This document shows positions 1 to 64,000 of a stretch of DNA of 64,000 nt, piece by piece. Position 1 is the stretch's first letter. Every line of letters starts with the position of its first letter. The translations under genes and the position numbers were made by a program. The stretch is from Hyphococcus luteus (GTDB taxonomy: Bacteria > Pseudomonadota > Alphaproteobacteria > Caulobacterales > Parvularculaceae). The notes beneath the pieces were generated by a model. It saw only the letters and a list, made by a program, of their open reading frames with translations, did no database searches and was not told the origin of the DNA. The stretch covers positions 496,001 to 560,000 of the forward strand of contig NZ_PJCH01000001.1 in assembly GCF_002943565.1 (NCBI RefSeq), in the 5' to 3' direction.

Positions 1-577
1 CAAGTGCGATCGGCCGCTGGACCGCGGGCGACAGAAACGTGTTATCCACCGCGACACAAATGCCGGCCGCCTTCGCCATAAGCGCGATTTTTACAATGTC
101 TACAACGCGCATCAGCGGATTGCTGGGCGTTTCAATGAAGATGAGAGAAGGCCCGCCGGCGAACGCCTCGCATAGGGCCATGTCGTCCGCCTGATCTATA
201 AAGCTCACGGAAAATTGCCCTAACGCCGAACGCGCCTTCAGAAGCCGGTGCGTTCCGCCATAACAATCATGCGGAGCAATGACGGCGTCGTTGGGGCGCA
301 ACCGTCCCAGCAGCAGGTCAATGGCCGCCATCCCGCTTGACGTGATGACGGCGCCGGCGCCGCCCTCCAATTTCGAAAGCGCTTCTGCAAGCATCTCTCG
401 CGTAGGATTGCCCGAACGGCCGTATTCGTAAGACCGAGGTTCGTTATATCCTTCGAAGGTATAGGTGCTCGACAGATATATTGGTGGCGACACCGCGCCG
501 AACGCCCTGTCCGTCGCGACGCCGAAGGTTGCGGCGACGGTTTGCGGCCCGCACGATCGTCCGCCTTCATGATTCAT
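1..577 (-). CDS. Cys/Met metabolism PLP-dependent enzyme (cystathionine gamma-synthase type), 3' part missing
   Basis: The reading frame starts at an ATG at 577 and runs off the left edge without a stop, giving about 192 residues. The translation carries the transsulfuration-enzyme core: SSTYTFEGY and YEYGRSGNPTRE near the N-terminus, ITSSGMAAIDLLL, then IFIETPSNPLMRVVDI and AVDNTFLSPAVQRP. These are typical of cystathionine gamma-synthase, cystathionine beta-lyase and O-acetylhomoserine sulfhydrylase. The PLP lysine region lies beyond the window. The start overlaps the end of cysI by 11 bases, so the genes are probably one operon, which fits use of the sulfide made by CysIJ. Which enzyme of the family it is cannot be decided from this fragment. 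Confidence 0.85.
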   Translation of the reverse strand, partial: MNHEGGRSCGPQTVAATFGVATDRAFGAVSPPIYLSSTYTFEGYNEPRSYEYGRSGNPTREMLAEALSKLEGGAGAVITSSGMAAIDLLLGRLRPNDAVIAPHDCYGGTHRLLKARSALGQFSVSFIDQADDMALCEAFAGGPSLIFIETPSNPLMRVVDIVKIALMAKAAGICVAVDNTFLSPAVQRPIAL

Positions 578-2285
578 TGAAAAGGCGTCCTTCGGTCACT
601 TCCCGCACCATGCCTGCGCGAATGCAGAAATCGCCAAAGCGCTCGCCGTTCTCGCGCTCGTTGGCGTATTTCGTAAAAGCTTGATCCAGCGCGCCGAGTA
701 TCGCTTCCTCGCCGACATTTTCACATATCATGCGATTCAGCCGCTGGCCGTGAAAACCTCCGCCAAGATAAAGGTTGTATTTTCCCGGCGCGCGGCCGGT
801 CAGTCCTATTTCAGCGATATAAGGCCTGGAACAACCATTTGGACAGCCGCTCATGCGGATGGTGATTGGTTCGTCCGCCAGACCTTTTTGGCCGAGCATT
901 GCTTCGATTTTCGTGATCAGTCCGGGAAGATATCGCTCGCTTTCGGCCATGGCGAGACCGCAAGTCGGAAAAGCGACACAGGCAATCGAGTTTCGGCGAA
1001 TGACCGATGCGGCTTGTTCAGTTAGGCGATATTCATCGAGCACCGCCTCGATTGCAGCCTTGTCTTCTTCTGCAACGCCGGCGATGATCAGATTCTGGTT
1101 CGGGGTGAGCCGAAAGGCGCCATGATGGATGCGGGCGATCGCACGCAAACCGTCCAGCAGCGGTCCCGACACCCGGCCATTCTCGATAAACAAAGTGAAG
1201 TGCCAGCGGCCATCTTCGGTCTTCACCCATCCGAATCGGTCGCCATTCGAATCAAAATGAAACGGCCGCGCTGTTTCAAATGGCGCGCTCATCCTGCGCT
1301 CGATTTCGCCCTTGATCCAATCAAGCCCTTTGTCGTCGATCGTGTATTTGAAACGGGCGCGCTGTCGGTCTTTCCTGTCGCCATAGTCCCGCTGCACGCC
1401 CATCACGGCTTCGGCGCAATCCAGTAATCGGTCCGCCGTCACGAAACCGATTACATCCGCCAATCGAGGATAAGTCTGTGGAGCCTTGTCTGTGCGCCCC
1501 ATGCCGCCGCCGATCGCTACGTTGAAACCTCTAAGGCCGGTCTTGTCACCGATGGCGATAAAGCCAAGATCCTGCGCATAAACGTCAATGTCATTGGACG
1601 GTGGAAGTGCGAAGCCGATCTTGAATTTCCTCGGCATGTATGTGCGGCCGTAGAAAGGTTCTTCCTGTTCGGATGTCGCAACCCGCTCCTCGCCATACCA
1701 GATCTCATGATAGCCGCGCGTCCGCGGGATGACATGGTCGCTGACGCGTTTGGCGAGCGCGGCGACCTCGGCATGCATGGAGGAGCATGCTGGATCGACA
1801 GTGCACATGACGCCGCGGCTGTCATCCCCGCAGGCGGCGATCGTATCGAGCAGCGCTTCATGCAGACCTTGGATAAGCGGCCGCAGACGGTCTTTCAGCA
1901 CCCAGTGGAACTGAAAAGTCTGCCTGGTCGTCAGCCTTAGAGTTTCCCCGCCATGGGCGCGGGCCAGCTCGTCGAGTTTCAGCCATTGCGCCGTCGAGCA
2001 AACGCCGCCGGGAAGCCTCACACGGATCATGAACTGGTAGGCCGGTTCCAGCTTCTGGCGGCGCCGTTCGTCTCGGAGGTCGCGATCGTCCTGTTGATAG
2101 ATGCCGTGGAATTTCATCAACTTGACATCACTGGCGTCGGGCACGGCGCCGGTGATCTTGTCCCCCAGCCCGCTACCTATCGTTCCGCGCAGGAAGTCGC
2201 TTTCAGCCTTCATGCGTTCATCGGGATTAAGCCGATCGAGCGGCTGGGAAATATCGTGTTCGCGGGACTTCGCGTTCTCGTTCAT
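567..2285 (-). CDS. cysI: Sulfite reductase hemoprotein (beta) subunit CysI
   Basis: 572 residues, the usual CysI length. It is the siroheme and [4Fe-4S] subunit that reduces sulfite to sulfide with six electrons from the flavoprotein CysJ. The C-terminal half shows the cluster and siroheme motif: a Cys pair in CVAFPTCGLA and a second pair in MSGCPNGCSRP. The siroheme-binding repeats are visible in FHGIYQQDDRD and LRLTTRQTFQFHWV near the N-terminus. It begins 9 bases after cysJ and overlaps the start of the downstream PLP enzyme, so cysJ, cysI and that gene look like one minus-strand sulfur-assimilation operon. Sulfite reduction for cysteine synthesis is well supported. Confidence 0.95.
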   Translation of the reverse strand: MNENAKSREHDISQPLDRLNPDERMKAESDFLRGTIGSGLGDKITGAVPDASDVKLMKFHGIYQQDDRDLRDERRRQKLEPAYQFMIRVRLPGGVCSTAQWLKLDELARAHGGETLRLTTRQTFQFHWVLKDRLRPLIQGLHEALLDTIAACGDDSRGVMCTVDPACSSMHAEVAALAKRVSDHVIPRTRGYHEIWYGEERVATSEQEEPFYGRTYMPRKFKIGFALPPSNDIDVYAQDLGFIAIGDKTGLRGFNVAIGGGMGRTDKAPQTYPRLADVIGFVTADRLLDCAEAVMGVQRDYGDRKDRQRARFKYTIDDKGLDWIKGEIERRMSAPFETARPFHFDSNGDRFGWVKTEDGRWHFTLFIENGRVSGPLLDGLRAIARIHHGAFRLTPNQNLIIAGVAEEDKAAIEAVLDEYRLTEQAASVIRRNSIACVAFPTCGLAMAESERYLPGLITKIEAMLGQKGLADEPITIRMSGCPNGCSRPYIAEIGLTGRAPGKYNLYLGGGFHGQRLNRMICENVGEEAILGALDQAFTKYANERENGERFGDFCIRAGMVREVTEGRLFNES

Positions 2286-2294
2286 GATGAGGCC

Positions 2295-4121
2295 TCAATA
2301 AACGTCGCGATGATAGCGGTGATCGGCATTTAGGCTACGGACATAGCCTTCCGCCGCCTCTCGGCTCGTCCGAGATTCCAATGCAACCAGATCGATCAAA
2401 GCTTCTTCTACGTCTGGGGCCAGATTGACTGCGTCGCCGCATACATAGATATGCGCGCCGCTTTCCAGCCAGTCGAAAACGTCCCTACTCTGTTCGCGCA
2501 TTCGATGCTGGACGTAAATTTTCTCGGGCCCGTCCCGCGAGAAAGCGACGTCCATACGAGTGAGCGTTCCGTCCTTCAACCAACCCTGCCATTCCGCCTG
2601 ATAAAGAAAATCTGTCCTGAAATTCCGCTCCCCGAAAAACAGCCAGCTTTGATTGTCCTTGCCCGCCGCCTCGAGCTCTTGAAGAAATGCTCGATAAGGG
2701 GCGACCCCTGTGCCCGCACCGATCATTATAATTGGCGCCTCGTCATCCGGCAGACGGAAATGGGTGTTGGTTTGAATATAGACCGGCAACACCGTTTCCG
2801 GCTCGCTCCGATCCGCGAGAAGCCCTGAGCAGACACCCGTCCGCGTTTCGTCGTGAAGGTCATAGCGAACGGGGGCGACAGTGAGGTGCGCTTCGTCGGG
2901 CGCCGCGGCGAGGCTTGAGGCGATCGAATAGAGGCGCGGTTGGAGTGGGCGAAGACTTGTCGCGAAATCTTCCGGCGTGACGCGGCAGGAAAAACGCCGC
3001 ACAATGTCGATTATATGATGCCTGTGCAAATAAACGGCGCGGTCGGCCGACCGATCTTCCTGCAAGAGTGTCCGCAGTTCATCCGCCTTCGTTACACGCG
3101 CCCAATACTCAAGAAAGCGCGGCGTCGCGGTCGTTATTTCAAAGCGATGCGCAAATGCATCTTTGACTGTTGTCGTCTCACCCTTGAGTTCCAGTTGGTG
3201 TTCGGCGTTGAACTCCAGCGCCTCAAGAAGCGCGGTCACCACAGCTGAATCGTTGCACGTCAGAACTCCCAACGCATCGCCCGGTTCATAATTCAATCCG
3301 GATCCGTCCAGCGACACCTCAATATGACGCGTTTCTTTCGACGATCCGCGCCCGACAATCGGGAGATTGTCGATGACGGTCGCCATAAACGGGTTTCGTT
3401 TGTCGTGTTTAAGTGCGGACGCATTTAAGCCGCTGCCCGAAACGGGCGTTGTTGACACTGACGAGGATACGTTTTCGATGTGCAGAAGTCCGAGAACGGA
3501 CTTGCGCCATTCTTCAAAAGGCTCCTCATAATCGATATCACAATCGATCCGGTCGGCAAGCCGGCTCGCGCCCAATTCCTCAAAACGCCGGTCGAGACGT
3601 TTGCCAGCTTCGCAGAAATATTCGTAACTGGAGTCGCCGAGGGCCAGAACGGCGAACCGCAACTGATCTAGTTTTGGGGCTTTGCGGCCCTCGACGAACT
3701 CGAAAAACCCAGCCGCCGGCTGTGGCGGATCGCCCTCGCCATGCGTGCTCACAACAATAAGTAGGTCCTGCTCGCCGGCAAGACTGCGGATTTTGTAATC
3801 CGCCATGTCAATAACCGTCGGCGCCAATCCAGCCTGGCCGGCCCGCTCGGCGAGCAACTTCGCGAGTTCGCCGGCATTGCCGGTTTCGGATCCGAACAGA
3901 ATGGTCAATGTTCGCGCGGTTTGCGAATTCACCGATGTGGATTGAATAGACGCGGATTGCGCAGCGCCCACTCTTCCGACGCTCAAGCCTTCAAAATAGG
4001 CGCTAACCCAACGGGCTTGCCCGGCGTCCAACTGCGCCGCCAAAATGTCGACGAGCGCACGCTGCTCATTGGTTAGCGAAGAATTCGTATTATCAGCCAA
4101 AATTGAATCCTGCAGGGCCAT
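2295..4121 (-). CDS. cysJ: Sulfite reductase flavoprotein (alpha) subunit CysJ
   Basis: 608 residues. The N-terminus holds a short leader, then a flavodoxin domain (TILFGSETGNAGELA, STHGEGDPPQP, LALGDSSYEYFC). A connecting FAD-binding region follows (RLYSIASS, ATPRFLEYW), and a NADPH-binding C-terminus (IGAGTGVAPYRAFLQE, YVCGDAVNLAPDV) ending in the Y-x-x-D-V-Y tail typical of this reductase class. It passes NADPH electrons through FAD and FMN to CysI. It is first in the cysJ-cysI unit. The 219-base gap upstream (4122-4340) should hold the promoter. No cysD, cysN, cysH or cysC is seen in the window, so the rest of sulfate assimilation lies elsewhere. Confidence 0.95.
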   Translation of the reverse strand: MALQDSILADNTNSSLTNEQRALVDILAAQLDAGQARWVSAYFEGLSVGRVGAAQSASIQSTSVNSQTARTLTILFGSETGNAGELAKLLAERAGQAGLAPTVIDMADYKIRSLAGEQDLLIVVSTHGEGDPPQPAAGFFEFVEGRKAPKLDQLRFAVLALGDSSYEYFCEAGKRLDRRFEELGASRLADRIDCDIDYEEPFEEWRKSVLGLLHIENVSSSVSTTPVSGSGLNASALKHDKRNPFMATVIDNLPIVGRGSSKETRHIEVSLDGSGLNYEPGDALGVLTCNDSAVVTALLEALEFNAEHQLELKGETTTVKDAFAHRFEITTATPRFLEYWARVTKADELRTLLQEDRSADRAVYLHRHHIIDIVRRFSCRVTPEDFATSLRPLQPRLYSIASSLAAAPDEAHLTVAPVRYDLHDETRTGVCSGLLADRSEPETVLPVYIQTNTHFRLPDDEAPIIMIGAGTGVAPYRAFLQELEAAGKDNQSWLFFGERNFRTDFLYQAEWQGWLKDGTLTRMDVAFSRDGPEKIYVQHRMREQSRDVFDWLESGAHIYVCGDAVNLAPDVEEALIDLVALESRTSREAAEGYVRSLNADHRYHRDVY

Positions 4122-4340
4122 TTATTCGAACGCCTGGCCGCACAAAAGCAGCAAGCGCGCCACGCGCGCCTGCTGCAGATCGCCCTTGGGGAGGAAGGCA
4201 ACCAGAGTGACATGCACGTTGCCTTGCTGATTAAATAAACACAAACGAGTTTTAATGCATCATAATATAAAAAATCTTGTTGTTATGTTACGCGTCGGGC
4301 GAAATACACATGAACTGAGGACTGCGGCGACGAGATTCGC

Positions 4341-5189
4341 TCAAGCGGATATTGCCGCGGCTGAACGGAATCCGCTGCGGGTGCGGTCGATTACGCCCTG
4401 ATCGGCTTTGGTCGAATGAACCAAATAAGCCGAATAGGAGAATTCAGGGCTATCGGGAATAAGCGCCAGCCTGCCTTCCTCCAGATAGGACCGGATGAAG
4501 CCCTGGCGAAAATAACCGGCGCCGCCGACCGCGAGGATATATTCAAGCGCGAGCGGCCCGTGGCCGATGTTGATCACTGGATTTGACTGTTCCGGGAACG
4601 CCGCCTGATAGCCTGCCAGGAACTCTTCGCCCCAATCGATCAGCACATAATCTTCTGGGTTTAGCGGCTGATCGGTCGGGGTCGTTCGAACCAGGACCAA
4701 CTTTTCTTCGAACAACAGCTCCGTGATGACGCCAGGTCGACGCGGCGCCCCATAGAGAATGGCGACATCGAGCGAGCCCTCCTGCACGCGCTCCATTAGC
4801 TGATCGGAACCGCCGATCACCGTGCTGATCGCAATATCCGGGCATTCGCGTCGCATCCATAGCAGCCAATGACGAAGGAGCGGGCTCCATAGGCTCAATT
4901 CCGCCCCGACCATGGCGATCGTTTCACGACCCGGAGGCAACGCAACAGACTGCTTGGCCCGATCCCAAACCTGAACGAGGGTTGTGGCAAACCTGAAAAA
5001 TCTTTCTCCTGCGGGCGTCAAGCGCGCTCCGGCTTTGTTACGGATGAATACCGGGCGCTCCAATTGATCTTCCAACGTGCGAATGCGCGCGCTGACCGCG
5101 GTCTGCGTGAGATTCAGGTTTGCTGCGGCGCTGACGAAGCTGCCAGTTTTTACGATCTCCAGAAAAGTCCGCGCCACATTGATATCCAT
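4341..5189 (-). CDS. LysR-family transcriptional regulator
   Basis: 282 residues from the ATG at 5189. An upstream in-frame extension to 5453 exists, but it covers the intergenic region and begins inside the divergent peroxiredoxin gene, so I rejected it. The N-terminal winged helix-turn-helix is typical (FLEIVKTGSFVSAAANLNLTQT, then a short linker helix) and an effector-binding domain follows. It is divergent from the peroxiredoxin gene at 5363 and lies downstream of and co-directional with cysJ. Likely targets are therefore the peroxiredoxin gene, itself, or the sulfur genes. The inverted repeat at 5261-5283 is a candidate operator. It could be OxyR-like or CysB-like in role, but I see no OxyR signature cysteine pair and do not assign one. 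Confidence 0.85.
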   Translation of the reverse strand: MDINVARTFLEIVKTGSFVSAAANLNLTQTAVSARIRTLEDQLERPVFIRNKAGARLTPAGERFFRFATTLVQVWDRAKQSVALPPGRETIAMVGAELSLWSPLLRHWLLWMRRECPDIAISTVIGGSDQLMERVQEGSLDVAILYGAPRRPGVITELLFEEKLVLVRTTPTDQPLNPEDYVLIDWGEEFLAGYQAAFPEQSNPVINIGHGPLALEYILAVGGAGYFRQGFIRSYLEEGRLALIPDSPEFSYSAYLVHSTKADQGVIDRTRSGFRSAAAISA

Positions 5190-5260
5190 GGATGCAACCT
5201 CTTTCACATTAAGGGAATACGGACTTGCCCCCTTTAACCCCGATTTCCTGAGGCCCATTA

Positions 5261-5283
5261 TAAATGCAATTTTCTTGCATTTA
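5261..5283. promoter_or_regulatory. Perfect 9-bp inverted repeat in divergent LysR/peroxiredoxin promoter
   Basis: TAAATGCAA and TTGCATTTA are exact reverse complements separated by 5 bases. The site is about 72 bases upstream of the LysR start and 80 bases upstream of the peroxiredoxin start. Its position and symmetry suit a LysR-type operator, but no binding data are available. Confidence 0.45.
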
Positions 5284-5362
5284 AAAGCCAATAATATTCG
5301 TTTGCTTGATGTTTTTTCGCGGATCATGCTTGGCGAACATTCCAACGCAAAGGATATCAAGA

Positions 5363-6004
5363 ATGACCCTACAGCTTGGCCAGTCCGCGCCCGATTTTGA
5401 GCAAGAAAGCACTCATGGTCCCATCCGGTTTCATGACTGGCTTGGCTCGTCATGGGGCGTCTTATTCAGCCATCCGAAAGATTTCACGCCGGTTTGCACG
5501 ACGGAGCTGGGCGAAGTCGGCCGCCTCGGGCCAGAATGGAGGAAACGGAAAGTCAAAGTGATCGGCCTTTCTATCGATCCCGTGGATGCGCACCGCAAAT
5601 GGGTCTCCGATATTCAGGAAACGCAGGGTCATGCAGTGGATTTTCCAATGCTCGCTGACTCCGACGGCAAGGTTGCTGAACTCTATGATATGATCCATCC
5701 TGAATGCGACCCGACGATCACGGTCCGAGCGGTATACGTCATCGATCCGTCCAAGAAAATTCGGCTCGCACTCACCTATCCGCCCAGCACCGGACGGGAT
5801 TTTTCAGAAATCCTACGCAGCATCGACAGCCTTCAACTGACCGATGCACATAGCGTGGCGACGCCTGTTAATTGGAAGCCCGGAGAGGAAGTTGTTATTT
5901 CCCCGAAACTTTCTGAGGAAGAGGCGACCCGTATTTTCCCGCAGGGCTACCGCACGCTCAAGCCTTATCTTCGGATGGTCGAACTGAAGTGGTTCAACTC
6001 ATAA
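5363..6004 (+). CDS. 1-Cys peroxiredoxin (Prx6/AhpC-TSA family)
   Basis: 213 residues from the ATG at 5363. An earlier in-frame ATG at 5306 adds an unrelated leader and was not used. The peroxidatic motif HPKDFTPVCTTEL places the catalytic cysteine at about residue 45. The extended C-terminal domain (PQGYRTLKPYLRMV) is typical of the Prx6-like subgroup that reduces hydroperoxides in the cytoplasm. The gene is divergent from a LysR regulator, a common arrangement for peroxide-responsive genes. The reductant that resolves the sulfenic acid cannot be told from sequence. Confidence 0.9.
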   Translation: MTLQLGQSAPDFEQESTHGPIRFHDWLGSSWGVLFSHPKDFTPVCTTELGEVGRLGPEWRKRKVKVIGLSIDPVDAHRKWVSDIQETQGHAVDFPMLADSDGKVAELYDMIHPECDPTITVRAVYVIDPSKKIRLALTYPPSTGRDFSEILRSIDSLQLTDAHSVATPVNWKPGEEVVISPKLSEEEATRIFPQGYRTLKPYLRMVELKWFNS

Positions 6005-6087
6005 CAGAAACGCCAGAATGAGGAATCATCTGGTCTTCGGCTGCATAAATGTAAATTGAAAACAGGCTATGCATTGAAATAAGAGAG

Positions 6088-6417
6088 ATGAACGTCATGG
6101 TTCAGTGTATCGACAATCAACTTGGAGCAAAAAGTTCAGACAACTCTGGATCCGGCGCAATCGATACACTCCTAACTGCATTTGACAACGCGGTAGTTAA
6201 ATTTGGCCGGGACGACACAATGGCGGCTGCGATCGCAATCATCATGTCCCATGCTCTTCAGTGGCGTGCCGCAGACGCATATGGCAATATTCTCCACGCT
6301 AACGCCAACCTGTTGGAAAGACATTGCAGCGCCGCAAATCGTCTGTCCGCTCCTGGCGGCGTCGAGGCGCCGAATGATTACAACCAACCACATTACGCAT
6401 CCTGCGCAGAGATATGA
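6088..6417 (+). CDS. Hypothetical small protein
   Basis: 109 residues with AAGAGAG as ribosome-binding sequence just before the ATG. I recognise no family. The first half has an amphipathic, alanine-rich stretch (TLLTAFDNAVVKFGRDDTM, AAAIAIIMSHALQWR). The C-terminal half is polar with two cysteines and no signal peptide. It sits 28 bases upstream of the DsbA-NhaA fusion on the same strand and may be co-transcribed with it. Confidence 0.5.
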   Translation: MNVMVQCIDNQLGAKSSDNSGSGAIDTLLTAFDNAVVKFGRDDTMAAAIAIIMSHALQWRAADAYGNILHANANLLERHCSAANRLSAPGGVEAPNDYNQPHYASCAEI

Positions 6418-6445
6418 TTAATTGGAACACTGAACAAAAGATATA

Positions 6446-8278
6446 ATGACGAATTTGGGGCCAATTGCGCCACCCACCATCGACCCGAAGCATGACTTTA
6501 ATATCGGCGACATAAATTGTGGTCGCGAAATGGTGTTATACGGCAGCTATACATCTGAGCCTTGCCGAAGACTGCGTGATATCATGCGCCGGATCACGCA
6601 GCGATCCTTTGGCCAAATTGCCTATGTTTATCGACAGTTCCCCGAAGCCAACAGCAATATTGCTGAGCTCGCCGCTCGCGCAGCTATTGCGGCCGGCCAA
6701 CAAGACAAATTCTGGGAAATGCATGAAGCGCTTTTCCAACGCGGTCAAAGCCTTGAATTGAGTGACATTCAAAAACTAGCATCTACAATTGGCGTCGAGG
6801 ACGTAAAATTCAACCAAGATTTGAACTCCGAAGCAACAAACGCGCATGTCGCAGCCGACCACCGCTCGGCAGAACTCGCTGGCATTACTCAAGTTCCGGC
6901 TCTTTTGATCGACGGCCATCACTATTTTGGATCCTGGGACGAGATGTCGATCCTTGAAACGATCGAAAAACCCTTTGGCTTTCGCATCGAGCGCGCAAGC
7001 GAACGTTTCTTTGGGTGGGCGGCGTCAGGGGGCCTAATTCTGGGGCTAGCCGTCATTGCCGCTTTGGTCTTTGTAAATATTGGATTTCATCCGCTTTATG
7101 ACTCCATCAGACAAACATCCTTTGCACTGGCGCTTGGCGGATCTTCTTTCGCGTTGCCCGTGCAAACCTGGATTAATGACGGGTTGATGACGATTTTTTT
7201 TCTAATCGTCGGTATCGAAATCAAACGAGAGATACTTTGGGGCGAATTATCGACCGTTTCAACCGCGCTATTGCCGCTCGCCGGCGCGCTTGGCGGCATG
7301 CTCATGCCTGCCGCGATATATACAACCCTCAATTGGTCAGGCCCCGCCGCCCATGGCTGGGGCGTGCCTATGGCGACTGATATCGCTTTTACAATAGGGA
7401 TTATGGCGCTGCTGGGACGGCGCGTGCCGAATTCACTCAGAATCTTCGTTTCCGCCCTCGCAATAGCGGATGATCTGGGCGCAATTGTCATAATTGCCGT
7501 GTTTTACGGATATGGATTGCATTTTTCAGCGTTGGCAGGCGCATTAGCGTGTTTGGTACTCATGGCGCTTTTAAACCGTGGAAGAGTCTATCAGCTGACG
7601 CCGTATCTGGCCTTAGGCGTCCTGCTTTGGATATTCATACATGCCTCCGGCTTGCACGCGACGCTTGCCGGCGTATTAACGGCGGCGATTATACCATCTC
7701 GCCGCACGGCAAATATCGCGGAAGTCGCAGCACAGGCGACAATAATCGCCGAAAAAGCGGATAACAATATTGCGCCATTCGCCCACAATACCGCCGCTGC
7801 AGCGATCGGAGTGTTGGAAAAGGCGATCGCCCGTTTGCGAGAGCCCGGACATCATCTTCAAAGGGCGTTGGAACACTGGACCACTTTCCTCATCCTGCCG
7901 TTATTCGCATTTTTCAACACGGGTATAATTATTGACGGCTCCAATTTTTCGCCATTTTCCGCGGAAAGCCTGGGCGTCATTCTCGGGCTGACAATCGGCA
8001 AGCCTTTAGGGATTATCGCAGCTTGTTATATTGCTGTTCATATGGGATGGGCTCGTTTTTCGTCCGAGATTACTTGGCTTCAATTATTAGGCGCAGGCTG
8101 CCTGGCCGGTGTGGGCTTCACCATGTCTATTTTCATCGCGACGGCCGCCTTTTCCGATCCACAGCTCGCATCCGTCAAGCTGGCGACGCTTCTGGCGTCC
8201 ATCATTTCCGCTATTTTGGGCGGCGCAATCTTAAGTTGCGCAGGCGCGAACCTCGATCGTCACACTATTCATAATTAA
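6446..8278 (+). CDS. nhaA: DsbA/thioredoxin-like domain fused to NhaA Na+/H+ antiporter
   Basis: 610 residues. Residues about 1-190 form a DsbA-like thioredoxin fold (MVLYGSYTSEPCRRLRD, YRQFPEANSN, ITQVPALLIDGHHYFG with the cis-proline after the valine). The rest is a full NhaA antiporter with about 11-12 membrane segments, including WINDGLMTIFFLIVGIEIKR, ATDIAFTIG and the ion-binding double aspartate in ALAIADDLGAIV. NhaA exchanges Na+ for H+ across the inner membrane. DsbA-NhaA fusions are known in bacteria. Here the CxxC motif reads SEPC, so only the second cysteine remains and ordinary disulfide exchange is unlikely. The redox domain has no visible signal peptide and probably faces the cytoplasm. 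Confidence 0.9.
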   Translation: MTNLGPIAPPTIDPKHDFNIGDINCGREMVLYGSYTSEPCRRLRDIMRRITQRSFGQIAYVYRQFPEANSNIAELAARAAIAAGQQDKFWEMHEALFQRGQSLELSDIQKLASTIGVEDVKFNQDLNSEATNAHVAADHRSAELAGITQVPALLIDGHHYFGSWDEMSILETIEKPFGFRIERASERFFGWAASGGLILGLAVIAALVFVNIGFHPLYDSIRQTSFALALGGSSFALPVQTWINDGLMTIFFLIVGIEIKREILWGELSTVSTALLPLAGALGGMLMPAAIYTTLNWSGPAAHGWGVPMATDIAFTIGIMALLGRRVPNSLRIFVSALAIADDLGAIVIIAVFYGYGLHFSALAGALACLVLMALLNRGRVYQLTPYLALGVLLWIFIHASGLHATLAGVLTAAIIPSRRTANIAEVAAQATIIAEKADNNIAPFAHNTAAAAIGVLEKAIARLREPGHHLQRALEHWTTFLILPLFAFFNTGIIIDGSNFSPFSAESLGVILGLTIGKPLGIIAACYIAVHMGWARFSSEITWLQLLGAGCLAGVGFTMSIFIATAAFSDPQLASVKLATLLASIISAILGGAILSCAGANLDRHTIHN

Positions 8279-8323
8279 AACCAAACGTCTGTCATCAACA
8301 CATAGACATATGGAGCCGGCGAA

Positions 8324-8533
8324 ATGGCAAAATTCGATATCGGAGATCGCGTAGAATGGAACTCCGAAGCGGGACGAGTGAGCGGCAAGATAATAAAAAT
8401 ACACACGAGTGATTTCCAGTATAAAGGCCATGGGAGACGCGCCTCAAAAAACGAGCCTCAATACGAAATTAAAAGCGACAAGACCGATCACGTCGCCGCC
8501 CATAAAGAAAATGCACTTACAAAGCTCGATTGA
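8324..8533 (+). CDS. DUF2945 (HVA1/TUDOR-like) small protein
   Basis: 69 residues. The pattern FDIGDRVEWNSEAGRVSG, followed by a basic loop and PQYEIKSDKTDHVAAHK with ALTKL at the end, matches the DUF2945 family of small beta-barrel proteins of unknown function. These are often found near stress genes in alphaproteobacteria. It follows the NhaA fusion by 45 bases and may share its transcript. No function is assigned. Confidence 0.8.
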   Translation: MAKFDIGDRVEWNSEAGRVSGKIIKIHTSDFQYKGHGRRASKNEPQYEIKSDKTDHVAAHKENALTKLD

Positions 8534-8734
8534 CTCTGGCAGCGGCCGCCCGGAAGGCTCAAGCCTGCGCTGCGCAAAATGTTCACATGCGGCGCCCGGA
8601 TCTCGAGATCAAGGAAATACAACATTTCCCAATAGCCCGGAAAGTCCGTCATACGCACTGCAAATTACGCCTTATAATTAAAGGCTCGAATGCTGTAACG
8701 GCCGGCACGGGGATTCATAAAGCATTCATGCTAG

Positions 8735-9508
8735 ATGATTGACGCATTTGGTTCTTTTTCTCAAGTAATGATATTGTTCGCAGCGGCCTTTGGCGCCGGC
8801 GTGCTCAATACGATTGCCGGCGGCGGGACGTTTTTAACATTTCCGGCGTTAGTTTTGGCAGGCATAACGCCTGTTGCCGCCAATGCAACCAGCGCTGTTG
8901 CGGTTTTTCCCGGTTACCTCGGCGGAGCGTTCGGATTTCGTAAAGAACTGTTTTCCTTTGACAGGCGGTTTCTGCTTCGTCTTATCTGCATAACGACGGT
9001 TGGCGGCATCGTTGGATCAGGGATGTTGGTCGTTTCATCCGATCGAGTATTTTCGTTCGTGATTCCGTTTTTACTGCTTGTATCGACATTAATATTTCTG
9101 TTTGGCGAGCGACTGCGTATCCGGTCTGCATCGAGCATTCATCCGACAAATTGGAATGGCGTGGCGGGAATGTTCGCCGTCAGCGTCTATGGGGAATATT
9201 TCAATGGCGGGTTGGGCATCGTAATGCTTGCTCTGTTCGCACTATGGGGAATGTCCAACCTTCATAGGATGAATGCCCTCAAAAGCGGACTCAGCTTTGT
9301 TCTTTCAGCGCTCTCGGTTGGCGTATTCGCTATCGCCGGCCTGATCGCTTGGCCGCAAGCAGCAATCATGATGTTCGCATCAACCTTAGGCGGCTATGCA
9401 GGAGCGCCAATCGCCCGCGCCTTGCCAAGGACGGTTCTGCGCGCGCTTATTGCAGCGATTGGCTTTGGTACGAGCGCAATATTTTTTGCACGGCTAGGTC
9501 GCGTGTAA
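8735..9508 (+). CDS. TSUP family permease (TauE/SafE-like)
   Basis: 257 residues, hydrophobic throughout, with about 7-8 membrane segments. The family hallmark is present in the first helices (FGAGVLNTIAGGGTFLTFPALV) and again near the middle (YGEYFNGGLGIVMLALFALWG). The TSUP family exports or imports sulfur-containing or organic anions such as sulfite, sulfoacetate or taurine-derived sulfite. The substrate cannot be read from sequence. It lies about 200 bases after the DUF2945 gene, with no gene between and no clear Shine-Dalgarno sequence at the start. Confidence 0.85.
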   Translation: MIDAFGSFSQVMILFAAAFGAGVLNTIAGGGTFLTFPALVLAGITPVAANATSAVAVFPGYLGGAFGFRKELFSFDRRFLLRLICITTVGGIVGSGMLVVSSDRVFSFVIPFLLLVSTLIFLFGERLRIRSASSIHPTNWNGVAGMFAVSVYGEYFNGGLGIVMLALFALWGMSNLHRMNALKSGLSFVLSALSVGVFAIAGLIAWPQAAIMMFASTLGGYAGAPIARALPRTVLRALIAAIGFGTSAIFFARLGRV

Positions 9509-9598
9509 ACTTAATCACCCATTGTGCTGTTCAGCACGCCACAGGCGCTTGTTATCGCTCAGTGTCCTCTGTACGAAAAGACGCCTTGTTTTTGATGC

Positions 9599-9787
9599 TT
9601 AATCGGACGTCTTTTCTTTATCCCGCGGATTGGCGTCTACACCCAACGTCCAACTCGGCGGATCGCTGGCCGGAAACGATGCATTGAGCGTATCGTCGAT
9701 CCCCCCTTCCCATTTACTCGTATCCGCTTCATAGGCGGGAACGACCCGTGATTGGTTGGGGACACTTTGTTTATCGGCTGCACTCAT
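9599..9787 (-). CDS. Small acidic protein with SFPASDPPSWT motif (module A)
   Basis: 62 residues, hydrophilic, no membrane segment. The only recognisable part is DTLNASFPASDPPSWTLG. The same core occurs in the gene at 61772-62152 (DATLEASFPASDPPSWTLG). Short proteins with this motif occur in alphaproteobacteria with no known function. Both copies sit immediately downstream of an Ada-like gene, on the same strand and after a GC-rich hairpin. That conserved arrangement supports it being a real gene despite its small size. Confidence 0.65.
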   Translation of the reverse strand: MSAADKQSVPNQSRVVPAYEADTSKWEGGIDDTLNASFPASDPPSWTLGVDANPRDKEKTSD

Positions 9788-9902
9788 GGCTCAAGACACT
9801 TTTTGTAGATCGTCAGGCGGCAGGTTCGCTCATGCATTTTCGGGAAACCCTTGGCATGACTGCCCGTACCGAAAGGAAAACGTTTGAACCATTAGTGATT
9901 CA

Positions 9903-9931
9903 CCGGACCGGCCCGGGGAAGGCCGGCCCGG
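9903..9931 (-). terminator. GC-rich hairpin downstream of Ada-like gene A
   Basis: CCGG-A-CCGGCC pairs with GGCCGG-C-CCGG around a 7-base loop, just after the stop codon of the Ada-like gene. There is no T-run, so it may be a weak terminator or an mRNA 3' stabiliser. A related hairpin follows the paralogous gene at 61628. The flank TCCCTAACCGCCGGGCCGG here and TCCCTTGCCGCCGGGCCGG there agree at 17 of 19 bases. Confidence 0.55.
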
Positions 9932-9934
9932 CGG

Positions 9935-10858
9935 TTAGGGACAGCTCAAGGGGAGAGAGGACCTGTCCAACCTTAATCGCGAGAGGTTGGCATGCAACGC
10001 CAACGGTCCATCAATTCTTGCGTTTAAAATCCGTTTCCGTAATCGCGCAGAAAACGCAACACTTTCGTATTCTGCGGGGATGTTGCTCATTAAATGTCGA
10101 GGATTATTCTGCTCAACAGCCTGGATTATCCAGGCTTCCCGTTTTCCATCGCGCCAACATGCGGATGCGGATGGCAAACAAGATTTGAGGATCTGCAGCA
10201 GAGCCGACAATGACTTGTCTTCCGCAATCATGCAAATGCCGCTGTCAGTTCCCGCCACAAGAACACATTCCGAATCGCTTTCCACAATCGCGTACCAGAT
10301 CGCCGCGCCAACGCCGCCAGAGCGCCAAGCAGCAGGCGTCATGCCCAGATTGAACTTGGCTTTTTCGTATGCCCGGGAAACGGCGCCAAACCCTGCCTGA
10401 TAGATCGCATCAGAAACAGAATACCCGAGCGTTAACAATGTGCTCAGACGTTTCCATCGCAATTCTTCCGCGTATTCGCCTGGCGTTACGCCAAGTGTTT
10501 TCTTGAACGTTCGGTGTAGATGAAACCGGCTAACGCCGACTTTCGTCGCCAACTCATTCAGCACAGGTGCATGCTTGCCCTGATGGAGCGCGGCGCATGC
10601 CCGGATCACAGCCTCTGTTTGCGGCGTCAGCGCTGACTGCAAATCTGGGCGACAGCGTTTGCATGGCGCAAACCCGGCCGCATTTGCAGCAGCCCAATTC
10701 GGGAAGAATCGGACATTGCGACGCAATGGAGTTGACGTCGTACAACTCGGGCGACAATAGACCCCCGTAGTGACCACCGCATAGACGAAATCCGCGTCCC
10801 ATGTCCGGTCGCGGGAAACCAACGCTTTCCAACGCTGCTCTTCGGCCGCGGCCGCCAT
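9935..10858 (-). CDS. Ada-like regulator lacking the O6-methylguanine transferase active site (module A)
   Basis: 307 residues from the ATG at 10858, preceded by AAGGAG. Residues about 10-80 are the Ada metal-binding, methyl-phosphotriester-sensing domain with all four zinc cysteines (YCRPSCTT and FAPCKRCRP). Next comes an AraC-type helix-turn-helix (GVSRFHLHRTFKKTLGVTP, then FGAVSRAYEKA), then the ribonuclease-like N-lobe of the methyltransferase (AIWYAIVES, AGTDSGICMIAED). The protein ends before the catalytic PCHRV segment of full Ada (about 350 residues). It should sense methylated DNA backbone and activate transcription but not repair O6-methylguanine. It is divergent from the Rnk-type gene at 11362. 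A paralogue with the same truncation lies at 60705. Confidence 0.88.
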   Translation of the reverse strand: MAAAAEEQRWKALVSRDRTWDADFVYAVVTTGVYCRPSCTTSTPLRRNVRFFPNWAAANAAGFAPCKRCRPDLQSALTPQTEAVIRACAALHQGKHAPVLNELATKVGVSRFHLHRTFKKTLGVTPGEYAEELRWKRLSTLLTLGYSVSDAIYQAGFGAVSRAYEKAKFNLGMTPAAWRSGGVGAAIWYAIVESDSECVLVAGTDSGICMIAEDKSLSALLQILKSCLPSASACWRDGKREAWIIQAVEQNNPRHLMSNIPAEYESVAFSARLRKRILNARIDGPLALHANLSRLRLDRSSLPLSCP

Positions 10859-11361
10859 GTCATCACTCCTTCTTATCCAACACACTTCATATTGGTTTAG
10901 CGCGGCCCATTTTCTATCCGTTTGTTGCTATTTTGCTCTCAGTTCGAGCCTCGAGATCGAGACTTTCTCTTGAGCAAAAGCCCCCCAATCCGGCAAAATC
11001 CGTTACGATTAACTCATTTTCGAATGACCATAGCGCTCTTTCAGCCCTGCGCGCCGGGCAAGTTCAGTACTTGATTTTTTGAACTGCACGCACAATCTCG
11101 CAGATGACATGAGCATGATCTTTATATTCCAATGCTGCGTTCATCACGCGGGCCAAACTGTCGCAGGCCATTAGCCCCGCGCTCTTACTGCCGTTTAGTT
11201 AAGAGCGCGGGGGATACCCAAAAAACTATACCGCCACAATTAGGAAGGGGCTGCCACCGCTTCTTGCAGATGAACTTCATTTTCCATTCCGATTCCGGCC
11301 GCCCGGAGGAGGGGCGAGGCCCCATAGGTCACCTTGTGAATGAACCCAGGAGAAATCAAAA
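10859..11361. other. Divergent intergenic region of module A
   Basis: 503 bases between the Ada-like gene (minus) and the Rnk-type gene (plus). I see no credible coding sequence. It holds the strong hairpin at 11175-11212, and AGGAG lies just before the Rnk-type start. In module B the corresponding region contains an added thioredoxin-like gene. Confidence 0.6.
11175..11212 (+). repeat. 13-bp perfect stem-loop upstream of Rnk-type gene A
   Basis: CCCCGCGCTCTTA (11175-11187) and TAAGAGCGCGGGG (11200-11212) are exact reverse complements around a 12-base loop. The site is about 150-190 bases upstream of the Rnk-type start. The 14 bases TTAGCCCCGCGCTC at its left edge recur exactly at 60083-60096 (minus strand), at a similar distance from the paralogous Rnk-type gene. 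It could be a terminator for an upstream leader, a structured 5' leader, or part of a small RNA. Confidence 0.6.
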
Positions 11362-11772
11362 ATGCCCAACGAAGCGACCGAGATTTTCAAGAAGCCGGCA
11401 ATATATATCACTGAGGCTGATTACGATGCGCTTTCGCCGCTTATCAGTGCGGCAAATGGCGACGACACCGCAGATTTCCTGGCTGATGAAATCGAACGGG
11501 CCATCCGAGTTACCTCGGATGTGGGCGGGTCGTTCGTCAAGCTCGGCTCTTGTGTCGTGTTCAAAGACCTTGCGACCGGGGTTCTCAGAGAAGTTCAGCT
11601 AACCATGCCGAAAGACGCGGACATCAGCGCATCGCGAGTATCGGTCTTGGCGCCGGTCGGCGCCTCCTTGATTGGTCTTACCGAAAAAAGCAGATTTCAG
11701 TGGATCGGCGCCGACGGGAAAATTCGGGAACTTGAGGTTGTGAGCATACAAGATCCTAAACTGGCGGCATGA
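11362..11772 (+). CDS. Rnk-type GreA/GreB C-terminal domain protein (module A)
   Basis: 136 residues with AGGAGA before the ATG. After a short N-terminal part (IYITEADYDALSPLI) comes the GreA/GreB C-terminal FKBP-like domain (VKLGSCVVFKDLATG, PKDADISASRVSVLAPVGASLIGL). This is the layout of Rnk, which in E. coli is described as a regulator of nucleoside diphosphate kinase and resembles Gre factors that bind the RNA polymerase secondary channel. The paralogue at 59509-59919 has exactly the same length. The stop codon and the next start are joined as TGATATG, implying translational coupling to the following gene. Role in this organism is unknown. Confidence 0.85.
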   Translation: MPNEATEIFKKPAIYITEADYDALSPLISAANGDDTADFLADEIERAIRVTSDVGGSFVKLGSCVVFKDLATGVLREVQLTMPKDADISASRVSVLAPVGASLIGLTEKSRFQWIGADGKIRELEVVSIQDPKLAA

Positions 11773-11773
11773 T

Positions 11774-12433
11774 ATGGGTGGTGTGAACGATACAAGCTGC
11801 GCTCTTGCAGCGCATGCTTTGATAAGAGCCCGATGGGAGGCTCGCGACATCCTCGCGCGCCGGCCAAGAGAAGAAGCAATCGACCAGCTAAACGCTCATG
11901 CGTCAGAATGTGAATTGTCGATAAGCGCCTATGATCAGCTGTTGAGCGTAGCCCTGAACCAGGCTTCGCAAGAAATTCAGAATGAAAAGGCTGTTCTGCA
12001 GACTCCGCCGCCGCTTTTCGTCGCCTTTGACGACAAGCATGATTCTCAACGTCGAGCGGTTCGTCGAGCGGTTTTTGGACGGGCCGAGAATCACTGGCAA
12101 AGCGCATTTGAGAACGCCATTTCATTCGCTGGCTCCCTCGGAAATGCGAAACCTGATCACTACTCCAAACTCGAAGCAAGGCACATGCTGTCGGCAGGCC
12201 TCATCGAAATGCAAAGATGGCTTTGGGATCATCCCCACATTCCGGCAAACTTGGATGTGCGCTTAGCCATGTTTTTGAGCCTTCCCGGCTTGGAAATGCG
12301 GCGCAATGAAGTTGTCGTTACCCCTAATGAGTTTCCTCTCGCGAACAGGCGCCCCTCAATCCGCGGTGTTACACAATGGATCAAACGTCAGTTCTCCAAC
12401 CAACTTCACAGAGGAACAAAATATCCGTTATGA
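11774..12433 (+). CDS. Unknown conserved protein, second gene of the Rnk operon (module A)
   Basis: 219 residues, no signal peptide or membrane segment, mostly predicted helical. I recognise no family. It clearly pairs with the 221-residue protein at 58842-59507. Shared landmarks are an N-terminal RARWEAR (versus KVRWNAC), a middle stretch naming SPPT or TPPP followed by VF-x-D, an HW-x-x-x-x-E core and DVRLAMFLSL (versus NIRLVMFLSL) near residue 170. The C-terminus is basic (VTQWIKRQFSNQL). It begins one base after the Rnk-type stop codon, as its paralogue does. It may act with the Rnk-type protein, but this rests only on operon structure. Confidence 0.7.
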   Translation: MGGVNDTSCALAAHALIRARWEARDILARRPREEAIDQLNAHASECELSISAYDQLLSVALNQASQEIQNEKAVLQTPPPLFVAFDDKHDSQRRAVRRAVFGRAENHWQSAFENAISFAGSLGNAKPDHYSKLEARHMLSAGLIEMQRWLWDHPHIPANLDVRLAMFLSLPGLEMRRNEVVVTPNEFPLANRRPSIRGVTQWIKRQFSNQLHRGTKYPL

Positions 12434-12493
12434 AGTGCCACATTACGAAAGGTTCCGGAAATAGCGCGGTCGCAGTACACGATCGCAAATAGG

Positions 12494-12892
12494 ATGTTAG
12501 CGCATTGCCGTAGGCTGCGAACGCTAGCTCAGTCAGCCAGCCTTCCCACTGCGATCATCCGTCAAAAACCTCGGATGCCAGGCGGCGCTGGACGCCAGGC
12601 CATCTCGCATTGGTTTATTCAATTCGAACCATGGAAGCCGCCGAAAACTGAGCCACTGATGGGCTGGACCAGCATTGAAGCTGCTTTCGCTTCCATTTGA
12701 CTCGAATTTTCCGATTTAAAAAGCGCGGCAGCGTTCGCCAAATCACGCGGGTGATCCAACAAAATTGAATATCGCGCAATATTGCCGCAAAACCATAACT
12801 ATCAGGACGAGCTGTCTCGACGCCTGCTGCGCAACGCCAGCGACCACCGCCGTGCTCAAATGCCAAAAGAGTATATGCGCCGCCAGCCTTAG
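12494..12892 (+). pseudogene. Decayed NDUFS4-like gene (module A)
   Basis: One open frame of 133 codons, interrupted by in-frame TGA at 12698-12700 and 12752-12754, then a TAG stop at 12890. The translation follows the intact paralogue at 58395-58829: WFIQFEPWKPPKTEPLMGW, then I-stop-LEFSDLKSAAAFAKSRG-stop, then NYQDELSRRLLRNAS. The first stop sits where the paralogue has Arg (CGA to TGA) and the second where it has Trp (TGG to TGA). Each is a single transition and there is no frameshift, so decay looks recent. The domain belongs to the complex I NDUFS4 accessory family. A translated fragment of 68 residues could still be made. Confidence 0.8.
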
Positions 12893-13457
12893 AATAAACA
12901 GCATTTTCGGCCGCATTAACTTTTGACGCCCAGAAAGACATTGTTTCTCTATTTTGAGCGGACATCAAATGAGCACTGGCGCATCTACCCCTATGGCCGC
13001 ACTCTCTAAATCCAATGCGCTTTCCCCATTAACTCGCATGCCTCACTCAATTTTCTCATTGTGGTTGGGGAGGCTGGATATCTAAATCCGCCACGCATCG
13101 AATTGCTCAAGTGCTTCAGCCCCATTATTTTAGTCGAATGAATTCAAAATCCACTGGCGGACGAAATGCAGACCAATCCGCACCCCCTTTGAAGAATACC
13201 TGATCTGGGCGTGTAACGATCCCATAGTTCTGATTTGATCAAATATATAGATATCTCCCGCCAAACCCGACCGCGGCCCTCATGTAAAAAACGACCTCGG
13301 CGTCGCAGCTCGTCACGACGGTAATATATAGAGATGCATTACCTCACAAGAACTCCGTAAAGCACAGCCTACACCAAAGCACCAATCATCGCGCAATTGG
13401 CGTTTGTTGATGCGGCGTGTGAAATTTTCACGATTACGGCCGACAGACTAGCCTCCC
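12893..13457. other. Intergenic region without recognised gene
   Basis: 565 AT-richer bases between the NDUFS4-like pseudogene and the globin gene. No credible coding sequence. It holds an imperfect 24-base palindrome at 13320-13343 (GGTAAT at one end, ATTACC at the other) whose right part GAGATGCATTA resembles an NsrR half-site. TTTGATCAAA occurs at about 13235. The globin promoter is expected here. Confidence 0.5.
13320..13343 (+). promoter_or_regulatory. Possible NsrR-type half-site palindrome upstream of globin gene
   Basis: The ends GGTAAT and ATTACC are exact reverse complements over 24 bases. GAGATGCATTA matches 9 of 11 positions of the E. coli NsrR half-site AAGATGYATTT, but the second half-site is absent. 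Location before a globin gene, with nsrR 1.8 kb downstream, makes it plausible. Evidence is weak. Confidence 0.25.
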
Positions 13458-13670
13458 ATGCATGCAGTACACATTAAAGTTCCAAAATTGAATTACTCGC
13501 CACCGTGCGCTACCTTCCGGCCTCGTCCATTACAGGCAGGAAGAGCCACGAAGTCGCGCCCAATTCCGATTGCGTTATTCTGTCTCATTTTTGCAGTATT
13601 TACAATACTGCTTTTAGCACCCATATTCCTCTTTAGATGTATTTTTGTTATATCTTTTGGAGGCTTCACC

Positions 13671-14531
13671 GTGACCGTAGAAGCAGTTCAATATGAGGGC
13701 GCGCCTGGCGCGCTAATCAACGAAGAAATGGTGAAATGCGTAGTACACAAATTCTACGCACGAGCCCTGCAAAACGCGGTTTTAGGGCCAATATTGCGCA
13801 ACGCCGTTGGACTAAATTGGACTGAATACATTTCCCTGATGACTGACTACTGGACAAGCGTCTTGCTAGACACGGAACGTTATCACGGCAACCCTATTCT
13901 GGCGCATCTGCAGCACTCCGAAATCAAGCGCGAGCATTTCGATTTATGGCTTGGGCTCTGGCGCGAAACCGCTGAAGAATTCTGCGCGCCGCCAGCGGCG
14001 GCGGAGTTCGTCCGCAAAGCCGAAGATATTGGTAACAGCCTGAAACTGAACTTATACGAAAAGCCTAATTTCCGCCAATCTGAGTATGACCCATATTTGT
14101 CATCTCGGTTATTCACGACACAGCCGGACGACCAGCCCGGCGTTGCAAAACCTGACATAAACCCTGCTCCCGCATCGGAGATACATCCCCGCATCTATTC
14201 ATATGTATTCGGCGCTTATGCCTGGATGCTCTTTTCCTTGTGGATGGCGCTGCGCTCTGACGGCGGTGCGGTATTTATGATCGCTATCTCATCCTTTTTT
14301 CTGGCTATGTATGCCGGCGTTCCCTATCTATTGTCTGCGCTAGGACGCCGATATAGCGGCGCCAACGCTCCGAAACGAAATGACTTTGGAACATTCCTTG
14401 ACAAAGATATTTCTACTTTTACCGGAACAATAACTGGCCGGGAGGCCCTTATCCAAATCACCATAATACCAATTCTGCTTGCGCTTGGGATGTCCGCTAT
14501 TGCGCTTATTATCTCGCATGCGCGAGCTTGA
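13671..14531 (+). CDS. Group III truncated hemoglobin fused to a C-terminal membrane domain
   Basis: 286 residues from the GTG at 13671, which has TTGGAGG at good spacing. The same frame is open back to an ATG at 13458, which would add a T-rich, hydrophobic N-terminal segment, so the start is not settled. From the GTG start, residues about 15-130 are a group III truncated globin: FYARALQNAVLGPIL (helix B tyrosine), DYWTSVLLDTERYHGNP and KREHFDLWLGLWRET with the proximal histidine. After a proline-rich linker come about three membrane segments (YAWMLFSLWMAL, FFLAMYAGVPYLL, ALIQITIIPILLALGMSAI). Truncated globins bind O2 and NO. The membrane anchoring suggests NO detoxification or sensing at the inner membrane. 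nsrR and RIC genes follow. Confidence 0.8.
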   Translation: MTVEAVQYEGAPGALINEEMVKCVVHKFYARALQNAVLGPILRNAVGLNWTEYISLMTDYWTSVLLDTERYHGNPILAHLQHSEIKREHFDLWLGLWRETAEEFCAPPAAAEFVRKAEDIGNSLKLNLYEKPNFRQSEYDPYLSSRLFTTQPDDQPGVAKPDINPAPASEIHPRIYSYVFGAYAWMLFSLWMALRSDGGAVFMIAISSFFLAMYAGVPYLLSALGRRYSGANAPKRNDFGTFLDKDISTFTGTITGREALIQITIIPILLALGMSAIALIISHARA

Positions 14532-14559
14532 TGGGCCTTGTTCATCGAAGCGTAGCCAA

Positions 14560-15024
14560 ATGCACAACAGACGATTGATAGTAGGTATTGGCGCTATCAC
14601 GATTCCCGCAGTCTGGCTCGGGATGTTAATTGGCGTTTCGTTTGTCGCAACGCCCGTAAAATTTGAAGCTCATTCTCTCGACTTGCTGACCGCGCTCGAA
14701 ATCGGTCAGGTCACGTTTTCTCTATTCAATAAGATTGAATGGGGCGCCTGCTCATTGCTTATTGCGTTTATTTGGATGAGCCGCTGGCCTCTCATCCGAA
14801 CGATGTTGGCGGCTTGGGTATTGTTTCTCATCACTGTTCAATCCGCGTGGTTGCTGCCGGTCCTGAACGCTTACATCGAGAGCATTCCTCATGGAGCGCA
14901 AAAACCTCCGTCACTGGAGCACTCCGTATACAGCGCTATGGAGACAATCAAATTAGTCAGCTTGGCCGCAATTGCCGCAATGGCGATATCGGGTAATATT
15001 CGTACGAGCGCGCCCCTACGCTAA
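14560..15024 (+). CDS. Four-helix membrane protein (DUF4149/TMEM205-like, tentative)
   Basis: 154 residues from the ATG at 14560. An alternative start at 14518 overlaps the globin gene end. Four hydrophobic segments are visible (IVGIGAITIPAVWLGMLIG, ACSLLIAFIWM, MLAAWVLFLITVQSAWLLPVL, LVSLAAIAAMAI), with FVATPVKFEAHSL after the first. The layout resembles small integral proteins of the DUF4149 kind, but I am not sure of the family. It lies 28 bases after the globin-membrane gene and 112 bases before nsrR, so it is part of the nitrosative-stress cluster by position. Confidence 0.6.
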   Translation: MHNRRLIVGIGAITIPAVWLGMLIGVSFVATPVKFEAHSLDLLTALEIGQVTFSLFNKIEWGACSLLIAFIWMSRWPLIRTMLAAWVLFLITVQSAWLLPVLNAYIESIPHGAQKPPSLEHSVYSAMETIKLVSLAAIAAMAISGNIRTSAPLR

Positions 15025-15136
15025 AGGAAAAGAATTTATCGAATCGGGCGGAGCCCTGATTGATCTTTTTCAGGTGACTGGGCAGAGACAAACCATTAAA
15101 CGTAAAACAAATGTGAAATGCGAGTAGGATCTGACG

Positions 15137-15568
15137 ATGAGACTTACAGTTTATAGCGACTATGCGTTGCGCCTTCTCATGTACGTGGCGATCAATTCCG
15201 AGCGGCTCTGTACGATTCAGGAAATTGCAGATCATTACAATATTTCGAAAAACCACTTGATGAAAGTGACCTACGAGTTGGGGCTGGCCGGATACATAGA
15301 AACGGTTCGAGGGCGCAGCGGCGGCATCCGACTTGCGCGTGCATCCAGGGATATCGGCATCGGAGATGTTATTCGCTCGACCGAAGAAGATTTCAAGCTT
15401 GTCGAGTGTTTCGACCGCAGCACAAACCAATGTATGATTAGCGGCAGATGCAAGCTTGCCCGAATACTCGACGAAGCGCTCGGCGCTTATATGCAAACGT
15501 TGGACAAATATACGTTAGCGGACTTGGCGTCAGAACGCGGCCTGAAGAAGCTATTGGCTGTGAGTTAA
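15137..15568 (+). CDS. nsrR: NO-sensing Rrf2-family repressor NsrR
   Basis: 143 residues. The N-terminus is the Rrf2 winged helix (MRLTVYSDYALRLLMYVA, then ISKNHLMKVTYELG and RGRSGGIRLA). The cluster-binding segment holds three cysteines (VECFDRSTNQCMISGRCKL), the spacing expected for the [Fe-S] cluster of NsrR. NO damage to the cluster relieves repression of detoxification genes. Neighbours fit: a globin upstream, and the RIC repair gene convergent 36 bases away. A palindrome at 16430, in front of the RIC gene, is a plausible target. IscR would have a different cysteine pattern, so NsrR is preferred. Confidence 0.88.
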   Translation: MRLTVYSDYALRLLMYVAINSERLCTIQEIADHYNISKNHLMKVTYELGLAGYIETVRGRSGGIRLARASRDIGIGDVIRSTEEDFKLVECFDRSTNQCMISGRCKLARILDEALGAYMQTLDKYTLADLASERGLKKLLAVS

Positions 15569-15604
15569 TTAACGCAACCTATCCCCCTCCAACGGCAACA
15601 AATT

Positions 15605-16288
15605 CTACTGTTGGCCGGATTCAAAACGTGGAAACAACACGTTATTCTCCAAATGTATGTGCTCCATCAAATCTTCGACAAGTTTCTCAACACCTGAATA
15701 GAGCGCCGCCCATGTTCGACATGCTCCTTCCGGCAAAGAAAAGTGATCCGTCAACTCTTCAATCTGACGCAGATGGGCGCCATGATCGTTATGGTCGTGG
15801 CGCATTTGTATTATCGGCGCGTCGAACTTTTCACCATCGTGCGCTCTCATGGATGGAAAGAGGATCAACTCCTCTTTTTTCATGTGAACTTCCAGCTCTC
15901 CAATCATCAGATTTAGAATCTCTGAAAGGCCCCGCGGCGCGTTGGGATGATTTACATGAACTTCCTCCACCCGGCGCGCAAGCCTGACAAGCTCCGGAAG
16001 TTCCCTGCGATGTGTTTCATGATATCGTTTCAGAATGTGGTCGATTAGAGCGGCCGTCTCAGCCGGCGCAGCGTCGCGTTTGCTGGCCGAGCTTAAGGCT
16101 TTCAGATCATTTTCGAGCCGCTCGAGAACAACGCCGCGCCTATGTGCAGCATCCTTTAGCGCTTGCTCGCCACCGCAACAAAAATCAATACCATGCTTAC
16201 GAAACACGCTGGTCGCTCCCGGAAATGTAGCGGCGATATCGCCGACCAATCGTGATGACAGCGGAATCCGCGTTTCGTCGGATTTCAT
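15605..16288 (-). CDS. ytfE: Iron-sulfur cluster repair di-iron protein (RIC; YtfE/ScdA/NorA)
   Basis: 227 residues, full length for the family. The N-terminal DUF542 part carries the paired cysteines HGIDFCCGGEQALKDAA. The hemerythrin-like domain carries the di-iron histidines and glutamates (ILKRYHETHRRELPEL, ELEVHMKKEELILFP, MRHDHNDHGAHL, EHIHLENNVLFPRF). RIC proteins repair Fe-S clusters after NO or peroxide damage. The gene is convergent with nsrR, and its upstream region contains an NsrR-like operator about 142 bases from the start. Named ScdA in Gram-positives and NorA in Ralstonia. Confidence 0.93.
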   Translation of the reverse strand: MKSDETRIPLSSRLVGDIAATFPGATSVFRKHGIDFCCGGEQALKDAAHRRGVVLERLENDLKALSSASKRDAAPAETAALIDHILKRYHETHRRELPELVRLARRVEEVHVNHPNAPRGLSEILNLMIGELEVHMKKEELILFPSMRAHDGEKFDAPIIQMRHDHNDHGAHLRQIEELTDHFSLPEGACRTWAALYSGVEKLVEDLMEHIHLENNVLFPRFESGQQ

Positions 16289-16895
16289 CCTTGATCTCCT
16301 AAATTAAACTGCGGGGCTCCGAGTTCCACCGCGATTTCGCATTCGCGCATAAGCGCTCGCCCTCGCGTCCGTCCAAACCTGAAAAAAATTACCGAGAACA
16401 GGACTGTGACGAATGCGCCGCCAATTTTTAACATGTATATGCTATATATGTTATGTCACCCCATACTCATTTAAAATGCGACAAATTGCGCGCAGCTGAC
16501 TGGGCCGCCATCGAGCTTTTATATTCGGTGTACTTGGTTTGGCGGATCACTATCTATAGATCCATATTTTCAATCATGGCGGCATGATGGTGTGGCGCGC
16601 ATTCGCGCTCATACAGATTGTCAATATTCTTAGAGCGGCCAACCTATTGCGGCCCCCTTAGCGATGCATTATAAGATATATTTACAGTATTTGTTATTGC
16701 TTGGGCTGTAGCTCTGACCAGAGCGTGAATTCCTCGCTGCGCGTAAGAGGAGGCTTATCCGCATAACGAAAATACTCACAAATCAGACGATTGCTCCCTT
16801 TGTATCAAACTATGCGCGGTCTCGGAACCGTATCACTATGAACCCGAAACAGACCTGGCAAAGATCTCGCGTCGCAAACAGAAGGAAATTATTCA
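16289..16895. other. Divergent promoter region between RIC and cupin genes
   Basis: 607 bases without a recognisable gene. It contains the NsrR-like operator at 16430-16453 and AT-rich stretches. The cupin ribosome-binding site lies at its right end. Both divergent genes can be controlled from here. Confidence 0.6.
16430..16453. promoter_or_regulatory. Candidate NsrR operator
   Basis: Two 11-base half-sites, AACATGTATAT and CTATATATGTT, are separated by one base: the 11-1-11 geometry of NsrR sites. The left half matches 9 of 11 positions of the E. coli half-site AAGATGYATTT. The right half matches its complement at 7 of 11. It lies in the region upstream of the RIC gene, with nsrR adjacent. 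Confidence 0.55.
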
Positions 16896-17258
16896 GTGGA
16901 GCCGCCCTGCACAAAATCTGGTGAGATCGTAGACTTGGCGCTTGCAGGCTGTGATATCGTTGATGCGCAAGCCAGTGCGATCATAAGAACAGACTATTTT
17001 GAAACCGTGCGCCTGCCCTTGCCGGCTGGGCTGAAGTTATCCGAACACGGGGTCGGCGGCGACATCAGCTTGCACTGCCTTGATGGTCGTGTGGAATTAG
17101 TCGTTGATAGCTCTTCGGTCGAACTCAGGCCGAACCAATTGGTGTATTTGCTGGATGGCGCAGCGCATTCAGTGACCGCAATCGAAGATTCATTGCTATT
17201 GATGACCGTGTTCTTTCATCAATTCAACGCCAAACCTCAATGGGCGTTAACGAAATGA
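16896..17258 (+). CDS. Cupin-domain protein
   Basis: 120 residues from a GTG start with GAAGGAA upstream. The small beta-barrel cupin pattern is visible (LSEHGVGGDISLHCLDGRVEL, LRPNQLVYLLDGAAHSVTAIED), but only the last of the usual metal-binding histidines (HSV) is clear. No signal peptide, so it should be cytoplasmic. Cupins of this kind are often found beside NO-responsive genes. Here the gene is divergent from the RIC gene and leads into a small ORF and sdhBCD on the same strand. The ligand or reaction is unknown. Confidence 0.75.
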   Translation: MEPPCTKSGEIVDLALAGCDIVDAQASAIIRTDYFETVRLPLPAGLKLSEHGVGGDISLHCLDGRVELVVDSSSVELRPNQLVYLLDGAAHSVTAIEDSLLLMTVFFHQFNAKPQWALTK

Positions 17259-17267
17259 GAAACTGCC

Positions 17268-17459
17268 ATGCGGACGTCAAAGTTGAGGAATCCTAGCGCC
17301 ATCGATCACGAATTCCATCCTGATCCTTGTCGCATATTCGAAGTCAGTCGTCAGATGATTTATGCGGATTGCGACATTTTCGGTATTGACTGTTGGGAAA
17401 ATGAAGGCGGCCTCATAGTGGACGCTAGTGAACCTTATCGTCATCGTGACGATGATTGA
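17268..17459 (+). CDS. Small cysteine-containing hypothetical protein
   Basis: 63 residues starting 9 bases after the cupin stop codon. It contains three cysteines ([23 protein letters not shown]) and a basic N-terminus. No family recognised. The middle ([24 protein letters not shown]) could bind a metal, but this is a guess. Its tight spacing between the cupin and sdhB suggests co-translation. Its small size keeps confidence moderate. Confidence 0.5.
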
Positions 17460-17469
17460 AAGACAGATC

Positions 17470-18309
17470 ATGCTTATCTACTCTTCGAACCAGCCACCTC
17501 AGCAGACTTACCTAAAAAGATTCCCTGTTCCCAGAAACTTCAAAATGGATCAGCACTCCCGAATCGGACACGGCCGAATATGGCCCGCGCCTCGTCCGGC
17601 GGAGAAAATCAAGAAACTTGAGGTTTACCGATATGAACCCGACACTTCAACAAATCCTCGGATCGATACTTATGAAATCGATCTCGGGAGTTGTGGTCCG
17701 ATGGTCCTTGATGCGCTTGTCAAAATAAAGAACGAAATTGATCCCACATTGACCTTTCGCCGTTCCTGTCGTGAGGGAATTTGCGGCTCTTGTGCAATGA
17801 ATATCGATGGGATGAACTGGCTGGCGTGCACGCGTTTCCTGTCCGAAACCGCGGATCCCGCAACGATTTATCCGCTCAATAATCTTCCGGTCATCAAAGA
17901 CCTGGTCCCGGACCTGACACATCTTTACGCACAATATCATTCGGTTGAACCATGGCTCCAGACGACAACTCCGGATCCCGATTGCGAAAGGACGCAATCG
18001 CCCCGGGACCGGCAGAAATTGGAAGGGTACTATGAGTGCATTCTCTGTTTTTGTTGCACTTCGGGATGCCCCAGCCATTGGTGGAATGGAGATCGTTTCC
18101 TGGGGCCGGCCGCTCTCCTGCAAGCATGGCGCTGGCTGGCTGACAGTCGCGATGAATCGACCGGCAAACGCCTCGACGAACTTGAAGATCCATTTCGCCT
18201 GTATCGCTGTCATACAATCCTGAACTGCACGCGCACCTGCCCGAAAGGGCTTAATCCCGGAAAAGCCATCGCCGAAATCAAAAACTTGATCATCCAACGC
18301 AACGGTTGA
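17470..18309 (+). CDS. sdhB: Succinate dehydrogenase/fumarate reductase iron-sulfur subunit SdhB
   Basis: 279 residues from the ATG at 17470. An ATG at 17545 ([10 protein letters not shown]) is also possible and closer to normal SdhB length. All three clusters are present: [2Fe-2S] in [16 protein letters not shown] followed by WLAC, [4Fe-4S] in [12 protein letters not shown] and [3Fe-4S] in [18 protein letters not shown]. It passes electrons from the flavoprotein SdhA to quinone. The conserved VYRYEPD and [19 protein letters not shown] are of alphaproteobacterial type. sdhC and sdhD follow closely. No sdhA lies anywhere in the window, and the order B-C-D is unusual against the common C-D-A-B. 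Confidence 0.93.
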
Positions 18310-18314
18310 AACCA

Positions 18315-18701
18315 ATGCCTAACTGTCATCGCCCAAAATCACCGGATATTCAGATTTACCGTCCACAACTCACCTCAATACTATCGATCAGCCACAGAAT
18401 TACGGGAGTATTTCTAAGCCTTGGCAGTTTTGTGATTGTAGCTTGGCTTGCGGCCGGCGCTTTCAGTCCCTCCGCTTACCTTAACTTACTGGCGTTCCTT
18501 AAATCCTGGTTTGGCATAAGCATTCTGGTAGGCTGGAGCTTCTCTGTGTTTTTTCATCTGTGCAATGGCGTTAGACATTTATGCTGGGATCTCGGATACG
18601 GATTCCGACTCAGCTCAATCTACGCCTCAGGATGGGTCGTGGTCACATTGAGCGCCGTATTGACGATTGGGTGCTGGGCAACAGCAATATATTTGAATTG
18701 A
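18315..18701 (+). CDS. sdhC: Succinate dehydrogenase cytochrome b subunit SdhC
   Basis: 128 residues from the ATG at 18315. A TTG at 18306 overlapping the sdhB stop is possible. The family motif SPDIQIYRPQLTSILSISHR precedes the first of three membrane helices, and the heme-ligand region FFHLCNGVRHLCWDLG is intact. With SdhD it anchors the complex in the inner membrane and holds heme b and the quinone site. It follows sdhB by 5 bases and precedes sdhD by 8, so the three are one operon. Confidence 0.9.
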   Translation: MPNCHRPKSPDIQIYRPQLTSILSISHRITGVFLSLGSFVIVAWLAAGAFSPSAYLNLLAFLKSWFGISILVGWSFSVFFHLCNGVRHLCWDLGYGFRLSSIYASGWVVVTLSAVLTIGCWATAIYLN

Positions 18702-18709
18702 GGCGTCAA

Positions 18710-19096
18710 ATGAAGAGATTTCAATTCCAAACGCCTCTCGCGCATGCTCGCGGGATTGGTTCCGCAAAGTCAGGCGCCGGCCAATGGTGGGCTCAACGAA
18801 CTTCAGCATGCGCGCTCGCTCCGCTGACACTATGGTTCATTGTTTCGGCTGTGCGCCTACTCTCAGACGATCATGAAGCTTTCCTTATTTGGATCGCCTC
18901 CCCCGTAAACGCCGTTTTAATGGCGCTTATGATCTTGGCGCTGTTCCGTCATATGGGACTGGGTCTTCAGGTGATCGTGGATGATTACCTACACGATGAC
19001 CGCCTCCGAACGCCGGTCAAACTCTCAGTCCAAGCTGGCTGTCAAGTGTTGGCCACAATTGCGCTCTTCGCAATATTGAGGGGTAGTATAAGATAG
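18710..19096 (+). CDS. sdhD: Succinate dehydrogenase membrane anchor SdhD
   Basis: 128 residues from the ATG at 18710. The open frame extends further upstream but only as overlap with sdhC. Three membrane helices are visible. The motif WAQRTSACALAPLTLW and the heme-side pattern LFRHMGLGLQVIVDDYLHDD match SdhD. It completes the membrane half of complex II. The gene after it (CBS-domain protein) has its own strong ribosome-binding site, so sdhD may end this transcription unit. Confidence 0.88.
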   Translation: MKRFQFQTPLAHARGIGSAKSGAGQWWAQRTSACALAPLTLWFIVSAVRLLSDDHEAFLIWIASPVNAVLMALMILALFRHMGLGLQVIVDDYLHDDRLRTPVKLSVQAGCQVLATIALFAILRGSIR

Positions 19097-19180
19097 CATG
19101 CCGATTATTAACTCACGCCACAGGCCGTCCCCAGACAAGACGCGAGTGAACACGATCAGGCGTTCGTTTTAGGAGGCTTT

Positions 19181-19624
19181 ATGACAGTGGAAACATTGTT
19201 TCCCGCCGCAAAAGAACGACTTGTATCCATTAGCAATACCGCGCCTTTAACCGAAGCAGCAGCGCGTCTTGGCTCCGGACATGTCGATCTTATCGCTGTT
19301 TGCGACAAAAGCGGAATAATCGCTGGCGTCATCAGCAAGACAGATATCGTATCGCGGATTAGCCAATGCCGCGGCGATGCATGCGCAATAATGGCTTCTT
19401 CCGTCATGAGTAAGAATATCGTATATTGCCGCCGTAGCGATAGCCTTCGATCAGTCTGGAATCTTATAAAGCAGAACGGAGTTTTACACCTTCCGGTCGT
19501 CGATGACGATCTTCGTCCAGTTGGCATGATCTACGCACGCGATGTCCTGCAAACTCTATTGCAGGAAGCGAAACATGAAGAAGATCTATTACGTGACTAC
19601 GTTAACGGAGTCGGTTATCACTAA
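19181..19624 (+). CDS. CBS-domain pair protein
   Basis: 147 residues with AGGAGGC before the ATG. Two CBS motifs are seen (DLIAVCDKSGIIAGVISKTD at about 40-65, and VLHLPVVDDDLRPVGMIYARD at about 105-125). Paired CBS domains bind adenine nucleotides and usually act as energy or stress sensors. Stand-alone versions are common beside stress and respiration genes. It lies 84 bases downstream of sdhD on the same strand. Partner unknown. Confidence 0.85.
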   Translation: MTVETLFPAAKERLVSISNTAPLTEAAARLGSGHVDLIAVCDKSGIIAGVISKTDIVSRISQCRGDACAIMASSVMSKNIVYCRRSDSLRSVWNLIKQNGVLHLPVVDDDLRPVGMIYARDVLQTLLQEAKHEEDLLRDYVNGVGYH

Positions 19625-19669
19625 AGCATCGAAACGCAACACTAGAATAATCACGCCAATTATCACTTT

Positions 19670-20044
19670 ATGACGAAACAAAAACTGACGATGGATATAA
19701 AGATACGAAGGGCTTATGACTGCGTAACATCGTCGGACGGTTATCGCGTCCTTGTGGATCGAATTTGGCCACGCGGGCTCTCTAAAAAAGAGCTCAGAAT
19801 AGATTGCTGGATGAAGGACCTCGCTCCCAGCACACCCCTGCGAAAATGGTATGGGCATGATCCGAAAAAATGGAAGCAATTCAAGAAACGCTATTTCGGC
19901 GAACTTGCCGACCATCCTGACTTGATAGACGAACTCATCGCCCTGGGCCAAAAATCAGTGATTACGCTTGTCTTCGCCGCGAAAGATCAAGAACACAGCA
20001 ACGCCGCCGCGCTTCGAGATTATCTCATACAAAACCCGGCCTGA
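19670..20044 (+). CDS. DUF488 family protein
   Basis: 124 residues. An internal ATG at 19691 (MDIKIRRAYD) is an alternative start. The family signature is clear: YRVLVDRIWPRGLSKKELRID, LAPSTPLRKWYGHDPKKW, and VITLVFAAKDQEHSNAAALRDYL. DUF488 proteins are widespread, small and of unknown function, often near heme or nitrosative-stress genes. It follows the CBS protein by 45 bases, possibly in the same operon. Confidence 0.85.
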   Translation: MTKQKLTMDIKIRRAYDCVTSSDGYRVLVDRIWPRGLSKKELRIDCWMKDLAPSTPLRKWYGHDPKKWKQFKKRYFGELADHPDLIDELIALGQKSVITLVFAAKDQEHSNAAALRDYLIQNPA

Positions 20045-20260
20045 ATTTCTGCTGAGTTGCATCTTGCGACTATGATTTATCTGATCACTGGCGCTTCGCA
20101 ACGAGCCCTATTGTCATTTCCTTAATGTCGGCCATGCTGCGCCTCATCATACGCGCCACACATATGATCAAAATTTTTGCTATGCGCCGCCAATTAATTT
20201 CGTTTGTTACAATAAGGGTGCGTTGCGATGATATGACAGGAAGCAACGCGTCGGCACTTA

Positions 20261-21301
20261 ATGACTCGACAACTTGAAATCGCTATTCTCGGCGCCGCCG
20301 GTTATGCCGGCGTCAATCTGGTCCGGTTGGCCTTGTCTCACCCAAACATTAAAATCAAGGCGCTCGGAACGCGGCGCAAGGACGGTGAACATCTGCGAGA
20401 GATATGGCCCCAATTTCTTGGGTCTCCGTTGCCTCCTTTGAGACACATAGACGAAATCGATTATTCATCAGTAGATGTTGCATTTAGCTGCATGCCCCAT
20501 GGCGTTTCGGCGCAGCGTCTTTCTCAATTAACTTCGCCGCACATTATCGATCTTTCGGCGGATTTCCGGTTAGACTGCCCTGAAACCTATGCCCAATGGT
20601 ATGACGCCGCGCATCCGTGTCCAGATCTGTTGTCGACAGCTGTTTATGGACTTTCTGAGTTCGCAAAGGAATACCTTCCACGGTCGCGTTTGGTCGCCTG
20701 CCCCGGATGTTATCCCACTGCGGTCTTGTTGTCTTTATTGCCCCTAGTTGAAAACGGCCTCATAGATACCACACGTATTGTCATTAACGCGCTTTCCGGA
20801 CTCTCCGGCGCCGGTCGCAGTGGAAATAATTCGCATTTGTTTTCGGAAGCCAATGAGTCGGTGCAACCATACAATGTCGGTCATCATCGGCACGTGCCCG
20901 AGATTGAACAGGAACTCTCAAAGCGCGCGAAGAAGACGGTAAGTATCAGCTTCACGCCGCACCTGGTTCCCATGACTCGAGGAGAGCTCACGACTACAGT
21001 TGTTGAACTTTGTTCGGGCGTAAGCGTGGATGACCTTCAAACAACGCTAAGTTCTCGTTACGACTGCGACCCTTTCGTTTATGTTTTGCAGGATGACGCT
21101 TGCCCGTCGACTGATATGGTCCGGGGTACGAATAACTGTGTTCTCAGTGCATTCTCCGCCGGACCGCCAGGTCAGGCCGTCATTATTGCCGCGATCGACA
21201 ATCTGGTGAAAGGCGCAGCCGGGCAGGCAATTCAGAATATGAACCTGTTATTCGGATTTCCCGAAACTGCAGGGCTCAAATCGGCGCCCCTTATGCCTTG
21301 A
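20261..21301 (+). CDS. argC: N-acetyl-gamma-glutamyl-phosphate reductase ArgC
   Basis: 346 residues, usual length. Third enzyme of arginine synthesis: NADPH-dependent reduction of N-acetylglutamyl phosphate to the semialdehyde, in the cytoplasm. It has the Rossmann start LGAAGYAGVNLVRL, the catalytic cysteine in VACPGCYPTAVLL, and the GLSGAGR and HRHVPEIEQEL segments. It stands alone: no other arg gene is in the window, and its neighbours are stress proteins, so a second, primary argC elsewhere is possible. Confidence 0.93.
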   Translation: MTRQLEIAILGAAGYAGVNLVRLALSHPNIKIKALGTRRKDGEHLREIWPQFLGSPLPPLRHIDEIDYSSVDVAFSCMPHGVSAQRLSQLTSPHIIDLSADFRLDCPETYAQWYDAAHPCPDLLSTAVYGLSEFAKEYLPRSRLVACPGCYPTAVLLSLLPLVENGLIDTTRIVINALSGLSGAGRSGNNSHLFSEANESVQPYNVGHHRHVPEIEQELSKRAKKTVSISFTPHLVPMTRGELTTTVVELCSGVSVDDLQTTLSSRYDCDPFVYVLQDDACPSTDMVRGTNNCVLSAFSAGPPGQAVIIAAIDNLVKGAAGQAIQNMNLLFGFPETAGLKSAPLMP

Positions 21302-21363
21302 GGCGGAGGAAATCATTTCTGTAAGAACAATATAAATTCCATATAGAATTCATAGGAGTTGGG

Positions 21364-21582
21364 ATGGCAAATTGGATCACACTAACAACTGCATGTAGTA
21401 AAGGATCGATATGGGTCAATCTTGACAACGTCGCTGGAATTCATGTCGTTCCAAAGCAGCATCGATACCAGCACGAGGGACCGTGCACGCGTTTGCATTA
21501 TGTGGGAGACATTAATTCGTTCTTCGATGTCATAGAAAGTCCTGAGGACGTAGCCAAGACGGGCGGTATAAAAATACTGTAA
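21364..21582 (+). CDS. Small hypothetical protein
   Basis: 72 residues with AGGAG at good spacing, which is the main evidence that it is expressed. The start WITLTTACSKGSIWVNLDNV, followed by a histidine-rich stretch and VIESPEDVAK, suggests a small beta fold like the short IWVN-type alphaproteobacterial proteins. I cannot name a family. It lies 62 bases after argC. Confidence 0.6.
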   Translation: MANWITLTTACSKGSIWVNLDNVAGIHVVPKQHRYQHEGPCTRLHYVGDINSFFDVIESPEDVAKTGGIKIL

Positions 21583-22529
21583 CGGCATAAAAAGACAAGG
21601 CAATGTGTCGATGTCCTACACTGTAAAAGCGAATAAGAGCGCCTGCTGCAAAAAGAACCAATATTTCGATGACAAAGAGCATCACCACGCGGCCTATGGC
21701 CTGAACGACTGGGAGCGCGCGGGCGGGCGACGATGCCGAATACGCCATACTGGTGAGGATTTTACGGTTAGCCCGGAAAATATTTTAGGCGCATGTTAGA
21801 GCACGGCCGGTAATCTAGACGCGCCGACAAGACGATCGGTGGCGTATCTTAAGCGCGCTTGGCGCTTTGCCAAATAAACGCAGCTATATTGGACGGCTTT
21901 TGGCGAAAACAAAAATGCCGACTTTTGGTAAATTATCCGGGGCTTCATTTCGAATTTCACTCCGCAGAGAAAAAGAGCCCGAGGTAACCTCAACGTCGAT
22001 CCTGGTTTGTCATATCTGATTGAGCAGATTTGGCGGTGTGCCAAGAATTTCACTGGGCATCAACTTTCGTGAAACGATCAAGGCGTGGTTTGGCGTGACC
22101 GACAACAACCGGGACGCGGATTTGTGGCCCCTTACTCATCATACGTCATGTTACACTGCGCGGTTGCGCAGCGGCCCAGTTCGCCGGCTCCCATAACGCG
22201 AAAGGAGGGCAGCCTTTTCCAAAAATGCCGAATACGCATTAAAATTCAGATTGAAAACCTGGTTAATTTTGCTTGACATTACGATCCAGCGTACCGATCT
22301 TTGTAACTATGTGTATGACCTGGCCAAAGCTCCGAACCCAAGAACGGGTGTGCCCTATCGCGGGCGCCTAGCCCCGGGCCGGTCTTGTCGCGCTCCGGCT
22401 GGGGCTACCACCTCGAAGCCGGTGCCAATTTAGGCAAAAGGCCAACGGCGCGATATTCAAACCAAATCCAGCAGACTGCCGTGCGGACGATCCGCGCGCA
22501 TTCATAATGTGAACTGTGGAGAGTGACCG
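21583..22529. other. Long intergenic region without convincing gene
   Basis: About 950 bases. Short open frames exist, for example 64 codons from 21605 with a weak AAGG, but none has family resemblance or a good start site. The right end before 22530 carries GGAG for the Rnk-type gene. It may contain decayed sequence, but I could not identify any. Confidence 0.5.
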
Positions 22530-22955
22530 ATGGCGCCGCCCCCCGGTATTCCAGACATAACACTTTGCAACACTGACTATGAGCATCTTTGCGATGTCGC
22601 CAAAGCGTTTCTCGACAAACAACCTGATATTGCCGAAGCCCTGATATTTGAACTCGACCGGGCCCACGTCGTTAACGACTCAAAATTGTCTGCAAGTGTT
22701 GTGCGCATGGGGTTGACTCTGCGCTTTGCGACGGATGGCGCAGAAGACCGCGTTGTTACGCTCGTTTATCCCACTTATGCAGACATCTCTAAGAGCAAAA
22801 TTTCCATCATGACGCCAATCGGTGTGGCGCTAATCGGCTTGTCGGTCGGCCAGTCAATTGACTGGGCTACACGAAGCGGAGGCAAGAAGCGACTTACTAT
22901 TGATTGCGTATCTAATGAGAGCGATCCGTTGCTCGCGCATGAAGCATGGAAATGA
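22530..22955 (+). CDS. Rnk-type GreA/GreB C-terminal domain protein
   Basis: 141 residues. The family core is present: LCNTDYEHLCDVAKAFL, then YPTYADISKSKISIMTPIGV and ALIGLSVGQSIDW. Compared with the module A and B proteins, the usual PKDAD segment is replaced by PTYAD, so it is a diverged paralogue. It is followed by another one at 23091 on the same strand, making a tandem pair. Gre-like domains may act on RNA polymerase. The actual role is unknown. Confidence 0.75.
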   Translation: MAPPPGIPDITLCNTDYEHLCDVAKAFLDKQPDIAEALIFELDRAHVVNDSKLSASVVRMGLTLRFATDGAEDRVVTLVYPTYADISKSKISIMTPIGVALIGLSVGQSIDWATRSGGKKRLTIDCVSNESDPLLAHEAWK

Positions 22956-23090
22956 ACCGCTTTTTGACCACCAGGTTCGTCTCAAGGGTGAAAGACCGCA
23001 TTCTCGCAGGATATTAGCCCCTGCGTCGTCACTGTACGACCAGGGGCCATTTTCCATATCTTCCAGATCACTCAGACATTGGAGAATGTC

Positions 23091-23519
23091 ATGTCTCCCG
23101 AAAACTTCATCCTGACCGAGAGAGATTTCCTCATTCTTGACGCCTTGACCGCAAACGATGGCGAGATGAATCCGTATTTCTTAGATATTTTACGACAGAA
23201 AATCCGAACGGCATCCGTCGTGAAGGTCAATGAAATGCCCGTGAACGTGGCGACGCTTGGAACCAGAGTTTCCTTCGACGTCAACGGGACAAATGCCGGC
23301 GAACGCATCCTTGCACAAAAAGCCGATCTATACCCGGTAGGCGCCTGCCTGCCAATCACTTCCCTGCGCGGGCTTGCTCTTCTTGGACTAACAGAAGGCC
23401 AATCAATGCGTGCATTGAACATGGCCGGCGTTCCGGAAACGATTACGCTCCGAGCTATCTTGTACCAACCGGAAGCCGTGCTTTGCGAGGCCGCTGCAAG
23501 AGCATTGCATCTGACATAG
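23091..23519 (+). CDS. Diverged Rnk-type protein
   Basis: 142 residues from the ATG at 23091, with GGAG 8 bases before it. The pattern is ILTERDFLILDALTA at the start and LYPVGACLPITSLRGLALLGL in the Gre-like C-terminal domain, with an altered loop (QKADLYPVG). It is the most divergent of the four Rnk-type proteins here. It lies 135 bases after its tandem partner and is followed by a strong hairpin, so the pair may form one unit ending there. Confidence 0.65.
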   Translation: MSPENFILTERDFLILDALTANDGEMNPYFLDILRQKIRTASVVKVNEMPVNVATLGTRVSFDVNGTNAGERILAQKADLYPVGACLPITSLRGLALLGLTEGQSMRALNMAGVPETITLRAILYQPEAVLCEAAARALHLT

Positions 23520-23543
23520 TCGGGTGAACGGCCAGGCGATGTG

Positions 23544-23569
23544 GCGCGCGCCCCGACGGGGTCGCGCGC
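23544..23569 (+). terminator. GC-rich hairpin after the Rnk-type pair
   Basis: GCGCGCG-CCCC pairs with GGGG-T-CGCGCGC around a 3-base loop with a single bulge, 25 bases after the stop codon. No long T-run follows, so termination may be partial before dadA at 23627. Confidence 0.55.
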
Positions 23570-23626
23570 TGCATCTATTCTCAGAAAAAGAATTCAATGA
23601 AAAAGGCGTACGGACGAGGCATAAAC

Positions 23627-24880
23627 ATGAGAGTCCTAATTATTGGAGGCGGCGTGATAGGCGTGACCACCGCCTATTATCTTGCCAAGGCCGGACATGA
23701 AGTTGAACTGGTTGAACGGCGCGACGGCCCAGGCCTTGAGACAAGTTATGCAAATGCCGGGCAGATATCTCCCGGCTATGCATCACCATGGGCGGCGCCA
23801 GACGTTCCGGCAAAAGTGGTAAAATGGCTTTTAATGACTCATGGGCCGCTAGTCATCCGCCCAAGACCGGATCCTGCGATGTGGGATTGGTTATTTCGTA
23901 TGCTGCGCAATTGCACGGCTTTACGCTATGCGAAGAATAAGGCGCGTATGACTCCGCTTGCCGAATATAGCCGCGACTGTCTCCGCTCGCTCGCCGCCGA
24001 CTGCGGTATCGAATTCGATACTGGTCGCCGCGGCACCCTACAGCTGTTTCGCACTCAACAACAAATTGACACGATAAACCACGATGTCGAAATACTAAGA
24101 CATTTTAATGTCAAGTTTGAGGTGCTTGATAGAAACGGATGCATCGGAGCGGAACCGGGGCTTGCAGACACGAAAGCAAATTTCGTCGGTGGATTGCGCC
24201 TGCCGGATGACGATACGGGAGACTGCAACCTCTTCACGACTGCACTTGCAGAACACGCTGCCGCGCTTGGCGCGCGTTTTTCCTATAGCACCGTATTTTT
24301 CGAATTCGCATCGGATGGCCGCATGGTAACCGGGGCGCACACATCTCGTGGATTCTTGAGCGCTGATGCATATGTCGTAGCGCTCGGAAGTTATTCTCCG
24401 AATGCAGTCCGGGAACTTGGTCTCGATCTGCCTGTATATCCTGTGAAAGGCTACTCTCTCACAATGCCTGTCAATGATGCGACCTCGGCGCCCATATCAA
24501 CCATTATGGATGAAACCTATAAGACCGCCATCACGCGTTTGGGCGATCGCATCCGAGTGGGGGGCACCGCTGAACTGGCGGGATTCGATCTCCAATTGCG
24601 ACAATCTCGCCGCGACGCCCTCGAACGGTCTTTTCTTGATCTCTTTCCCAGAGGAGGCAAACCGGAGAAAGCATCCTTCTGGTGCGGTTTGCGACCAATG
24701 ACGCCTGACGGTCCGCCAATCATTGGCGAAACGCCCATCCAGCGTCTTTACCTCAATACCGGTCATGGAACACTGGGCTGGACAATGGCCTGCGGTTCAG
24801 CGCGAATAACTGCCGACCTGATTGAAGGCAAGTCTCCAGAAATAGATGTTGCTGGACTTAAATTGGCTCGATTTAACTAA
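23627..24880 (+). CDS. dadA: FAD-dependent D-amino-acid dehydrogenase (DadA type)
   Basis: 417 residues from the ATG at 23627 (GAGG upstream). An ATG at 23597 adds ten residues and lacks a site. The FAD-binding N-terminus VLIIGGGVIGVTTAYYLAKAGHEVELVE is canonical (VTTAYYL after the glycines). ETSYANAGQISPGYASPWAAPD is diagnostic of DadA, and the C-terminus has WCGLRPMTPDGPPIIGETP and TGHGTLGWTMACGSAR. It oxidises D-amino acids to keto acids and passes electrons to the respiratory chain at the inner membrane face. No alanine racemase gene is adjacent. Confidence 0.9.
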   Translation: MRVLIIGGGVIGVTTAYYLAKAGHEVELVERRDGPGLETSYANAGQISPGYASPWAAPDVPAKVVKWLLMTHGPLVIRPRPDPAMWDWLFRMLRNCTALRYAKNKARMTPLAEYSRDCLRSLAADCGIEFDTGRRGTLQLFRTQQQIDTINHDVEILRHFNVKFEVLDRNGCIGAEPGLADTKANFVGGLRLPDDDTGDCNLFTTALAEHAAALGARFSYSTVFFEFASDGRMVTGAHTSRGFLSADAYVVALGSYSPNAVRELGLDLPVYPVKGYSLTMPVNDATSAPISTIMDETYKTAITRLGDRIRVGGTAELAGFDLQLRQSRRDALERSFLDLFPRGGKPEKASFWCGLRPMTPDGPPIIGETPIQRLYLNTGHGTLGWTMACGSARITADLIEGKSPEIDVAGLKLARFN

Positions 24881-24930
24881 CAGCCAAAAGAAATGTCTGC
24901 CATCGACAGCAAAAAAAGCGTCGCTCCAAC

Positions 24931-25365
24931 TTAATCTGGAATCCCCGCCGCCAAAGCGCCCTCCCGGATAAAGACCACCTGGATCAGCACGTCGCCACCC
25001 CGCGCCGCCGCCCAGTGTTCGCCGCCTTCGGCCGGAACGATGAGGACGGTTCCGGCCGGGAAAATCCGTTCCTTATCCGGATCAACTTCGGCGCCGTCGC
25101 CCCAGGACAACTCGCCCGACAGCACCGTCAGCAGCCGGAGACCGCCGCCCGCCCCGTGCGGCGGCAGGAAATCTCCGTCATCGAGCTTCAGAAGCGCGGC
25201 GAGCGGCTGGCCCGCATCGTTGCGAGCGAGAATGCTGCGCTCAGCGACCTCATGCACCGTAGCAAAGGCAAGATCGTCGATCGCGATGGGTGTCGACTCC
25301 GCCGCCGCCCCGCCGGCGCAGAAGAGTGCGGCGGCCATCGCGGCGAAGGGGGTGTGCTTTTTCAT
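24931..25365 (-). CDS. Exported cupin protein
   Basis: 144 residues with a clear signal peptide (MKKHTPFAAMAAALFCAGGAAAE, cleavage near AAA-ES). The mature part is a cupin: FLPPHGAGGGLRLLTVLSGEL, then FPAGTVLIVPAEGGEHWAA. A HW pair sits where a second metal ligand is expected. It is probably periplasmic. It lies 37 bases downstream of the TonB-dependent receptor, on the same strand, and shares its high GC content, so the two probably form an operon and came together. Confidence 0.8.
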   Translation of the reverse strand: MKKHTPFAAMAAALFCAGGAAAESTPIAIDDLAFATVHEVAERSILARNDAGQPLAALLKLDDGDFLPPHGAGGGLRLLTVLSGELSWGDGAEVDPDKERIFPAGTVLIVPAEGGEHWAAARGGDVLIQVVFIREGALAAGIPD

Positions 25366-25402
25366 AAGAGTATTCCTTTTGGCTAGAACTATTGAAGAGC
25401 AC

Positions 25403-27670
25403 CTAGAAGGCGAGCTTGACGCCCCCGAAGAACCCGCGGCCGTCCCCCGAGAGGTAAACGGCCTGGTCCGGGCGCGCCTGATCCGTGATCAGCGTCGAGG
25501 ACGCATAGGTCTCGTCAAAGAGATTGGTGATTTCGCCGAACACCGACACCGCCTTGCTGATCCGGTAATCGCTGCACACATCGACGACGGCGTAGGGGTC
25601 GTTATAGAGCGTATTGAGGTTATCGACCGGGGTCTTTTCCGGCGCCCAGCGCACGCTCGTCCCCGCGGACAATTTATCCGAGAGGCTGTAATCCGCCGAA
25701 GCGTAGATCCAGTGGCGCGGCGCGCCGGCGAGACGGTTGTCGCCGCGCAATGGATCGTCATGGAAACGGAAATCCTGATAATTATAGACCACGCGGCCGA
25801 CCAGCGCGTCGGTGATCTGCGCCGTCAGGCCGAGCTCCACCCCGAAATGCCGCGTCTTGTCGGCGTTGATGGCGGCGAGGCGCGCGCCGGACGTATCGCG
25901 CAGGCTGAGAAGCTCGTTCTCGACCCATGAGTAATAGGTCGTGGCGTCCCAGGCGAAGACGCCGGCGCGGCCACGCCATCCCGCCTCGATTGTGGTCGCC
26001 TCCTGCGCATCGAGATCGGGCGTGGCGAAAACGGCGGCGGCCATGGCCGGGTCGCCCGGATTGGGACGGCCGGGACTGCTGTTGGGCGTGCCGTTGATGG
26101 TGGCGAAGAGATCGTCATGGGTCGGCGGCTCGAAACTCCTGCTCACCGCCGCGAACACCAGATTGTCCGCATCCGGACGCCAGCTTATCCCAAGCGCCGG
26201 GCTCCATCCGTCATAATCGCGCTCACAGCTGGAGCGGACCCACGGGACCGCGCCGTTCGGCAGCGCCATGGTCGGGTTGCCCGGATTGTAGGCGGCGGCC
26301 GGCCGCGTCGCCCCGTCATAGACATCTTCATTGTCGCGGGTCGCGCGGGAATAGGCTACAGAAGGGGAAAGCGTGACGAATGCGCCGAGAGGAATGTGAA
26401 ACCCCGCGCTGAGCGACAGGGTGTCGGCGTCAAGTTCGTTGGCGCTGAACTGCGCGCCCTTCTCCCCCGACAGGTTGAGGTAATAATCGCGGTCCGCCGA
26501 TCCTGTCACATATTGCGCCGTCGCCTCGAACAGCGGCAGCAGACTGTCCGCATCAGGCTTGTAGGCGTAGCGGACGACGCCGGTCACGTCGTCGCTTTGC
26601 GTCTCGCGCACGCCGGCGACGATGGGAAACCGGAACATGTCGTCGGTTCTTGTATAGCCGAGCGCGACATCGAGGATGTTTGCGCCAAAGCTGGCCGTCG
26701 CCCGCGAACCGATCAGCCATTGTTCGGCCTCTCGTCGCGGCTGGTCGCGCACTACATTGGGGCCGGGATTAATCGCGCCCGACGGGGTGACGGTCGGCCC
26801 CGTGAACACCGACTCCGGATCCTGTTCCAAGAGGTCCGCCGTCAGCGGGCCGCTGACGTCGAAGCCGAGATCGGTATAGTCGGCGAAGAGGCGGATGCTG
26901 ACCGTGTCGTTGAGCTTGGCCCCGACATTGGCGCCGACGTGGATACGGCGGGAGTCGTTATAATCGCGATAGCCGTCGCGCCGGCTGACATCGGCCTGCA
27001 AGAGAGCGTCGTAATCCTCCGTATGCCATCCATACTGGCCGAGCGCGTTCGCCTGGCCGAAGCTTCCGCCGCTCAGATCAAGCCGCGCGCCTGGCGCCGA
27101 GTGCCCGGTCGGCGAAATGAAATTGAGCGCGCCGCCCCACACCGTTGCGCCGAGCCGGTTTGCCAGATAGCCGCGATAGATTTCGATCGCTTCGGCCTCG
27201 GCTGGATTGGCGAAGCCGACCACATAGGAGCCGTCGGCGCGGTTGGTCGGCAATCCGTTCTGAAGCACCAGAACGCCGCGCTCGACCGGGTTCTGTTGAA
27301 GCCCCGATCCGCGGATCTGGATGCGCGGCTGATCGTTGCCGCCGAAGAAATCCTGGATGATGACGCCAGGCGTCGCCGCAAGCGCACGCGACGCGGTGAG
27401 ATTGGCGGTGCTGGCGATGTCTTCGGTCGCGACCAGATCGCCGCCGCCCGGAAGCGCCGCAATGCGCTCGGCGGTCAGATCGCGCTGGCCGATCACCACG
27501 ATCTCGTCGAGAATCGTGGCGCCGGGCGCGGCGGACTGAGCGAATACGGCCATAGGGGACGCGGCCAGACAGAAGGTCAATGCGGCAAGATCCAGGTCGC
27601 AATCGCGCCAGCGGAAGAGAGAAAACCTCGGGCTCGACCACCCTATTTCTTTTGCTCGCCTGCGAAACAC
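25403..27670 (-). CDS. TonB-dependent outer-membrane receptor
   Basis: 755 residues from a GTG start preceded by GGAG. A hydrophobic export segment ends near PMAVFAQ. A plug domain follows (TPGVIIQDFFGGNDQ, IQIRGSGLQQNP, GLPTNRADGS) and a long beta-barrel ending in the aromatic GFFGGVKLAF. Such receptors import iron chelates, cobalamin or other large substrates using TonB. The ligand is unknown, but a Fur-like box sits directly upstream, which favours an iron chelate. The segment is richer in GC than its neighbours, and the antisense strand has a long chance open frame, as expected for such composition. A cupin gene follows in the same unit. Confidence 0.9.
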   Translation of the reverse strand: MFRRRAKEIGWSSPRFSLFRWRDCDLDLAALTFCLAASPMAVFAQSAAPGATILDEIVVIGQRDLTAERIAALPGGGDLVATEDIASTANLTASRALAATPGVIIQDFFGGNDQPRIQIRGSGLQQNPVERGVLVLQNGLPTNRADGSYVVGFANPAEAEAIEIYRGYLANRLGATVWGGALNFISPTGHSAPGARLDLSGGSFGQANALGQYGWHTEDYDALLQADVSRRDGYRDYNDSRRIHVGANVGAKLNDTVSIRLFADYTDLGFDVSGPLTADLLEQDPESVFTGPTVTPSGAINPGPNVVRDQPRREAEQWLIGSRATASFGANILDVALGYTRTDDMFRFPIVAGVRETQSDDVTGVVRYAYKPDADSLLPLFEATAQYVTGSADRDYYLNLSGEKGAQFSANELDADTLSLSAGFHIPLGAFVTLSPSVAYSRATRDNEDVYDGATRPAAAYNPGNPTMALPNGAVPWVRSSCERDYDGWSPALGISWRPDADNLVFAAVSRSFEPPTHDDLFATINGTPNSSPGRPNPGDPAMAAAVFATPDLDAQEATTIEAGWRGRAGVFAWDATTYYSWVENELLSLRDTSGARLAAINADKTRHFGVELGLTAQITDALVGRVVYNYQDFRFHDDPLRGDNRLAGAPRHWIYASADYSLSDKLSAGTSVRWAPEKTPVDNLNTLYNDPYAVVDVCSDYRISKAVSVFGEITNLFDETYASSTLITDQARPDQAVYLSGDGRGFFGGVKLAF

Positions 27671-27686
27671 CGCCCTTACTCCAATT

Positions 27687-27705
27687 GCTATTAATAATCA
27701 TTTGC
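27687..27705 (-). promoter_or_regulatory. Fur-like box upstream of TonB receptor
   Basis: The 19-base sequence GCTATTAATAATCATTTGC matches the classical Fur consensus at 13 of 19 positions and lies 17-35 bases before the receptor start. Alphaproteobacteria often use Irr or RirA instead of Fur, so this is suggestive only. Confidence 0.4.
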
Positions 27706-27798
27706 GTATATCATGGGACCCTGGCGGAAAGGTTGCGCCAGAACAAACTGGCCAGCTTTTTTTCTGTGAAATCGCTGGCGCGAAAGCTGAATGCGCAC

Positions 27799-28524
27799 AT
27801 GGCACTCTTTTGCTCTCCACATCCGAATGCGTCTCCGGACTTACCTCTTTTTGCCCGAATGGAATTTTTCGTCGGTTTATCGCCGGAAGGCCTCAATGCT
27901 GTCCGAGCCTCGGCGCACATGGAATATGTCAACAAAAATGACGCCATCTTCGCTCAAGGCGACAACGCAAATCGCGCCTTTGCACTGGCGGCGGGCAGCG
28001 TTCGCATTATCCAAACGGGAAGCGATGGCAAACAGGCTATCATCCGGTTTATCGCCCCCGGCGATCTTTTCGGAACAGTCCCGCTCTTCACCAATAACAA
28101 GCTTCCCGCAGACGCTTTAGCGGCTGAGCGCTCATTGATTCTCAGCTGGAGCGAAACGGACCTTTTCGAGCTGATCGACCGATTTCCAAGTATCGCAGTC
28201 AACATCATTCGGATCATCGGGGCGCGCCTGGCGGAAACGCAGGACCGCGTACGCGAGCTAGCCACTCAATGCGCAGATCAGCGCATTGCCCACGCGATAC
28301 TACGTCTAGCGGCACAAGCTGGACATAACGTGAATGGCGTCACGACAATTGGCATTCCACTACGACGCAAGGATCTCGCAGAATTTTCAGGAACGACCCT
28401 TCATACAGCCAGCCGCACGCTCGCAGCTTGGGAGAAAACAGGACTCCTGATGAGCCAAGATCAGCACCTAACAATCCGAGACATTTCGGCCATAGCACGA
28501 ATCGCCGATAAAGGGGGGCATTAG
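27799..28524 (+). CDS. nnrR: Crp/Fnr-family regulator, NnrR/DNR type
   Basis: 241 residues from the ATG at 27799. The longer frame upstream overlaps the receptor gene and promoter. N-terminal cyclic-nucleotide-like beta-barrel (ARMEFFVGLSPEGLNAVR, RFIAPGDLFGTVPLF), long dimer helix and a Crp-type helix-turn-helix (IPLRRKDLAEFSGTTLHTAS, then RTLAAWEKTGLL). It lacks the N-terminal cysteine cluster of FNR, as NO-responsive DNR and NnrR proteins do. A perfect NnrR-type operator lies 26 bases after its stop codon, and nnrS is nearby. NO-dependent control of the neighbouring genes is the best inference. Confidence 0.8.
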   Translation: MALFCSPHPNASPDLPLFARMEFFVGLSPEGLNAVRASAHMEYVNKNDAIFAQGDNANRAFALAAGSVRIIQTGSDGKQAIIRFIAPGDLFGTVPLFTNNKLPADALAAERSLILSWSETDLFELIDRFPSIAVNIIRIIGARLAETQDRVRELATQCADQRIAHAILRLAAQAGHNVNGVTTIGIPLRRKDLAEFSGTTLHTASRTLAAWEKTGLLMSQDQHLTIRDISAIARIADKGGH

Positions 28525-28549
28525 GCGCCAGTCTATATCTCATTCAGAT

Positions 28550-28563
28550 TTGCGCTTGCGCAA
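28550..28563 (+). promoter_or_regulatory. NnrR binding site (TTGCG-N4-CGCAA)
   Basis: TTGCG-CTTG-CGCAA is a perfect copy of the NnrR operator described for Rhodobacter. Its centre is 66 bases before the membrane-protein start at 28623. A class II position would place transcription start near 28598, giving a leader of about 25 bases. Confidence 0.75.
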
Positions 28564-28622
28564 ACCGATATGGACTAATCTGCTCTAAGTATTTTTGTTC
28601 ATTCTTTATCGGAACACATCTC

Positions 28623-29099
28623 ATGACCGACCTCTTTTTCGCCCGCGCGTTGCACGTTCTCGGCGTCGTTATCTGGATCGGCGGAGTATCAATGGCGACA
28701 CTCGTCGTCCTGCCGGCGGTTCGACGAGGGGAGTTCGGGCCGGACAAGCTAGCGGCCTTCCATGCGGTCGAGCGCCGATTTGTCTGGATCGCGCGGACCG
28801 CTGTGCTCCTCGTTGGCGTCACCGGCTACTACATGACGGAAAAGCTTGAGCTATGGTCGCGCTTTTTGGATGCCGCCTACTGGTGGATGCACGCCATGGT
28901 GATTGTATGGCTGTTGTTTTTCTTACTCTTATTCATCGGCGAGCCTTTCATCCTACACAGATATTTTCCTGGCTTTGCCAGACGAAACCCGGAGCGCGCA
29001 TTCTTTCTTTTGCACTGGTTTCATATTCTGTTGCTTTCGCTAAGCTTCATCACGATTTTGGGCGCAGTAGCAGGCGCCCACGGCTGGATTATTTTTTAA
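28623..29099 (+). CDS. Integral membrane protein, first of two paralogues (CopD-like topology)
   Basis: 158 residues with four membrane helices. The family-like start FARALHVLGVVIWIGGVSMATLVVLPAV and the central LWSRFLDAAYWWMHAMV and GEPFILHRYF recur in the gene at 36268-36804 (ARALHILAVVHWIGGVSM, WDRFLDSGYWWMHAMV). Conserved histidines in helices 1, 3 and 4 (RALH, WMHAM, LLHWFH) could bind heme or copper. Such proteins are frequently found with denitrification genes but have no assigned role. A perfect NnrR box precedes it, so expression should rise with NO or nitrite. Confidence 0.75.
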   Translation: MTDLFFARALHVLGVVIWIGGVSMATLVVLPAVRRGEFGPDKLAAFHAVERRFVWIARTAVLLVGVTGYYMTEKLELWSRFLDAAYWWMHAMVIVWLLFFLLLFIGEPFILHRYFPGFARRNPERAFFLLHWFHILLLSLSFITILGAVAGAHGWIIF

Positions 29100-29136
29100 A
29101 CGTAATCGAAAGTTACGATCGCGTCCGGCCGGTAAA

Positions 29137-29583
29137 CTAGCAGCTTGCAGCGGCCAAGTTGAACACAGCCTCGGCTCCCAAAGCAATATTCTCGACGAGA
29201 AACCCTAATGGATCATGCGCCCTCGCAATACTGAAAATAAACATAAATACAGCTAGCGCGGCGACCCAGAATGCAACGCGAATTCTTCGCGTCGCACCTC
29301 TTTTGAGAGCATAGCTGCCAAAGGCGATATACACGACAAGCAACACCACTTTAGCCGTCAACCATCCATGAACGAACGGGTACTGATCCACAATTGTGGT
29401 CAGCATCAGCGCAGCCGTCAGCAGAACCGTGTCAATCGCATAGCTCAGGAAATTGACAGGCTTCGCCATCACCCACCGAAATCCCAGAACATTGAGCGCA
29501 AAGCCTCTTAAGAAAAAGAGGCTTCCGCTCGCGATGACCGAGGCTATGTGGACGTTTCGGATCTGGAGGTAGTACTCGTCCAC
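29137..29583 (-). CDS. SirB2-family membrane protein
   Basis: 148 residues with four membrane helices. IRNVHIASVIASGSLFFLRGF, then SYAIDTVLLTAALML and GWLTAKVVLLVVYIAFGSYAL match the SirB2 family, first described as affecting invasion-gene expression in Salmonella. Its biochemical role is unknown. The conserved histidines HIA and HGWL suggest heme binding. It follows nnrS by 53 bases on the same strand and probably belongs to the nrdD-nrdG-nnrS transcript. Confidence 0.8.
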   Translation of the reverse strand: MDEYYLQIRNVHIASVIASGSLFFLRGFALNVLGFRWVMAKPVNFLSYAIDTVLLTAALMLTTIVDQYPFVHGWLTAKVVLLVVYIAFGSYALKRGATRRIRVAFWVAALAVFMFIFSIARAHDPLGFLVENIALGAEAVFNLAAASC

Positions 29584-29636
29584 GCTCGCACCCCATTCTC
29601 ATCTGTCGGCTTCTGATTGGCGGTGTTTAAGACGAT

Positions 29637-30878
29637 TCATGACTCCCAAAGCATCGGCCCGTAACGTATCGCAAAAAGTGCAAAAGCGCCGCTCCAAAGC
29701 AAAGCGGATATCATGAGCGCCAGGAGATAGGTTTGCGCAAGAAGAAACGGAGCGGCTACCCGCATTAGAGCGCCGGTCACGACAAGCAAATAGATCGCAG
29801 TCGTCCAGATATCGGCTGTACGATCGCGGCCCGTATGGCCAAGAGTAGCACGCGTCATGACCGCCAGCGTCATTGTCCCCATGGCGCCGGCGGTAAGAGC
29901 ATGCATCGCGGCGTGAGGCGGAACCGTCGCAGGTGCGAACGCTGCAATGCCCATCAACAAGAAAGAGGCAGGCAGCCATGCGTAACCGATATGCAGTATG
30001 AGAACGAGCGGTTCGCGGCCGGTTTTCCAGCCGCGCCAGCGCGCAAGCCTCACCCAATGGATGACGCTAGCAAGAATCAAAAGAAACCCCGTAGTTTCGC
30101 TGCCCGGCATGAATGACCAACCGAGAAGCGCAAGTCCGGCGGCGCCGAGCGCCATATTGTCGAACAATCCGGCCTGTGCGGGAAGGTCAGTTTCCCCTCT
30201 CTGCGCAAGCCAATTTCGAGTGAAGCTTGGAACGATGCGCCCGCCGATCAGCGTAATCAGCAGCGCAATCACGCCAATTGCAAGATGCTCAATGAATTCA
30301 TGAAACGCACTACCCAGCACGCTAGCATGAAATCCAATATTCGTGAACGCCAGCAATGTCGCCATTACACATACGGGAATATTTCGAATATTCTTTCCAG
30401 CGATGACCTCGCGCCACATCATAGCCGCAAGGGAGATCAAAAATAAGGAATCAACGCCTCCTGCAGCCACCGACCCGATAATCCCTGATGCGAGCATCGC
30501 GACTCGACCTGCAGCCCATAATGCAAATAAAAGCATTAGCCGCACGCCGAGGACCGGGAGACGACCCGTCCAGTTCGGTACGGCCGTTAACAAGAAGCCC
30601 GCGATGATCGCGGCGAGATAGCCGTAAAGCAACTCATGGACATGCCATTCCGGCGCAGACATGAGGCCAACAACGCCGGCTCCTGTACTGTAGATGTAAA
30701 TCCAGTATGGCACGGATAGCGCCGCCCAGACCGCGCCAAAAAAGAAAAAAGGTCGAAAGCCGTAACTGAAAAGAGCCGGCCCGGAATAATCTTTTCGCGC
30801 AGCAAGCAGTTCTTTCGGCGCGCCCTTGGCGAAAAGTAATTCAAACAATCTCTGCACGGCGCACCTCGAATTGATCAA
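29637..30878 (-). CDS. nnrS: NnrS heme-copper membrane protein
   Basis: 413 residues with about 12 membrane helices, as usual for NnrS. Motifs: FSYGFRPFFFFGAVWA near the N-terminus, EWHVHELLYGYLAAIIAGFLLTAVPNWTGR with conserved histidines, and THAAMHALTAGAMGTMTLAVMTR-type text near the end (AMHALTAGAMGTMTLAVM). NnrS proteins are heme- and copper-containing and protect cells from NO and iron-nitrosyl stress. The start overlaps the end of nrdG by 38 bases. A GTG at 30857 is another possible start. Placement with class III ribonucleotide reductase suggests joint NO-linked expression. Confidence 0.93.
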   Translation of the reverse strand: MINSRCAVQRLFELLFAKGAPKELLAARKDYSGPALFSYGFRPFFFFGAVWAALSVPYWIYIYSTGAGVVGLMSAPEWHVHELLYGYLAAIIAGFLLTAVPNWTGRLPVLGVRLMLLFALWAAGRVAMLASGIIGSVAAGGVDSLFLISLAAMMWREVIAGKNIRNIPVCVMATLLAFTNIGFHASVLGSAFHEFIEHLAIGVIALLITLIGGRIVPSFTRNWLAQRGETDLPAQAGLFDNMALGAAGLALLGWSFMPGSETTGFLLILASVIHWVRLARWRGWKTGREPLVLILHIGYAWLPASFLLMGIAAFAPATVPPHAAMHALTAGAMGTMTLAVMTRATLGHTGRDRTADIWTTAIYLLVVTGALMRVAAPFLLAQTYLLALMISALLWSGAFALFAIRYGPMLWES

Positions 30879-31539
30879 ACATGGCGGCTGTGTCGGAAAG
30901 AAAAGCCGGATCCTGCAACATATCGTCGCCGGGCCATGCTTTTTGATCCGGAGTTCGCGCTTCCTGCAAAACGTACCGGCGCACGCCCATTTCTCGCAGC
31001 ATCGACGCCATCACACAAATTTCGGTCTTGCCGATTCGCCCCGGCCATACAGTCGTGCGAACTTCGTAAGGAACGCCTGACGTCACGAGGATTTTCAAAG
31101 AAGCGCGCGCTTTCTCACCGACGTCAGCGCCCGTCACCTTGCGGTAGTCGTCGAAAGCCGCCTTGACGTCAAATCCGACCCAATCGAGGAAAGGGAGCGC
31201 TGCTTCAAACAAGGACGGATTTGTTCCTGCGGTATGAAGGCCGACCTCAAAACCGCGCGCCCGCATCGACGCCATTGCCGGAATCAACGCTGCTTGCGCT
31301 AAAGGCTCGCCGCCGCTGAATACCACGGCGTCCAAGAATTCCTTGCGACGAGCGATTGCCCAAAGAACATGCTCAAAAGTCAACTGCCCCGCCGACCTCG
31401 CCGGTATCAGATCCGGATTATGGCAATAGCCGCAACGCAAGGGGCAGCCCTGGCAAAAAATAACGGCCGCAAGTCTGCCCGGATAATCGACCGTGCTGAA
31501 CGGCTCGAAGCCGCCGATCCGCAACAACGTCGTATCCAT
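30841..31539 (-). CDS. nrdG: Anaerobic ribonucleotide reductase activating protein NrdG
   Basis: 232 residues from the ATG at 31539. Radical-SAM enzyme that generates the glycyl radical on NrdD. The cluster motif is CPLRCGYCHNPD (three cysteines), followed by VVFSGGEPLAQ, the SAM-binding GGE motif. It starts one base after the nrdD stop codon. It overlaps nnrS, so nrdD-nrdG-nnrS is one operon. Confidence 0.93.
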   Translation of the reverse strand: MDTTLLRIGGFEPFSTVDYPGRLAAVIFCQGCPLRCGYCHNPDLIPARSAGQLTFEHVLWAIARRKEFLDAVVFSGGEPLAQAALIPAMASMRARGFEVGLHTAGTNPSLFEAALPFLDWVGFDVKAAFDDYRKVTGADVGEKARASLKILVTSGVPYEVRTTVWPGRIGKTEICVMASMLREMGVRRYVLQEARTPDQKAWPGDDMLQDPAFLSDTAAMFDQFEVRRAEIV

Positions 31540-31540
31540 T

Positions 31541-33415
31541 TTACGCTGCGGTAAGTTCCGCGCGATGTTCTTCGAAGTGTTTGCGCTCTTCATGTTCGCT
31601 TCTCTTGCCGGGATTGAAGGCGGACACCGGCCGGTGATAGCCCATGACGCGGGTCCACACCTCACAAACCTGCCCTTCGTTGCCCGCCGTTTCGCATTTC
31701 GGGCACAGAGCGTGCTCGCCAGAAAGATAACCGTGAACCGGGCAAATCGAAAATGTCGGCGTCACAGTGATGTAAGGCAGATGAAACCGGGAGAGCGCCC
31801 GGCGCACCAACGCCGCACACGCGTCAGCGTTCGAAATCCGCTCGCTCATATATAAATGCAGCACTGTGCCGCCCGTATATTTCGTTTGCAGCGGGTCCTG
31901 ACGATATAAGGCTTCGAATGGATCATCCGTAAATCCCACGGGGAGCTGTGACGAATTCGTATAATAAGGCGCGCTCGTGGTTCCCGCCTGCAAAATGTCC
32001 GGATAGCGTTTCAGATCTTCCTTCGCGAACCGATAGGTCGTCCCTTCGGCAGGCGTCGCTTCAAGATTGTACATGTGCCCTGTTTCTTCCTGAAACTGGA
32101 GCATCCGGCCGCGAACATGATTCAGCAGATCTATCGCCAGCGCCTCGCCTTTCTGCGTCGTGATATCGTGCGCGCCACCAGTAAAATTGCGAACCATCTC
32201 ATTGAGCCCGTTGACGCCCAATGTCGAAAAGTGGTTGCGCAATGTGCCGAGGTAACGCTTGGTGTAAGGAAAGAGCCCGCCATCCATCAGCGTTTGTATC
32301 TCCCGGCGTTTGACTTCGAGACTATCGCGGCCCATCGCGAGAAGTTCATCAAGTCGGGCCAGAAGACCGGTCCAGTCGCCGCGAAAAAGGTAGCCGAGGC
32401 GTGCGCAGTTCACGGTTACGACGCCGATGGAACCTGTCTGTTCCGCCGAGCCGAAGAGCCCGTTGCCCCGCTTTAACAGTTCCCGCAAGTCGAGCTGAAG
32501 GCGGCAGCACATGGAGCGAACCTGCCCGGGCTCCATATCGGAATTGATGAAATTCTGGAAATACGGCAGTCCGTATTTCGCGGTCATGGCGAAAAGCGCC
32601 TGCGCGTTTTCGCTCTCCCAGGGAAAGTCCCTAGTGATATTATAAGTCGGTATCGGAAAGGTGAAAACGCGGCCTCTGGCGTCTCCGGCACACATGACTT
32701 CAATAAAAGCGCGATTGATGAGGTCCATTTCCGCCTGCAGGTCGCCATAACAGAATTCTGCTTCTTTTCCGCCGATGAGCGGAACCTGCTCGCGCAAATC
32801 CTCGGGGCACGTCCAGTCGAAGGTGAGATTCGTGAATGGAGTCTGCGTTCCCCAGCGCGAAGGCACATTGAGGCTGTGAACGAATTCCTGAAGCCCTTGC
32901 CGTACATCTTCATAACCGAGCCCGTCGACCCGCACGAAGGGAGCCATATAAGTGTCGAACGAACTAAACGCCTGAGCGCCCGCCCATTCGTTCTGCAGCG
33001 CCCCAAGAAAATTGACCGCCTGTCCGAGCGCTGCGGAAAAGTGCTTTGGCGGGCCGGCTTCGGCCTTTTCCGGAATCCCGTTGAGGCCTTCATTAAGGAG
33101 GGTGCGAAGAGACCAGCCTGCGCAATATCCCGACAACATGTCGAGATCATGGATGTGAATGTCGGCTTCCCGATGGGCGCGGCCGATTTCCGGCGGATAG
33201 ATATGATCGAGCCAATAATTGGCGATCACCTTGCCGGAAACATTAAGGATTAGCCCGCCAAGCGAATAGCCTTGATTGGCGTTCGCCTTGATGCGCCAAT
33301 CGGCCTTTCCGACATACTCCTCAACGGTGTCGGCGACGATAACCGCCGTTGTGTGCGCCCGGTTGACGCCAGGACAGTCACGGGGATCAAATTCGGTCGG
33401 GGACGCATCGAGCAT
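31541..33415 (-). CDS. nrdD: Class III (anaerobic) ribonucleoside-triphosphate reductase NrdD
   Basis: 624 residues from the ATG at 33415, which has AGGAGGT upstream. An in-frame ATG at 33439 is less well placed. Makes deoxyribonucleotides without oxygen. The substrate-binding region is visible (YLDHIYPPEIG-type text reads YWLDHIYPPEIG, GRVFTFPIPTYNITRDF). The zinc site is ICPVHGYLSGEHALCPKCET, and the C-terminal glycyl radical motif is TRVMGYHRPVSAFNPGKR. It heads the nrdD-nrdG-nnrS-sirB unit. A near-match to the NnrR box lies upstream. Confidence 0.94.
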   Translation of the reverse strand: MLDASPTEFDPRDCPGVNRAHTTAVIVADTVEEYVGKADWRIKANANQGYSLGGLILNVSGKVIANYWLDHIYPPEIGRAHREADIHIHDLDMLSGYCAGWSLRTLLNEGLNGIPEKAEAGPPKHFSAALGQAVNFLGALQNEWAGAQAFSSFDTYMAPFVRVDGLGYEDVRQGLQEFVHSLNVPSRWGTQTPFTNLTFDWTCPEDLREQVPLIGGKEAEFCYGDLQAEMDLINRAFIEVMCAGDARGRVFTFPIPTYNITRDFPWESENAQALFAMTAKYGLPYFQNFINSDMEPGQVRSMCCRLQLDLRELLKRGNGLFGSAEQTGSIGVVTVNCARLGYLFRGDWTGLLARLDELLAMGRDSLEVKRREIQTLMDGGLFPYTKRYLGTLRNHFSTLGVNGLNEMVRNFTGGAHDITTQKGEALAIDLLNHVRGRMLQFQEETGHMYNLEATPAEGTTYRFAKEDLKRYPDILQAGTTSAPYYTNSSQLPVGFTDDPFEALYRQDPLQTKYTGGTVLHLYMSERISNADACAALVRRALSRFHLPYITVTPTFSICPVHGYLSGEHALCPKCETAGNEGQVCEVWTRVMGYHRPVSAFNPGKRSEHEERKHFEEHRAELTAA

Positions 33416-33518
33416 TGGAAGACCTCCTAGAATCAACATGCTGTGCTTTCATGAAAATGATGCACAATATATACCTCTTTGCAAGATGCCCCTTCGGGAC
33501 TTGGCGATTCAAAGGCTT

Positions 33519-33532
33519 TTGCGCTAACGAAA
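33519..33532 (-). promoter_or_regulatory. Near-match to NnrR operator before nrdD
   Basis: TTGCG-CTAA-CGAAA matches 9 of 10 conserved bases of TTGCG-N4-CGCAA. Its centre is about 110 bases upstream of the nrdD start. Class II placement predicts a start of transcription near 33484. Confidence 0.4.
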
Positions 33533-33607
33533 TCATTGTCCGGTGAGAAAACCCGCAAATGAAACGAATCATGCGGCCGACTGCCCACAACCGTGGCAGC
33601 GCCATGA

Positions 33608-35365
33608 TTAATCGCAGAGTTCCAACGCTTGTTCGGCGTAGAAGTTCAGGCGCGCGATAAATTTCGGCAAGAACTTCTCCAAAACCTCTCCTTTCGGCAA
33701 AAACGGATTCATGAACACACATCTGATCAAGCTGAGCTTGCCATCATCCAAGGCCATCTCGTGGCGCTTGGCGTGCGCCTCAACTAAACGGCAATAATTT
33801 TCAACATCGAAAACAGTTTTTGACACAGAAAAACTCGGGTCTTTCTGGAACAGACCGAAGACATAATCCGTGCGCTTATTACTATAAGACAGACTGTCGC
33901 CCTTCTTGCCTATTGAAAAACACAAAATGTTCGTATCGGCAGGCTCCAATACCGCAACATTTTTGCACTGCGAAGTTATCGCTTTTGCAAATATGCGGCG
34001 CGCGTTTATGGTGCTCGCCATAAATGCGCCAAAACAATCCGGTTCAAATCCCATTGTTCGCCCACTCAACCATGTCGCTGCTGCGCCTGCAGCTGTACGT
34101 GAGCCTTCGATCGTACTCTGCCATTTATCGCCAATTTCCGCTCGGTCTATATAAGGAGCATTAAAAGTAGACGCAGTGTACAAACGCTCGTCACGCGTGA
34201 GGAATGCGCCACACGCATATGGGACGTAACCGAGTTTATGAGGATCAATTGTCACAGAATCTGCAAGCCTGATTGCTTTCAATGCGGCGCTTCTTCCATC
34301 GTCTAAAATTTTCTCTAACTCGCTTCCTAGCATTGAACAAAAATAGCCGCCGTAAGCCGCGTCCACATGATGCCAGATATGAATTCCGTTAAGCCTATAT
34401 TCGTTCAGAACGCTGGTGACGCTGTCTATGGGATCAATTTCCCCGGCCTCGGTCGTTCCCGCCACGCTCACGACCGCTATTATTGGTCTGTCCTCCCGGC
34501 GCGCCTTTTCTATCAGTGTCTGGAGTTCTCCCATATCCAGCCGCCCCTCATTATCAAGCGGAGCATTCCAAAGCGACTCCTCGCCAAGGTGAAAAATGTT
34601 TGCAGCCTTACGCCATGAAAAGTGTTTACTCCCCGGAGTGATCAATACCGGGCCCCGATAGGAGCGGCGTGAACATTTCGAAATACGTTCGGCAATCTCA
34701 AGCGGATTGCATAAAACACTGCTAGCTGCCCGGGTAGCCAGTTCCGATGTCGCATCGCGCAAACGAAGCCTATCAAACGCGGCCCAGCCCATATGTGCGG
34801 ATTCAAATGCGCTAAACGGCATCCGTGATTTTTCTGCTGCGACTAACCCAAGAGCAAGCGCGTGATCAATCCGATACCTCGCTCGCCATACCGCCTCAAA
34901 ATTCGCTATCGTGCCGCCACTTGTGAAGTGGCCCTGAGCTTTAGCCGAATTGAAACCTATCATATCTGCGAGCATGGCAATGGCTTCAACCTCCACGCGA
35001 GCGCCAACCCGAGAGACCTCCCGCGATGTATTGTTGGGATTGTGAAGCAACGCAGCAAGATGTCCGAATAGCGCCGGGAGAGAAGCTTCTGACAGCATGT
35101 GGCTTAGATAGCGCGGTGTGAAGGTAGGCGTTTCGGCAAGCAGCATGTCGCACAATGCTTTTAAAGCAGTATGAAGCCTTTCGTTTTCTATTGAGAATTT
35201 TTCTGACTTACGCTCTGCATCTGAAATAACATTATCATCATCTGGAAAACGCTCGGAACGCCAATCGAACCAGTGCCTCAAAATTTCGTCAAAAGCTCGC
35301 CTGACGCTGTCGGCGTTTTCAGATTTCGCGCCAAGGAAGTAAGCTTCAATGGACATAGCCGCCAT
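33608..35365 (-). CDS. Group II pyridoxal-dependent decarboxylase
   Basis: 585 residues from the ATG at 35365. The frame extends to 35392, but the FNR box at 35422-35435 would place transcription start near 35387, so an internal start is favoured. The type-II fold is clear: TSGGTIANFEAVWRARY, KHFSWRKAANIF, IAVVSVAGTTEAGEIDPID, HHVDAAYGGYF, and the PLP lysine in VTIDPHKLGYVPYACGAF. Family members decarboxylate glutamate, aspartate, aromatic amino acids or related compounds. The substrate is not readable. It lies 192 bases upstream of nrdD on the same strand. FNR control suggests anaerobic use, for example proton consumption or aspartate or tyrosine metabolism. Confidence 0.85.
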   Translation of the reverse strand: MAAMSIEAYFLGAKSENADSVRRAFDEILRHWFDWRSERFPDDDNVISDAERKSEKFSIENERLHTALKALCDMLLAETPTFTPRYLSHMLSEASLPALFGHLAALLHNPNNTSREVSRVGARVEVEAIAMLADMIGFNSAKAQGHFTSGGTIANFEAVWRARYRIDHALALGLVAAEKSRMPFSAFESAHMGWAAFDRLRLRDATSELATRAASSVLCNPLEIAERISKCSRRSYRGPVLITPGSKHFSWRKAANIFHLGEESLWNAPLDNEGRLDMGELQTLIEKARREDRPIIAVVSVAGTTEAGEIDPIDSVTSVLNEYRLNGIHIWHHVDAAYGGYFCSMLGSELEKILDDGRSAALKAIRLADSVTIDPHKLGYVPYACGAFLTRDERLYTASTFNAPYIDRAEIGDKWQSTIEGSRTAAGAAATWLSGRTMGFEPDCFGAFMASTINARRIFAKAITSQCKNVAVLEPADTNILCFSIGKKGDSLSYSNKRTDYVFGLFQKDPSFSVSKTVFDVENYCRLVEAHAKRHEMALDDGKLSLIRCVFMNPFLPKGEVLEKFLPKFIARLNFYAEQALELCD

Positions 35366-35863
35366 AATATCATGCGTCCTATATACGCCCACTATTATTT
35401 ACATTTTTCAATCGCGACCGCTTGATGCAAATCAAGATGATACGCAGATAGCCCGCCAAGCTGCCGTGAGGCTAAGTCGATGCCAGCAGCGAAGGCATAT
35501 CATATAAAACCAAAATAATAATGAAATTTCATGTTTTGAAGGCCTGATTTCAAAGGTCGGGAATACAACCGGATTTCTTGAAACCGTTCGCGGCCAAAAT
35601 GGCAGGTTAAAGCGAGCTATGCCGGCGAGAAAAATTTTCGATGGGGGGCTATTCGGATAATGGACAGAAATCTCGCTTAAGGCGAATGCCTCGCGACGGA
35701 GCAAAACTCTTGCGCAGTTACTTGTGCACCAGGCCTGAAGCACGACTTTTCTACCACGCTGGCAACATACTTTATTGTGCTAGATCACACCATGCCCGCC
35801 GATGTCACGCGAAAACGCAAAGCGTTGTCGCGGTTTCGTGACCTTGAAACCGTGACATAGGCG
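35366..35863. other. Intergenic region with FNR box, no gene
   Basis: 498 bases between ybaN and the decarboxylase. I see no supported coding sequence. The FNR box at 35422-35435 serves the decarboxylase. The left and right ends hold the flanking genes' ends and ordinary AT-rich sequence. Confidence 0.55.
35422..35435 (-). promoter_or_regulatory. Perfect FNR box upstream of decarboxylase
   Basis: TTGAT-GCAA-ATCAA is an exact FNR/Anr consensus. Its centre at about 35428 fits a class II activator site with transcription start near 35387, followed by the decarboxylase start at 35365. Confidence 0.8.
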
Positions 35864-36217
35864 TTAACTGTTACGGCGTGTAACGACAAAAACAGCCGCA
35901 CCAACCATAATCGATATTGCCGCCGCTTTTGCTATGCTTGGCGCATCTCCGGCGGCAATAATCCATATGGAAATCGCCATGGCTACAAGCGCAACAATCT
36001 TGGCCCGCACGGGTATAGCACCTGTTTCTCTCCATGCTCTTATAGGCGCTCCCAGGCGGGGATGGGTGACAAGATAGCTTTCGAACCTTGGCGATGAACG
36101 CGCAAAACATGCGGCCGCCGCGATTAACAACGGCGTCCCAGGGAGCAAAGGCAGGACCAGCCCAGCAACCCCCAAGGGGACAAGCACGAGCCCGAGAATC
36201 AGGAAGGCTGTTCTCAT
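35864..36217 (-). CDS. ybaN: DUF454/YbaN-family inner-membrane protein
   Basis: 117 residues. The family start FLILGLVLVPLGVAGLVLPLLPGTPLL (FLILGLVLVPLGVAGLVLP then LLPGTPLLIAAA) and ACFARSSPRFESYLVTHPRLG match YbaN. Two to three membrane helices. No biochemical role is known for the family. In several bacteria it sits in heme or anaerobic gene clusters. Here it ends the nar operon, 50 bases after the membrane protein gene at 36268. Confidence 0.85.
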   Translation of the reverse strand: MRTAFLILGLVLVPLGVAGLVLPLLPGTPLLIAAAACFARSSPRFESYLVTHPRLGAPIRAWRETGAIPVRAKIVALVAMAISIWIIAAGDAPSIAKAAAISIMVGAAVFVVTRRNS

Positions 36218-36267
36218 AGAATCAAGCCATAATTCGAATCATATTTCCCTGGAAGGACAGTTCAGAA

Positions 36268-36804
36268 CTACATCCCATGCGCGCCCAGCACCGCCGCGCA
36301 GATTGTTACAAGGCTGACGCTCAACAGCGCCCAGTGAGGACGTTGAACCAGCGCAATGGCGCTATCAGGCAAACGCTTGGCCTTGCGAAGAGACCATGCA
36401 TGGAGAAAGAGCGGCTCGGCTACAAACAGGGCAACCGTGAAAACGGTCAGGACCAGTACCATCGCATGCATCCACCAGTAACCGGAATCCAAAAAGCGAT
36501 CCCAGGCGCCGAGACGATGGGTCATATAAACTCCTGTAGCCCCAGCCAGCGTAACGAAAATTTTTGTCTGCCCGGCAAACCGGCCCTCGGCCCGTTCGAA
36601 GAGCGTTATGCGCCTCTTCGGCTCTTTCAGCCGCGCCACAGCGGGAAGTATCACCGCTGTGACCATGGAAACGCCTCCGATCCAATGAACAACGGCGAGA
36701 ATGTGTAATGCGCGGGCGATTGTGACGTCTAAATTCCGATAACGGCGCCTTTCAGTCCTGTTCAAATTGTCACTTCTGGTACACTCTAGAGAACGATGGT
36801 CCAC
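36268..36804 (-). CDS. Integral membrane protein, second paralogue (CopD-like topology)
   Basis: 178 residues from a GTG at 36804. The first 25 residues look non-conserved, so a later start is possible. Four membrane helices and the same landmarks as the NnrR-controlled protein at 28623: ARALHILAVVHWIGGVSMV, WDRFLDSGYWWMHAMVLV, and VAEPLFLHAW. Histidines in helices 1 and 3 could coordinate heme. It follows the hemerythrin gene by 4 bases in the nar operon. Function unknown. Confidence 0.72.
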   Translation of the reverse strand: MDHRSLECTRSDNLNRTERRRYRNLDVTIARALHILAVVHWIGGVSMVTAVILPAVARLKEPKRRITLFERAEGRFAGQTKIFVTLAGATGVYMTHRLGAWDRFLDSGYWWMHAMVLVLTVFTVALFVAEPLFLHAWSLRKAKRLPDSAIALVQRPHWALLSVSLVTICAAVLGAHGM

Positions 36805-36808
36805 TTCC

Positions 36809-37381
36809 CTACCGCCTTCGCGCTTTTAGCAAGTCTGCGAGAACGCCAAGTTCATTTTCCCTCAGCCGAACGCGCGCGATCGGCAACAAGACGCCGTTTT
36901 CGAGCGCCAGATGCTGACGGATATGCTCCGCGAACATCCGCAACCGGCGTTTGTCGTTTACGCCCAGCTGCTTGTCTGAAACGCTTTTTGTGAGGATCGC
37001 GGTCGCCGTTTCCAGACTGGCCTCATCTTCGCGGTGCTCATCCTCCAGCCGGGCGAGAATGCGTTCAACATTATCTTCCGGCAGACAGTGCTCCCGCAAC
37101 ATAGGAAATAGCGCCAGCTCTTCGTCCCCGATATGAAGAGCAAAATCTGTTTCAAGGAAGGTGAGAAGCGCATGCACGCCTTCGCCGTCAAACTCGCCAT
37201 CGGCAAGCATCGTCAATATCGATGCGGCCTCCCGCTGCCGGTGATGTTCGGCGAAAATAAAATCCAGTGGACTGTCGATCAGGTCCGCCGGCATCGGTTC
37301 AATAGCCCAGAGGTCATCGGCACGTCTTTTGTCTCCCCTGCTAGGGGAAAAATGGACGTTAGTCGTATTTGGAGCCGTCAT
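36809..37381 (-). CDS. Hemerythrin-like protein in nar operon
   Basis: 190 residues. Histidine and carboxylate residues of a four-helix HHE domain are visible: FIFAEHHRQREAAS, TDFALHIGDEELALFPML, LEDEHREDEAS and HIRQHLALENGVLLPIA. Such di-iron proteins bind O2 or NO. Position directly after the porin gene and before the membrane protein suggests NO or nitrite protection during nitrate respiration. A second hemerythrin gene lies at 49544. Confidence 0.82.
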   Translation of the reverse strand: MTAPNTTNVHFSPSRGDKRRADDLWAIEPMPADLIDSPLDFIFAEHHRQREAASILTMLADGEFDGEGVHALLTFLETDFALHIGDEELALFPMLREHCLPEDNVERILARLEDEHREDEASLETATAILTKSVSDKQLGVNDKRRLRMFAEHIRQHLALENGVLLPIARVRLRENELGVLADLLKARRR

Positions 37382-37397
37382 AACCTAACTCCTGTCG

Positions 37398-38645
37398 CTA
37401 ATACTGAAACCGTAAGGAAGCCCAGACTAGGCTGCGATCGGCGAAAGCGCCGGCGCCATCATAGACCGCACCTTTCACCTCTGCCGACCAATGCTTCCTG
37501 AAATTAATCGCAAGGCCTGCGTCAAACTCAGCGCCGAAGTCCGTGTCGCCAAGACCGCTTTCGAACTCATGATATGTAGCGAACAACCGCACGTTGTCGG
37601 TTTTTAATAGACCGTCCCAGCTATAGCTGATCGTTCCATAAAGATCCTCAAGACCGGCAGCCGGCGTCGTCAAAAAGACATCAGCAAAACCCTGGAATTT
37701 GTGAAGCGTCGCCAAGGGTGTTGAGAAGCCGATGACGCCGTCGCCGCCAAGGGATTCATATCCCAGTTGCGCCATGAACGGCGCGACGGAAAGGGAGACC
37801 TCCCCGTGAATGTAATCTTCCCTGTAATTGACCGGATTAGCGGCGTAATCCTTTTGCGATGCATATTCGCCGACAACGCCAATCTTGATGCGGGCTGTAT
37901 CATCAAGCGCTTCTGAATTCTCATAACGCAGCCCCCAAGTGGCGGATGACAAAGCAGGCGCCTCTTCAAAATCGAACAACAGGCCGTAGCCTTTGAGGCT
38001 TCCGAGCGCGCCCGCGTCATAGGCAACCGAGACGACATGACTGTCGCTGTCAAACTCGCCCAATGGATTGTCATTACCGAAAACCCTGTGCACGCGACTG
38101 ATATAAAGATAGTCTACGGTTACACTATCGATGAGCGTCGACGAAATCCGGGCTGCGTCGAATGTCTGCTGGTTCTGACGGAAATCCACCGCGCCGACAA
38201 ACCGCTGACTGTTGAGATTGAACCTCTGCCGACCGACGGTGATTGGCGTCTTTTCGATGCCTGTGAAAGTTACATGCGCCCGATTGAGTTCCGTCGCGTC
38301 AGGATCGGCGATCACCGGAAACTGCATGCGCCCGTTGGTCGTCGAATTGAAATGATCATCCCCGATGGAGGCGACGTTTTCGAACTCGACCAGAAACTTG
38401 AAATTATAGATTTCCGCCGTTTCGAAACCGAGCCGGGTTCTTATCGTGTTGGCGTAGGCGCCCTCGGAAAACCCGTCCTGGGTCTTGAATTCGAAGCGAT
38501 AACGAACATCAAGCAGGAGCTTGCCGTCTTTAATCGTTGCAATGATCGGACTTTGATCGGTCACCGGCGTCTCGTCTTCGGCAAGAACCGGAGAAGCGAC
38601 TGACGCCGACAGCATCAAGGCTAAAACCGCTTCACGAACCGACAT
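37398..38645 (-). CDS. Outer-membrane beta-barrel protein (alginate-export/porin-like) in nar operon
   Basis: 415 residues with a signal peptide (MSVREAVLALMLSASVASPVLAED; cleavage near VLA-ED). The rest alternates hydrophobic and polar residues as in a beta-barrel and ends in WASLRFQY with a C-terminal aromatic. Segments GKLLLDVRYRFEFKTQDGF and ITVGRQRFNLNSQRFVGAV resemble alginate-export-type porins. It lies 14 bases after narI and 16 bases before the hemerythrin gene, so it is transcribed with nar. A role in nitrate or nitrite passage through the outer membrane is inference. Confidence 0.75.
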   Translation of the reverse strand: MSVREAVLALMLSASVASPVLAEDETPVTDQSPIIATIKDGKLLLDVRYRFEFKTQDGFSEGAYANTIRTRLGFETAEIYNFKFLVEFENVASIGDDHFNSTTNGRMQFPVIADPDATELNRAHVTFTGIEKTPITVGRQRFNLNSQRFVGAVDFRQNQQTFDAARISSTLIDSVTVDYLYISRVHRVFGNDNPLGEFDSDSHVVSVAYDAGALGSLKGYGLLFDFEEAPALSSATWGLRYENSEALDDTARIKIGVVGEYASQKDYAANPVNYREDYIHGEVSLSVAPFMAQLGYESLGGDGVIGFSTPLATLHKFQGFADVFLTTPAAGLEDLYGTISYSWDGLLKTDNVRLFATYHEFESGLGDTDFGAEFDAGLAINFRKHWSAEVKGAVYDGAGAFADRSLVWASLRFQY

Positions 38646-38659
38646 TTCACTTGCTCCTT

Positions 38660-39367
38660 TTATTCGGCCGCCGTTGCGCGCGGATTTCGCGTTCTCACCA
38701 GCTGGTATCCGCGCCGGCCGAGATACCAGACCGGCGCCGACAGCATGTGAACGAGACGGGTGAAGGGAAAAACGAGAAAGATCGTCAGCCCCAGAAAAAG
38801 GTGCGCCTTGAAGATCGGGTGCACATCGGCGACTAATTCAGCCGCGCCGGCGCGGAAGGTTAAAATCCGTTGCGCCCATTCCATGAACTTGACCATCTCG
38901 TGACCGTCCAGGTGTTGGAGCGAAACGAAAATGGTCGACAGGCCCAAGAGAAGCTGCGTGAACAAAATCAAGAGGATCGACGTATCGCCGAAACTCGACG
39001 TCGCCCGGATGCGCGCATCGAACAGCCTGCGGTGAATGAGCAACAAGATGCCGGCAAGGCACATAAGCCCTGCAAGCCCGCCCGCGACAATCGCCAGCAA
39101 TTGTTTCGCGCCATGGGAAATCCCGATGGCGTCAAACACCCAGATCGGCGTCAGGAGCCCGACAAAGTGTCCGACAAAAATAACCAGGATGCCGACATGA
39201 AAAAGAATGCTCCCGAGGACGAGCTGCTTACGGCGCAATAACTGGCTCGATCCCGAGCGCCAGGAATATTGCCCATGGTCGAAACGCAAAATGTTCCCGA
39301 CGACAAACACGGCGAGACAGATATAAGGATAGACGCCGAAGAAGAACTGATTGAGATAATCCGCCAT
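38660..39367 (-). CDS. narI: Respiratory nitrate reductase gamma subunit NarI
   Basis: 235 residues from the ATG at 39367, with AAGGAG upstream. The longer frame adds a basic leader overlapping narJ. Five membrane helices and the b-heme histidines are present (GNILRFDHGQYSWRSGSSQ, LFHVGILVIFVGHFVGLL, FKAHLFLGLTIFLVFPFTRLVH). It takes electrons from quinol and passes them to NarH. Position after narJ is the standard narGHJI order. Confidence 0.93.
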   Translation of the reverse strand: MADYLNQFFFGVYPYICLAVFVVGNILRFDHGQYSWRSGSSQLLRRKQLVLGSILFHVGILVIFVGHFVGLLTPIWVFDAIGISHGAKQLLAIVAGGLAGLMCLAGILLLIHRRLFDARIRATSSFGDTSILLILFTQLLLGLSTIFVSLQHLDGHEMVKFMEWAQRILTFRAGAAELVADVHPIFKAHLFLGLTIFLVFPFTRLVHMLSAPVWYLGRRGYQLVRTRNPRATAAE

Positions 39368-39369
39368 GG

Positions 39370-40077
39370 TCAGCTCCTTGCGGTTCTGGCGATGTCGCCC
39401 GGCGCCTCGCCGGCGTTCATCCGGTCGAGCATCTGACTGACTTTCGGACAACCGGCGTCTCCCGGCCCGAACGTGACCGGCTGATCTTCCCAGGCGGCGT
39501 CTAATCCTTCGAGATCATGCGGGTCGTCATCCGGCGCCTTGCGCAAATCTTCGAGTTCGCGCTCGGAAGGCGCTTCGCCCGCAATCGCTTCAAGCGCGCG
39601 AAAGACCGATGTATAAGGCGTATTGCGTTTCTCGATCCGTTCTTTCAGCGCTGCGATGACGCTCAAGGGCTCATTCAGCAAAGCCCGCGCCTCCTCTACC
39701 GGCAGCGTAGAAAGATATTCGAGGAACAGCGGCAGAAAATCCGGTAGTTCGTTGGAACCGATTTCAAGCCCGCCTTGCGCATAAAGCGTTTTCAGATCGA
39801 CCATGGCCTGTCCGCGATCGCGAGACTCGCCGTGGACATGTTCGAACAAATAAAGCGAAAGCGAACGCGTGCGATCGAACAGGAAGACATAACGCTCCTG
39901 CAATTCATAAAGATCGAGCGTCTCAAAATCGTCAATCAACCGGTCGATCTGTCGCAGCGCCCAGGCAGGCGTCAGTTTCTCATCATGGATCGCTCTGCGG
40001 ATTTCCGCCGCCGCGTCTTTAATCTCTTGCGTCGGATAAGACAGAAGTGCGCTCAAAGCCTTGTAAGTGTTTGACAT
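39370..40077 (-). CDS. narJ: Nitrate reductase assembly chaperone NarJ
   Basis: 235 residues, all-helical. LSALLSYPTQEIKDAAAEI near the start, YVFLFDRTRSLSLYLFEHVHGESRDRGQAMVDL (SLYLFEHVHGESRDRGQAM) and LPDFLPLFLEYL are diagnostic. It helps insert the molybdenum cofactor into NarG before membrane docking. It lies 9 bases after narH and its stop codon is 2 bases before narI. Confidence 0.93.
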   Translation of the reverse strand: MSNTYKALSALLSYPTQEIKDAAAEIRRAIHDEKLTPAWALRQIDRLIDDFETLDLYELQERYVFLFDRTRSLSLYLFEHVHGESRDRGQAMVDLKTLYAQGGLEIGSNELPDFLPLFLEYLSTLPVEEARALLNEPLSVIAALKERIEKRNTPYTSVFRALEAIAGEAPSERELEDLRKAPDDDPHDLEGLDAAWEDQPVTFGPGDAGCPKVSQMLDRMNAGEAPGDIARTARS

Positions 40078-40086
40078 GCAGTCCTC

Positions 40087-41604
40087 CTACGCTTTTTCTT
40101 TTGCGGCGCTTTTGGCGAATAGCCCGGTCCACTCGATGGCGCGTTTGGGTTCGCCGCAGCCATCCCCGAAACTGAATCCGCATTCGCCGCGAAGGTCGTA
40201 GGCATCTTCGGCGTATTCACGGTGCGTTGTGGGGATGACGAAACGGTCTTCGTAATTGGCGATCGCCATCAGGCGGTACATCTCGTCAATCTGGCCGCCC
40301 GTCATGCCGACTTTGCCGGGGAGCGTTTCGTCCGCATCGCCTTCATAGTGTTTCGATCGCATGTAGGCGCGCATGGCGATCAGCTTTTCGAGCGCCCTGG
40401 CGACGGGCTCCTCATCGCCCGCCGTCAACAGATTGGCGAGATACTGCATGGGGATGCGAAGGTCGCGGACATTCGGCATCGCGCCTTTTTCACCGAAGGC
40501 GCCGGCCTCGGCCATCGACTGGATGGGCGACAAGGGCGGCACATACCAGACCATGGGAAGCGTGCGATATTCCGGATGCAGCGGAAATGCGATTTTCCAC
40601 TCCATCGCCATTTTCCAGATCGGCGATTTTTTCGCCGCGTCCAGCCAGGCTTCCGGGACCCCATCCTTACGGGCCTGGGCTTGCACCTCTGGATCGTTAG
40701 GATCGAGAAAAAGGTCGAGATGGCTCTGATAAAGGTCCGTTTCCTTTTCGACGCTCGCCGCTTCTTCGATCCGGTCGGCGTCGTAAAGGACGACGCCAAG
40801 ATAGCGAATGCGGCCCACGCAGGTTTCAGAACATACGGTCGGCTGGCCAGCCTCAAGGCGCGGATAGCAAAGCGTGCACTTTTCCGACTTGCCAGTGTTC
40901 CAGTTATAATAGATTTTTTTGTAAGGGCAGCCTGAAACGCACATCCGCCAGCCGCGGCACTTGTTCTGGTCGATCAGAACGACGCCGTCTTCTTCGCGTT
41001 TATAGATGGCGCCGGAAGGGCATACCGCGACGCAGGCCGGGTTAAGGCAGTGCTCGCAAAGCCGAGGCAGATACATCATGAATGTATTTTCGAACTGGCC
41101 GTAAATTTGTTTCTCGACCTTCTCGAAATTGTAGTCCGCCGACCGCTTGGAAAACTCGCCGCCTAAAATCTCTTCCCAATTCGGCCCTTTTCGAATCTTC
41201 TCTATTCTTTCGCCTGAAATCAGCGAACGCGGGCGCGCTGTTGGCGCAGTCTTCATTTTTGGCGCTTTTTGCAGGTGCTCGTAGTCAAAGGTAAACGGCT
41301 CATAGTAGTCGTCGATTTCCGGCAGGTCCGGATTGGCGAATATCTTCGACAATACGCCGAGCTTGCCGCCCATTTTCGGCTGGATTTTGCCGTTCTTTTT
41401 GCGCTCCCAGCCGCCGTTCCAGCGGGCTTGGTCCTCCCAGTCGTCAGGATAGCCAATCCCCGGTTTCGTTTCGACATTATTGAACCAGGCGTATTCAACG
41501 CCCTCGCGGCTCGTCCAAACGTTTTTACAGGTCACGGAACACGTATGGCACCCGATGCACTTATCGAGATTGAGCACCATGGAAATTTGGGCGCGGACTT
41601 TCAT
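40087..41604 (-). CDS. narH: Respiratory nitrate reductase beta subunit NarH
   Basis: 505 residues. It carries four ferredoxin-type cysteine groups: CIGCHTCSVTCKN at the start, CEHCLNPACVAVCPSG, CRGWRMCVSGCP with the tryptophan typical of the [3Fe-4S] site, and CTLCYPRLEAGQPTVCSETC. It relays electrons from NarI to NarG at the cytoplasmic face. The start overlaps the narG stop by 4 bases. Confidence 0.95.
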   Translation of the reverse strand: MKVRAQISMVLNLDKCIGCHTCSVTCKNVWTSREGVEYAWFNNVETKPGIGYPDDWEDQARWNGGWERKKNGKIQPKMGGKLGVLSKIFANPDLPEIDDYYEPFTFDYEHLQKAPKMKTAPTARPRSLISGERIEKIRKGPNWEEILGGEFSKRSADYNFEKVEKQIYGQFENTFMMYLPRLCEHCLNPACVAVCPSGAIYKREEDGVVLIDQNKCRGWRMCVSGCPYKKIYYNWNTGKSEKCTLCYPRLEAGQPTVCSETCVGRIRYLGVVLYDADRIEEAASVEKETDLYQSHLDLFLDPNDPEVQAQARKDGVPEAWLDAAKKSPIWKMAMEWKIAFPLHPEYRTLPMVWYVPPLSPIQSMAEAGAFGEKGAMPNVRDLRIPMQYLANLLTAGDEEPVARALEKLIAMRAYMRSKHYEGDADETLPGKVGMTGGQIDEMYRLMAIANYEDRFVIPTTHREYAEDAYDLRGECGFSFGDGCGEPKRAIEWTGLFAKSAAKEKA

Positions 41605-44600
41605 TCTGCGGCCTCCAGTTTTTCTTGGGCAGGTTGATCCATCCAGTCGATCTTGTTCATTTTCCGAACGATGACGAATTCATCCCGGTTAGAACCGACG
41701 GTCCCGTAATAATTGAAACCATAAGATTGCTGGGCGTATCCGCCGATCATGTGTGTCGGCTTCAATACAGTTCGCGTGACTGAATTGTGGATACCACCAC
41801 GCTGGCCGGTGATTTCCGAACCCGGCACATTCACAATTTTTTCCTGGGCGTGGTACATCATGACCATGCCCGGCTTCACGCGCTGAGACACCACCGCCCG
41901 GGCCGTCAGGGCGCCGTTGGTGTTGTAGGCTTCGATCCAGTCATTGTCCTCGATGCCTGCTTCACGGGCGTCATCTTCCGATAGCCAGACGATCGGGCCG
42001 CCTCTTGAAAGCGTCAACATCAGGAGGTTATCCGTATAGGTTGAGTGAATGCCCCATTTCTGGTGCGGCGTGATGAAGTTCAATACGACTTGCTTGTTGC
42101 CATTGTCCTTGGCGTTAATGACAGGAGCGATAGTTTTGGTGTCCACCGGCGGGCGATAAACACAAAGCGTCTCGCCGAAAGCGCGCATCCATAAATGATC
42201 CTGGTAGAGCTGCTGGCGCCCGGTGAGCGTCCGCCACGGGATCAGCTCATGCACATTGGTGTAGCCGGCGTTATAACAGACCTTTTCCGACTCAATGCCG
42301 GACCAGGTCGGCGATGAAATAATCTTTCGCGGTTGGGCGACGATGTCCCGGAACCGGATTTTCTCATCTTCCTTCGCCTCAGCGAGATGGGCATGTTCAC
42401 GTCCGGTCGCCTTTGAGAGCGCATCCCAGGCTTTGACCGCAACCTCGCCGTTGGTTTCTGGCGCCAGGGTGAGGATGACTTCCGCCGCGTCGATCGCGCT
42501 GTCGATACGCGGCAGGCCTTTGGCCGGTCCCTCCTCGGTTACGGCGCCGTTTAGCGCTTTCAGTTGCTCAATCTCATGTTCGGTGTTCCATGCAATCCCC
42601 TTACCGCCATTGCCAATGCTGGTCATCAGCGGCCCGACCGCCGTGTAGCGTTTGTAGAGATTGGGATAATCGCGCTCGACCACCGTCACCGCCGGCATGG
42701 TCTTACCGGGAATAGGCTCGGCTTCGTTCCGCTTCCAATCCTTGACGTCGAAAGGCTGTGCAAGTTCTCCGGCAGTGTCGTGCAGCATCGGCGTCAGCAC
42801 GACATCTTTTTCAACGCCTAACGCTTCAGGCGCGATTTCTGAAAACGATTTCGCGATGCCCTTGAAAATATCCCAGTCGCTTCTGCTTTCCCAAAGCGGG
42901 TCGACCGCGCTCGACAGCGGGTGGATAAAGGGATGCATGTCCGATGTATTGAGGTCGTTCTTTTCGTACCAAGTCGCCGTGGGCAGCGCGATGTCGGAAT
43001 AAACGCATGTGGTCGACATGCGGAAATCGATCGTCACAAGGAGGTCGAGTTTTCCTTCCGGCGCTTCGTCGCGCCACACGACTTCTTCAGGTTTTTGACC
43101 GCCGGTTTCACCGAGATCCTTGCCTTGAACGCCGTGATTGGTTCCGAGCAAGTGTTTCAGGAAATACTCATGCCCCTTCCCGGAAGATCCCAAAAGGTTC
43201 GAACGCCAGACAAATAGATTGCGCGGCCAGTTATCCGGCTTGTCCGGGTCCTCGCACGACATCTTCAAGGCGCCGGACTTCAGCGACTTCGCTACATAGT
43301 CTTGAACGTCGAGCCCCGCCGCCTCGGCCTCTTTGGTCAGCTCCAACGGGTTACGCTCCAGCTGTGGCGCGGACGGCAGCCAGCCCATGCGTTCGGCGCG
43401 CGCATTGAAATCGATGAAGGAGCCGTCCCAATGTCCTTCCGGCGCCAGTGGCGATAGGATTTCATCGACGCCCAGCGTCTCGTAACGCCACTGATCCGTA
43501 TGCGCATAGAAGAATGATGTCGAATTCATGTGACGCGGCGGGCGCGCCCAATCGAGGGCGAACGCCAGCGGTTGCCATCCCGTCTGCGGCCGCAGCTTCT
43601 CCTGCCCCACATAATGCGACCAGCCGCCCCCCGATTGACCGACACATCCGCACATCACCAGCATGTTGATGATGCCGCGGTAATTCATGTCCATGTGATA
43701 CCAGTGGTTGAGCCCCGCCCCGAGAATCACCATGGATTTGCCGCGCGTCTTTTCGGCGTTGTCGGCGAAACCGCGCGCGACAGCGATCACTTTGTCGCGC
43801 GCGACGCCGGTAATCTTTTCCTGCCAGGCCGGCGTGTAGGGCGTATCGTCATCGTAGGAGCTGGCGGCCCAGTCGCCGCCAAGCCCACGATCGACGCCGT
43901 AATTCGCCGCGAGTAGATCGAAAACCGTCGCGACCAGCGTTTCACCGTCTTTCAGCGTCAGGCGTTTGACGGGCACGCGGCGTTCAAGAACGTCCGGATG
44001 ATCCGTTCCGTGAAAATGGTCATGCTCTCGGTTGCCGAAATAGGGAAAGGCGACATCCGCGACGTCATCACGCGTCTCGATCAGCGAGATCGCAAGGTCG
44101 GTTTCATCGCCCTTGCCGGTCTTTTGTTCGAGATTCCATTTGCCCTGCTCTCCCCAGCGGAAGCCGATTGACCCTCGCGGGCAAACAATACCGTTCGCAC
44201 ACTTGTCATAGGCGACGGTCTTCCAATCGGGGTTGTTGGCCTCATTGAGAGATCCGTCAAAATCTGAAGCGCGCAGCAGCCGGTCGGGAACGAGTCGACC
44301 GTCTTTCTTCACGAGCCGGACCAGCATCGGCATATCGGTATATTGCCGGGCGTATTCCTGAAAATACGGTACCTGCCGGTCGATGTAATATTCCTTGAGG
44401 ATTACGTGACCAAACGCCATGGCGAGCGCTGCATCGGTGCCCTGTTTCGGGGAAAGCCACATGTCGCCGAATTTCGAAGCCTCGGAATAATCCGGCGAGA
44501 TCACGACGCTTTTGGCGCCTTTGTAGCGAACCTCGGTATAGAAATGTGCGTCCGGGGTCCGCGTCTGGGGGACATTCGACCCCCACAGCATCAAGAAACC

Positions 44601-45338
44601 GGAATTATACCAGTCCGCGCTTTCGGGGACGTCGGTCTGCTCGCCCCAGGTCATCGGGCTCGCCGGCGGCAAGTCGCAATACCAGTCGTAAAAGCTCATG
44701 CAGGTTCCGCCGAGGAGCGACAGATACCGCGAACCCGCCGCATAGGAGACCATGGACATGGCGGGGATCGGCGAGAAACCAATCACCCGGTCGGGACCGT
44801 ATTTTTTCGCCGTATAGGCGTTTGACGCCGCGATGATTTCGTTCACTTCACTCCAGTCGGCGCGAATGAAACCGCCGAGGCCCCGTTGGCGCACATAGGA
44901 TGCGCGCGTTTCGGGGTCCTCGACGATCGACGCCCAGGCCGCGATTGGGGAGGTTGTTTCGCGGGCCTTGCGCCACGCCTTCATAAGCGCACTGCGAATC
45001 AGCGGATGCTTGAGACGATTTCCGCTATAGAGATACCAGCTGTAACTGGCGCCGCGCGAACAACCGCGCGGTTCATGATTTGGAAGGTCCGGCCTTGTGC
45101 GCGGATAGTCCGTCTGCTGGGTTTCCCAGGTAACGATACCGCCCTTGACATAAATCTTCCAGCTGCATGACCCCGTGCAATTCACGCCATGCGTAGACCG
45201 GACAATTTTGTCGTGCTGCCAACGTTTGCGATAGGCGTCTTCCCAGGTCCGGTCCTCTTTCGTCAGAACGCCGTGACCGTTTGAATAATCACCAACGCGA
45301 TTTTTAAAATAAGTAAGTCTGTTCAGAACGTGGCTCAT
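41601..45338 (-). CDS. narG: Respiratory nitrate reductase alpha subunit NarG
   Basis: 1245 residues. Molybdo-bis-MGD enzyme reducing nitrate to nitrite in the cytoplasm. The FS0 cluster motif is STHGVNCTGSCSWKIYV, with its His and cysteines. The following region (WETQQTDYPRTRPDLPNHEPRGC) and MSFYDWYCDLPPASPMTWGEQTD with the molybdenum aspartate are NarG-specific. It is membrane-bound through NarHI, with no Tat signal as expected. The start overlaps the narK stop by 4 bases (ATGA), so narK and narG are coupled. Confidence 0.96.
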   Translation of the reverse strand: MSHVLNRLTYFKNRVGDYSNGHGVLTKEDRTWEDAYRKRWQHDKIVRSTHGVNCTGSCSWKIYVKGGIVTWETQQTDYPRTRPDLPNHEPRGCSRGASYSWYLYSGNRLKHPLIRSALMKAWRKARETTSPIAAWASIVEDPETRASYVRQRGLGGFIRADWSEVNEIIAASNAYTAKKYGPDRVIGFSPIPAMSMVSYAAGSRYLSLLGGTCMSFYDWYCDLPPASPMTWGEQTDVPESADWYNSGFLMLWGSNVPQTRTPDAHFYTEVRYKGAKSVVISPDYSEASKFGDMWLSPKQGTDAALAMAFGHVILKEYYIDRQVPYFQEYARQYTDMPMLVRLVKKDGRLVPDRLLRASDFDGSLNEANNPDWKTVAYDKCANGIVCPRGSIGFRWGEQGKWNLEQKTGKGDETDLAISLIETRDDVADVAFPYFGNREHDHFHGTDHPDVLERRVPVKRLTLKDGETLVATVFDLLAANYGVDRGLGGDWAASSYDDDTPYTPAWQEKITGVARDKVIAVARGFADNAEKTRGKSMVILGAGLNHWYHMDMNYRGIINMLVMCGCVGQSGGGWSHYVGQEKLRPQTGWQPLAFALDWARPPRHMNSTSFFYAHTDQWRYETLGVDEILSPLAPEGHWDGSFIDFNARAERMGWLPSAPQLERNPLELTKEAEAAGLDVQDYVAKSLKSGALKMSCEDPDKPDNWPRNLFVWRSNLLGSSGKGHEYFLKHLLGTNHGVQGKDLGETGGQKPEEVVWRDEAPEGKLDLLVTIDFRMSTTCVYSDIALPTATWYEKNDLNTSDMHPFIHPLSSAVDPLWESRSDWDIFKGIAKSFSEIAPEALGVEKDVVLTPMLHDTAGELAQPFDVKDWKRNEAEPIPGKTMPAVTVVERDYPNLYKRYTAVGPLMTSIGNGGKGIAWNTEHEIEQLKALNGAVTEEGPAKGLPRIDSAIDAAEVILTLAPETNGEVAVKAWDALSKATGREHAHLAEAKEDEKIRFRDIVAQPRKIISSPTWSGIESEKVCYNAGYTNVHELIPWRTLTGRQQLYQDHLWMRAFGETLCVYRPPVDTKTIAPVINAKDNGNKQVVLNFITPHQKWGIHSTYTDNLLMLTLSRGGPIVWLSEDDAREAGIEDNDWIEAYNTNGALTARAVVSQRVKPGMVMMYHAQEKIVNVPGSEITGQRGGIHNSVTRTVLKPTHMIGGYAQQSYGFNYYGTVGSNRDEFVIVRKMNKIDWMDQPAQEKLEAAE

Positions 45339-48094
45339 GCCGCGCCTCCCTGAGCGATTGTGGAACTTGGCGTGGATTGAGGCGCAGCATGCCGGCCGCG
45401 CTCAATGTCATGAAGCAAGCCGCCTTTGCGGGAATAAACAATCCATGTGACCACCGCGCAAAGCACGTAGAATGCCAGAAAACACAAGAGCGCAGCTTCC
45501 GGCCCGCCAGTTGCAGCGATTGAAGTGCCGTAAGACTTCGGGATGAAGAAAGCGCCATAGGCCGCGATCGCCGATGTAAATCCGATAATGGCCGCCGACT
45601 CTTTCTCTGCCTGACGCAGGCGTACATTAGCGTCGAGTTCAGGCATCAGACGCGGCATTTCTTCGCGCATCATGATTGGAATCATCTGGAAGGTGGATGC
45701 GTTGCCGACGCCTGTTGCGAAAAAGAGCACCATGAACATTGCGAAGAAGCCCCAGAATGCGCCCGGCTGGTCTTTCATCCCGAGGAAATAAAGAACGCCG
45801 GCGACAGCGACGATCATCAGAAGAAACACCCAAAAGGTTACACGCGCGCCTCCCCATTTGTCCGAGACCCATCCCGTCATGGAGCGCGATAGGGCGCCGA
45901 CGAACGGCCCGAGAAAGGCGAACTGGAGTGCGTTGATCTGAGGAAACTCAGTTTTCATGAGAAGCGGGAAACCGGCCGAATAGCCGATAAAAGAACCGAA
46001 GGTGCCGGTATAAAGAAGGCACATGATCCAGTTGTGCTTGCGCGAAAAGATCACCGCTTGCTCGGCGAAAGACGCCCGAGCTGAAGCAATATCATTCATG
46101 CCGAACCAGGCCGCCGCGGTCGAAACCAGAAGAAACGGCACCCAGATAAAGCCGGCGTTCTGCAGCCACAGGCGCTGCCCCTCCGCAGTCACCTGCGCAT
46201 CGCCGCCCATAACGCCGAATACGCCGGCGGTGATGGCGAGCGGCACCGCGAATTGCATGACACTCACCCCGAGATTGCCGAGTCCGGCATTCAGCGCCAA
46301 TGCATGGCCTTTTTCCTTCTTGGGAAAGAAGAAGCTGATATTGGCCATGGAGGAGGCGAAATTGCCGCCCCCAAAGCCGCACAGAAGCGCGAGCACCAGG
46401 AACAGGAAATACGGAGTCTCCGGATCCTGAACGGCGTATCCAATGCCGAACGCAGGTATAAGCAGCGAAGCCGTGGTCAGCGTCGTCCACAAGCGGCCGC
46501 CAAAAATCGGCACCATGAAGGAATAGAAAATCCGGAGTGTCGCCCCTGACAATCCCGGCAACGCCGCAAGCCAAAATAATTGATCCGTCGTATAGTCAAA
46601 ACCGATTGCGGGCAGTTTTGCGACGACAACAGACCAGACCATCCAGACGGCGAATGCAAGAAGGAGAGCCGGGATTGAAATCCACAAGTTCCGATTCGCG
46701 ATTCGCTTGCCTTTCTCCTCCCAGAAGGCGTCATCGTCAGGGCGCCAGTCCTCCAGAACGGGGTTGGTTTTTTCGCCATGCTCCGCCGTATGGATCTCCT
46801 GCAGCTCCGGAAATTGCGGCAAGGCGCCAAGTTCCGGCGCCAACGCCTTTTCCTCCATGCGCCGGATGGCGAAATGCATCCATGCAAGCGAGATCGCAAC
46901 GATTGCGAACAGGAGCATGAAACAGCTTGTCCAGACGCCGGTAAGATCATTCATGACGCCGAACGCAATCGGCAGGACGAAACCGCCAAGGCCGCCGATC
47001 ATGCCCACAAGGCCGCCGACGGCGCCGACATGATCGGGGTAATAGACGGGAATATGCTTGTAGACCGCCGCTTTTCCCAGAGACATGAAGAAACCAAGGA
47101 CAAAAATGAGAATGACAAATGGCACAAGTCCCATCTGCGTTGAAAAGGCGATCGGCCCGTCAATGCCGTGGATGACATAATCCGTGTGCGGATAGGATAA
47201 CATAAAGACGCAAATAATGGACACGATGAATGTCCAGTACATCACCTTGCGGGCGCCGATTTTGTCGGAGAGATAACCGCCATAGGCGCGAAAGAGACTG
47301 GCCGGCACCGCATAAAACGCCGCCAGCATCCCCGCCGTCTTGATCTCGAGTCCGTAAACGCCGATCAGATAACGCGGCAGCCACAGGGCGAGCGCGACAA
47401 AGGCGCCGAAGACAAAGAAATAATAAAGCGCGAAGCGCCAAACCTGAAGGTTCCGCAACGGCTCCAGCTCCAAAAGCGCAGAGCGTGGCTTTTCGCCGCG
47501 CGCCTTGCGCGCCAGCGTCGACGGGTCTTCCTTCGTAACAAGAAAGAACAAAACCGCAAGCGCCATCAAAACAAGCGCATATATTTGCGCGGTGCGTTCC
47601 CAGCCAACGGCGACGAGAATGAAAGGCGCTGCAAAGTTCGTAATCGCGGCGCCGACATTGCCCATACCAAAAACGCCAAGCGCCGTTCCCTGCCTTTCAT
47701 TGGGAAACCACTTCGAAGTATAGGCGATACCGACAGCAAAAGATCCGCCGGCAAGGCCAACGCCCAATGCCGCCGCCAAGAACATCGGATAGGTGCTGAC
47801 GGTGGAAAGAAGCCAGGCGGCGACAGCAGCAAAGAACATGACGGCGGCGAAAACCTTTCGCCCGCCGAATTGATCGGTCCAGATTCCCAGGAATATCCGG
47901 CTGATGGAGCCCGTCAGGATCGGCGTCGCCACTAGCAAACCGAATTCGGTTTCGCTTAAACCGAGGTCCTGTTTGATTTGGACGCCGATGATCGAGAAAA
48001 TCGTCCACACGGCGAAACACGCCGTGAAGGCGATTGTGCTTGCGCCGAGTGCTCTGTTTTGCTGACCGCGGGTCACGCCTGCCAAATATTCCAT
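45335..48094 (-). CDS. narK: NarK1-NarK2 fusion nitrate/nitrite transporter
   Basis: 919 residues from the ATG at 48094, with GGAGG upstream. The longer frame to 48286 covers the promoter and FNR box. Two complete 12-helix MFS units are joined. The first unit has FAVWTIFSIIGVQIKQDLGLSETEFGLL and GGSFAVGIAYTSKWFPNERQGTALG. The second has LRIFYSFMVPIFGGRLWT and NISFFFPKKEKGHALALNAGLGNLG. Such fusions (as in Paracoccus) combine a nitrate/proton symporter and a nitrate/nitrite antiporter. It is the first gene of the nar operon and is probably activated from the FNR box at 48273. Confidence 0.93.
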   Translation of the reverse strand: MEYLAGVTRGQQNRALGASTIAFTACFAVWTIFSIIGVQIKQDLGLSETEFGLLVATPILTGSISRIFLGIWTDQFGGRKVFAAVMFFAAVAAWLLSTVSTYPMFLAAALGVGLAGGSFAVGIAYTSKWFPNERQGTALGVFGMGNVGAAITNFAAPFILVAVGWERTAQIYALVLMALAVLFFLVTKEDPSTLARKARGEKPRSALLELEPLRNLQVWRFALYYFFVFGAFVALALWLPRYLIGVYGLEIKTAGMLAAFYAVPASLFRAYGGYLSDKIGARKVMYWTFIVSIICVFMLSYPHTDYVIHGIDGPIAFSTQMGLVPFVILIFVLGFFMSLGKAAVYKHIPVYYPDHVGAVGGLVGMIGGLGGFVLPIAFGVMNDLTGVWTSCFMLLFAIVAISLAWMHFAIRRMEEKALAPELGALPQFPELQEIHTAEHGEKTNPVLEDWRPDDDAFWEEKGKRIANRNLWISIPALLLAFAVWMVWSVVVAKLPAIGFDYTTDQLFWLAALPGLSGATLRIFYSFMVPIFGGRLWTTLTTASLLIPAFGIGYAVQDPETPYFLFLVLALLCGFGGGNFASSMANISFFFPKKEKGHALALNAGLGNLGVSVMQFAVPLAITAGVFGVMGGDAQVTAEGQRLWLQNAGFIWVPFLLVSTAAAWFGMNDIASARASFAEQAVIFSRKHNWIMCLLYTGTFGSFIGYSAGFPLLMKTEFPQINALQFAFLGPFVGALSRSMTGWVSDKWGGARVTFWVFLLMIVAVAGVLYFLGMKDQPGAFWGFFAMFMVLFFATGVGNASTFQMIPIMMREEMPRLMPELDANVRLRQAEKESAAIIGFTSAIAAYGAFFIPKSYGTSIAATGGPEAALLCFLAFYVLCAVVTWIVYSRKGGLLHDIERGRHAAPQSTPSSTIAQGGAA

Positions 48095-48272
48095 CGCTCC
48101 GCCTCCGGGCTGATTAGAATCTTGGCGGCTTTTCTGCGCTGTAATTTTCCCTTTCAAAATTCGACGTCTCGTCACGCATCGCTCATTTGCGCTCCTGAGC
48201 TTTACAATTTGACATATGAAGCCGCCGACTTGATCTGGGTCGCGCTCGCCCTGAAAAACGCCAAATTCAGTC

Positions 48273-48286
48273 TTGACATTTATCAA
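48273..48286. promoter_or_regulatory. FNR box between narK and crp/fnr gene
   Basis: TTGAC-ATTT-ATCAA differs from the FNR consensus at one base. For narK it predicts transcription start near 48238 (144-base leader). For the regulator gene it predicts a start near 48321, just before its start codon. It could serve either or both. Confidence 0.65.
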
Positions 48287-48333
48287 TACGCATCGAAAAC
48301 TTCGTCAAATTTCTAGCATTTCTTCCCTAGTCA

Positions 48334-49077
48334 GTGGCCAGGAACCCGAGATTGCGCGAGGAAGACAAACAGGTCGTCCGAAATTTAAGCCTCTTCCATG
48401 ACATGGACGCAGGCCGCTTCGATGGCCTCGTCAATGCAGCGTTTCTCCAGCGATTTCCCGAGCGCGTTGTCCTTATCAAGGAAGGCGAGCCGTCGGATTT
48501 TCTTCATGTCGTGATCGACGGGGTTGTTGAACTCTTCGCTGCCCTGGACGGGCGAGAGAGCACGATGACAGTGCTGAGCCCCGTTTCTACTTTCATTCTG
48601 GCGGCGGTACTGAAAGACGCTGTATACCTTATGTCCGCACGAACGCGCACGGCGTCGCGTGTCTTGATGATACCCGCCAAGAGCGTCCGTGACGCCATGG
48701 CCGAAGACGACGCCTTTGCGCGATCTATTGTAAGTGAGCTTGCCAATTGTTATCGCGGCGTCGTACGAAATCAGAAAAACCTCAAGCTGCGCACCGGCGT
48801 TGAACGTCTTGCGAGCTATCTGGCGCACCAGCATGTCCGACAAGGAAATTCGGGGCGCTTCACGCTGCCTATCGATAAGAAAACCCTTGCTTCCATGCTC
48901 GGCATGACGCCTGAAAATCTGTCGCGCTCATTTTCGGCCTTGCGGAAAATCGGCGTCACCGTGTCCGGGCCTGATATCATCGTCGAGGATGCGGAAGCGT
49001 TGATCGAAATCGCTCGAAACGCGCCGCTCATCGATAATTTTCCGCCACGCTGCGATCACCCAGCAGGAAAGGACTAG
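48334..49077 (+). CDS. Crp/Fnr-family regulator beside nar operon
   Basis: 247 residues from a GTG at 48334 with no good ribosome-binding site; the true start may be later. Beta-barrel domain (LHVVIDGVVELFAALDGRES) and Crp-type helix-turn-helix (LPIDKKTLASMLGMTPENLS, then RSFSALRKIGV). No FNR-type cysteine cluster is present at the N-terminus, so it is unlikely to bind an Fe-S cluster. Divergent from narK and adjacent to an FNR box, it may be a NarR/DnrD-like regulator of nitrate respiration. Its exact subgroup is unclear. Confidence 0.8.
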   Translation: MARNPRLREEDKQVVRNLSLFHDMDAGRFDGLVNAAFLQRFPERVVLIKEGEPSDFLHVVIDGVVELFAALDGRESTMTVLSPVSTFILAAVLKDAVYLMSARTRTASRVLMIPAKSVRDAMAEDDAFARSIVSELANCYRGVVRNQKNLKLRTGVERLASYLAHQHVRQGNSGRFTLPIDKKTLASMLGMTPENLSRSFSALRKIGVTVSGPDIIVEDAEALIEIARNAPLIDNFPPRCDHPAGKD

Positions 49078-49079
49078 TC

Positions 49080-49391
49080 ATGTCAGAAAAGCTTCCAGCC
49101 GCCGCCGGCAACATCGCCGACGCCTACCCGGAGATTTGGAAGGCTTACGCCGCTTTCGGCAAGGCGATTTCCGACGCGGGACCGCTCGACGCTAAAACAC
49201 GCCGCCTCGTTAACCTGGCGCTGGCGATAGGCGGTCGTTCAGAAGGCGCAGCTCACTCCCATGCGCGCCAGGCATTGTCTGAGGGACTCACGAAAGAAGA
49301 AATCAAGCATGTCGCATTGCTCGCCATGACAACGCTCGGTTTTCCGCAGGGCGTCGCCGGGCTCAGCTGGATCAAGGATGTAACGGATTGA
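49080..49391 (+). CDS. Carboxymuconolactone-decarboxylase/AhpD-like protein without CxxC
   Basis: 103 residues beginning 2 bases after the regulator gene. Family core: WKAYAAFGKAISDAGPLDAKTRRLVNLALAIG (TRRLVNLALAIG), AAHSHARQALSEGLTKEEIKHVALLA. Where AhpD-type members have CxxC, this protein reads SEGA, keeping only the downstream histidine. Thiol peroxidase activity is therefore unlikely. A different small-molecule role is possible. It is likely co-translated with the regulator. Confidence 0.8.
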   Translation: MSEKLPAAAGNIADAYPEIWKAYAAFGKAISDAGPLDAKTRRLVNLALAIGGRSEGAAHSHARQALSEGLTKEEIKHVALLAMTTLGFPQGVAGLSWIKDVTD

Positions 49392-49543
49392 ACACGGGCG
49401 CTTTAAGAAGCCTGACCGAAATTCTTGCAAAATATCTGGCCCATTGTTGTATGTTTCTAGACGGAATATTCATCCCCCTGCGACGATTTTGACCTGCACC
49501 TTATGAATAATCGGGAGTAGAGTCGGCGCGCAGAGAGGTGTCT

Positions 49544-50092
49544 ATGGCGACGCTCATCACCGACCTTGAAGCTGATCACGCCCGATTCAGGCGTTATCTT
49601 GCCTGGCTTAATCAGGAAATTGGCAAGCTTGCCGCTGGAACGAGCCCCGATTATTTATTGCTAAATGAACTAGCGACTTATTTCGCCGATTACCCCGATG
49701 AGCTGCATCACAAGAAGGAAGACATAGTGTATGCGCACCTTGCTGAAAAGGCTCGGCGCAGAGACCTAGCACTCGAAAATTTGCAGGAACAGCATTCAGA
49801 ATTATCAGGACGCGCCAAACGCTTCGCGGAGATTGTTCTTATGATTATAAACAACGAACAGCTTCCAATCGCCGTAATCGTCGAAGAAGCCTCCGCTTAT
49901 CGAACCATCCTCACCGCGCATATGTCCTGCGAAGAGACCTCTTTGTTCGAGCCCGCGCGGACCTTGCTCAAGAAAGATGATTGGTGGGAAATCGAACAGG
50001 CTATCGGTGATCTTTATGCCGACGAAATCAACTTTGAGAAAGCCCGCTCCGTCCTGGCGGTTGAAAAATTGCTGGATAGCTACGGCCGGTAG
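49544..50092 (+). CDS. Hemerythrin-domain protein
   Basis: 182 residues from the ATG at 49544 (AGAGAGG upstream). A GTG at 49538 is an alternative. HHE-type iron ligands: DLEADHARFRRYL, PDELHHKKEDIVYAHL, LQEQHSELSGRA and LTAHMSCEETSLFEPA. It may bind NO or O2 and protect the nitrate-respiration enzymes. It is separated from the gene before by 152 bases with no FNR box in between. Confidence 0.82.
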   Translation: MATLITDLEADHARFRRYLAWLNQEIGKLAAGTSPDYLLLNELATYFADYPDELHHKKEDIVYAHLAEKARRRDLALENLQEQHSELSGRAKRFAEIVLMIINNEQLPIAVIVEEASAYRTILTAHMSCEETSLFEPARTLLKKDDWWEIEQAIGDLYADEINFEKARSVLAVEKLLDSYGR

Positions 50093-50445
50093 CCAATCCG
50101 TTGACTGAAAACATTTGATATCCGGAGGGCGCTCAATCAGAATTCCATGCAACAGGCGCTCCGGTACGAAACAACGGATCGCTAACGCCAACAGGATTTA
50201 GGAAAACCTCACTTCATCGATATTATGTCCATGCAATTTGATCTATATCAATTGAGAAGCTTAAGCGGGGTCGCATGCTTTTCATTTCTGCGAATTGGCG
50301 TTTTTGTTATCTTGGTTCGCGCGGACGAATACTTTCCAAACCCGCCGATAAAGCGGTTCCAAATGCAACCCTGTCAACATCTCGTCGCATTTTAACTCGT
50401 CGGAACACAGGCATTGCAGCCTAATTTAGGAAATAGGAGAAAAAT
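50093..50445. other. Intergenic region with FNR box, no gene
   Basis: 353 bases between hemerythrin and moaB. No coding sequence is supported. It contains the perfect FNR box at 50238-50251 and AATAGGAG before moaB. Confidence 0.6.
50238..50251 (+). promoter_or_regulatory. Perfect FNR box upstream of moaB
   Basis: TTGAT-CTAT-ATCAA is an exact FNR consensus. Class II placement would start transcription near 50286, leaving a 160-base leader before moaB at 50446. Confidence 0.78.
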
Positions 50446-50973
50446 ATGTCCGGGGTGAAAGAGGAGCGTCAGTTCATTCCCGTCAGAGTTGCGTTGTTGA
50501 CAGTTTCCGATACGCGAAACCTCGAAACTGACGTCTCTGGAGATATATTGAAAGCGCGCATCGAAGATGCCGGACACTTTCTCGCAGACCGGTCGTTGCT
50601 TCGTGATGAAGCTGCACAGATTCGCCAACAGGTTAAGCGCTGGACAGAAGATCCGGGGATTGATGTCGTGATCACTACCGGCGGCACCGGTCTTACCGGC
50701 CGTGATGTCACAGTCGAAGCCATCCGGCCCTTGTTTGATAAGGAAATCGACGGGTTTTCTGTAATATTTCACCACGTTAGTTACCGATCCGTTGGGTTGT
50801 CCACTTTGCAGTCTCGCGCATGCGCTGGCGTCATCGATGGAACATTCGTCTTTTTGCTGCCCGGGTCGCGCGGGGCGGTTAAGGACGCCTGGGATGAAAT
50901 CATCTGTTGCGAACTAAATTCACTCTACAGCCCCTGCAATCTCGTTGAAATCATGCCGCGCCTGATGGAGTGA
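50446..50973 (+). CDS. moaB: Molybdenum cofactor biosynthesis protein MoaB
   Basis: 175 residues. PVRVALLTVSDTRNLETDVSG at the start, VVITTGGTGLTGRDVTVEAI in the centre, and SYRSVGLSTLQSRACAG followed by FLLPGSRGAVKDAWDEI are diagnostic. It adenylylates molybdopterin before molybdenum insertion. The product is needed by NarG, so FNR-linked expression from the box at 50238 is consistent. No other moa or moe gene is in the window. Confidence 0.93.
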   Translation: MSGVKEERQFIPVRVALLTVSDTRNLETDVSGDILKARIEDAGHFLADRSLLRDEAAQIRQQVKRWTEDPGIDVVITTGGTGLTGRDVTVEAIRPLFDKEIDGFSVIFHHVSYRSVGLSTLQSRACAGVIDGTFVFLLPGSRGAVKDAWDEIICCELNSLYSPCNLVEIMPRLME

Positions 50974-51371
50974 CTTGACAACTTTCGCGAGACCAATAGC
51001 GGTCGAAATCAACAGATCTGGCGAAAATACACGATATGATGCGTTGTTTCGTTGGTCATCAGACCGGGTTTGGCGCGTCATACGAATTGTTGGCGCAGAC
51101 TATGAATCGACTTCCTTAAAGTCGCATGAGACTGCCCATTCAGGTCTGCCATCTGGCCTGACACAGTTGGCATGAAAATCATATCAGCCAATTAAGAAAC
51201 TATTTTTTACAGACCGGTGTGGCCAAATCATTCCCCGCGTGCCGCCTTGATGCAACCGACACTCAGTATCCGAATTCCGTATAGTCGGTATCCGCGAAAT
51301 CACGGCGCCTTTTTCCCCTCTCTTATTTTATGACATTCTTCATTGAAAGCCGCTGATAACGGGAGACCGTG

Positions 51372-51989
51372 ATGGCGAATAAACGTCTTGTTGTCGGCGT
51401 TAGCGGCGCCAGCGGCGCAGCGCTGGCTCATGGACTTCTGGATCAAATGTCGCGTCAGACGAACTGGGAGACCCATCTGGTCATCTCATCCGCAGCCTCC
51501 CGCACGATTGAGCTGGAACTGCAAGCCTCAGCGGCGGAATTGGGAGACGTTGCAAGCGTTGTATACGACGAAAACGACATGGCCGCAGCGATTGCAAGCG
51601 GCACATTTCAGACGGAAGGCATGGCCGTCATCCCTTGCAGCATGAAAAGCCTCGCCGGCATCGCTCATGGCTATACGGACAATCTTCTTCTCCGCGCAGC
51701 AGACGTTACATTGAAAGAACAGCGTAAACTTGTGCTAGTGGCGCGCGAGACGCCGCTGGGGCGCATTCACCTCGACAATATGTCAAGGCTCGCAGAATGC
51801 AACGCACGCATTATCCCACCCATGATGACTTTTTACACCCGTCCGCGAACAATCGAGGACATGGTCGATCATATTGTCGGCAAGGTGCTTGGCGAGTTTG
51901 GCATCAAGGGACGCAATTTCCACCGATGGCGAGACGACGAATCTGGAAAACAGCTTGACCCACGTCGCGGGAACGACGGAACAGTGTGA
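51372..51989 (+). CDS. ubiX: Flavin prenyltransferase UbiX-type (LpdB-like)
   Basis: 205 residues from the ATG at 51372. The flavoprotein fold is clear: VVGVSGASGAALAHGLLDQM, IPCSMKSLAGIAHGYTDNLLLRAADV and RKLVLVARETPLGRIHLDNM. It attaches dimethylallyl phosphate to FMN, making prenyl-FMN. Its stop codon overlaps the next start (TGATG), and a UbiD-type decarboxylase follows, so the trio matches LpdB-LpdD-LpdC, a hydroxyarenoate decarboxylase system. UbiX for ubiquinone synthesis elsewhere is not excluded. Confidence 0.9.
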   Translation: MANKRLVVGVSGASGAALAHGLLDQMSRQTNWETHLVISSAASRTIELELQASAAELGDVASVVYDENDMAAAIASGTFQTEGMAVIPCSMKSLAGIAHGYTDNLLLRAADVTLKEQRKLVLVARETPLGRIHLDNMSRLAECNARIIPPMMTFYTRPRTIEDMVDHIVGKVLGEFGIKGRNFHRWRDDESGKQLDPRRGNDGTV

Positions 51990-52399
51990 TGAAAGAAACC
52001 TTGAGTGGATTTTACTTCAGGACGTCCTGCGGACAGGCGGACATTGTCTTGCAGGCGACCCCGATGGGAAAGGATCTTGCCATTTCGATTTTCGGTGGAC
52101 AATGCCCTCATATCGGCGCCGTCGCCCTGGCGCAGCCGCGGCCCAGCCTCCGCGATCCTGATTGCGTCAGCGCAACGGCCTCGGTCATCACCTTGTCAGG
52201 CCATAAAGAAGACATGCTCGCGCGTAACGTCGCTAACCGCGTCGCCGCAACAGCAAGCTGTGTGGTGTCGGTCTCCTGCGGAATTCATTATGAGGCGGCG
52301 ACGCCCGAACAGATTTGTGAAATCGAAATTTTCGTAGAAACGCTAACCGTTCAACTATTACAGGCCTTACAGCGACAGCGCGCCGCAGATTTAAAATAA
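51989..52399 (+). CDS. LpdD-like prenyl-flavin decarboxylase accessory protein
   Basis: 136 residues starting in overlap with the ubiX stop codon. Two features match LpdD-like proteins: FGGQCPHIGAVALAQPRPSL, and the GHKEDMLARNVANRVAA segment. LpdD is the small third gene of gallate-type decarboxylase operons and may help load or mature prenyl-FMN. Its position between UbiX and UbiD is characteristic. Confidence rests on these motifs and gene order; no catalytic residues are known. Confidence 0.8.
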   Translation: MKETLSGFYFRTSCGQADIVLQATPMGKDLAISIFGGQCPHIGAVALAQPRPSLRDPDCVSATASVITLSGHKEDMLARNVANRVAATASCVVSVSCGIHYEAATPEQICEIEIFVETLTVQLLQALQRQRAADLK

Positions 52400-52435
52400 A
52401 GTGGCGCCAATCGGCTCGATAATCGGGAGGAAACG

Positions 52436-53926
52436 ATGCGGGAAACAACCATGGCCATCGAGATCAACGACCTGCGATCGGCAATCGACTTTCTCAGGAG
52501 CATTCCCGGGCAATTTGTCGAGACCAGTGTGGAAGTTGATCCTTTCGCAGAACTGGCCGGTGTCTACAGGCATATAGGCGCAGGCGGCACGGTGCAAAGG
52601 CCGACCCAAACAGGGCCGATGATGATGTTCAACGCGATCAAAGGCCATCCAGGCGCCCGCGTCGCGATCGGAATACTCGGAAGCAGGGAACGAGTGAGCT
52701 TATTGTTGGGTGCTCGCACAAACCGGCTTGGCCATCATCTTAATGAGGCGCTCAAGCATCCGGTCAAACCAGTCATGATCGCTTCCAAAGATGCGCCTTG
52801 TCACGAAGTTGTACATGAGGCCACGGACCCAGACTTTGATATTCGCAAGCTGATTCCTGCTCCGACCAATACGTCGTTGGATGCGGGACCGTTCATTACG
52901 ATGGGACTGGTATATGGTCAGGATCCCGAAAATGGCGATGAAAATGTCGCCATTCATCGACTATGCCTTCAGTCCCGCGATGAGATTTCGATATTTTTTT
53001 GCCAAGGCCGTCATTTGGACGTATTCCGTCAAAAAGCTGAAGCCGCAAGCAGGCCTTTTCCCGTGTCGGTCAATATCGGTCTCGATCCTGCCGTCTATCT
53101 CGGCGCCTGCTTCGAACCCCCCGCCACACCCCTCGGTTTTAATGAACTCGACATTGCCGGGGCATTGCGCAATCGCCCCGTTGAGATGGTTCCCTGCAAG
53201 CGAATCGACAGCAAAGCTCTGGCCCGCGCCGAAATCGTCATCGAAGGCGAAATCTTGCCGAATATCAGAGTGGCGGAAGACAAGAACAGTCACACCGGTC
53301 GCGCCATGCCCGAATTTCCTGGCTATAATGGCCGCGCCGACCCTTCCTTACCTATTCTCAAGGTGCGAGCCGTGACGAACAGATCAAACGCAATTACGCA
53401 AACCACGATCGGCCCCGGTGAAGAACACGTCAATCTTGCAGGAATTCCGACCGAGGCGAGCATCCTGACCGCAGTGGAAAAGGCAATGCCGGGATGCATT
53501 AAAAATGTTTATGCAAGCCCAGCCGGGGGAGGAAAGCTGCTGGCCATCATGCAGGTCTGCAAACGCGCCATCACCGATCAGGGCCGCGAAAGGCAGGCCG
53601 CGATTTGCGCGCTTGCCAGTTTTTCGGAACTAAAAACAGTCGTCCTCGTGGATGACGATGTCGATATATTCGACCCCAATGACGTGCTCTGGGCGATGGC
53701 GACCCGTTACCAGTCGGACGTAGACACGATCATCTTGCCAGGCGTCAGATGCCATCAGCTGGACCCCTCCCAACGGCCTGGCTTCAGCTCCTCCATACAG
53801 GCGACAGGCGTCTCCTGCAAAACGATCTTCGACTGCACCGTCCCGTTCCATATGCGGGAGGAATTTCAACGGGCCCAATTCATGGAGGTCGACTATCGAC
53901 GCTTTTTGCCCGATACTTGCCTTTAA
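52436..53926 (+). CDS. UbiD-family prenyl-FMN-dependent decarboxylase (LpdC-like)
   Basis: 496 residues with GGAGGA before the ATG. It has the UbiD layout: AIDFLRSIPGQFVETSVEVDP, FNAIKGHPGARVAIGILGSR, IRKLIPAPTNTSLDAGPFIT, then the catalytic region EIVIEGEILPNIRVAEDKN and MPEFPGYNGRADPSLPI. The C-terminal domain has SFSELKTVVLVDDDVDIFDP. These enzymes decarboxylate (or carboxylate) aromatic or unsaturated acids using prenyl-FMN from UbiX. Substrate may be a hydroxybenzoate such as gallate or vanillate, but the sequence does not decide. The operon ubiX-lpdD-ubiD is followed by a LysR regulator. Confidence 0.88.
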   Translation: MRETTMAIEINDLRSAIDFLRSIPGQFVETSVEVDPFAELAGVYRHIGAGGTVQRPTQTGPMMMFNAIKGHPGARVAIGILGSRERVSLLLGARTNRLGHHLNEALKHPVKPVMIASKDAPCHEVVHEATDPDFDIRKLIPAPTNTSLDAGPFITMGLVYGQDPENGDENVAIHRLCLQSRDEISIFFCQGRHLDVFRQKAEAASRPFPVSVNIGLDPAVYLGACFEPPATPLGFNELDIAGALRNRPVEMVPCKRIDSKALARAEIVIEGEILPNIRVAEDKNSHTGRAMPEFPGYNGRADPSLPILKVRAVTNRSNAITQTTIGPGEEHVNLAGIPTEASILTAVEKAMPGCIKNVYASPAGGGKLLAIMQVCKRAITDQGRERQAAICALASFSELKTVVLVDDDVDIFDPNDVLWAMATRYQSDVDTIILPGVRCHQLDPSQRPGFSSSIQATGVSCKTIFDCTVPFHMREEFQRAQFMEVDYRRFLPDTCL

Positions 53927-53946
53927 ATTCCGCGGGCTTCCTGTTC

Positions 53947-54894
53947 ATGACAGAACTCCCAAACATTAACCTCAATCTGCTTATTTCTCTTAAGGCGCTG
54001 CTTGATACAGGAAGCGTCACACATGCTGCGGATCAACTTGGCGTTACTCAGCCGACCATGAGCCGCCATGTGGCGCAGCTGCGTGAAATTTTCGATGATC
54101 CCCTCCTCGTACGGACGGGAACCAGATTCGCACATACTCCTAAAGCACTGGCGCTGGCGGAAAGCCTCGGGCCAACGCTTTTGAATATCGAAAAACTCTT
54201 TCAGCTCGAAAGCGATCCCGTAAAAATTCCGCGCGAATTCACTATCGCCGCGCCCGACGTCGTTTCGACCTATATTCTGGGTGAATCGTTGGCGGATTTG
54301 TTAGTGACCGCCGACAATTTTACAATAAACTTGCTGAACTGGGACGACAACGCGAAAACAGCGCTCCAAAATGGCGATATCCATCTCGCGATCAGCATCG
54401 ATGATGTTTTCAGCCCGAACATCTATCGCCTTAAGATCGGCGTCGACCGTTGGGTGTGCCTGATGCGGAATGGCCATCCATTACGTCGTATTAAAAAACC
54501 ACTGACTCCCGACAATATTCTATTGCATAGCCATGTCAGCGCTCACACAGGAGGCGGTCGTGACAAGCAGGTCGACGCCTATTTGCGCAAAAACGGCCTA
54601 AAACGAGATATTAGGGTACACACGGATGGATACATGCCCCTTTGCTCCATCCTCTGCAATACAGATTTTATCGCTATCGTCCCTTGGCATCAGGCACGGA
54701 TGAATAGCCGATTTTTCGATCTGTCTTTTTCTCCCCTCGCTTTTGATTTACCCAATCTTCAATATTCCATCTGGTGGCACGAACGTTACCATCATGACCG
54801 GGGACACAAACGACTGCGCGAGATGATACTCCCGAAAATCCGCGACCACCCCGCTCACGAAGGGATCTTCAATCGCAAGCAGGACGGCTCTTGA
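53947..54894 (+). CDS. LysR-family regulator downstream of ubiD
   Basis: 315 residues from the ATG at 53947; the longer frame overlaps ubiD. It begins INLNLLISLKALLDTGSVTHA, with a helix-turn-helix (AADQLGVTQPTMSRHVAQL), then a ligand-binding domain with basic histidine-rich text near the end (WWHERYHHDRGHKRLREM). It lies 20 bases after ubiD on the same strand. It probably senses the decarboxylase substrate or a related aromatic acid and controls the operon. Its operator was not identified. Confidence 0.85.
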   Translation: MTELPNINLNLLISLKALLDTGSVTHAADQLGVTQPTMSRHVAQLREIFDDPLLVRTGTRFAHTPKALALAESLGPTLLNIEKLFQLESDPVKIPREFTIAAPDVVSTYILGESLADLLVTADNFTINLLNWDDNAKTALQNGDIHLAISIDDVFSPNIYRLKIGVDRWVCLMRNGHPLRRIKKPLTPDNILLHSHVSAHTGGGRDKQVDAYLRKNGLKRDIRVHTDGYMPLCSILCNTDFIAIVPWHQARMNSRFFDLSFSPLAFDLPNLQYSIWWHERYHHDRGHKRLREMILPKIRDHPAHEGIFNRKQDGS

Positions 54895-54953
54895 ACAAAT
54901 TATCGAGGCCGATTTGCAGGGAAGTTCGACTGCTGGAGGCATAATCCTCTGAC

Positions 54954-55595
54954 ATGACGGAAAACGCCCGCTCTAACCAAATGGTGCCGCTACCCATCGT
55001 ATTTCTTGGGCTCAGCTTAACTGCCGAAGAAGGGCGACATTTACTGCATGCGGACTATCGGCGGCCGATTGAGAAAGGTGACCTGGATGCGATTTCTCCG
55101 CCTGCCACGGTGTTGATCATTGATGGAGTATTGGAGGATCGGCGGCTTCCCCCTTCGGAGGCCGTACGCGCACTCGAACGTGGCGTTAGGCTCTATGGCG
55201 CAGCGAGCACCGGCGCGCTGCTGGCGATTGAATTGCTCCGCGACGGAATGGTGGGGATGGGGCGCGTGTTTAAGTTTTTGCACAGGTTCCCTGGCGATCG
55301 TGAAGATTTGGTTGCGCTCTTGTATTTGGAAAAAAAACAGCAGCCAGTGACTGTGCCGCTTATTAATATCATTTTCGCCTGCATAGACGCTGGAATGACT
55401 CCCCCACAACTCAAGAAACTGATGCGCTTGCTTACTTCGATTCCCTTACATAAAAGGACATGGGCTACTATTGAAACCGCCTGCAGCGCAAGTGGATTGA
55501 CATTGCCGCACTCCATTCGCACTTTTGATGTCAAGAAGGAAGATGCATCCTCGCTTCTCGATTCGTTTCGTGAAGAAGTCTCGTCACCTGTCTGA
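54954..55595 (+). CDS. TfuA-like core domain protein (orphan)
   Basis: 213 residues. The TfuA domain is recognisable throughout: IVFLGLSLTAEEGRHLLHAD, ADYRRPIEKGDLDA, VLIIDGVLEDRRLPPSEAV, then RALERGVRLYGAASTGALLA and DGMVGMGRVFKFL. TfuA proteins usually act with YcaO enzymes in backbone thioamidation of peptides or proteins. No YcaO gene is in the window. It follows the LysR gene by 59 bases and may belong to the decarboxylase unit. A link between TfuA and prenyl-FMN chemistry is not established. Confidence 0.75.
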   Translation: MTENARSNQMVPLPIVFLGLSLTAEEGRHLLHADYRRPIEKGDLDAISPPATVLIIDGVLEDRRLPPSEAVRALERGVRLYGAASTGALLAIELLRDGMVGMGRVFKFLHRFPGDREDLVALLYLEKKQQPVTVPLINIIFACIDAGMTPPQLKKLMRLLTSIPLHKRTWATIETACSASGLTLPHSIRTFDVKKEDASSLLDSFREEVSSPV

Positions 55596-55609
55596 TGCCG
55601 CCGTCCGGC

Positions 55610-56004
55610 TGATGCCACGCGGCAAAATGATTACGTAAGAGTGATTTCGTATGAAAACGGTCCGACACTTCGACCATATCCGCCAACCGTTTCGCCAACA
55701 GGCACGCCCGCATCATTTCGAGCATTGAAAAGACCGCCAGACCGCACCCTTGATAGCTCCAGAATTCATCATCGGCTAATAGGTCGTCAAATTGTTCTTG
55801 CATTCGCCATATGCGGCGCTTTCCAAGACTGGACGATTCAAGCTGGCGCGGCGCTTATTTGACAAGGTTCCCGAAATCTATTCGTCTCGCTTCTATCTCG
55901 CGTGTTATTGGCGTTTTCTGTGGGCAAATCGAAACACCGGCATTTGCCCGAACGTGATTTAGCCAAATGAATTCAGTAATGCTTAGCGTATCATTATGTA
56001 ACAT
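55610..56004 (-). pseudogene. Decayed BaeRF-family (release-factor-like) gene fragment
   Basis: The minus strand from an ATG at 56004 reads MLHNDTLSITEFIWLNHVRA, then VSICPQKTPITREIEARRID, FGNLVK, an in-frame TAA at 55857, then APRQLESSS. LLADDEFWSYQGCGLAVFS and DMVEVSDRFHTKSLL follow in the same frame. The pattern (VSIYLPTHR-type opening, DPEFWRHQSDGLAVF, VGDRFHxKPLL) is that of family-3 bacterial archaeo-eukaryotic release-factor-like proteins. It stops after about 130 codons, where intact members are about 360 long. I call it a truncated remnant. The remaining 589-base gap holds no other gene. Confidence 0.55.
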
Positions 56005-56184
56005 GACAAATTTCTCAGTGAGACCTTCTACGTATTCGGCTGTCGCTCTTGTCGCATGTCTTCTTCGCAACAGACCTTGTTTAGCGAATTGCACGTCATG
56101 GTCGCTCGTTAAGACTTTCTGACGATATCTCCTTCTTCGTATATTTCCTTCGATCACTACGGTACTGTATTTGACACAACCCGC

Positions 56185-57075
56185 TTATTCTTCGCCTTTC
56201 CATGGCCGCCAAACGAGCACATCACAGGCGGCATCCCTGATTACCTGCTGCGTCACGCTGCCAATCAGCGCGCGACGCAAAAGGCTTGAGCGACCCGGGC
56301 CGACAGTGATCAGATCGGTTTTTGGACTGCGCGTAGCATTCGTCAGGGCGTTACCCGGCCCGCCGGTCGCTATTCGCGTTGTTACCGCACGACCGGTCAC
56401 ACCGTTGGCAAGCTTTTTCAAATTTTCTTTTGCCCTGCGGATAAGAGCCGCACGATGTGAGTCGATAGCAGCCTGGCCTACGCCCGTGCTTATCAGCGAC
56501 TGTTTGAGTGGCGGTAAAATTGTCACGACCTGCATTATGTGCAGTGCGGCGTCAGGCAGAAGATTAGCCAGATAATTGAGAGCTTCCGCCCCTCCTTCCC
56601 GGCCGTCAGTCGCAAGCAGGGCGCGTTGATAAGGTTCTTTGACGGGACGTTTGACGATAAGAACTGGCGCCGATGCGCCGCGAATTACCCGATCGGCCGT
56701 TGAGCCGATAAGCTTCGCCAATATAGATTGGCGCTGGTGCGAGCGCACGACGATGAGGTCTGGCGCAAATGTTTCGCAATGTTTGATCAAGGCGGCGGCG
56801 GAAGCGCCGATTTCGACAAAAATGTCCGCTTTTTCGACGTCAGGGGCCGCCCTGTCGATAGCCGCTTTGATCATCTCTCGCGCTTCGCGTTTGGCCTCCT
56901 GCTGCAGCCGAACGACTTCCGGCGTCGCAAGCTCGAAATCTTCAGGAAACTCGATCACATGAAGCACCGTCAAGGAAGCTTTATGGATCAATGCAATTTC
57001 TGCGGCGCGCATCAAAACATCGTCGTCTTGAGGAAACTCTCCGACCGCTGCTAGAATGTTCTTATACGGTGTCAT
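56185..57075 (-). CDS. Two-domain universal stress protein UspA
   Basis: 296 residues with two Usp domains. The first (NILAAVGEFPQDDDVLMRAAE, LIVVRSHQRQSILAKLIGS, ADRVIRGASAPVLIVKRP) and the second (ALLATDGREGGAEALNYLAN, ITVGPGRSSLLRRALIGSV) show the usual ATP-pocket patterns, slightly altered in the second. Cytoplasmic, stress-related. It lies 12 bases after a small hypothetical gene, and two such genes precede it in tight spacing, so a three-gene operon is likely. Confidence 0.88.
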   Translation of the reverse strand: MTPYKNILAAVGEFPQDDDVLMRAAEIALIHKASLTVLHVIEFPEDFELATPEVVRLQQEAKREAREMIKAAIDRAAPDVEKADIFVEIGASAAALIKHCETFAPDLIVVRSHQRQSILAKLIGSTADRVIRGASAPVLIVKRPVKEPYQRALLATDGREGGAEALNYLANLLPDAALHIMQVVTILPPLKQSLISTGVGQAAIDSHRAALIRRAKENLKKLANGVTGRAVTTRIATGGPGNALTNATRSPKTDLITVGPGRSSLLRRALIGSVTQQVIRDAACDVLVWRPWKGEE

Positions 57076-57087
57076 GTGACCCCCATT

Positions 57088-57450
57088 TTACTGCTGGAAT
57101 ATTGACGCCGTTTGCAGGCGCTTTCCGTACCACTTGATATGATCGATACGCTTCTGAATCTTTCGACATTCAGGGAAAATCAATTGATCGGCGGCGTTCT
57201 TCCAGAAACTGGATGCATAGTTCATTAGCAACTGGGCTGAGGAGTTATCTGATTGTCGCCAATCCCGCTGTCCGATTGCAGAATCTGAAGTTCGTCTCCG
57301 ACTGGACATATCGGCAATCCTGCCGCCGTCGTCTTCCCAGCGCGCAATACAAACAGCGCTCGCGTTCTTTGCGGGATTTTTGCGCTCTTGGCGAAGCTTT
57401 TGCGCAACTCGAGCCGGCGTCAGTTCGTCAAACTTCATCTTGGCCTTCAT
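57088..57450 (-). CDS. Hypothetical basic protein before Usp gene
   Basis: 120 residues from the ATG at 57450; an in-frame start at 57477 is coupled to the gene before (TGACCGATG). It is strongly basic (MKAKMKFDELTPARVAQKLR, WKNAADQLIFPECRKIQKR). No family recognised. It sits between another unknown gene and usp with small gaps. Codon patterns do not prove it is coding. Confidence 0.45.
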   Translation of the reverse strand: MKAKMKFDELTPARVAQKLRQERKNPAKNASAVCIARWEDDGGRIADMSSRRRTSDSAIGQRDWRQSDNSSAQLLMNYASSFWKNAADQLIFPECRKIQKRIDHIKWYGKRLQTASIFQQ

Positions 57451-57480
57451 GGATTGAGCTCTTTCTAAAAATATCATCGG

Positions 57481-57822
57481 TCAAAACCCTTTTTCGATGC
57501 GCCGTCGAAAAGTGGGCGGCATTAACGCTGCATCTTGAAACTTTGTTCCAACGCCATTCTGACAGACGGTCGGCGATACTTCCTCGGGAGCAGACCTCCG
57601 AATAGGAACGGATTCACCGACCAGCAGCAGAATCTCGTTTCGCGGGACGCCAAAATCGGCAAGCAACCGGGCGGCGAAACTCTCTAGAGGCTCTTTGCTT
57701 TTCCCCCTGGACAAACGATTAATCGGAACAGCCAAAATCTTTGGCAGTTTCGTCCGCTTCTCGAGTCGTTGGAATTTGGGAGCTTCAGCAAATTCAAGTT
57801 GTTCTTCAGCGCGCCTACCCAT
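57481..57822 (-). CDS. Hypothetical protein, first gene of Usp operon
   Basis: 113 residues from an ATG at 57822 preceded by GTGGAG. The frame continues upstream without a better site. It is basic at the N-terminus and reads LEFAEAPKFQRLEKRTKLPK, then ILAVPINRLSRGKSKEPLES, and FAARLLADFGVPRNEILLLV. I recognise no family. Its tight coupling to the next gene supports it being real. Confidence 0.5.
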   Translation of the reverse strand: MGRRAEEQLEFAEAPKFQRLEKRTKLPKILAVPINRLSRGKSKEPLESFAARLLADFGVPRNEILLLVGESVPIRRSAPEEVSPTVCQNGVGTKFQDAALMPPTFRRRIEKGF

Positions 57823-58394
57823 TACTTTCTCCACTGTTATTCCGGTCTGCAATGACGCCCACCGTAAGGCGCGCTTGGCCGGAAACCGCCGAAATTCTTG
57901 GCTTCTCCAGACGCAGAAACTGGTCTTCCATTTTATTACTTTTGAGAGTTCAGAAAAGGCCCCAAAAATCAACCCGGCTGAACAAAACCGCGCTGCATGG
58001 GGTTAAGAGCGGTTCAGGAGTGTTCCTGCAAACCGGATAAGCTTGGTATGATGAAAAATCATAAGCATGACTGAGATATAGTGCGCACTGATTGTTTTTC
58101 AATGATAAGAAAATGCTGCGGCCGAACAACTCAGACCGAGTTTTCGTTCCCGGCAAATCGAAGCCGTAATTGGCGCAATTTGCTAGAAACGTTCGAGAGA
58201 ACAGCGATGAATCTCGAACTTTCAGCGATCAGGTCACATCCTATCTTTTCACCGAGAACTGGCGTTGAATCGTTCAATCACTTTGCTTTGTTAAGTTTCA
58301 CGCCACCCAACATCTGCTCTGATCGACTTACCAACCACTTATATCCCGAGGTCGCGCTAGGTGCGGCGCCTGGCCTTTACGCCAATCACCTCAG
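57823..58394. other. Intergenic region without recognised gene
   Basis: 572 bases between the hypothetical gene at 57481 and the NDUFS4-like gene. Open frames on the plus strand overlap the neighbouring gene and lack start sites. Nothing else seen. Confidence 0.5.
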
Positions 58395-58829
58395 CTACGC
58401 GCCTTCACCCGATAAGTTGGCGGGCCGGCGCAAAGTTCGCTGTCGCGCCAATTCTGCCTGATAGTTGCGGCGCTGGAGCGTCACTGGTCGGTCGATAATG
58501 CTGTAGCTCCACCCTTTGGATTCCGCGAATGAAACAGCGCTATTCAGACTTGGAAACTCAAGCCGAATATTGCTGTATGGATCACACGAGCTGGTCCAAC
58601 CCATCAATGGTTCTGTTTTGCGCGGCGTCCATGGTTCAAATTCAATATGCCACCGCGACAATGAACGCAGTCCGGCGCGCCCAGGCGTTCGCGAACGTTG
58701 ACGGATAATAGCCAGGGGGCGTTCGCGCGCCGGCGCAATTGAATGGGACGACAATGATTTTGGAATTGCATCGTCTTTACTGACTGAGCGCGGCGTTTCG
58801 AGAAAGTCGTTATTTCGGTGAATATTCAT
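58395..58829 (-). CDS. NDUFS4-like protein (module B)
   Basis: 144 residues with GAGGAAA before the ATG. The NDUFS4 family pattern is clear: LAIIRQRSRTPGRAGLRS, then WHIEFEPWTPRKTEPLMGW, TSSCDPYSNIRLEFPSLNSA and FAESKGWSYSI. In mitochondria and alphaproteobacteria, NDUFS4 is an accessory subunit at the base of the NADH-oxidising arm of complex I. Here it follows an Rnk-type gene and an unknown protein, far from complex I genes, so a second, stress-related copy is likely. Its module A counterpart (12494) is decayed. Confidence 0.75.
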   Translation of the reverse strand: MNIHRNNDFLETPRSVSKDDAIPKSLSSHSIAPARERPLAIIRQRSRTPGRAGLRSLSRWHIEFEPWTPRKTEPLMGWTSSCDPYSNIRLEFPSLNSAVSFAESKGWSYSIIDRPVTLQRRNYQAELARQRTLRRPANLSGEGA

Positions 58830-58841
58830 CGTTAATTTCCT

Positions 58842-59507
58842 CTAGTTCGCGGACAACCGCCTAACAGATTCAAACCGGCTGTTGAGGTTCCGGCCAACAT
58901 TTTTCAGCACCGAAACCGTCGGCCTTTGCCCAACTACGATGTGATGCTTTGATTTGCTCACGCCGCTGTCGTAACGAAGCCGCGTTTCAACCATCGACAA
59001 TGACAAAAACATCACGAGGCGAATGTTCGAATCAGCCTGTATTTGCGGGTGGTCCCCAATATGCCTCTGTAATGTTACCGTCGCCTCGGTCAGGTCTTTT
59101 GTTAAGTTCCGAGTGTCGGTCTTTTGCTTTTCGTTAATCCGCTGCGATTGCATGAAAACAGCGGCTTGTTCGAGCCCTGCTCCCCAATGATCGCCGGCAT
59201 GGCGACAAACTTTATTGCGGCATGCGCCCCGCACGGTTTCTAACTTGCCGTCATTATCGAGAAAGACCGTTGGCGGGCTCGTTAAGACAGTCCTGCCTGC
59301 GGAAACCTCATGTGCGGCCTCGGACAATGCCGCGCACAACAATTGATCCCGAGTCTCTGGCGATAACGTTAATTCCGTCGCGTGAGCGAAGAGACGCTCA
59401 ACTGCCGATTCATGGGAGCACCGAGACAGAAGTTTACACGCGTTCCAGCGCACTTTCGCGAGCAGTGCGGCAGCAACCGCACAACGGTCATAACGATTAC
59501 GTGACAT
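58842..59507 (-). CDS. Unknown conserved protein, second gene of the Rnk operon (module B)
   Basis: 221 residues from the ATG at 59507, joined to the Rnk-type stop as TGATATG. Related to the protein at 11774-12433: KVRWNACKLLSRCSHESAVE, SPPTVFLDNDGKLETV, HWGAGLEQAAVFMQSQ, SNIRLVMFLSL. The N-terminal region is basic and there is no export signal. Its position next to the NDUFS4-like gene is the same in both modules. No family name. Confidence 0.7.
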   Translation of the reverse strand: MSRNRYDRCAVAAALLAKVRWNACKLLSRCSHESAVERLFAHATELTLSPETRDQLLCAALSEAAHEVSAGRTVLTSPPTVFLDNDGKLETVRGACRNKVCRHAGDHWGAGLEQAAVFMQSQRINEKQKTDTRNLTKDLTEATVTLQRHIGDHPQIQADSNIRLVMFLSLSMVETRLRYDSGVSKSKHHIVVGQRPTVSVLKNVGRNLNSRFESVRRLSAN

Positions 59508-59508
59508 A

Positions 59509-59919
59509 TCAGGCCACCATTTTTGGATCCTCAATGCTGAGAATCTCCATTTCGCGCTTGCGCATGCCCGCGCCACTCCATTGAACTCGGGCGTTCGTGG
59601 TCAGGCCGATCAGCGATGCGCCAACGGGCGTCAGAACCGAGATGCGGCCCGCGTTGATGTCGGCGTCTTTCGGCAATACGAGTTGGACGTCCTTGACTTG
59701 ACCGTTCGAAACATCGCGGAACTTAACATGCGACCCAATTGTGACGAATGCATCTGCATGGTCGACGCGAACCTTAACGGCTCGATCTAGTTCATCCGCC
59801 AACAGCCTCGCGCCCGCCGAAGCGCCGCCTCCGACGTCGGACAAGCGGGAAAGAACTTCATAGTCGGTGTCGGTTACGTAAATCACCGGCTTTTTGAAAG
59901 TTCCGGCGCCTTGGGTCAT
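59509..59919 (-). CDS. Rnk-type GreA/GreB C-terminal domain protein (module B)
   Basis: 136 residues from the ATG at 59919, with GGAG at 6-base spacing; the upstream frame is not used. Motifs: VIYVTDTDYEVLSRLSDVG, VTIGSHVKFRDVSNGQVKD, LPKDADINAGRISVLTPVGA, SLIGLTTNARVQW. Same length as its module A counterpart. Likely binds RNA polymerase or nucleoside diphosphate kinase, by analogy with Gre and Rnk. A shared 14-base element and stem-loop lie upstream at 60059-60096. Confidence 0.85.
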   Translation of the reverse strand: MTQGAGTFKKPVIYVTDTDYEVLSRLSDVGGGASAGARLLADELDRAVKVRVDHADAFVTIGSHVKFRDVSNGQVKDVQLVLPKDADINAGRISVLTPVGASLIGLTTNARVQWSGAGMRKREMEILSIEDPKMVA

Positions 59920-60325
59920 TTTTATCTCCATGATGGACTTTGCGCGCGCGTTGACTGGCGCCGGCAGAGGCGACGTCAAAACTTTAATGCTAATGATTCG
60001 AAACACTTCGCGCCGCCTTACCAGGCGCCGTCAGCTCAGCTTTTGATGAGTTTCCCCGAGCCCCCGGTCAATTAGCGTCGGCGAGCGCGGGGCTAAGAGC
60101 CTGCGAGTATAAGACCTGCGTGAACTACGCGGTGTGAGAAATTGGGAGCCATTATCATATTGAGGATTAGATTGGATTCGCTTTGAGAAAAGTCAATAGA
60201 CGATCGTGTCGACGAACCCTGAGAAAAGGCAAGACCAGAACGTCGGGAGCAACAAGGCAAAAAACGGATAGAAACTGATCTTCGCCATCCCAATATGGGT
60301 ATTAAACCATTCCAAGGAGCTAAAG
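59920..60325. other. Divergent intergenic region of module B
   Basis: 406 bases between the Rnk-type gene (minus) and the thioredoxin-like gene (plus). No coding sequence is supported. It contains the stem-loop at 60059-60096 that aligns with the hairpin of module A, and AAGGAG before 60326. Confidence 0.55.
60059..60096 (-). repeat. Stem-loop upstream of Rnk-type gene B
   Basis: AGCCCC (60059-60064) pairs with GGGGCT (60089-60094). On the minus strand the segment begins TTAGCCCCGCGCTC, identical over 14 bases with 11171-11184 upstream of the module A paralogue, and at a similar distance (about 165 versus 180 bases). Confidence 0.5.
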
Positions 60326-60562
60326 ATGGCTGAGAAAGTATACTTTTATCATGCAGGCTGCGATGTGTGCGCCGACGCCGAACGCCAGTTCGTTGAGAAC
60401 TTGGACAAAAACAAACTCAAGATCGAACGGGTTAATTTGGCTGAAGAACCGGCAAAGCGCGCCGAGGCTGAAGCTGCGGGCGTAAAAACTGTCCCGGCCT
60501 TTGTTATCGCTGGCAAGCCATACCACATCAATTTCGGGGCGAACCTCTCTGATTTGAAGTAA
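60326..60562 (+). CDS. Small thioredoxin/glutaredoxin-like protein
   Basis: 78 residues with AAGGAG upstream. Short thioredoxin-fold pattern: VYFYHAGCDVCADAERQFVE with a CxxC-type active site (CDVC), then VKTVPAFVIAGKPYHINF including the cis-proline. It should exchange disulfides in the cytoplasm. It lies in the divergent region of module B where module A has no gene, so it was gained in B or lost from A. Confidence 0.82.
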   Translation: MAEKVYFYHAGCDVCADAERQFVENLDKNKLKIERVNLAEEPAKRAEAEAAGVKTVPAFVIAGKPYHINFGANLSDLK

Positions 60563-60704
60563 CGGCGCTGGGAATGACGAAGCCCAATGCATAAATTCGA
60601 CAGGAGCGCCAGTTTTGTCGGCGCTCCAGGATTTTAGAAATACAAACGAAGAGAAACTTATCGTCGCCATGTAGGTTTAGGGTGACGTTTTCATAGGAGT
60701 AAAA

Positions 60705-61619
60705 ATGAAGGCGGCGGTCGAGGATTGGCGTTGGCAAGCGTTGGTTTCCCGCGATCCTGAGGCGGACGCCGCCTTCCGGTATGCCGTGGAAGCAACTGGC
60801 ATCTATTGCCGGCCTACCTGTACGACCCCAATACCCTTGCAAAAAAATGTTCGTTATTTTCCGGACAGCACATCAGCGGAAGCGGCGGGGTTTGCGCCTT
60901 GCAAGCGATGCCGTCCTGCGCTGGCGTCATCATCAACGCCGCAAATCGAATCTGTACTCCTCGCCTGCATACATATGCACGATTGTGCGCGACCGCCAGC
61001 GCCAGCGGCGTTGGCGGACTTGGTGGGCATGAGCCGGTTTCGTTTTCCTCGCGTATTTAAAACAACGCTTGGCGTTACGCCGCACGAATACGCAGACGAG
61101 TTGCGCTGGAACCGGTTTTCACAATATTTGACGTTGGGATTGCCGATCGCTGAAGCAATTTATGAGGCCGGCTTCGGCGCTGTATCCTGCGTTTACGAAA
61201 GGGCGCTCCATTGGATGGGCATGACGCCGGCAATTTGGCGGGCCGGCGGCGCCGGGGCCGCCATCTGGTATGAGGTCGTTGAGCGACGTCAACGGAACGC
61301 CCTTATAGCCGGCACCGACGATGGCGTTTGCATTATTGCTCTCGATCATAGTCGCATGAAGCTTGAAGACTCGCTGCACAGCCAATTTGCTTCAGCATCT
61401 ATCCGTTCGGCGGATCCTGACACCGCTTATTGGCTTGCGAATGCGGTCCAAAGAGCGGAATTGCCCGAAATAGTCTGCTCATTTCCATCGCATATTCGCG
61501 AAATTGGGCTTGCAGCGAGGCTTCGGAAAGCCGTCAACAATGCCATCCTCGATGGCCCGTTAGCGCCGAGTGCGCCATTCACATTTCCGCCAAGGGACAT
61601 GGCATCTCTCCTCCGTTAG
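60705..61619 (+). CDS. Ada-like regulator lacking the O6-methylguanine transferase active site (module B)
   Basis: 304 residues with AGGAG upstream. Four zinc cysteines of the Ada N-terminal domain (IYCRPTCTTPI and FAPCKRCRPAL), then an AraC-type region (GMSRFRFPRVFKTTLGVTP, FGAVSCVYERAL), then the ribonuclease-like lobe (AIWYEVVERR, AGTDDGVCIIALD). As in module A, it ends before the PCHRV active site. Same gene order relative to Rnk (divergent) and the SFPASDPPSWT gene (downstream). Two such truncated Ada proteins suggest a retained regulatory, non-repair function. Confidence 0.88.
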   Translation: MKAAVEDWRWQALVSRDPEADAAFRYAVEATGIYCRPTCTTPIPLQKNVRYFPDSTSAEAAGFAPCKRCRPALASSSTPQIESVLLACIHMHDCARPPAPAALADLVGMSRFRFPRVFKTTLGVTPHEYADELRWNRFSQYLTLGLPIAEAIYEAGFGAVSCVYERALHWMGMTPAIWRAGGAGAAIWYEVVERRQRNALIAGTDDGVCIIALDHSRMKLEDSLHSQFASASIRSADPDTAYWLANAVQRAELPEIVCSFPSHIREIGLAARLRKAVNNAILDGPLAPSAPFTFPPRDMASLLR

Positions 61620-61627
61620 TCAGTCCC

Positions 61628-61662
61628 TTGCCGCCGGGCCGGTCTCCCCGCCGGCCCGGCAA
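61628..61662 (+). terminator. GC-rich hairpin downstream of Ada-like gene B
   Basis: TTGCCG-CC-GGGCCGG pairs with CCGGCCC-GGCAA around an 8-base loop, shortly after the Ada-like stop codon. The preceding TCCCTTGCCGCCGGGCCGG aligns with the module A hairpin at 17 of 19 bases. A T-run is absent. Confidence 0.55.
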
Positions 61663-61771
61663 TTCAGTTCCGGGTTCAACCAAGTGATCGCACTTGATCA
61701 CAAGCACACGGGCCGCGAAGACGCAAAGCGATTCGTAGCCCATCCCAATACTTTGTCAGGAGCACCGCGTC

Positions 61772-62152
61772 ATGGACAGGCCACTCAGAAAAAGAGATAG
61801 ATATTCGGTGGATGCGAGGCCCGCCGCGAGTGCGGCTGCATTGCAATCCGAACAGGATCTTGACGCTACGCTTGAAGCTTCTTTTCCGGCAAGCGATCCG
61901 CCAAGCTGGACGTTGGGCGCCAGTAAAACTGAAGCGACTGCGACCGCCCACAAAGACGTTTCTGCTCGCAGCGATTCTGCTGGAGCACAAAAGTCAGCAT
62001 CAAAATCATATGGCGGTCATCAAGACAGGAAGCGTTGTAAAAGCGCATGTTTCGAATTTCCGGCATGGATGAATGAAGAGCCGCTCTGCCGAGACGCGCC
62101 GGGAATTACAGTTTTAGGAAAACGGATAACATTGCCGATCTTTCCAACCTGA
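61772..62152 (+). CDS. Small hydrophilic protein with SFPASDPPSWT motif (module B)
   Basis: 126 residues, ATG preceded by CAGGAG. The central DATLEASFPASDPPSWTLG recurs in the module A protein. The rest is low-complexity and polar (SARSDSAGAQKSASKSYGGH) and the C-terminus may be a chance extension. No membrane segment. It follows the Ada-like gene by about 150 bases, as in module A. Confidence 0.6.
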   Translation: MDRPLRKRDRYSVDARPAASAAALQSEQDLDATLEASFPASDPPSWTLGASKTEATATAHKDVSARSDSAGAQKSASKSYGGHQDRKRCKSACFEFPAWMNEEPLCRDAPGITVLGKRITLPIFPT

Positions 62153-62316
62153 GACGCTATAGCAAAGCTAGAAGGAGTGCTCTGGGTTGGCGCAAAGCGT
62201 ATGTGATCAAGTTGCGGCAAACGGCTTTCCCGGCGGCGGTTCATACGTCGCCGGTTTTATATTGAGCGGCATACTCGAGTATTTCCAGACGGCATTTATT
62301 ACGACGGTTAAAAACC

Positions 62317-63534
62317 ATGATAGAAAGTGCAGCAAAAATTAGATCGCTATTGTCGAGCGGCGGCGTGTATGTGATTGGCAATAGCTTGTTGGGAATCATA
62401 TTGCCGCTACGCATGGAAGCTGAAGGCTTTTCCATCTTCCTGATCGGCATAGTCATGACAGCCTACTACGCCGGACAGGCCATTGGCAGCCATTTTTCGA
62501 AAAACATCATTTTTGGCGTCGGACACATTCGCGCGTTTACAGTCTTTTCTGCAGCCGCCGCAGCAACCACATTGATCTACGATCCCTTCTTCTCTGCGCC
62601 AACATGGTTCGCCTTGCGCGCGGTCAATGGCTTTTGTTTTGCCGGCATGGCGACGACGCTCGAGAGCTGGTTGAACGATGAAAGCACCAAACAGACCCGA
62701 GGAAAGATTCTGGGTCTGTATATGACGGTGCAATTCCTTTCGGTCGCGGCCGGGCAACTATTGGTCAACATTGCAGACATCAGCCAGCCGGATCTGTTTA
62801 TGCTTGCAGCAGGACTCGTAAGTCTGTCATTGATTCCCGTCGCGCTCACTCAGCTCCCCGAACCGCATCTGGGGAAATATCATCCATTCGGGATTGTTTC
62901 GCTTTTTAGGAAATCTCCCATTGGCGCCGCCGGCGCCATGACGGCAGGCGTTCTCTTGGGAAGCTTCTATGCGATGGGCGTCGTTTTCGCTTATGAGACC
63001 GGCCTCAGCGTCTCGGAAGTCTCGATTTTTATGGGTGTTGCAATTCTGGGCGGCTTTTTCATCCAATGGCCGGTAGGCAAACTATCCGATCTTTTTGATC
63101 GCCGATTGGTGTTAATTGGCATAACGGCCCTGCCGCCGTTGGCCTGGGCATTACAAATCCTCTTTAATTTCAACGGCGTCGCTCCGCAGGGACTATACTT
63201 CATCGCGCTGATATTGGGCGCCGCCATAGCAAGCGTCTATCCGATAAGCGTTGCCCAAACATTTGATCGCCTCGAACGGCATGAATATGTTTCTGCGTCC
63301 GGCGGACTTGTGCTCTCCTACGCCATCGGCGCCACTGTGGGCCCGCTGATCGCGACCGCCGCGATGTCTACTTTCGGACCGCAAATCTTTTTGGGCTTTG
63401 AAGCGGCTATAGCCACATTTTTCTCTGTCATTATATCTTATAGCATGTTCAAGAGGCCGCGTCCGGCGCCAATCAAAAGGGAACCGTTCGTGCCTGTACC
63501 AACACCGTCACAGGCCGCCGTCGAAACTGATTAG
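62317..63534 (+). CDS. MFS transporter (YcaD-like)
   Basis: 405 residues with 12 membrane helices. SSGGVYVIGNSLLGIILPLR at the start, RAVNGFCFAGMATTLESWLND and GGFFIQWPVGKLSDLFDRR are typical of the YcaD-type family of putative effluxers. It ends with a proline-rich cytoplasmic tail. The substrate is unknown. It lies just downstream of module B on the same strand. Confidence 0.85.
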   Translation: MIESAAKIRSLLSSGGVYVIGNSLLGIILPLRMEAEGFSIFLIGIVMTAYYAGQAIGSHFSKNIIFGVGHIRAFTVFSAAAAATTLIYDPFFSAPTWFALRAVNGFCFAGMATTLESWLNDESTKQTRGKILGLYMTVQFLSVAAGQLLVNIADISQPDLFMLAAGLVSLSLIPVALTQLPEPHLGKYHPFGIVSLFRKSPIGAAGAMTAGVLLGSFYAMGVVFAYETGLSVSEVSIFMGVAILGGFFIQWPVGKLSDLFDRRLVLIGITALPPLAWALQILFNFNGVAPQGLYFIALILGAAIASVYPISVAQTFDRLERHEYVSASGGLVLSYAIGATVGPLIATAAMSTFGPQIFLGFEAAIATFFSVIISYSMFKRPRPAPIKREPFVPVPTPSQAAVETD

Positions 63535-63545
63535 AGATTCGACAG

Positions 63546-64000
63546 CTAAGCGTGGTGTAAGTTTTCGTTCACAAAAGCCCAATTGATGAGCTTGTCGATG
63601 AAGACATCAATATAGCCCGGACGATCATTCTGATAATCGAGATAATAGGCGTGCTCCCATACATCCATGACCAGGAGCGGCGCCACGCCGGGTTCGGTAA
63701 GCGGCGTCTCCGCATTGGATGTGCTTTGCACATCCAGTTTGCCGTCCTTCGCGACAAGCCACGCCCATCCTGAACCGAATTGTGTCCGGGCGACTTTTGC
63801 GAACGCTTCCTTAAACCCTTCCACGCCGCCGAAACTTGCATCTATAGCCTTCTCCACATCGCCCGCCGGCGCGCCGCCGCCCGACGGCGTCATCGATCGC
63901 CAATAAAAGGTATGATTCCATATCTGCGCAGCGTTGTTGAAAATACCGGCTTTGTCAGGATCCCCGGCGGCCTCTTTAATAATCTCTTCCAGAGTCGCGT
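63546..64000 (-). CDS. sodB: Superoxide dismutase (Fe-type), 5' part missing
   Basis: The open frame covers about 150 residues from the right edge to the TAG at 63546. The start lies outside the window. Fe-SOD text is visible: [20 protein letters not shown] with a metal histidine, then [18 protein letters not shown] and [20 protein letters not shown] with the metal Asp and His. It removes superoxide in the cytoplasm. It converges on the MFS transporter with only 11 bases between. Confidence 0.95.

What the first reader, a model, noticed from the sequence alone, without database searches (positions are those of the whole stretch)
9599..12892. A five-gene stress module is duplicated in inverted orientation 46 kb away
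Genes at 9599-12892 run SFPASDPPSWT protein (-), Ada-like (-), Rnk-type (+), unknown protein (+), NDUFS4-like pseudogene (+). The segment 58395-62152, read in reverse, has exactly the same order and strands, with one added thioredoxin-like gene. Non-coding pieces match too: the TGATATG junction, a 14-base element upstream of Rnk, and the hairpin after Ada. This is an old inverted segmental duplication or repeated acquisition of a mobile-like functional module, possibly an undescribed alkylation/respiration stress unit.
Basis: partly seen in the sequence, partly recalled or inferred. Interest (0 to 1): 0.85.

Follow-up and report, generated by a model that had tools for sequence, protein, structure and literature searches.

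The report
Inverted twin modules with rnk leader-peptide switch
Two old, diverged copies of a small stress-gene module face each other around a nitrate-respiration region, and their conserved core is a gene for an RNA-polymerase-binding protein preceded by a tiny leader peptide and RNA hairpin that recur before the same gene in related bacteria.

Summary
In detail: 9.6-12.8 kb aligns with the reverse complement of 58.4-61.9 kb (E 3e-80 and 3e-43), with the same genes and strands, shared non-coding pieces, and an NDUFS4 paralog spoiled by two TGA in copy A. Copy B sits in the conserved place: Parvularculaceae UBA4496 has it with the same flanks, and has copy A's flank genes without copy A. The Ada tree puts A outside all B-type copies; A as sister of this genome's B is rejected (p 0.0005).
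The '14-base element' belongs to something larger: an upstream ORF, usually 21 codons (consensus M...HAGRLVAGx-stop), starting about where a TTGAC promoter would begin transcription, its stop codon directly before a covarying 10-bp hairpin, then rnk. A covariance model matched 34 of 398 genomes of the order; of 30 loci fetched, 29 have rnk next on the same strand. From rnk, 26 of 30 loci carry the element, some weakly. Rfam showed no match at its thresholds. Likely mechanism, inferred: translation-dependent control of rnk, whose product binds RNA polymerase, as greA/rnk leaders do elsewhere.

The parts
9599..9787 (-). copy A, SFPASDPPSW-motif small protein (62 aa)
   Evidence: ORF; aligned with copy B and UBA4496; no Pfam match
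9902..9933 (-). copy A, GC-rich inverted repeat between ada and the SFPASDPPSW gene
   Evidence: alignment, fold (z -3.97)
9935..10858 (-). copy A, truncated Ada: N-Ada Zn domain + HTH_18, no methyltransferase domain match
   Evidence: P0005 of 307 aa
10911..10928 (+). copy A, shared element TTTCTATCCGTTTGTTGC upstream of ada
   Evidence: also upstream of glutaredoxin-like genes in window B, L007 and L008
11109..11174 (+). copy A, leader ORF MSMIFIFQCCVHHAGQTVAGH-stop
11175..11212 (+). copy A, leader hairpin (10-bp conserved stem) directly after the stop codon
11362..11772 (+). copy A, rnk (Rnk_N + GreA_GreB C-terminal domain)
11774..12433 (+). copy A, unknown protein, follows rnk
12497..12821 (+). 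copy A, NDUFS4 paralog pseudogene with two in-frame TGA (ends approximate)
22309..22371 (+). leader ORF of a third rnk, MCMTWPKLRTQERVCPIAGA-stop; a hairpin follows (to about 22407, by eye)
   Evidence: (E 0.045)
22530..22955 (+). third rnk gene in the window
22946..23017 (+). leader ORF ending RILAGY-stop; a hairpin follows (about 23018-23046)
   Evidence: (E 0.0067)
23091..23519 (+). ORF that is rnk-like by eye only
   Evidence: no Pfam match, not found by profile A3 or PF14760
58395..58829 (-). copy B, intact NDUFS4 (NDUS4) paralog
58842..59507 (-). copy B, unknown protein (P0001)
59509..59919 (-). copy B, rnk
60054..60092 (-). copy B, leader hairpin
60093..60158 (-). copy B, leader ORF MIMAPNFSHRVVHAGLILAGS-stop
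60192..60196 (-). copy B, TTGAC (-35-like), 38 nt before the leader ATG
60257..60274 (-). copy B, shared element TTTCTATCCGTTTTTTGC upstream of the glutaredoxin-like gene
60326..60562 (+). copy B, added glutaredoxin-like gene
60705..61619 (+). copy B, truncated Ada
61772..62152 (+). copy B, SFPASDPPSW protein

Best explanation
Two ancient, diverged copies of one module lie in inverted orientation around a nitrate-respiration / nitrosative-stress region. Copy B is the vertically kept locus; copy A is an old paralog (or a copy from a sister lineage) whose NDUFS4 paralog has decayed. The conserved core is rnk plus the unknown gene with its control region: a promoter with a TTGAC -35 element; a transcript that would start at or within a few bases of the AUG of a leader ORF of usually 21 codons; a stop codon; a GC-rich hairpin directly after it; then rnk. 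Shown by computation: the duplication, the association with rnk, the covarying hairpin, the reading-frame conservation of the leader. Inferred: rnk output depends on translation of the leader. A ribosome at the leader's stop codon covers the base of the hairpin; when leader translation is absent or terminates quickly the hairpin forms and changes transcription or decay of the rnk message; the conserved last residues (HAGRLVAG and clade variants) slow termination. Rnk would then adjust RNA polymerase at its secondary channel under stress, and the Ada-type regulator (N-Ada Zn cysteines kept, repair domain lost) would switch its side of the module by sensing DNA-phosphate methylation. The Ada part is inferred from domain make-up alone.
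For: Duplication. B locus kept with flanks in UBA4496, and A absent beside its flank genes there. Age of A. Leader: exact GCAGGNNNNTAGCCCC occurs 3 times in the 4.92-Mb genome (reversed-pattern control 1): before rnk A, before rnk B, and just after rnk 22530 before an ORF rnk-like by eye. Nine loci located by gene order plus that 5'-side pattern (two mismatches), not by pairing: 10-bp stem, 95.6% of cells paired, 9 cells with changes on both sides and the covariation score reached by 0/500 shuffles. Model R1: 34 of 398 genomes of the order, 36 matches; 30 loci fetched, 29 with an rnk frame (own HMM) on the same strand reaching past the leader on its 3' side, the 30th ends 154 nt on at a contig edge; 7 of the 30 are model seeds. 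From Rnk_N (40 of 269 genomes): of the 30 loci fetched, 26 have an R2 match at E<=0.1, all upstream on rnk's strand; 5 are R2 seeds. Leader ORF: 41 of 45 sites have G-x-stop before the stem; of these 0 have an in-frame stop in 21 codons and 31 have ATG exactly 21 codons before the stop (19 of 24 non-redundant); stops TAG 25, TGA 9, TAA 7; pairwise BLOSUM 1.01 against 0.04 (sd 0.18) for column shuffles, 0/500. TTGAC lies 32-39 nt before codon 1 in 38 of 41; control 22 of 2660 random 10-nt slots. Analogues: PMC2965389, PMC6829880.
Against: No expression, ribosome-profiling or mutant data. No T-run follows the stem in A and B, so simple intrinsic termination is unlikely and the output step is open. 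Single-sequence folds of B and UBA4496 leaders are no better than shuffles (z -0.38 and -0.49). In the nine-locus set 74/500 shuffles reach the number of doubly changed pairs and 246/500 the number of pair types. Class-wide hits are less clean: rnk next in 7 of 11, one at a contig edge, three without; 6 of 9 loci from the phylum search, and in L135/L136 the strong rnk match lies on the 5' side with only a weak one after. L125 has ORFs that look like spermidine genes instead (by eye). 4 of 45 sites lack G-x-stop. Of the 41, 6 have no in-frame ATG but GTG at -22, three have ATG at -20 and one at -25. Copy A's promoter reads TTGATT. C-terminal residues differ by clade, against one fixed arrest sequence. 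4 of 30 rnk loci gave no match. The 41 were selected by a rule that includes the stop; A11 was fitted to its model.
Confidence: 0.72

Rival explanations
1. The segments are an old segmental duplication and the element upstream of rnk is a DNA operator (inverted repeat for a dimeric regulator) rather than a translated leader.
For: An inverted repeat also serves as a DNA site; the stem covaries either way.
Against: Interchange of all three stop codons at one place, ATG at -21 in 31 of 41, no in-frame stops and codon-like substitution point to translation; stem letters differ widely between genera, unlike one protein's site.
Confidence: 0.12
2. Copy A was acquired by lateral transfer from a sister lineage rather than duplicated within the ancestor.
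For: A is outside all B-type Adas; it is absent in UBA4496 although its flanking genes are there in another arrangement; the rnk of G118, another genus, is 64.7% like A and 57.5% like B.
Against: GC of A and B genes is similar; both lie on one contig 46 kb apart; no mobility genes among the window genes scanned; no other A-type Ada among the 120 best of 7017 hits listed.
Confidence: 0.4
3. The module is an alkylation/nitrosative-stress unit: nitrate respiration forms N-nitroso alkylators, the truncated Ada senses phosphate methylation and induces the module.
For: N-Ada Zn cysteines kept; narGHJI, nnrS, scdA and a Rrf2-type gene lie between the copies; narG-dependent nitrosation in E. coli is described in PMC6813329 (passages).
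Against: The neighbours may be linked only by a shared habitat; no Ada box was looked for beyond the alignments; nar genes were not searched for in UBA4496.
Confidence: 0.35

Closest known systems
rnk-leaders and greA-leaders (Naville and Gautheret 2010, PMC2965389; seen: passages and section 11)
   Same: Structured 5' leader upstream of rnk, proposed to act by attenuation
   Different: The section names Pseudomonas, Enterobacteria and Yersinia for rnk, with terminator/antiterminator structures, and no leader peptide; here a short ORF precedes a hairpin without a T-run, in Alphaproteobacteria
GraL / greA autoregulation in E. coli (PMC6829880; seen: abstract and outline)
   Same: Gene for a secondary-channel factor controlled through its own leader in cis
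   Different: GraL is a leader RNA; the abstract describes no leader peptide
Leader peptides of attenuators and arrest peptides (trpL, tnaC and similar; recalled)
   Same: Short ORF ending at or near a hairpin upstream of the regulated gene; conserved C-terminal residues as in arrest peptides
   Different: No run of one amino acid; no known signal; probably leaderless start; linked to rnk
Ada / AdaA regulators
   Same: N-Ada Zn domain with its cysteines and AraC-type HTH
   Different: No methyltransferase domain match; module Adas form their own clade. Ada proteins without PF01035 are common among the hits
NDUFS4 of complex I
   Same: PF04800 match, 73.7 bits
   Different: A second, diverged paralog; the usual NDUFS4 is on contig C3

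Membership tests
rnk-leader (attenuator upstream of rnk) | structured element directly upstream of rnk | tested here: met
   29 of 30 loci in the order; 26 of 30 rnk loci; 7 of 11 and 6 of 9 further out
rnk-leader (attenuator upstream of rnk) | match to an Rfam family | tested here: not met
   no match at gathering score in the window or 20 of the loci; permissive scans of the A and B regions gave one weak match each, E 2.5 and 2.8
rnk-leader (attenuator upstream of rnk) | intrinsic terminator (stem plus T-run) | tested here: not met
   no T-run after the stem in A and B; other loci only looked at by eye
leader-peptide regulator | conserved short ORF upstream of the gene with coding-like substitution | tested here: met
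   translation itself not shown
leader-peptide regulator | expression responds to translation of the ORF | not testable with these tools
   needs reporters
Ada | O6-methylguanine methyltransferase domain (PF01035) | tested here: not met
   no match in either copy; three PF01035 matches elsewhere in the genome
Ada | N-Ada Zn domain with four cysteines | tested here: met
Rnk | Rnk_N plus GreA_GreB C-terminal domain | tested here: met
   scores 91 and 96.6 are below the NCBIfam equivalog cut-off of 109
composite transposon or integrative element | near-identical inverted ends | tested here: not met
   copies only 56-61% alike
composite transposon or integrative element | transposase or integrase within | tested here: inconclusive
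   none among the window genes scanned, but not all ORFs were scanned; two transposase-like ORFs by eye beyond copy B

The most novel reading that the evidence does not exclude
rnk in Alphaproteobacteria is governed by a leaderless leader peptide whose nascent C-terminus (HAGRLVAG-stop and clade variants) arrests the terminating ribosome in response to a cellular signal, holding open a hairpin: a translation-status sensor that sets the level of an RNA-polymerase secondary-channel factor, and so links translation to transcription under stress.
Probability: 0.3. Interest if true: 0.82.

Novelty: new variant of a known kind. Interest (0 to 1): 0.6.

Why it matters
[quoted passage not shown] A conserved, apparently translated leader in front of it in several alphaproteobacterial families suggests that rnk is tuned by translation and gives a direct handle: ribosome profiling and reporter tests in Caulobacter or Brevundimonas laboratory strains. 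It also brings out a protein family without a Pfam match that sits next to rnk.

Tried and rejected
Fold of the unknown protein: with 4 sequences pLDDT 44; with 35 sequences pLDDT 66, all helical; no PDB match with E<=0.001, so no function is claimed. FNR-box idea for TTGACTTTTCTCAA in copy B: the window scan gave 7 matches at up to one mismatch against 7.5 expected (three exact ones lie inside the nitrate region and were not followed up); dropped once TTGAC proved to recur as a -35-like element before the leader. Sigma-54 reading of the CGCAGG direct repeat: dropped by eye, since the codons HAG..AG explain the repeat. Plasmid searches: Ada and NDUFS4 relatives on plasmids are all below 60% identity; their neighbours were not examined. 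Rnk and unknown-protein trees were too short to place A. A strict ORF rule on 30 rnk loci found few, and its random-window rate was 221 of 3000; the looser listing (23 of 26 with an in-frame ATG) has no control. The first profile scan of 84,980 genomes found 1 locus and was insensitive, as one search showed.
Full report
1. The duplication. blastn with low penalties aligns window 9301-13200 to 58001-62500 on the minus strand with E 3e-80 (1264 columns, 61%) and 3e-43 (1508 columns, 56%). Gene order and strands match: SFPASDPPSW protein, truncated Ada, [B only: glutaredoxin-like gene], rnk, unknown protein, NDUFS4 paralog. Intergenic pieces align too. Ada, rnk and the unknown gene differ most at codon position 3. 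The NDUFS4 paralog of A is one frame with two TGA; the ordinary NDUFS4 lies on contig C3.

2. Which copy is at home. UBA4496, a MAG titled Parvularculaceae (L010; G027, same genus), has the B-type module with the same MFS and superoxide dismutase neighbours, largely colinear with the window from about 55.6 kb to beyond its end, with about 5 kb extra in UBA4496. The same contig holds genes that flank copy A here (globin-like, DUF4149, Rrf2-type, DsbA-NhaA, ScdA) in another arrangement and without copy A. The unknown protein was found in 2 of the 28 genomes of the genus, own one included (28 of the 60).

3. Age of copy A. In a tree of 73 Ada-type proteins the module Adas form a clade (100/100) in which A branches first; the bootstrap had not settled and A is a long branch. 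On 16 rows the AU test rejects A+B of this genome (p 0.0005) and, more weakly, A inside the P0003/P0006/P0007 group (p 0.023). Duplication with loss, or transfer from a sister lineage, both remain.

4. From the unknown protein to the leader. A profile of four unknown proteins found relatives in 11 of 398 genomes of the order. In 7 of the 8 loci I fetched (7 genomes) the unknown gene follows an rnk gene; in the eighth (L086, G271) a leader match lies before the unknown gene with no rnk found between. The same 5' element stood before those seven rnk genes although stem letters differ.

5. The hairpin. For nine loci (seven of them from six other genomes, plus A and B), MAFFT and RNAalifold give a 10-bp stem with 4 pairs changed on both sides. 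95.6% of cells pair; 0 of 500 shuffles reach that, the 9 doubly changed cells or the covariation score, but 74 of 500 reach the number of doubly changed pairs. With 32 model-aligned sequences (31 distinct) 8 of 10 pairs change on both sides and 97.7% of cells pair; that alignment leans to its model.

6. Link to rnk. R1 matched 34 of 398 genomes of the order, 36 matches. Of the 30 loci fetched, 29 have an rnk frame by my HMM on the same strand reaching past the leader on its 3' side; the 30th ends at a contig edge; 7 of the 30 are seeds. R2 in 385 genomes of the class matched 12, own included; of the 11 others 7 have rnk, one ends at a contig edge, three have none. In 398 genomes of the phylum 15 matched, 14 of them in the class; of 9 loci first fetched there (L133 is the site of L108) 6 have rnk. 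In the other direction, Rnk_N was found in 40 of 269 genomes of the order, and 26 of the 30 loci fetched carry an R2 match (E<=0.1), all upstream and on rnk's strand; five are R2 seeds.

7. The leader ORF. In 41 of 45 sites a stop codon follows G-x just before the stem. Its type varies (TAG 25, TGA 9, TAA 7), none of the 41 has an in-frame stop in the 21 codons before it, and ATG stands exactly 21 codons before it in 31, 19 of 24 after removing near-copies. Mean pairwise BLOSUM62 for 24 non-redundant rows is 1.01; over 20 codons it is 0.90 in frame against 0.07 and 0.20 in the shifted frames, where 14 and 3 rows have stops; column shuffles give 0.04 (sd 0.18). Consensus by eye: M-x(11)-HAGRLVAG-x-stop. 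Weaker relatives in the order end RVCPIAGx, ARAAARR, VRADRAADRA or VRNLSRV, many with 19-21 codons (looser rule, no control). The third rnk of this window carries the RVCPIAG type.

8. Promoter and start. TTGAC lies 32-39 nt before codon 1 in 38 of 41 sites, 20 times at 38. With ordinary sigma-70 spacing (recalled) transcription would begin at or within a few bases of the AUG. C. crescentus has 375 leaderless mRNAs (PMC4117421, passages), so this is plausible.

9. Mechanism. Rnk binds RNA polymerase and displaces Gre factors and DksA in vitro, function unknown (PMC4598747, passages). greA represses itself through its leader (PMC6829880, abstract) and rnk-leaders were predicted in Pseudomonas, Enterobacteria and Yersinia (PMC2965389, passages and section 11). 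I propose translation-dependent control of rnk by the leader; whether the output is RNA polymerase pausing, Rho or message decay is open. Loss of GreA/GreB harms NO detoxification in E. coli (PMC11498084, abstract), which fits the placement next to nitrate respiration but does not show it. PMC2704228 was looked at for greA/rnk (passages) and holds nothing on rnk.

10. Neighbourhood. Between the copies lie narGHJI, NnrS, ScdA, hemerythrins, Crp-type regulators, an anaerobic ribonucleotide reductase with a radical-SAM gene, a Rrf2 regulator, a third rnk and an ORF rnk-like by eye.

11. Print. Searches of the open PMC library for rnk leaders (no paper; 109, 110, 111, 139), arrest peptides in Alphaproteobacteria and Caulobacter uORFs listed nothing that names this leader in titles or abstracts; searches list only part of their papers, and subscription papers were not searched. 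Order and family names are not given by the tools; Caulobacterales is my inference from UBA4496 and from one unknown-protein relative named Brevundimonas (P0151).

Noticed in passing
window 22309-23519: A third rnk and, just after it, an ORF rnk-like by eye, each with its own leader ORF and hairpin; the second leader ORF overlaps the end of the third rnk. A leader with rnk frames on both sides also appears in L135 and L136.
   Followed up: partly
window 10911, 60257; L007 10068; L008 11064: TTTCTATCCGTTT lies upstream of glutaredoxin-like genes in three places and of ada in copy A: a possible shared operator or promoter. In L008 the glutaredoxin-like gene sits next to a universal-stress-type gene.
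   Followed up: partly
G349 contig C1 13.6 kb and 38.6 kb (L084, L085): Another genome has two leader-rnk-unknown copies about 25 kb apart on the same strand.
   Followed up: no
L086 7540-8584: A leader match precedes the unknown gene with no rnk found between, so the leader may serve either gene.
   Followed up: no
L125 1501-1581: A leader with an open ORF (ends NLIAGL-stop) is followed by ORFs that look like spermidine-synthesis genes and no rnk match.
   Followed up: no
L008 14725-17347 (contig C1 about 573.7-576.3 kb): Two ORFs look like transposases by eye, near the contig end, about 15-18 kb beyond copy B.
   Followed up: no
L001 (G000 contig C3 34995-38186): The third N-Ada Zn domain of the genome is fused to what looks by eye like a 2OG-Fe(II) oxygenase domain.
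   Followed up: no
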